Of a DNA stretch of 21,040 bases, positions 1 to 21,040 are shown piece by piece. The notes beneath the pieces were generated by a model that worked only from the letters and a program-made list of their open reading frames with translations, searched no databases and had not been told where the DNA came from. The translations under genes were made by a program, and so were the position numbers. Source of the stretch: a virus; IMG/VR virus record IMGVR_UViG_3300023116_000439, positions 1 through 21,040 of that record; one strand, 5' to 3'. How positions within the stretch are numbered: position 1 is the stretch's first letter; each line of letters begins with the position of its first letter.

Positions 1-433
1 CATTGAACCAATTGATCCTACTAACTTCTGGGAAGGTGCTGACTTTAATCTTCGCATTGCAATGCGTGGTCAGTTCTGGAACTATGATGCATCTTCCTTC
101 TCTAACAAGAGTACTCTTGGAGGTTTCAGTAACGATTCTCTTAGGGCAGTGTATGATCAGCAGTATGATCTTTCTACACTAGTAGCACCAGACATCTTTA
201 AATCTTATGAGGAGATCTCTCGTAAGTTTGCTGAGGTTACAGGTGGTCGTCCTAAGATTGACGATGAGGTTAGGTTTGAAGAGACCTCCTTTAGCACACC
301 GTCATTTGATTCTGCTCCCTCAGTGCCTGCAGATCTCAAAGAAGACCTTGCAGCACTCACCACGGCAGCTCCAAAGGGTACTGATGACACTCACAACTAC
401 TTTGAGAACTTGATGAACGACATGGACTTCTGA
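1..433 (+). CDS. gp32: gp32 single-stranded DNA-binding protein, C-terminal part (partial)
   Basis: The reading frame is already open at base 2, so the start lies upstream of the window. The visible 143 or so residues match the end of T4 gp32: a segment resembling the end of the OB-fold core (N-F-W-E-G-A-D-F-N-L, then F-W-N-Y-D-A-S-S-F), a helical stretch with F-K-S-Y-E-E-I, then a Ser/Pro/Asp-rich linker and an acidic tail ending N-D-M-D-F. In T4 the acidic tail recruits replication and recombination proteins, and the core coats ssDNA during replication, repair and recombination. A strong intrinsic terminator follows 8 bases after the stop, so this is probably the last gene of its transcript. 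The family assignment is firm; only the N-terminal DNA-binding part is missing from view. Confidence 0.93.
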   Translation, partial: IEPIDPTNFWEGADFNLRIAMRGQFWNYDASSFSNKSTLGGFSNDSLRAVYDQQYDLSTLVAPDIFKSYEEISRKFAEVTGGRPKIDDEVRFEETSFSTPSFDSAPSVPADLKEDLAALTTAAPKGTDDTHNYFENLMNDMDF

Positions 434-440
434 GTCACCT

Positions 441-466
441 GGATCCCTGAGGGGATCCTTTTTTTT
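441..466 (+). terminator. Intrinsic terminator of gp32
   Basis: A perfect 7-bp stem GGATCCC / GGGATCC (441-447 and 452-458) with a TGAG loop is followed by eight T residues (459-466). It starts 8 bases after the gp32 stop codon. It is a textbook Rho-independent terminator for the plus strand. Confidence 0.93.
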
Positions 467-480
467 GTCCAAATTCAAAA

Positions 481-507
481 TCGACTTTTCAGTTAAAAAA
501 AAGTCGA
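481..507 (+). repeat. Inverted repeat / second hairpin between gp32 and gp33
   Basis: TCGACTTTT (481-489) pairs perfectly with AAAAGTCGA (499-507) around a 9-base loop. On the plus strand no T-run follows. On the minus strand the stem is followed by ATTTTG, so it could act as a weak terminator for transcripts running leftward out of the gp53 operon. The structure is clear, the role is inferred. Confidence 0.55.
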
Positions 508-547
508 GAAAAAATCTCCGGCAAAAAATTGCTCAAAAGGGTCGATG

Positions 548-554
548 CTAAATA
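548..554 (+). promoter_or_regulatory. Late promoter box (CTAAATA) upstream of gp33
   Basis: CTAAATA matches the T4/cyanomyovirus late -10 box (T4 consensus TATAAATA). It lies 24 bases upstream of the ATG at 578, so transcription would begin around 560. It also argues against the upstream ATG at 545, which lies at the promoter itself. Confidence 0.6.
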
Positions 555-577
555 TTTCAGTAATAATGGGGTATTTT

Positions 578-892
578 ATGCTTTCGACCCAATACCGCCT
601 CCGTCTAGAATTTATCTGCAATAGAATTGTGAACGGGGAAGAAGTTAAACTAGAGGATATGATCTGGGCAGAGAAATTGGCAAAGGCAAATGGGTCTGCA
701 AGGGAAATGTTGACAAGGGCAAGGCGTATTGCAGCTAACCCAGCGGAAGAGGGTTCTTTGGACGATTTCATGAACAAAATGGGTCTAGGAGACCCAGACC
801 CATCAAACCACAAAACCAGATTTGAAAGTGCTGACGAAATTGTTGACTGGTTTAAGCAGGATAAACCAGACGACTGGAGACAGCGAGATTAA
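578..892 (+). CDS. gp33: gp33-like late-promoter transcription accessory protein
   Basis: A 104-residue protein starting M-L-S-T-Q-Y-R-L-R-L and ending K-P-D-D-W-R-Q-R-D. I recognise it as the small conserved protein next to gp32 in T4-like cyanophages, usually called gp33. T4 gp33 (112 aa) bridges RNA polymerase and the sliding clamp to activate late promoters. Direct similarity to T4 gp33 is not obvious by eye, but size, the charged helical composition, the position beside gp32 and a hydrophobic-acidic C-terminal stretch (I-V-D-W-F) that could bind the clamp all fit. The ATG at 578 is chosen over the ATG at 545 because GGGG at 568-571 can serve as ribosome binding site and the late box covers 548-554. 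The stop overlaps the stop of gp53 on the other strand (TTAA). Confidence 0.65.
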   Translation: MLSTQYRLRLEFICNRIVNGEEVKLEDMIWAEKLAKANGSAREMLTRARRIAANPAEEGSLDDFMNKMGLGDPDPSNHKTRFESADEIVDWFKQDKPDDWRQRD

Positions 893-1512
893 TTTTCAGA
901 TCTCTTTAGATTTTCATTTATAAACTCTGTACTAGGGGTAAATTTGTTTTCCTCTTCTACAATTTCTACAAATATATCTAATAAATCTGGTTTTAGAATT
1001 AGAATTTCTTTTTTCTTTTCATTTAATCTAGTTTCATACTCAAAATTGCTTACGGGTCTTCTGGACTCGTTTAATTGCAAAATAGTTCCATCTGGTTGAG
1101 TAAATCTAAAGTTTCTGGGTACTTGGACACCACCTTTTAGAATTATAGCATTATTGAACACTTGTTGTATAGACTCAAAGTGGTGAATTGCTCCGGGGTT
1201 AGCATATTTTGAATTTACATAAGATTGTAGTGCCCCAGTTGCCATGGGCCACTGACTATAGTAGTTTGTTATGTTGTTTATAAGCAGAATCACCCAATCA
1301 AATCCGGGATCGTCATAAAAGTCAAAGGATATGGTATCTGGGCGATCACCCTCCTTAATAAAGTAATCTTGAAGAATAGTTGATCCTGGTTTTACATCAT
1401 CAATTACCTTTATTCTAGCAAAAATGTTTTTGATGGTAATTAATTCACCAGCAAATGGATTACTTTCGTATTGTAAATACTCAATGTTTGAAACTTTATC
1501 GAAATATGCCAT
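889..1512 (-). CDS. gp53: gp53 baseplate wedge protein
   Basis: 207 residues (T4 gp53 is 196). The diagnostic region is residues 56-95, D-R-P-D-x-I-S-x-x-F-Y-D-D-P-x-x-D-W-V-I-L-L-I-N-N followed by Y-Y-S-Q-W-P, matching the T4 gp53 pattern of S-R-P-E, then Y-G-N-P-x-x-Y-W-V-L-L, then Y-Y-G-W. In T4, gp53 completes baseplate wedges and links them to each other around the hub. It is the last gene of the minus-strand operon, 5 bases downstream of gp48. Its stop codon overlaps that of the converging gp33, and no terminator hairpin is seen between them. Confidence 0.9.
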   Translation of the reverse strand: MAYFDKVSNIEYLQYESNPFAGELITIKNIFARIKVIDDVKPGSTILQDYFIKEGDRPDTISFDFYDDPGFDWVILLINNITNYYSQWPMATGALQSYVNSKYANPGAIHHFESIQQVFNNAIILKGGVQVPRNFRFTQPDGTILQLNESRRPVSNFEYETRLNEKKKEILILKPDLLDIFVEIVEEENKFTPSTEFINENLKRSEN

Positions 1513-1517
1513 TTTTA

Positions 1518-2450
1518 TTATGGATTAAAAGTACCGAGATCGCTAAAATCTTGTCTTACCAGAGTGGTAAGCTCTGCAAACTGTAAACTGATTCTTACTG
1601 CTTGTACAAATTTGTTTCTTGTAAGTGCAATAACGCTATCTGGAGTATAATCTACTTCAAAATTTGTCATAGCACAATATTTTGTTTCTGGTAAGAATTT
1701 TCCAACATCTCCTTCCGGATTTAATGAAGTTGTAACTCCATTTTCTTTTCTTCTAACATTTGTTCTTGACAGAGAAGGTATAATTCTCCAAATTAGAGGA
1801 AATTCTAAGAATAGTGAAGTTGCAGAACCTTTTCTTTTTGCATTTGGGTGCATACCTATTTTAAAGAAATCAATTATTTTTTTAATTTCTTCTTCTTCGT
1901 TTGAATTTCTTGCTACCATAATATATTCAAAACTAAATGAACGAGTGTTCATTCTATTGAAAGTTTGAAGAGTATTGTCATTAAAAGTTTGACCAATAGT
2001 TGCTCCAATAATTGTGTCTAAACTGACATTTTGTACTTTTGGAATATTTTGGAATGCTGCGTTATTAACTAATTTATCCATTGCAAAATTAGCTATAGTA
2101 ACGCCTGTAGCACCAAATAAATTACCTAGGTTTAATCCCCCTTCATTACCGTATGCAGCGGCTAAACCACCAAAAGAAACTTTTTGCCACTCTGCACCAT
2201 AACTGTACGAAAGTTTTGGTGGAAGATAAAGCTGCACTTCACCTGTAGATGTATTGTTTTCTGACTTATTCAGTTCTGTCTGTTTTTCAAAATTGTTAAG
2301 GAATTCTGCTCTCGTAGAAGCGTTAGTTGTTTGATCTCTAATATCTCTAACTGAACCAACTTGGCTTGCTTTACTATACTCATATGCTCTAAAAGTTAAG
2401 TAGAGATCTGTATTGTTTATACTTCTTTTGGGGTATGAATATGTCGCCAT
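1518..2450 (-). CDS. gp48: gp48 baseplate tail tube cap protein
   Basis: 310 residues (T4 gp48 is about 364). The N-terminal half has low-complexity Ser/Thr/Asn stretches and a Gly/Ala-rich segment. The C-terminal half has the tail-tube-like pattern: R-S-F-S-F-E-Y-x-M-V-A-R-N-S-N-E-E-E-E-I-K-K-I-I-D-F-F-K (like T4 gp48 F-T-W-D-L-T-P-R-S-T-E-D-L), then F-L-P-E-T-K-Y-C-A-M-T-N-F-E-V-D-Y-T-P and a final I-S-L-Q-F-A-E-L strand. In T4, gp48 sits on the gp27/gp5 hub and with gp54 starts tail-tube polymerisation. It begins immediately after the TAA of the preceding gene (no gap), consistent with translational coupling. Confidence 0.82.
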   Translation of the reverse strand: MATYSYPKRSINNTDLYLTFRAYEYSKASQVGSVRDIRDQTTNASTRAEFLNNFEKQTELNKSENNTSTGEVQLYLPPKLSYSYGAEWQKVSFGGLAAAYGNEGGLNLGNLFGATGVTIANFAMDKLVNNAAFQNIPKVQNVSLDTIIGATIGQTFNDNTLQTFNRMNTRSFSFEYIMVARNSNEEEEIKKIIDFFKIGMHPNAKRKGSATSLFLEFPLIWRIIPSLSRTNVRRKENGVTTSLNPEGDVGKFLPETKYCAMTNFEVDYTPDSVIALTRNKFVQAVRISLQFAELTTLVRQDFSDLGTFNP

Positions 2451-2906
2451 TTATTTTAATGCCTGTACTTTTCTTGCACTAACAAATCTATTATTTTTAT
2501 CATAAAACTGCTCTAAAGGTAGTGCCGCAAATTCAATTAATTCTTCTTCAGGCACTTCAAATAGCAAATTATCTGTTCTATCCATAATATATCTATGTAG
2601 CAACTTCTTAGGAATAGTCACGTTTCTATTTATTAACTTCTGAGCAAGGATAACTCTTCTTTTTGGACTTTCATAATGGAAGTTTGCCCCCATAAATCCA
2701 TCAGGATACAATTTTGTTACTAACACTAAAGGATATTTGTCCCAATGTGGTAATTGTTTTTTTGTTTTTGGGTCATATTCAAATAAGTAAACATCTCCGA
2801 CCATAATAGAGTCTGTCACATTATCAAACAGATAATTGAATGCTGTTATTCTTTGTTTAGGAGCAGTATTGGCATTTTCTTCCTTTATGGTCTGTATAAT
2901 ACTCAT
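2451..2906 (-). CDS. Conserved cyanophage protein of unknown function
   Basis: 151 residues. I do not recognise a named family. The middle part (about residues 36-85) has alternating hydrophobic and charged residues that look like a small beta-barrel, with a striking motif V-Y-L-F-E-Y-D-P-K-T-K, then Y-P-L-V-L-V-T-K-L-Y-P-D-G-F-M-G-A-N-F-H-Y. The C-terminal half is helical and charged. The ATG overlaps the TGA of gp4 as ATGA, and the stop directly abuts the gp48 ATG, so it is translated as part of the gp4-gp48-gp53 operon. By context it is likely a virion or assembly protein (neck or baseplate); this is an inference only. Confidence 0.8.
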   Translation of the reverse strand: MSIIQTIKEENANTAPKQRITAFNYLFDNVTDSIMVGDVYLFEYDPKTKKQLPHWDKYPLVLVTKLYPDGFMGANFHYESPKRRVILAQKLINRNVTIPKKLLHRYIMDRTDNLLFEVPEEELIEFAALPLEQFYDKNNRFVSARKVQALK

Positions 2907-3337
2907 ACCTTTAATTCCTGTTCTGTTAATATTTTAAATTCCCATTGTCTATCTTTACAAAACTCTAAAGCAGCATTCCATTTTGCTTCATTTATTGCAT
3001 ATGTTTTAACTTCAGTTATATATTTTTTTGTATGACGCTGTTGTTTTTTGGGAGGTGTTGTTTGCTTAAGCGGTTTGATCTCGATAATAAATTTCTTAGT
3101 CCCCCCAGTTTTAATGCGTGCTCTGACATAAAAATCTGGGAAGTACCTATGGATCCGATTATCAACAGGAGAACGGTAAGGGATGACGATTTCTTCACTC
3201 CCCCATTCCAAAACGTTTTCATTGTTGTCACACCAGACCATAAACTTTTTTTCCCAAAGCGATCTATAGATAACATTTCTGAAATCTCCTTTGTATTTTT
3301 GGGTGTTTTTTGGTCTATATTTGCCACTATATGCCAT
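2903..3337 (-). CDS. gp4: gp4 head completion protein (nuclease-like fold)
   Basis: 144 residues starting M-A-Y-S-G-K, the same first residues as T4 gp4 (150 aa), which decides the ATG at 3337 over an upstream in-frame TTG at 3346. Further matches to T4 gp4: Y-R-S-x-W-E-K at 24-30, W-G-S-E at 45-48, I-P-Y at 52-54, R-Y-F-x-D at 64-68, F-I-I-E-I-K-P at 83-89, P-P-K, K-W-x-A-A and a final F-K-I-L-T-E. T4 gp4 finishes filled heads before tail joining. E29, D68 and E86-x-K88 resemble a PD-(D/E)xK / TnsA-type nuclease site, so it may process DNA ends. First gene of the minus-strand operon; a late box lies upstream at 3377-3383. Confidence 0.9.
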   Translation of the reverse strand: MAYSGKYRPKNTQKYKGDFRNVIYRSLWEKKFMVWCDNNENVLEWGSEEIVIPYRSPVDNRIHRYFPDFYVRARIKTGGTKKFIIEIKPLKQTTPPKKQQRHTKKYITEVKTYAINEAKWNAALEFCKDRQWEFKILTEQELKV

Positions 3338-3354
3338 AAAAAACAATAGATAAA

Positions 3355-3362
3355 TATAAATA
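3355..3362 (+). promoter_or_regulatory. Late promoter box (TATAAATA) for the tail operon
   Basis: An exact match to the T4 late consensus TATAAATA, 21 bases upstream of the ATG at 3384, overlapping a second near-match GATAAATA at 3349-3356. Expected transcription start is about 3369-3373, giving a very short leader. Confidence 0.75.
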
Positions 3363-3376
3363 TAGTCTTCTAGTCT

Positions 3377-3383
3377 TATTTAG
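3377..3383 (-). promoter_or_regulatory. Late promoter box (CTAAATA, minus strand) for gp4-gp53 operon
   Basis: TATTTAG on the plus strand reads CTAAATA on the minus strand. It lies 40 bases upstream of the gp4 ATG, a suitable distance for a T4-type late promoter. It sits directly before the ATG of the divergent gene at 3384. Confidence 0.5.
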
Positions 3384-4157
3384 ATGAACATCGATGCAAT
3401 TAGAGCCAATGTGGTTGGTGATTACGGATTGTCATCATCTAACAAATATCAAATTTCTTTTGAATTAAAGAATAACCTTTTAGTGGAATATTTATCTAAT
3501 AGAGGTATTGATGGAATATCTTCTACGAATCCGATTGATTTTGAAAGTGGTGAAGATACTATAACTAATGCTACTATTCTAAGTTTCTTGGCAGATGAGA
3601 TAAATTTACCTGGATTTAGTGTTGCTACTGGTGAATTTAAGGGGCACGTACCTGGGATTAACATTAGATATGCACACACCAGAAATTTTAATGAAGCAAA
3701 TGTTTCATTTTTGATGGATATGAGTCATTTGCCTTTAAAATTTCTTAGATTTTGGTCAGATTTTATGTTTGGTTTTGAACAAACTGAAAATATTACTTAT
3801 TCATTAATGAATTATTATGATGATTATACTTGTGATATAATTATTGATAAGTTAGAACCAAATGTAAGTCCCAAAAAGAGAAAAAGTGCAAAATCTTCAA
3901 GAGATACCCATAATGTAGTTACACGAACAAAACTATACAATGCGTTTCCTTATTTGGTGAATGATGCTACCATTGGAAATGGACCAAATCAACCATATAG
4001 GGTACAATCTACTTTTTACTACGAATATATGAGAACAGTTGATTCTGGAGATCAGGATCGACCTAGTTTTACGGATCAATTACCTAGAGATCAAATTGGT
4101 TTAAACTTTTTAGGTAGAGATGGAGAATTGCTTCTTAGAAATTCTAATATTGCTTAG
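3384..4157 (+). CDS. gp54: gp54-like baseplate tail-tube initiator / tube-fold protein
   Basis: 257 residues. Sequence features are those of the myovirus tail-tube fold family: L-P-G-F-S-V-A-T-G-E-F-K-G-H-V-P-G-I at about 75-92, V-S-F-L-M-D near 106, L-P-L-K-F-L-R-F-W at about 116-124, a D-Y-T-C-D-I-I-I-D strand, then T-R-T-K-L-Y-N-A-F-P-Y-L-V and F-Y-Y-E-Y-M near 213. In T4 the baseplate-tube junction protein gp54 (about 320 aa) shares this fold with gp48 and the tube protein gp19. First gene of the plus-strand tail operon and next to gp26, which fits gp54 better than gp19 (gp19 is shorter, about 163 aa). The fold is well supported; the exact gp number is inferred from size and context. Confidence 0.62.
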   Translation: MNIDAIRANVVGDYGLSSSNKYQISFELKNNLLVEYLSNRGIDGISSTNPIDFESGEDTITNATILSFLADEINLPGFSVATGEFKGHVPGINIRYAHTRNFNEANVSFLMDMSHLPLKFLRFWSDFMFGFEQTENITYSLMNYYDDYTCDIIIDKLEPNVSPKKRKSAKSSRDTHNVVTRTKLYNAFPYLVNDATIGNGPNQPYRVQSTFYYEYMRTVDSGDQDRPSFTDQLPRDQIGLNFLGRDGELLLRNSNIA

Positions 4158-4167
4158 AATTAAAGTA

Positions 4168-4174
4168 CTAAATA
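4168..4174 (+). promoter_or_regulatory. Late promoter box (CTAAATA) upstream of gp26
   Basis: CTAAATA lies in the 41-base gap between the gp54-like stop and the gp26 ATG at 4199. A ribosome binding site TGGAG (4186-4190) follows at 8 bases before the ATG. This would give gp26 and the tape measure an extra late start point. Confidence 0.6.
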
Positions 4175-4198
4175 ATTTTATGATATGGAGTCTAATTA

Positions 4199-4900
4199 AT
4201 GTCTTTACCTGTTTTAAACTCAGCTACTTATAACCTTACCGTACCATCAACAAAGCAAAAAATTAAATACAGACCATTTATAGTAAAAGAAGAGAAAATT
4301 CTTTTACTTGCATTGGAGTCTGAAGATGATATTCAAATTGCAAACGCACTGAAGGATATTATTATTGCTTGTGTTACTACTAAGGATTTTGATTTTGATT
4401 CTCTTGCTACTTTTGATATTGAATATATTTTTCTGAATATTAGATCTAAGTCTGTTGGTGAGCAAATTGAATTAATGATAGTTTGTCCAGATGATAATGA
4501 AACTGAACTGAAAGTTACTATTAATGTAGATGATATCAAAGTAAAATTTGATAAAGAACATACAAATAAAATTCAAATTGAAGATAACCTTTGGGTTGAA
4601 ATGAAATATCCTGGTCTTGAGACATTTTTGAATCCTCAGGAAAATATTGATGATACTTTTGACTTTATTGCAAAGTCTATCAATAGAATTTACAATGAGG
4701 AAGATGTCTGGGATTCTTCTACAACAACAATAGAAGAATTTGTAGGATTTCTTGAAAATATGAGTAGTAAACAATTTAATAGTGTTCAAAAATTCTTTGA
4801 AACAATGCCAACTTTGAAGCATGAGTTAAAATTTAAGAATCCAAAGACAAAAGTCGATTGTGTATATGTTATAGAAGGACTAAGTAATTTTTTCGGATAA
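4199..4900 (+). CDS. gp26: gp26 baseplate hub / tail assembly chaperone-type protein (zero-frame product)
   Basis: 233 residues (T4 gp26 is 208). The hallmark of the T4 baseplate gp26 family is near the N-terminus: K-Y-R-P-F-I-V-K-E-E-K-I-L-L-L-A-L-E-S-E-D-D at about 23-44, then I-x-x-A-L-K-D-I-I. In T4, gp26 is needed for hub formation; in many tailed phages the protein encoded just before the tape measure is a tape-measure chaperone made with a frameshift extension. The last codons read AAT TTT TTC GGA TAA, which contain the slippery heptamer T_TTT_TTC. ATG at 4199 is preceded by TGGAG. The tape-measure gene follows directly after the frameshift extension. Confidence 0.88.
   Translation: MSLPVLNSATYNLTVPSTKQKIKYRPFIVKEEKILLLALESEDDIQIANALKDIIIACVTTKDFDFDSLATFDIEYIFLNIRSKSVGEQIELMIVCPDDNETELKVTINVDDIKVKFDKEHTNKIQIEDNLWVEMKYPGLETFLNPQENIDDTFDFIAKSINRIYNEEDVWDSSTTTIEEFVGFLENMSSKQFNSVQKFFETMPTLKHELKFKNPKTKVDCVYVIEGLSNFFG
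4888..4894 (+). promoter_or_regulatory. Probable -1 ribosomal frameshift site (T_TTT_TTC)
   Basis: The seven bases TTTTTTC lie in the phase X_XXY_YYZ relative to the gp26 frame (codons TTT TTC), two codons before the gp26 stop. A small hairpin, TTCCA (4906-4910) with TGGAA (4919-4923), starts 11 bases downstream and could stimulate slipping, although it is weak. A -1 slip leads into a reading frame that stays open to 5082. Confidence 0.72.
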
Positions 4901-5085
4901 GCCTCTTCCACAATTCATTGGAAAATTACTTTAGGACTAATTTTGCGTTAATGCAGCATCATAAGTATAGTTTACATGAACTTGATGGATTAGTCCCATG
5001 GGAAAAAGATATTTACATTGCACTACTTAAGCAATTTTTGGAAGAGGAAAAACAAAAGATAGAACAGCAACGTAGAAATCGATGA
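4894..5085 (+). CDS. gp26 frameshift extension (tape-measure chaperone C-terminal part)
   Basis: After a -1 slip at 4888-4894 the frame reads R-I-S-L-F-H-N-S-L-E-N-Y-F-R-T-N-F-A-L, then M-Q-H-H-K-Y-S-L-H-E-L, then W-E-K-D-I-Y-I-A-L-L and a charged helical end (63 codons), giving a fusion of 295 residues. The extension reads as normal amphipathic protein from the slip point onward, not only from its first ATG at 4951 (44 codons). The stop overlaps the tape-measure ATG as ATGA at 5082-5085, which argues that ribosomes finish here and re-start on the next gene. By analogy with gpG/gpGT of lambda-like phages it is expected at a low ratio to gp26. An alternative is a separate 44-residue protein from ATG 4951. 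Confidence 0.72.
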   Translation, partial: RISLFHNSLENYFRTNFALMQHHKYSLHELDGLVPWEKDIYIALLKQFLEEEKQKIEQQRRNR

Positions 5086-7568
5086 ATTCCAAGCAATTAG
5101 GATTAACAGAATATAATGACATCATACTGTCTTTGTATGATGCAAATCCTATTGCCAACATTTCAGAGTCAGTAACTAAAACTGAAAAAACACCAGAAGA
5201 TCTAAAACCAGATAAGAAAAACATAGGAACTGGTCTTCTCTATAAAGAAACTATTAGACTGAGAAATGTATCAGTTCTAAATGTAAAACTTGCTGAGAAA
5301 ATATTTAAGTATGAAAAAGAACGATTAACTGCTTTAAAATCTTCATTAAAAACAGGAAAGTCTAGATCTGTAGTTCCTGGTTCCAGTAAGAAGAAAAATA
5401 AAGAAAAGAAAAAAGAGAAGGATGAAGATCGTTCTATAAGAGATTTCCTAAAAGCTCCATTTAGGAAATTATTGAGTAGCATAAGAAAAAAAATATCTGA
5501 TTTTTTCAAAAAACGTTTAATTAATCGCTATAAGAAACTTCCTAAAGCAAGAAGAGATGCGATAAGAAGAAGAAAAAAAGCAATTAATAGATTTAGGAAA
5601 AAAGGTGGAGTTAGGGGATTCTTAAGAAGAAGAAGTGCTTCAGTTTTTAGAAGAATTGTCGGATCAAGAAACGCTGCTAGACTTAGATTATTTAAAATGC
5701 GTGGCGGGTTCCGTGGGGCAGCAACCCGAGCAGGACGCAGAGCATTTTTTGGTGCAGGAAGAAAAGTAAGAAGTGGACTTAGTAGTCTTAACCAACTTAG
5801 AAAATTTGCTCAATTTTCAATCCAGGATGCAAAGGGACCTACTAAAACACCATCAGTTAAGAAACCTGGAATTGGATCTAGAATATCTGACGCTGCATCT
5901 AAATTAAAAAATTCCAAATCAGCACAAGGTATCGCTAAAAATCTTGATAAATTAAAAAATTCTAAATTAGCACAAGGTCTTGGTAAAAATCTTGGTAAAA
6001 TTAGAGGTATTAAGCCAGGTGGGATTGCTTCTGCATTGTTTGCTGGATTTGAATTTGCTGGAAGAAAGTCTGAGGGTCAATCCAATTTACAAGCAGGTGT
6101 AGGAACTGCTGCCTCTACTGCTGGTGGTCTTGCAGGTTTTGCTGCTGGTGCAAAGGGTGGTGCCGCTCTCGGTGCCACGATTGGTACTATCGTTCCTGGT
6201 GCTGGTACTGCAGCTGGTGCAGCAATTGGTGGTCTTTTAGGTGGTCTAGTCGGTGGTTTTGGTGGGTCTTTTATTGGTGGAAAACTTTCTGATGCAGCAA
6301 CTGGAGTTGATGCCCCAAAACAAGCAAAGGATTTAAATTTAAATCAATTTGGAGAAGGTGGAGAAGTAAGTAAACCACAACTCGTTCTTGTGGGTGAGGG
6401 GGGAGAGACTGAGTGGGTCGTTCCTAAAAGTAAACTTGCTTTTTGGTTAGGTAGTAAAGATGCATCTGAATACATTAATTTTGGATTAGGAGATCTTGTT
6501 TCTGGTGCTTCTAAGTATTTAAAATCTTTAGGTGAATCTGGATCTGGCGTTCCCGAATTATCTGCGGCAAAATCTATAGGAGATTCTTCTGATGTAAAAG
6601 TTTCTAACGTCTCTAAACCAAAAATAGATGTAAATGGAAATAATTTAGTAGAAAAGTTTATAGAATTTATTAAGAAAGGATTTGATATAATTCTTGGTCC
6701 TATAAAGAATATAATTGAAAAAGTAACGGGAGTTATTAAAAAGTTCACAGATTTAAGAGATCTACCAGGAAATGCACTTAGATCCGCTGGTAATGTTGTT
6801 TCAAGCATATTTACTCCAAACGCGGCAGCAGCAGAACTTGGAAATGCAAATATTGCAGCAGTATCTTCACCTGAAAATATAAGTTTTGGAAGAGTCACTG
6901 GAAACAGTGGCAGTGTTGCATATGGAGGAAAAGAAAACGCATCATTGTCTGTAGCATATTCTCCTTTCAAAGCATCTGATATTAAATCTAAAAATATATC
7001 AATTGTATCTGGAAAAGGATATAGAAAATCAACTGGTACTAATCATAAAGGATATGATTTACCTGCTCCAGCAGGAACACCTTTGTATGCATATCTTCCT
7101 GGTAAAGTTACAAGAAATTCGGTAATAAGCGGATATGGAAATGCACTTGAATGGGTTGATGAACGTTATAATCAAAAGCATTTCTTTGCCCACATGCAAT
7201 CTTTATCCCCAGTTAAAACTGGACAAAAATTTAAGCAAGGGACTTTGCTTGGTTATGTTGGAGATACTGGCACTCCTGGATCATTCCATTTGCACTGGGA
7301 AATTGGCGGAAACGGATCTGAGATTGATCCTGGTCAGTGGGTTAATACTCACCCATTAAAACCAATAAATAAAGATACTAAAGTTGGCGAAGATCCATTG
7401 GACACTGCTGAAAATGACATGAGAGTGTCGTCTATTTTTGCTAAACCGATTACTCAACCAAGTCCACCGCAATATATTCCAATTCCTATACCCTCAAGTA
7501 ACAAGGCATTTGCGTTAAATACTGTTACTCCTTCCTGGGGTCATGGTGCATTAGTAGGAGGTAATTAG
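5082..7568 (+). CDS. Tape measure protein with C-terminal M23 peptidase domain
   Basis: 828 residues. Order of parts: N-terminal 90 residues of mixed helix; a very basic Lys/Arg-rich stretch at about 95-250; two near-repeats (K-L-K-N-S-K-x-A-Q-G) near 272-300; a Gly/Ala-rich hydrophobic segment about 340-400 of the kind that crosses membranes in tape measures; the motif G-E-G-G-E-V-S-K-P-x-L-V-L-V-G-E-G-G-E-T-E near 425-448, typical of tape-measure proteins; and an M23/LytM endopeptidase domain about 635-770 with H655-x-x-x-D659, H704 and H736-L-H738 as zinc and catalytic residues. Tape measures set tail length and are ejected during infection; the M23 domain would cut host peptidoglycan cross-links. 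Position right after gp26 plus its frameshift extension supports this role. T4 gp29 (590 aa), the equivalent, has no such domain. Confidence 0.82.
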   Translation: MNSKQLGLTEYNDIILSLYDANPIANISESVTKTEKTPEDLKPDKKNIGTGLLYKETIRLRNVSVLNVKLAEKIFKYEKERLTALKSSLKTGKSRSVVPGSSKKKNKEKKKEKDEDRSIRDFLKAPFRKLLSSIRKKISDFFKKRLINRYKKLPKARRDAIRRRKKAINRFRKKGGVRGFLRRRSASVFRRIVGSRNAARLRLFKMRGGFRGAATRAGRRAFFGAGRKVRSGLSSLNQLRKFAQFSIQDAKGPTKTPSVKKPGIGSRISDAASKLKNSKSAQGIAKNLDKLKNSKLAQGLGKNLGKIRGIKPGGIASALFAGFEFAGRKSEGQSNLQAGVGTAASTAGGLAGFAAGAKGGAALGATIGTIVPGAGTAAGAAIGGLLGGLVGGFGGSFIGGKLSDAATGVDAPKQAKDLNLNQFGEGGEVSKPQLVLVGEGGETEWVVPKSKLAFWLGSKDASEYINFGLGDLVSGASKYLKSLGESGSGVPELSAAKSIGDSSDVKVSNVSKPKIDVNGNNLVEKFIEFIKKGFDIILGPIKNIIEKVTGVIKKFTDLRDLPGNALRSAGNVVSSIFTPNAAAAELGNANIAAVSSPENISFGRVTGNSGSVAYGGKENASLSVAYSPFKASDIKSKNISIVSGKGYRKSTGTNHKGYDLPAPAGTPLYAYLPGKVTRNSVISGYGNALEWVDERYNQKHFFAHMQSLSPVKTGQKFKQGTLLGYVGDTGTPGSFHLHWEIGGNGSEIDPGQWVNTHPLKPINKDTKVGEDPLDTAENDMRVSSIFAKPITQPSPPQYIPIPIPSSNKAFALNTVTPSWGHGALVGGN

Positions 7569-7571
7569 TAA

Positions 7572-10500
7572 ATGGCAAATTATCCAAATAGAGCAGTAAA
7601 GAAATTTACAAGACCAGGAAGCAGAGAGATTGCAACTGGGATTGTTCTTGCCTATGGTCTTTTTCCACGTACTACTGATGGTATAAATGCAGCAAAGAAA
7701 TTTATTAATGCTAGAACTACTTGGTTAGCACCTTCCGATCTTCCTGATTATTATAATGATATTGACAGTGATTTAATGGTTGGTAAGGAAACTGATGGTA
7801 TTAGAAGCATTAGATCTACATTAAGAGAGTTTTATGGAATTCCTGAACCTGAAAGTAAGGTAATACCGGTAGAAGTAGTTAAACCTACTAATAAGAAAGC
7901 AGAACTTACATCTGATAAGAAAGAACCAACTACTGGTGAAACACAAATCTATAAACCAGCAGATAAGTTTGTAGATGATGCTAAGGAATTTTCCGATAAG
8001 CAGATGGACCAACTTGATCAAAAGTTGGAAGAAACTTCTGATGCAATTATGGATGTTGTTGATGCATTAATTGAACAACAAAAGCGAGATTTTGAAAATT
8101 TTAAGAGAAAGCAACGTGAAGAATTAGAATCTAACAAGAAAAAAAGAGAAAGTATAAATTCTTCTGAAAGCAAAACATCTATTAATTCTGAACCAGTTGA
8201 TAAACCAATTAATCTGGAACCAGTTGATAAACCTGAACCAGTTACTGAACCTGAACCAGTTCCTAAACGCATTTCTGATCAACTTCGCGAGTTACTTGAG
8301 GAAGTAGCTAAATCTGACGCTAGGGCACTTCGTGAAACTGATGAATTATTAAATGAAGTTGATGAGATTGTAGGTAAAAAACCACTTAGACCTAAAAAAG
8401 ACGAAAATTTATTACCTCCATCTCCAACAGAACCTCCAAAACTTCCAGAACCTCCAGAAAATTCAAATCAATATAAAGAACCAATTGGACCTGACCCAAT
8501 GCAGGGTCCAAACCCAATGCAGGGTCCAAAAGAACCACCTGTTCAGGGTCCTAAGGCACCACCTAAGAAAACGGTTGCACCTGAAAAGGATGAGGATTGG
8601 GAATCCGAAGTTCCTGACCAACTTGGTACTAAGTTGGATGAACTTATTAATCAGGTACAGAAAGATCCTCTTCCTCAACCGACTCCCAAAAAAAGAAGAA
8701 AAACTAGAGGAAAGAAACCATTAGAAAGAAAAACTCCCAGATTTGATGCAGATCAAATGGGAATAACGACATCACTTAATGAAATACTTAACAATGTTGT
8801 AGAGACTAGAGAAGCTTTATTTAAACTTTATAAGATAACAAAGGAAAGATTTGAATTCAAGAAAAAAATTGATAAGCAACTTACTGCTTCTTTACAAGCA
8901 AAAGTTAGAGAAGATCAGATTGAATCTGGTAATGATGATAATGCTCCTTCCAAAGGAAATGGATTGATCTGGAAAGATAAAAAGGATGATGAAAAAAAGA
9001 AAAAGAAATCATTTTTAGATCAATTAATCTCTACTGCGGTTGTTAGCGCAGTGTCTTTGGGAATACTCCCTGGCATTTCTAGTCTTCTTAATAAAGATGA
9101 TGAAGAAAAGAAAAAACAGGAAGAAGAAGATAATGCTGAGGTGCCTTTGCAACCTGAAGAAATAGAAGATAATGAACCACAACCACCAGAGCAACCACAA
9201 CCACCAGAGCAACCACAACCACCAGAGCAACCACAACCACCAGAGCAACCACAACCACCAGAGCAACCACAACCACCTGCTGCACCTGCTCCATTACCAA
9301 ACACTAGTATTCGGGGAGATTATGATTATCGTCCTCCAATGATGCCGCTCCGTGCTGCTGCAACTGGAGGTAAATTTGCAGGAGGAGAAAAGAAAAAACT
9401 AACACCACTAATTTCCAGAGGTGGAGTTAAAAAAGATCCTAATATAAAGAAGTTAGCAAAACCACTTGTCAACGCAATAACGCTACCTCAAAAGGCAGCT
9501 ACTTTGGGAATGTTAAAGGTGGGTCAAAGTATGTTGGCACCATTCTCTGTGTTTATGCCAGATTCTGCCAAGCAATTTGTTACCGGTATATTTGAAAAGG
9601 TAGCAAAATCATCTGGACTTAGTTCTGTTAGTTTTAATTTTGATAGTAACGTTAATATTTTTGAAAAACTTAAATCATTTTTTACCAATATTTTAAATTC
9701 TTTGCTTGGTGGAGCAGCAAATGCCGGAGAACTTCCTTCTGGAGGTAATTCTGCAGGTAGAGGCGGATCTGGTGGCGGAAAAGGGAGCAGCGGCGCTGCT
9801 GGTAATGGTCCTGGCGGATCTGGGCAAGATTTTGCTACTCTTGCTACTATTGCTGCCCTTGAATCTGGATCTGCTCAGGGTCAAGCAGACGTTGCTCAAT
9901 CTGTTTATAATAGATTGGGCGATACTGGACAACAATATGGAAAGTCAATTACTGAGATTTTGACAAGAGATAGGCAGTACCAAGTTGCTTTTAAGGATCC
10001 TAACGCTACATCTGGTCCTGGAACTAAAGTTGCTGATGTATTCAAAAACATTAAAACTGAAGATGATGCGGTGAAAGCGATAATGTATTACAAGAAAGCT
10101 CGTGGGCAAAATATAACCGAAGATCAAGCAAGAAAACTATATAAAAGTTCTGCAAAAGCAATTTCTGATCCAGAACTCATGAAATCTGCTGCTGAACATG
10201 TTGGTGGTAGAACAGAGTTTCTGAGTGGAAATCAGTACCAAAGTGGTGATGCTTATCGTGGAGGAGTAAATGATAATACATTTTTTGCCAAGTATGGATC
10301 TCAAACTCAAATGCAAAGAGGTGCTCAAGCAGCACCTGAGGGATTATTTAATGAACCTGCACCTGTACCATCATCATCTGCACCATTAAGTCCAGTATTT
10401 AACCTAGATAGTACTAATGCACAACCAGGAAACAAAAAGTCTGATGGTCCTATGACTAGTGCTCGTAGAGAAATGCAATTGCAACCGATGCAATTTGCTG

Positions 10501-10604
10501 GATTAACTTTACCTCCACCAGTTACCCCACAACCAAAACTAGAAGATTTCTCATTCGGACCAAGTTTTGCAGGACTTGCACCACCACAACAACCAGGAAG
10601 TTAA
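7572..10604 (+). CDS. Large tail protein with coiled coil, Pro-rich repeats and SleB-like cell-wall hydrolase domain
   Basis: 1010 residues, 3 bases after the tape measure. Parts: N-terminal globular region (1-90); charged coiled coil about 140-205; E-P-V-D-K-P-type linkers about 205-235; D/N-P-M-Q-G-P repeats near 305-320; a second helical region about 395-450; a hydrophobic helix about 483-508 flanked by poly-Lys and acidic runs; five perfect P-Q-P-P-E-Q repeats about 536-565; Gly-rich linker about 715-750; and a hydrolase domain about 753-900 resembling SleB/CwlJ (A-A-L-E764-S-G, A-D-V-A-Q-S-V-Y-N-R-L), with E764 as candidate catalytic acid. C-terminus is Pro/Gln-rich. The family would degrade peptidoglycan. 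It may be a second tape-measure-like or hub-associated protein carried in the tail; the hydrolase assignment is more certain than the location. Confidence 0.75.
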   Translation: MANYPNRAVKKFTRPGSREIATGIVLAYGLFPRTTDGINAAKKFINARTTWLAPSDLPDYYNDIDSDLMVGKETDGIRSIRSTLREFYGIPEPESKVIPVEVVKPTNKKAELTSDKKEPTTGETQIYKPADKFVDDAKEFSDKQMDQLDQKLEETSDAIMDVVDALIEQQKRDFENFKRKQREELESNKKKRESINSSESKTSINSEPVDKPINLEPVDKPEPVTEPEPVPKRISDQLRELLEEVAKSDARALRETDELLNEVDEIVGKKPLRPKKDENLLPPSPTEPPKLPEPPENSNQYKEPIGPDPMQGPNPMQGPKEPPVQGPKAPPKKTVAPEKDEDWESEVPDQLGTKLDELINQVQKDPLPQPTPKKRRKTRGKKPLERKTPRFDADQMGITTSLNEILNNVVETREALFKLYKITKERFEFKKKIDKQLTASLQAKVREDQIESGNDDNAPSKGNGLIWKDKKDDEKKKKKSFLDQLISTAVVSAVSLGILPGISSLLNKDDEEKKKQEEEDNAEVPLQPEEIEDNEPQPPEQPQPPEQPQPPEQPQPPEQPQPPEQPQPPAAPAPLPNTSIRGDYDYRPPMMPLRAAATGGKFAGGEKKKLTPLISRGGVKKDPNIKKLAKPLVNAITLPQKAATLGMLKVGQSMLAPFSVFMPDSAKQFVTGIFEKVAKSSGLSSVSFNFDSNVNIFEKLKSFFTNILNSLLGGAANAGELPSGGNSAGRGGSGGGKGSSGAAGNGPGGSGQDFATLATIAALESGSAQGQADVAQSVYNRLGDTGQQYGKSITEILTRDRQYQVAFKDPNATSGPGTKVADVFKNIKTEDDAVKAIMYYKKARGQNITEDQARKLYKSSAKAISDPELMKSAAEHVGGRTEFLSGNQYQSGDAYRGGVNDNTFFAKYGSQTQMQRGAQAAPEGLFNEPAPVPSSSAPLSPVFNLDSTNAQPGNKKSDGPMTSARREMQLQPMQFAGLTLPPPVTPQPKLEDFSFGPSFAGLAPPQQPGS
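8493..8528 (+). repeat. Two 18-bp tandem units encoding (D/N)PMQGP
   Basis: Two copies of an 18-bp unit differing only at the first base (GAC versus AAC codon), followed by diverged copies (K-E-P-P-V-Q-G-P). It lies in the proline-rich linker of the SleB-like tail protein. Confidence 0.8.
9177..9278 (+). repeat. Perfect 18-bp tandem repeat encoding PQPPEQ (5.7 copies)
   Basis: The 18-bp unit CCACAACCACCAGAGCAA is repeated five times without a base change (9177-9266) and followed by a partial copy. It encodes a stiff Pro-Gln linker between the hydrophobic helix and the hydrolase half of the protein. Identity of the copies suggests recent expansion. Confidence 0.92.
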
Positions 10605-10607
10605 ATA

Positions 10608-11933
10608 ATGACAACTCAACCATTCATAGAAAAGAATTTTTATATTGATCTTGTAAAAATAACCAGAACTGATGGTAAGGTTGAAAATCTTGATCAGGGA
10701 TCTGTAATTCAATTAGAATATAGAGAAGGTTTATTTAATAAATTTATTTCTGTTACTTTAGTGATATCTGATACTACCAGTGGTATCACTGATGAACTTA
10801 CTGGTATGGAAAAAGTAGAACTTAAATTTACAGATAGATCTAATAAAATAAGTTATGACTTTACTCAAAATTCTACTAATGGACCTCTATATGCATATAG
10901 AATTCATAATCGTAAAGTAGTTGATACTGCTAAAATCGTTGCAATTGAACTTTGTAGATTGGATGCAATTAATTCAATGCAAATCCGAGTATGTAAAAAA
11001 TATGAAAAGGTCAAAGCAACTGGATTGATTGGAGATATTATTGTTAATGTATTAGGATCCAAGAAGACTATTACTGCAGAAGATAGTACAAATAAAATAT
11101 CGTTTATTCCGCCAAATTCCAGACCTTTAGATGTTCTGATATGGGCAAGAAATAAGTTTATAGGTAATGCTCAAAGTCCCAGAGGTAAATACAAAAGTGC
11201 TGGATATTTGTTTTATGAAAATTACAACAGATATGTCTATCAATCTGTAGATAAAATTGCAGAAGCAAATAATGTTGAATATAAGCAAGTATATGTAACT
11301 GGAACTGGAATTGGTGGAACTGACGACATCTATAGGTTTGAAAATATTGAATTTGTTAGCAATATAGATATGATTGAAAATTTTGATAGAGGATTTTATA
11401 GTGGAATAATTGATTTCTTTGATATAGTTAATTGTTCTGTAACTACTAAGAAATATTCTCTCAATGAATTATATTCTGGTTGGACAAAGATAAATTTAAA
11501 AAATAAGAAACTTCCCAGCACACAAAATGAAGCAACGGAAGAAAATTTAAAAGAGGGATCTCTGGAGCAAATTGCTGCAGTAGAAAGTCAATATGCAACT
11601 AGATCTATGACAGTATCCTATAATAGGGATTTATTTTTAGGATCTACTGATGACGCAGATCAAGATAGGTCAGAGTTTGAAAACACAGTACTACAATCCG
11701 TATCAAGATTAGGTATTTTTACCAATCAAGTATTGACAGCAACGGCAAATGTTGGTAATATGGCATTGAATATAGGTGATCCTATCAGAATAGAATTTTA
11801 TAGTCCTTCCGGTAAAATAGATAAAAAATATTCCGGAAGATATCTTATATCTGGATTAACTCACCTATATACAAGGAAAGAAGAAAAATACCAAACATTT
11901 TTTACACTAATACGAGATTCATTCGGACTCTAA
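10608..11933 (+). CDS. gp27: gp27-like baseplate hub protein
   Basis: 441 residues (T4 gp27 is 391). It has the layout of gp27/VgrG-N hub proteins: an early beta region (I-Q-L-E-Y-R-E-G-L-F-N-K-F-I-S-V-T-L), a central section with P-N-S-R-P-L-D-V-L-I-W-A-R-N-K and A-G-Y-L-F-Y-E-N-Y-N-R-Y, and a C-terminal barrel with A-L-N-I-G-D-P-I-R-I-E-F, then S-G-R-Y-L-I-S-G-L-T-H and Y-Q-T-F-F-T-L-I-R-D-S. In T4 three gp27 copies form the torus that joins the sixfold tube to the threefold gp5 spike. Position two genes before the OB-fold spike gene fits. Confidence 0.82.
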   Translation: MTTQPFIEKNFYIDLVKITRTDGKVENLDQGSVIQLEYREGLFNKFISVTLVISDTTSGITDELTGMEKVELKFTDRSNKISYDFTQNSTNGPLYAYRIHNRKVVDTAKIVAIELCRLDAINSMQIRVCKKYEKVKATGLIGDIIVNVLGSKKTITAEDSTNKISFIPPNSRPLDVLIWARNKFIGNAQSPRGKYKSAGYLFYENYNRYVYQSVDKIAEANNVEYKQVYVTGTGIGGTDDIYRFENIEFVSNIDMIENFDRGFYSGIIDFFDIVNCSVTTKKYSLNELYSGWTKINLKNKKLPSTQNEATEENLKEGSLEQIAAVESQYATRSMTVSYNRDLFLGSTDDADQDRSEFENTVLQSVSRLGIFTNQVLTATANVGNMALNIGDPIRIEFYSPSGKIDKKYSGRYLISGLTHLYTRKEEKYQTFFTLIRDSFGL

Positions 11934-11934
11934 C

Positions 11935-12147
11935 ATGGAAAACATCGAACAACATATTGAAGCAGACAGGGAAGAATTAAGCAATCCCCAAATTTCTGCA
12001 CAACGTCGTCGTCATATTGAAGACGAGTTGGAACAATTGGAAGCTTATCAAGAAAATCATCCAAATGATACACATGACCCAAATCCATTAGAATTGTATT
12101 GTGATTCGCATCCAGATGCGGCAGAATGTAGAATTTACGAAGATTGA
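11935..12147 (+). CDS. cp12: CP12-like Calvin-cycle regulator
   Basis: 70 residues. The C-terminus, L-E-L-Y-C56-D-S-H-P-D-A-A-E-C65-R-I-Y-E-D, is the CP12 signature (two Cys nine positions apart, then C-R-x-Y-x-D), and the preceding I-E-D-E-L-E-Q-L-E-A-Y aligns with the CP12 core A-W-D-x-V-E-E-L. CP12 is a small redox-sensitive disordered protein that locks GAPDH and phosphoribulokinase in an inactive complex; phage copies are thought to turn carbon fixation down and favour the pentose phosphate pathway. The N-terminal Cys pair of plant and many cyanobacterial forms is absent. It starts one base after the gp27 stop and ends 3 bases before the next gene, so it is co-transcribed with late hub genes. 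Confidence 0.8.
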   Translation: MENIEQHIEADREELSNPQISAQRRRHIEDELEQLEAYQENHPNDTHDPNPLELYCDSHPDAAECRIYED

Positions 12148-12150
12148 TTT

Positions 12151-14886
12151 ATGTTAGGAGCAGCACCAACTTTAGAATCTAATTACTGGTTTGGCGCCCA
12201 AGGCAATCGTCTATGGGTTGGTCAAGTTGAATGTGATGGAATAAATTCAATTGATAATAGCAAACTAGAAGATCCCGATGGTTCTAATCGAGTAAAGGTT
12301 AGAATAATGGGATACCATACTCGCAGTAGAGATAAACTTAAACCAAATGAATTACCATGGGCATCTGTAATGATGCCAGCAACTGAAACTGTAACAAGAG
12401 ATGGTGCTGGCACTGTTCACAGTTTGATTAATGGTATGTGGGTTCTTGGTTTGTTTATGGATGGAGAAAGTGCTCAACAACCAGTGGTTTTGGGGTCTCT
12501 TGGAATCGTTGACAAAGACCAACCATATCAAGATAGATTGGATGCTCTTGGACTGAATAACGATTATGTACCACCAGATAGAGTCTTAGAGCAAAGAGAC
12601 TCATTAAAAAGTCCTACCGGTAATTCTCAAGCAAATCGTGGTGGAACCAAGGGACTGCCATCGTCTGCAGATAGACGCCAAAAATCTAATGAACAAGTTA
12701 CACTGGGAGTTGCCAATGCTAAATGTGGTCCTAGACCGGAAAATGAATTTACTAGAATTCTAACCGATTTATTTAAATTTTTATCAAATAATGAAAGAGT
12801 TGGGAACAAAGTAGTAGATAAACTTACTGGAAATGTAGTTAAATCTGGTAAAATTATTTCTGCCTATGTGGGAAGACTTGCAAATGCAGTTAATGGTCTT
12901 TTAGGAGATACCAAAGCACTTGTAGTAAGAGAACTTAAAAAGTATCTTCAAAAGTTTTTTCAACCATTAATTCAAGCATTATTGCCAAAACAATCGGAAC
13001 GTGGTCCGATAACTCAAGGAATTGTAAAAGCACAGGACATACTTTTTGAAGCTATTAAATGTATCTTCCAGACAATCTTTGAGAAAGTAGTTAATTTAAT
13101 TATTAATATTGTAACAAAACTGGTAGATGATGTACTCAATACTGCATTTTGTCAAGTAAGCAATATTTTAAAAGGAATTGTTAAAGAAATCCAAGGAGGA
13201 ATTACTAAAGCATTAAAAGCACTTGGTCAAGTTTTTTCTTTTATTTCTAAACTTGGAAATTTTGGTGGAGGATTTATTAAAGCACTTGGACAGTTGCTTA
13301 AACTTTTTTGCGATGGTAAACTTTCTTGTGTTTTAGGTATTGGTGAATTTACCACTGGGGTTGGGGAAAAACCAGATAATTCTGTAGATGCATTTTTAAA
13401 TAATTTAGAAACTTTTGGAGGAGCACCGAATGCATTAAATGTTGGATTATATGGTAGTGATTCTTTTCTTTCCGGTGTGGAATCTACTAAGCTTATAGGT
13501 AGTGATGGAAAAGTTGTTACTGGATCTTTAGATTGCAATAGAGCAACATCGTTTAATTTTCCAAACATTCCGAAAGTATTTTTTACTGGAATAACTAAGA
13601 ATCTTAATAACTTCTCATTCAATTCCGATACTGGTAGTATCGTTGTATCTCCAAATGGAAATCGATCGGGAACTTTTAACGGTGCAGATTCTAGTACATT
13701 TGGATCTGGTGGTACTGGAAATGGCACAGGAGTGAATGTTGGAACTCCTTTAACTGTTAATGGCGTTGCCGTATCTTCTGGTGGAACCGGAGGAACTCCA
13801 CTAACTGTAGGATCAACTGGAGGAACTCCTGTAATTTTTAACGGATTGCCTGTAGTTGGGGGAGGAACTGGAGGAACTTCTATAACTTCTAATGGTGAAT
13901 TTGTTACAAGTGGTAGTTTACCTATAACAATTGGTGCAACTGGAGGAACACCAGTAAGTGTTGGAGGAACTGGAGGTAGTAATTTGACTGCTGATGGAAA
14001 TCTTGTAACTGTAGGTGGAACCGGAGGAAATACTGTTATTATTGGACTAGTTGTTGGCACTGGTTCTGGTACAGGAAGTGGTACTGCTGGATTTACTGGA
14101 GGTACTACTGGTAATCCAGAAACTTTAGAGGATGCATTTAATGATAATCCGTATCCGCCAAGTAGTTATGACGGAAATATAAGTGGTCCTGGTAGTAATG
14201 ATGATATTCCTAGAGGAATTCCTGCTATAAATTCTTTTGGAGAAGTTGTAGGTGTTGTTATTACTAATCCGGGATTTGGTTTAGATACCCCACCAAATGT
14301 CACGATATATCCATTTCCCGGATGGGGAGGTGGTGCTGAAGGGTTTACAACTTTAGATAATAATGGAGGAGTTGCTAGTGTTGTTATAACAAATACTGGC
14401 AATGGATACCCATATTTTAATGGATCTGTTTCAAATTCTGATGTTGTTCCTACTAATCAAAATGGAGATCCAGATTATACTAAGATTAGTGGAGCTTATG
14501 TTGAAAATGAATTTTGGTTAGGTATAATTACAGAAGAAAATCCTCCAGAAGTTATTCGTACTGGTGGTGGATATGACGAAACTTGTGCTATTATTGTCGA
14601 ACCTGGAGAGGATGAAGTTAATGATGTAATTTTACCAGAGTTAAAACCAATTATTGAAGATGGATTTTTAACTGGTGTTCAGGTAATAAAACCTGGATTT
14701 GGATTTACTGTCCTTCCAAAAATGTTTATGTCTTGTGGATCTTTAGGAGTTGGACTTGGAGATCAAAGGCGAGCAAAAATAATACCAACATTGAAATACA
14801 TTCCAAGAAAAGATGCTAATCTTTATCTTACAAATTATAATGAATTTAGAGAATATATTGATTGCGTTGGGCATCCAGGAGAATAA
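12151..14886 (+). CDS. gp5: gp5-like baseplate hub protein with N-terminal OB fold
   Basis: 911 residues. Residues about 14-130 look like the gp5/VgrG OB-fold that docks on gp27: N-R-L-W-V-G-Q-V, N-R-V-K-V-R-I-M-G-Y-H, L-P-W-A-S-V-M-M-P, a G-M-W-V-L-G-L-F-M-D-G segment and Q-Q-P-V-V-L-G-S-L-G. No T4-type lysozyme domain follows. Instead: a helical, partly hydrophobic region about 190-410; a Gly/Thr-rich repeat region about 505-655 (recurrent G-G-T-G-G-T, S-T-G-G-T-P); then beta-rich repeats (V-V-G-V-V-I-T-N-P-G-F-G, V-A-S-V-V-I-T-N-T-G-N-G, T-G-V-Q-V-I-K-P-G-F-G) and a C-terminal domain ending E-Y-I-D-C-V-G-H-P-G-E. The hub role is well supported; function of the long C-terminal part is unknown. 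Confidence 0.75.
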   Translation: MLGAAPTLESNYWFGAQGNRLWVGQVECDGINSIDNSKLEDPDGSNRVKVRIMGYHTRSRDKLKPNELPWASVMMPATETVTRDGAGTVHSLINGMWVLGLFMDGESAQQPVVLGSLGIVDKDQPYQDRLDALGLNNDYVPPDRVLEQRDSLKSPTGNSQANRGGTKGLPSSADRRQKSNEQVTLGVANAKCGPRPENEFTRILTDLFKFLSNNERVGNKVVDKLTGNVVKSGKIISAYVGRLANAVNGLLGDTKALVVRELKKYLQKFFQPLIQALLPKQSERGPITQGIVKAQDILFEAIKCIFQTIFEKVVNLIINIVTKLVDDVLNTAFCQVSNILKGIVKEIQGGITKALKALGQVFSFISKLGNFGGGFIKALGQLLKLFCDGKLSCVLGIGEFTTGVGEKPDNSVDAFLNNLETFGGAPNALNVGLYGSDSFLSGVESTKLIGSDGKVVTGSLDCNRATSFNFPNIPKVFFTGITKNLNNFSFNSDTGSIVVSPNGNRSGTFNGADSSTFGSGGTGNGTGVNVGTPLTVNGVAVSSGGTGGTPLTVGSTGGTPVIFNGLPVVGGGTGGTSITSNGEFVTSGSLPITIGATGGTPVSVGGTGGSNLTADGNLVTVGGTGGNTVIIGLVVGTGSGTGSGTAGFTGGTTGNPETLEDAFNDNPYPPSSYDGNISGPGSNDDIPRGIPAINSFGEVVGVVITNPGFGLDTPPNVTIYPFPGWGGGAEGFTTLDNNGGVASVVITNTGNGYPYFNGSVSNSDVVPTNQNGDPDYTKISGAYVENEFWLGIITEENPPEVIRTGGGYDETCAIIVEPGEDEVNDVILPELKPIIEDGFLTGVQVIKPGFGFTVLPKMFMSCGSLGVGLGDQRRAKIIPTLKYIPRKDANLYLTNYNEFREYIDCVGHPGE
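13690..14110 (+). repeat. Degenerate Gly/Thr-rich coding repeat in the gp5-like gene
   Basis: Recurring 9-15 bp blocks such as GGTGGAACCGGAGGAACT and CAACTGGAGGAAC encode G-G-T-G-G-T motifs alternating with short beta strands (P-L-T-V, N-G-V-A-V, I-T-S-N-G). The copies are diverged, unlike the perfect repeat at 9177. Confidence 0.7.
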
Positions 14887-14888
14887 CT

Positions 14889-15761
14889 ATGGCATTAGAT
14901 GACCGGACAAATAAGGCACTAGAAAAAATTGCCAAAAAAAGTAAAATAAAATATCCTTTAAATAAGGCAAAAACCACTTCAATTGGACATAAGTGGGAAA
15001 TGAATGAAAGTCCAGGTGAAGAATACATTAATTTACGACATGGTATTACCGGTGCTTATATTAAAATGCACGCCAGCGGTGATGTCGATATACAGAGTCC
15101 AGTAAGAGATGTTAATATTGTTGCAGCTAGGCATGTAAATGTAAAAGCAGGTTCTAATGTAGACATTAACAAAAAGGATTTAAGCGATAGACTTTCTATC
15201 AATGTTGTTGGAAATGCTCATTTACTTGTTGAAGGTGACATGCATCATCATGTAAAAGGCGATAGGTATGACCGGGTTGATGGTAAGTATTTTTTGACTG
15301 TTGGCGATTCTACTTCAATTAATAGTAATGATCTTGGCATCAATTGCCTGGGTAATTATCAAGTTGAAGCAAACAAAATGTCAACTTCAGGTCAAAGTAT
15401 TGAAACTAATGTAATTGGTGGCGGAGCAATTGCTTTTAACTATAGTGGATCTTTCAGTTTAAATGCTATTACTCCAGGATCTACAATTAGTTTCAATTCA
15501 GCGGGTAATATTGAATTTGTTGCTGCTCAAGATTTTCAACTTAAAATTGGCGGAAGTATATCTAACAAGGTTGGAGGAAAGGTAGATTTTCAAATTGCTG
15601 GGGTCCCACTTACAAAACCCTTGACACCGCTCCAACCTGCCTTTACAGTAAATACTGCCCTTGGTGGAATCAGTTTGAATGCTCTGGTTGGCAAAGGAAA
15701 CTTCTTTGCTGGTGGTCCCTCTCTCGATGTGGACTGTTTGACAGGTGTCTACCTCAACTAA
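14889..15761 (+). CDS. Beta-helical spike/needle protein (gp5 C-terminal-like)
   Basis: 290 residues from ATG 14889, two bases after the gp5-like stop; an in-frame TTG at 14862 would overlap that gene and is rejected. After a basic helical start, residues from about 45 are a long run of short beta strands with the V-x-G-x-x-x-x-x-V spacing of gp5C/VgrG triple-stranded beta-helices (I-N-V-V-G-N-A-H-L-L-V-E-G-D-M, V-K-G-D-R-Y-D-R-V-D-G, L-T-V-G-D-S-T-S-I-N). H-H-H after D-M could bind metal. I infer that this is the membrane-piercing spike, encoded separately from the OB-fold hub protein. It is the last gene of the tail operon. Confidence 0.72.
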   Translation: MALDDRTNKALEKIAKKSKIKYPLNKAKTTSIGHKWEMNESPGEEYINLRHGITGAYIKMHASGDVDIQSPVRDVNIVAARHVNVKAGSNVDINKKDLSDRLSINVVGNAHLLVEGDMHHHVKGDRYDRVDGKYFLTVGDSTSINSNDLGINCLGNYQVEANKMSTSGQSIETNVIGGGAIAFNYSGSFSLNAITPGSTISFNSAGNIEFVAAQDFQLKIGGSISNKVGGKVDFQIAGVPLTKPLTPLQPAFTVNTALGGISLNALVGKGNFFAGGPSLDVDCLTGVYLN

Positions 15762-15766
15762 GGGGC

Positions 15767-15795
15767 TTGACAACCCCAACCCCATCTGGTATAAT
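15767..15795 (+). promoter_or_regulatory. Perfect sigma70 promoter (TTGACA-N17-TATAAT)
   Basis: TTGACA at 15767-15772, a 17-base spacer, and TATAAT at 15790-15795, all consensus. Expected start about 15802, 19 bases before the ATG at 15821. The -35 box lies between GGGG (15762-15765) and CCCC (15774-15777), a small inverted repeat that could be an operator or a weak terminator of the upstream operon. It would let host RNA polymerase transcribe the tRNA/pebS module early. Confidence 0.85.
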
Positions 15796-15820
15796 TACTG
15801 AGTCCGACACACACCAAACT

Positions 15821-16000
15821 ATGTTTACAGACGAGTCTGTTGCCTTGATTAATGTTTCTATTCCATCGCGAACTATTATGCTGTTTTCGGACTCTGGTAA
15901 GGAACTCAAACTTACCTGTGAGACTATTACTCAATTCCAACGAGTTTTAAAACTGGTACGATCTAACTCTGAACGAGTTGAAATTACTTACGATTATTGA
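15821..16000 (+). CDS. Small protein of unknown function (59 aa)
   Basis: 59 residues starting M-F-T-D-E-S-V-A-L-I. An in-frame TTG at 15767 is part of the -35 box and cannot be the start. The pattern (V-A-L-I-N-V-S-I, R-T-I-M-L-F, E-L-K-L-T-C, V-E-I-T-Y) suggests a small beta sheet with one helix (T-Q-F-Q-R-V-L-K-L-V). No recognisable family. No strong ribosome binding site is visible before the ATG. It lies 10 bases upstream of tRNA-Leu and is the first gene of the sigma70-driven module. Confidence 0.6.
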   Translation: MFTDESVALINVSIPSRTIMLFSDSGKELKLTCETITQFQRVLKLVRSNSERVEITYDY

Positions 16001-16010
16001 CTCTCTTTTT

Positions 16011-16095
16011 GGGAGCGTGACGGAATAGGTAGACGTATCGGACTTAAAATCCGCTGGGCATAACGCCCGTGGGGGTTCAATTCCCCCCGCTCCTA
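16011..16095 (+). tRNA. tRNA-Leu (anticodon TAA), copy 1
   Basis: Acceptor stem GGGAGCG with CGCTCCT (first pair G-U), D arm with GGTAGAC, anticodon loop CTTAAAA with TAA at 16045-16047, long variable arm GGGC/GCCC as expected for a class II tRNA, T arm GGGGG-TTCAATT-CCCCC, discriminator A. No encoded CCA. It would read UUA codons, frequent in this AT-rich genome. Confidence 0.93.
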
Positions 16096-16106
16096 CCTTT
16101 AAAGAG

Positions 16107-16367
16107 ATGTACAAAGTTAGATGCGATTATCGCTATGTTAACAGAATAGGAATTGTTCTTGTCTATTTCATAAACGGAATGCCTTTCGTTTATGACGATA
16201 TTCCCGATTCTGAAAAGGATGATCCGTATGTTCAAGCAATTGCTCAAACTGAGCATCCTTTAGAAGTCGAGGAGTTGACAAAGAACAGTGAATACCTTAT
16301 TATGGAGGAACTTCATCCACTCCTATTTCCTGTTGAACTTGATGAGGTTTCTGTTTTACCACCATGA
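16107..16367 (+). CDS. Acidic protein of unknown function (86 aa)
   Basis: 86 residues, M-Y-K-V-R-C-D-Y-R-Y at the start and V-S-V-L-P-P at the end. An N-terminal beta-rich part (V-N-R-I-G-I-V-L-V-Y-F) with P-F-V-Y-D-D-I-P-D-S is followed by an acidic second half (E-V-E-E-L-T, M-E-E-L-H-P). I recognise no family. The ATG follows tRNA-Leu by 11 bases; AAAGAG just upstream is a weak ribosome binding site. Its stop overlaps the next ATG (ATGA), indicating translational coupling. A sigma70-like promoter lies inside its 3' half (16275-16303). Confidence 0.65.
   Translation: MYKVRCDYRYVNRIGIVLVYFINGMPFVYDDIPDSEKDDPYVQAIAQTEHPLEVEELTKNSEYLIMEELHPLLFPVELDEVSVLPP
16275..16303 (+). promoter_or_regulatory. 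Candidate internal sigma70 promoter (TTGACA-N17-TATTAT)
   Basis: TTGACA at 16275-16280, 17-base spacer, TATTAT at 16298-16303 (one mismatch). It lies within the 86-residue gene and could supply transcripts for the 67-residue gene, tRNA-Thr and pebS. Confidence 0.5.
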
Positions 16368-16567
16368 GTAAGTATTCTTTTGGAGGACTTGACAAAACCT
16401 CTATCAATGTGCTAAGATTAATCAGTGAACTTGAAGGGTCTTATCAACTTCTCAAGTTCATGGGTTTCCAAGAAGATATGGAAACTATGGATGAGATGAA
16501 GAAGAGGTATTACAAACTCTACTTCAAACTTTCTAAAGAGGAACGCCACTCTAGCTCAGCTGGATAG
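16364..16567 (+). CDS. Helical protein of unknown function (67 aa), 3' end inside tRNA-Thr
   Basis: 67 residues, M-S-K-Y-S-F-G-G-L-D at the start; predicted mostly helical and charged, with E-M-K-K-R-Y-Y-K-L-Y-F-K-L near the end. The ATG overlaps the previous stop (ATGA). The last codons (R-H-S-S-S-A-G-stop) are read from the first 23 bases of tRNA-Thr, so the C-terminus was probably changed when the tRNA was placed here. No family recognised. Confidence 0.62.
   Translation: MSKYSFGGLDKTSINVLRLISELEGSYQLLKFMGFQEDMETMDEMKKRYYKLYFKLSKEERHSSSAG
16389..16418 (+). promoter_or_regulatory. Candidate internal sigma70 promoter upstream of tRNA-Thr
   Basis: TTGACA at 16389-16394, an 18-base spacer, and TAAGAT at 16413-16418 preceded by TGC (extended -10). 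It lies within the 67-residue gene, about 130 bases before tRNA-Thr. Confidence 0.45.
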
Positions 16568-16618
16568 AGCAACGGTTTTGTAAACCGTAGGTCGTCGGTT
16601 CAAGTCCGACGAGTGGCT
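16545..16618 (+). tRNA. tRNA-Thr (anticodon TGT)
   Basis: Acceptor GCCACTC/GAGTGGC perfectly paired, D arm TAGCTCAGCTGGATAGAGCA, anticodon stem ACGGT/ACCGT, loop TTTGTAA with TGT at 16579-16581, T arm GTCGG-TTCAAGT-CCGAC, discriminator T. No encoded CCA. Reads ACA (and other ACN). Its first 23 bases overlap the end of the upstream coding region. Confidence 0.95.
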
Positions 16619-16635
16619 TTGGCGATTATCGCCAA
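16619..16635 (+). other. Hairpin directly after tRNA-Thr
   Basis: TTGGCGA (16619-16625), loop TTA, TCGCCAA (16629-16635): a perfect 7-bp stem that begins on the base after the tRNA discriminator. No T-run follows, so a processing or stabilising element for the pebS 5' end is more likely than a terminator. Confidence 0.55.
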
Positions 16636-16657
16636 TATAACATGCTTGGTATTAACT

Positions 16658-17341
16658 ATGTTTTGGAAAGACTATGCAACCATTTTATTCCAAAATATTG
16701 ATTTGAATGGAGAGTCTCATTTCAATGAGACTGTTTCCAACAACACTAAATTATTCTCTTCGGTTTATACCGGTAAGTATGTTATGAAATCCCGAGAAAC
16801 TTACATAGATAACGGGAAATCTTTCATATACAACAATATTGTTTATCCTAAAACTGGATCTAATCTTCCATGTTTAGGTATGGACCTCATGGCATTTATG
16901 GAAAAGAAAGTCATTATTGTATTTGATTTTCAACACCCTAAAGAAAACTATGAGTATCATCATCCCATCATTGATGATAATATGAGTGAGTATTTGGACT
17001 CCACAAAAAACATTAGATTTTTTGAACCAGGAAATCATTTTTCTCGCTATGTTTATGTTAGAAAATGTCATATGAATGAGATTGGCAACTACTTGACAGA
17101 TTTTTCTAAGTATGTTAAAGTTTATGCTGAACTCCTTGAGCACTGCTGCCCTACTGGATCTGACGAAAGTGAGTATTGCGTCTTTGACCAGTACATGCTA
17201 AACTTAGATCCAGTTAGCGGGTTTATGCAGTCCAACTTTGGAAAAGAATTTGCAGAAGATTACGTTAATAATTTCTTATTTCCCTATGCCAAGGGAGGGA
17301 GTACAAAAGATCTGTGTGTAGAAACAGCGCCCTCTACTTGA
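16658..17341 (+). CDS. pebS: Phycoerythrobilin synthase PebS (ferredoxin-dependent bilin reductase)
   Basis: 227 residues from ATG 16658; a GTG at 16613 in the same frame lies within tRNA-Thr and is rejected. Matches the phage bilin reductase family: N-x-I-V-Y-P-K-T-G-S-x-L-P-C-L-G-M-D76-L-M, K-K-V-I-I-V-F-D-F-Q-H-P, R-F-F-E-P-G-N-H-F-S-R-Y-V-x-V-R-K-C, F-D-Q-Y-M-L-N-L-D184-P-V-S-G, then Y-V-N-N-F-L-F-P-Y. D76 and D184 correspond to the two catalytic Asp of P-SSM2 PebS (D105, D206 there), and Asn replaces the PcyA catalytic His before Y-P-K-T-G. PebS reduces biliverdin IXalpha by four electrons to phycoerythrobilin with reduced ferredoxin. The N-terminus is shorter than P-SSM2 PebS and there is an extra tail after F-P-Y-A. 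It lies between tRNAs, without heme oxygenase in the window. Confidence 0.9.
   Translation: MFWKDYATILFQNIDLNGESHFNETVSNNTKLFSSVYTGKYVMKSRETYIDNGKSFIYNNIVYPKTGSNLPCLGMDLMAFMEKKVIIVFDFQHPKENYEYHHPIIDDNMSEYLDSTKNIRFFEPGNHFSRYVYVRKCHMNEIGNYLTDFSKYVKVYAELLEHCCPTGSDESEYCVFDQYMLNLDPVSGFMQSNFGKEFAEDYVNNFLFPYAKGGSTKDLCVETAPST
17093..17121 (+). promoter_or_regulatory. Weak candidate sigma70 promoter inside pebS
   Basis: TTGACA at 17093-17098, 17-base spacer, TAAAGT at 17116-17121 (two mismatches). It is upstream of tRNA-Ile and the other 3' tRNAs. Confidence 0.3.
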
Positions 17342-17348
17342 TATTCAT

Positions 17349-17420
17349 GGGACTGTCGCCTAATGGTTAAGGCCCACTGCTTATAACGGTGTGAACTGGG
17401 TTCAATTCCCAGCAGTCCTA
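17349..17420 (+). tRNA. tRNA-Ile (anticodon TAT)
   Basis: Acceptor GGGACTG/CAGTCCT (first pair G-U), D arm GCCT/AGGC, anticodon stem CACTG/CGGTG, loop CTTATAA with TAT at 17382-17384, T arm CTGGG-TTCAATT-CCCAG, discriminator A. This frame gives a full 5-bp T stem; starting one base later would not. It would read AUA, a codon that is common in AT-rich phage genes and poorly served in many hosts. Confidence 0.85.
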
Positions 17421-17514
17421 TTGGTAGTCCTTAGCGATTAACTAAGTAGACGCCAACTTCTACTCTGGGTATCTTCCAGAGCGTCGTATGGGAAGGGCAT
17501 TGTTCTTCCCTTTT
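17421..17514 (+). other. Structured spacer in the tRNA cluster with three hairpins
   Basis: Three local stems: CTTAG/CTAAG around CGATTAA (17430-17446), itself flanked by TTGG/CCAA; CTCTGG/CCAGAG around a 7-base loop (17463-17481); and GGGAAG/CTTCCC (17490-17510) followed by TTTT. The last resembles a weak intrinsic terminator, the first two have tRNA-arm-like dimensions but lack a T loop and a U33, so no functional tRNA is called. Confidence 0.5.
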
Positions 17515-17587
17515 GCTCCTTTAGCAATCTGGTGAATGCACCGAACTCATAATTCGGCTAAGGTGGGTTCGATCCCCTCAAGGAGCA
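17515..17587 (+). tRNA. tRNA-Met (anticodon CAT)
   Basis: Acceptor GCTCCTT/AAGGAGC, D arm GCA...TGC, anticodon stem CCGAA/TTCGG, loop CTCATAA with CAT at 17548-17550, T arm GTGGG-TTCGATC-CCCTC with one mismatch, discriminator A followed by CCT rather than CCA. A paired first base pair (G-C) argues against an initiator tRNA. It could be elongator Met, or an Ile tRNA if the C34 is modified to lysidine. Confidence 0.85.
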
Positions 17588-17592
17588 CCTAA

Positions 17593-17676
17593 GGGACGGT
17601 GGCGGAATAGGTAGACGCACCAGACTTAAAATCTGTTGGGCATATGCCCGTGGGGGTTCGATTCCCCCTCGTCCTA
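17593..17676 (+). tRNA. tRNA-Leu (anticodon TAA), copy 2
   Basis: Acceptor GGGACGG/TCGTCCT (first and last pair G-U), anticodon loop CTTAAAA with TAA at 17627-17629, variable arm GGGC/GCCC, T arm GGGGG-TTCGATT-CCCCC, discriminator A. D arm, anticodon loop, variable arm and T arm are almost the same as in the copy at 16011; acceptor and anticodon stems differ. Confidence 0.93.
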
Positions 17677-17699
17677 TATAAGATACCTGTTATCTAAAA

Positions 17700-17867
17700 A
17701 TGTACGAAGATCTGAATGATTTTGAAAAAGCACTTGCTCATTTTGGAACAAGAGTTGATATGATTTGTGCTATGGAACTTGGTGGTAAGATTGATGCTGA
17801 AACTGCATATCAGAATATCAAAATTGAATTGAAGAAATTGAAAAAAATAAGGAAAGAGAATAAGTAG
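17700..17867 (+). CDS. Small conserved cyanophage protein (55 aa), unknown function
   Basis: 55 residues: M-Y-E-D-L-N-D-F-E-K-A-L at the start, then F-G-T-R-V-D-M-I-C-A-M-E-L-G-G-K-I, and a Lys-rich helical end. It appears to be two helices joined by a G-G-K turn. I have the impression of similar short proteins in cyanophages but know no function. ATG 17700 follows tRNA-Leu copy 2 by 23 bases, without an obvious ribosome binding site; AGATA/TATCT forms a small hairpin just upstream. A late promoter starts 4 bases after the stop. Confidence 0.65.
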   Translation: MYEDLNDFEKALAHFGTRVDMICAMELGGKIDAETAYQNIKIELKKLKKIRKENK

Positions 17868-17871
17868 GAGT

Positions 17872-17879
17872 TATAAATA
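17872..17879 (+). promoter_or_regulatory. Late promoter box (TATAAATA) upstream of the large structural gene
   Basis: Exact T4 late consensus TATAAATA, 37 bases upstream of the ATG at 17917. Expected start is about 17886-17890. A ribosome binding site AGGA (17906-17909) lies 7 bases before the ATG. Confidence 0.8.
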
Positions 17880-17916
17880 ACTCAAGGTAAAGATTCTTGT
17901 CATATAGGACGATTAA

Positions 17917-20900
17917 ATGGCACTAACAAGATTACAGAATATCATCTCATCTGTTGAAGGAAGAATTTTATATGTAAATCCGGACGATTTTGATTCTACA
18001 GATGGAATTGATAATAAAGGTAATTCCCCTCTTAGACCATTTAAAACAATTGCAAGAGCAATGTTGGAAGTTGCTCGATATTCTTATGTAAGTGCGGGAA
18101 CTGCTGATGATAAATTTGATCAGTTTACTATATTACTTTATCCTGGAGATCATATAGTTGATAATAGACCAGGAGATTATGCTTATAAATTAGACAATGG
18201 TAATTTTGTTGCTAGTATTTCTACTACCTTTACTTCCACTCCAGTTGTAGGTAATTTTGGATGGAACGCAATTACTAAAGAGTACAGTGATCTTTACCGA
18301 GTAACAAATTCTCCTAGAGGTGGACTTATTGTACCTAGAGGAGTTTCTATTATTGGTCTTGATTTAAGAAAGACGAAGATTAGACCTAAATTTGTTCCTT
18401 CAATTGGGTCAAACAGTGCAACAAAAACTAGAACAATTACTTATGACGTACTTGCTTCTACTCCCAATCAAATTACATTAACTTCAGTTAGTGGTGAAGC
18501 ATCTGGCGATGAGGGTAATATTAATTCATTGTATATTGGATCTATTTTTGATACTGGTGTGCAGGATGCAACAGGTGCTAACGTAATACTTCCCGGAACT
18601 ACTATTACTGGTGTTGAATCATTAGGTGCTAATGTAGTAGTTTCTATTTCCAAGCCACATCTTTATACGTCCGATATTAATAGCAATACGGCAACACTTA
18701 GTGTTCCTTTTGATGATGATAATAGTAGATCTGCTATATTTAAAATAACTGGTGGATGCTATTTCTGGCAGTTTAGTATTTTTGATGGAGATCCTGCTGG
18801 AATTTATCAAAATTCTCAAACCATAATTCCTCAAAACTCTTGGAATATAACCAAATCTGACAAGAGTCACACTAGATTGACAGTATTTGAATATGCAACA
18901 TTACATGAACTTGAAGTATTTTATCGAAAAATATCTGATGCTATTACATTAATTACTGCTGATAAAATTGAACCAAGAATACAAGAGAATAGAATTGTTG
19001 GTCCATTAGCAGACACTGTTGGTATTGTACAAGTACAGAGAAATAATAATGTTGTAACAGTAACTTTAGAATCTGAACTTAATTTAACTGAAGGTAATTT
19101 TGTAAAGATATCTGGAGAAGTAACTGGAATTCCTAATTTTGATGGCGTTTATACTGGGGAGAAGCAAGTTTCTTCAGTACCTTCCAAAAACCAATTTGTA
19201 TATATTTTAAGCACCGCTGAAGTTTCTGTTCTTAGTGGAGAAGACGATGCAGATGGTGGTACTGCCGGAGTTCAGATAACTTATGCTACTAATCCAGATC
19301 TTGTATCAGTAGAAGTAGAGATTGATACTGTTGAATCTGCTTCTCCATACATCTTTAACATTTCAATGAGATCTGTTTATGGCATGTGTGGTATGCACGC
19401 TGATGGATCTAGGGCAACTGGATTTAAATCAATGGTGGTTGCTCAATACACAGGTATTTCACTTCAGAAAAAAGATGAAGCATTTACTTTATACAATGGG
19501 TCTGAATACACACCACAAAGTGCAGGATCTGGGGCACATACTAATCCAGAAGTAATTTACTTACCAACTGAAAGAAGTTATCATATTAAAGCATCAAATC
19601 GTGCAGTAATTCAAGCTGTATCCGTATTTGCTGTTGGTTTTGCAGATCATTTCCTTGCAGTTAATGGTGGAGATATGTCCATCACTAACTCTAATAGTAA
19701 TTTTGGATCAAATGCATTGATTTCTAGTGGATTTAGTGACGTTGCATTTGAGAAAGATTCTCTTGGTACAATTACTCACATTATACCACCAAGAAATATT
19801 GAATCTAATCTAAAAAATATTTTCTGGGAAACGATTAACGTTGATAAAACTTTAAATTCTATTGCTCCAGACGCAAGATTGTATTTGAATGGAAGGGAAG
19901 ATATTTTAGTAATTGATACTGCTGGCACAGACTTTACATTGAATGCTAGTTATAATGTATTACTAAACAATGTAGACACAAATATAACTGCTACAGTAAC
20001 TGGACTTGGTAGAAATGGATCAGTAACTACGTTAAACCTTCCAAGCATTGGGTCCTTGCAACCTGGCGATAGAGTCACTATTGAAAACAATACACCAGGA
20101 TCGGCACCATGTACATTTATCATTGGTGGTGCCCTTACAAGTAAAGCTGGTATTTTTAATGTTGGTGAAAGATCTTTAGATAAATTCCAAAATACTGTAG
20201 CAGAGACTGTTAAAATTCCTTTATTTGCAAATTCAACTGCTACTGCACAAACATTACAAGAAGCAACTATAGTAAAGAATATTGGTAATAATAATGTATT
20301 TGAATATGATAACAATTTAAATAATTGGTATGTTAGTGTATCTACAACCAATAATAACATTTATACAGCATTATTTAATAATACAAAATACGGTTCTGCT
20401 AACAATGGCATTGTTGTTACTCCAACTTCTTTCTTAGAAAGATTTGTTGATGAAAGATTAGACGATGACAAAATCTATAGACTTAGATATGTAACTCGTA
20501 AAAATGGCAATAGATTACCAGCATTCCCTCAAACTGGTTACATTATTCAACCAAAACGTGGAAGTGATATTTTAGGATTAGGTGACAGATTTACCGACGC
20601 ATCTAATTTATTGTTATTGAATAAAGCAGCAATGGCAAATGAAGTTGTTGCTAGATTTAAATCTAGCGTAGGAGCACTTAATAATCCAAATGCAGATTCT
20701 ACAAAACAATGTGTAAGTGATTTAATTTCTATAATTGAAACTGTTGCTCATAATATTAGATACGGTGGTAACGATAAAGTACATGATGGTGCTTCACTTT
20801 ATCTTTCTGGTGGAATTGCCGCAAGTGCTATTCAGGGAGAACGTGACCAGACAGTTCAGATGATTAACTCTGATACCAGTAGTGGGGATTCATTTGATGG

Positions 20901-21040
20901 ACTAAAGGTATTAATGGCAAATGTGATCAATAACAATCAAACTGGATCTCCAGTTAATGCTAGATCGTATGGGTCTAAGGTTGCTGGAACCCAAGGCACT
21001 GAAGATATTGGACCTGTATATATTACAGGAGAAGAGCAAT
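17917..21040 (+). CDS. Very large virion structural protein with beta-helix domains (5' part, partial)
   Basis: The frame stays open from ATG 17917 to the end of the window (at least 1041 codons, no stop). Residues about 17-90 (R-I-L-Y-V-N-P-D-D-F-D, then G-N-S-P-L-R-P-F-K-T-I-A-R-A and I-L-L-Y-P-G-D-H) match the start of pectin-lyase-like right-handed beta-helix proteins. Residues about 550-610 show the typical rungs (I-K-A-S-N-R-A-V-I, F-L-A-V-N-G-G-D-M, F-G-S-N-A-L-I-S-S-G-F-S). A helical module K-Q-C-V-S-D-L-I-S-I-I-E-T-V-A-H-N-I-R-Y lies near 930-950. Homologues in T4-like cyanophages are large virion proteins, sometimes named VrlC; a tail-fibre or baseplate-rim role is plausible, but I cannot tell which. 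It has its own late promoter and AGGA ribosome binding site. Confidence 0.82.
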   Translation, partial: MALTRLQNIISSVEGRILYVNPDDFDSTDGIDNKGNSPLRPFKTIARAMLEVARYSYVSAGTADDKFDQFTILLYPGDHIVDNRPGDYAYKLDNGNFVASISTTFTSTPVVGNFGWNAITKEYSDLYRVTNSPRGGLIVPRGVSIIGLDLRKTKIRPKFVPSIGSNSATKTRTITYDVLASTPNQITLTSVSGEASGDEGNINSLYIGSIFDTGVQDATGANVILPGTTITGVESLGANVVVSISKPHLYTSDINSNTATLSVPFDDDNSRSAIFKITGGCYFWQFSIFDGDPAGIYQNSQTIIPQNSWNITKSDKSHTRLTVFEYATLHELEVFYRKISDAITLITADKIEPRIQENRIVGPLADTVGIVQVQRNNNVVTVTLESELNLTEGNFVKISGEVTGIPNFDGVYTGEKQVSSVPSKNQFVYILSTAEVSVLSGEDDADGGTAGVQITYATNPDLVSVEVEIDTVESASPYIFNISMRSVYGMCGMHADGSRATGFKSMVVAQYTGISLQKKDEAFTLYNGSEYTPQSAGSGAHTNPEVIYLPTERSYHIKASNRAVIQAVSVFAVGFADHFLAVNGGDMSITNSNSNFGSNALISSGFSDVAFEKDSLGTITHIIPPRNIESNLKNIFWETINVDKTLNSIAPDARLYLNGREDILVIDTAGTDFTLNASYNVLLNNVDTNITATVTGLGRNGSVTTLNLPSIGSLQPGDRVTIENNTPGSAPCTFIIGGALTSKAGIFNVGERSLDKFQNTVAETVKIPLFANSTATAQTLQEATIVKNIGNNNVFEYDNNLNNWYVSVSTTNNNIYTALFNNTKYGSANNGIVVTPTSFLERFVDERLDDDKIYRLRYVTRKNGNRLPAFPQTGYIIQPKRGSDILGLGDRFTDASNLLLLNKAAMANEVVARFKSSVGALNNPNADSTKQCVSDLISIIETVAHNIRYGGNDKVHDGASLYLSGGIAASAIQGERDQTVQMINSDTSSGDSFDGLKVLMANVINNNQTGSPVNARSYGSKVAGTQGTEDIGPVYITGEEQ

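Follow-up and report, generated by a model that had tools for sequence, protein, structure and literature searches.

The gp26 gene of the cyanophage DNA analysed here (21,040 nucleotides, hereafter the window) most probably encodes a short tail assembly chaperone, TAC-N, and, by -1 slippage of ribosomes at the heptamer U_UUU_UUC, would also give rise to a 295-residue gp26-gp51 fusion, TAC-NC. We place the probability of this reading at about 0.95. The same interpretation had been put forward from the letters of the window alone (the sequence-only reading) and is essentially right, although it is not new, since tail assembly chaperones of T4-like phages have already been identified (Vladimirov, Gautam and Davidson, Virology 2022, 566:9-15, as cited in PMC10885494 and PMC12846349). 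The window is a correct, unannotated case of this known T4-like frameshifted chaperone.

The gp26 gene (positions 4199-4900, plus strand) encodes 233 amino acids, has the C-terminus GLSNFFG and finishes with the codons AAT TTT TTC GGA TAA. As the sequence-only reading had noticed, the heptamer T_TTT_TTC (4888-4894, plus strand) lies in exact X_XXY_YYZ phase two codons 5' of the 0-frame stop TAA (4898-4900, plus strand). Another TAA (4885-4887, plus strand) closes the -1 frame directly 5' of the slip site; the frame is then open from 4888 through 5082 and terminates at TGA 5083-5085. The -1-frame extension, TAC-C or the C-terminal part of gp51 (4894-5085, plus strand), comprises 63 codons, bringing the fusion to 232 + 63 = 295 residues, and its TGA overlaps the ATG at 5082 of the next gene (ATGA). 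The 63 codons, the 295 residues and the ATGA overlap had all been given correctly, as a recount confirmed. The next gene (5082-7568, plus strand) encodes a product of 828 amino acids with an M23 peptidase domain (PF01551 at residues 654-750) that matches phrog tape measure families, partly via the peptidase domain; from its position and composition, it is the probable tape measure gene.

Taken in one genome the heptamer is a weak, suggestive signal, because the chance of obtaining it by shuffling is about 0.05: when the codons of gp26 are shuffled, an in-phase T_TTT_TTN turns up among the last 20 in 5.3% of trials. A stretch of 63 open codons downstream occurs in 0.4% of base shuffles. The heptamer might then be a by-product of a conserved Phe-Phe pair in an AT-rich genome, followed by a decayed or unused reading frame; the shuffling frequency speaks for this explanation, as do two other in-phase T6 heptamers, at 5501 and 15290, among the eight window genes checked. 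Judged from the sequences of its relatives, the conservation of the heptamer nevertheless lifts it far above chance.

Relatives of gp26 were collected from viral contigs using the window, S-PM2, Ah1, S-RIM2 and S-N03 as queries, and named phages were added; the closest named gp26 is 52% identical to that of the window. T_TTT_TTN is present in the same phase in 272 of 276 gp26 loci, these being phylogenetically related sequences and not independent trials. It is located 10 nt before the stop in 247 of the 272 and its final base is C in 268; the 228 unique heptamer-bearing sequences comprise 224 with T_TTT_TTC, two with T_TTT_TTT and two with T_TTT_TTG. The -1 extension measures 56-68 codons wherever it is complete (268 loci), and four more reach contig ends. 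The heptamer, its phase and the extension are thus conserved as the sequence-only reading had anticipated, and premature -1-frame stops, which it had regarded as telling against itself, were found in none of the 272 heptamer-bearing loci. The heptamer is carried by Kyanoviridae, Eurybiavirus, Pelagibacter phage Mosig, Pseudomonas pf16, Stenotrophomonas Marzo, Rhizobium phages (with T_TTT_TTG in Pootjesviridae), Vibrio D491s and Aeromonas Ah1. A scan of viral contigs found no relatives of the Vibrio D491s gp26.

Selection was examined at codon level in 49 non-redundant gp26 relatives. The codon preceding Phe-Phe ends in T in all 49, against 33.3 expected from codon use, and the residue it encodes may be S, N, D, G or A. 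Of the two Phe codons, the first is TTT in 49/49 (the TTT share elsewhere is 68%) and the second is TTC in 48/49. Over the 10 codons immediately following the slip, -1-frame divergence at codon positions 1/2/3 amounts to 0.41/0.26/0.58, and the extension in this respect resembles the gp26 body (0.38/0.24/0.55). Such codon-type divergence right after the slip indicates that -1-frame translation begins at the slip site itself and not solely at a later ATG. Protein-level selection beginning at the slip site, which had been suggested as a check, is borne out by these values, and the slip codons are fixed at their wobble positions. A chance by-product is contradicted both by the invariant wobble bases and by the maintenance of -1 coding across the lineages examined, which makes its probability negligible.

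The same data bear on gp51 as a separate small protein, translated from an internal start by reinitiation after the gp26 stop. A separate gp51 is annotated in GenBank for S-RSM4, P-HM2 and S-RIM2, and in the window an ATG (4951-4953, plus strand) opens a 44-codon ORF; this ATG, the twentieth codon of the extension, occurs in 41/49 relatives. It is however missing in the other 8/49, and an SD-like motif never lies within its reach in the 49 relatives. The codons 5' of it are conserved as protein, and the annotated gp51 starts differ between phages, giving ORFs of very unequal length. None of the 49 relatives has an ATG, GTG or TTG in the interval that separates the heptamer from the -1 stop 5' of it. 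A separate gp51 also leaves the fixed heptamer and its wobble bases unexplained. We consider this explanation very unlikely, and the ATG at 4951 is, by these comparisons, probably an internal methionine codon and not a start.

Elements that could stimulate slippage are more variable than the slip site. The window carries an SD-like element, GAAGGA (4874-4879, plus strand), at least 9 nt 5' of the heptamer and likely a weak stimulator; an SD-like tetramer starts 11-15 nt 5' of the heptamer in 47/49 relatives. Of the 45 sequences with Glu at this column, 32 use GAG, against 28% elsewhere in gp26, the highest value among the Glu columns tested, and the anti-SD pairing predicted for the relatives reaches -7.3 kcal/mol compared with a synonymous expectation of -5.6 kcal/mol. 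The SD-like element thus appears to be under selection. Downstream, the small hairpin to which the sequence-only reading had drawn attention did not hold up: TCCA/TGGA, about 14 nt past the slip site, is worth -2.0 kcal/mol, and the 60 nt following the site in the window are no stabler than synonymous recodings (z -0.20). Many relatives possess strong hairpins that begin about 6-9 nt past the site, of -13.5 kcal/mol in S-PM2, -14.6 in P-SSM2 and -17.3 in locus L058, where synonymous recodings give about -2 kcal/mol. Strong lineage-specific hairpins of 6-17 bp, far stabler than their synonymous recodings, were observed downstream of the heptamer in eight loci, L058 included. One hairpin pair changes from C-G to U-A in 5/14 sequences of the S-PM2 group, a modest, compensatory covariation. 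RNAalifold recovered no common structure from 40 junctions, because the hairpins are lineage-specific.

RNA polymerase slippage on the T6 run, adding one T, could in principle produce the same fusion from a slipped mRNA, as six T residues could slip and the protein is identical under both mechanisms. Transcriptional slippage usually needs runs of 8 or more, for which T6 is short. In addition, the run is not lengthened, C being the next base in 224 of the 228 unique sequences, its phase relative to the codons is fixed, and the accompanying SD-like element and hairpins would act on ribosomes. Slippage of the polymerase is very unlikely, slightly more so than a separate gp51.

The gp26 protein matches PF12322 (T4_baseplate) with an E-value of 2.7e-65 (220.5 bits, cut-off 24.5) and phrog_150 (baseplate hub) at 2.9e-68; for the extension the match is to phrog_634 (baseplate hub assembly catalyst, gp51) with an E-value of 1.5e-28, its residues 2-64 aligning to profile positions 56-118 of 121. 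A profile built from the fused proteins aligns with T4 gp26 as far as the junction and with T4 gp51 over positions 151-282, colinearly across the junction. The fusion is therefore of gp51 type, with gp26 as the short form; in T4 the long form has its counterpart in the continuous ORF of gp51, and the short form in gp26. The match across the junction supports the earlier equation of gp26 with a G-like and of the fusion with a GT-like protein. What had been said of T4 stands in part: gp26 and gp51 are indeed separate genes there, but T4 gp51 itself, and not a separate T domain, is what answers to the whole long form.

The AlphaFold2 model of gp26 has a pLDDT of 86, and its best PDB fold match is the HK97 tail assembly chaperone 2ob9, below significance (E 0.65, prob 0.63); chains of 2ob9 occupy ranks 1 and 3 of this search (E 0.65 and 1.3, TM 0.41-0.43 by target). 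A PDB sequence search with the gp26 profile returned chance matches only. The extension is modelled as helical with a pLDDT of 83, and a Foldseek search with this model gave no match.

In T4, gp26 is homologous to the window protein end to end and the C-terminal half of gp51 is homologous across the window fusion junction, but the two genes are separate and on opposite strands, gp51 being one continuous ORF. T4 gp26 ends in GAG TTC TTT GAG, whose Phe-Phe codons TTC TTT are not slippery, the slip site having been lost. The abstract by Vladimirov and colleagues reportedly describes frameshifting as conserved in several T4-like groups, with T4 using genes 26 and 51. In phage lambda the heptamer is G_GGA_AAG, which differs from the T_TTT_TTC of the window. 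Lambda gpG and gpGT are the short, major and the long, minor forms of its chaperone (PMC5009743), and the G-T frameshift was considered conserved in long-tailed phages with the exception of T4 (PMC5009743, 2016). In the passages that cite Vladimirov et al. (2022), that work is invoked for T4-like phages with separate short and fused genes (PMC10885494) and for polyT slippery sequences known in T4-like TAC-N genes (PMC12846349). As represented there, these T4-like chaperones share with the window the gene family (gp26/gp51) and the existence of short and long forms. The TAC locus of Pseudomonas phage Adele and of Vandenendeviridae likewise has a polyT -1 site and its extension was formerly annotated as a separate hypothetical gene; it belongs to another family, however, and has a GTTTTT motif (PMC12846349).

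From these comparisons we infer that slippage occurs in this phage, at some rate, and that its products serve as chaperones. Some ribosomes with UUU in the P-site and UUC in the A-site on 4888-4894 would slip back one base and read UUU UUU, thereby bypassing the stop at 4898 and adding 63 codons to yield the gp26-gp51 fusion. This fusion would be the TAC-NC, lambda GT-like and the counterpart of the single-ORF T4 gp51, and gp26 would be lambda G-like. Made in a set ratio, the two forms would attach to the tape measure protein, the product of the next gene, and bring in tail tube subunits; neither would stay in the virion. Slippage would probably be assisted by the internal upstream SD-like element and, in many relatives, by a downstream hairpin that is weak in the window genome.

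The heptamer is lacking in 4/276 loci, those of Vibrio phages 207E48.1 and D528, Klebsiella T765 and Erwinia phiEa2809. Phage 207E48.1 is listed as Ackermannviridae and D528 is its relative; T765 and phiEa2809 are both Ackermannviridae. These four loci, of Ackermannviridae type, still keep the -1 frame open for an extension of 47-58 codons beyond the stop, and in the two Vibrio phages the gp26 stop overlaps a start codon as TAATG. With such an overlap and no heptamer, the long form may arise differently, or the C-domain may be made separately. The family, with a near-universal slip site and stimulators that turn over, may display frameshifting replaced by other routes to the long form or the C-domain, a proposal to which we give slightly less than even odds.

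Annotation of the locus varies. Loci L089, L092, L099 and L088 combine the slippery heptamer with a -1-frame ATG overlapping the gp26 stop (TGATG or TAATG); this ATG is annotated as the gp51 start in the first three, and in L088 it is where an annotated hypothetical protein begins. A separate gp51 with inconsistent starts is found in GenBank entries GU075905, FM207411, KX349240, KJ019033, AJ630128, NC_006883 and MT162466. In cyanophages, the gp51 annotations as a small separate gene are probably artefacts, for which a joined gp26-gp51 feature should be substituted. More broadly, the large comparative set supports a picture in which T4, with its separate genes, shows one of the arrangements that T4-like phages have, and in which the lambda-type strategy is that of cyanophages and of several further T4-like groups. 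With their variety, the stimulators provide a natural series for experiments on how -1 frameshifting is tuned in cyanobacterial hosts.

Other genes of the window deserve mention. A gene with a CP12 domain (11935-12147; PF02672, 8.8e-14), a cyanobacterial regulator of carbon fixation, is situated within the tail gene cluster. The overlap of two gp5-like ORFs at 14862-14886 was considered as a second frameshift and rejected, the second ORF having its own ATG (14889) after an SD sequence, AGGAG. The gp5-like baseplate hub protein is divided between two genes, 12151-14886 and 14889-15761. The same appears to hold in P-HM1 and MED4-213, where the gp5-like matches also span two annotated ORFs.
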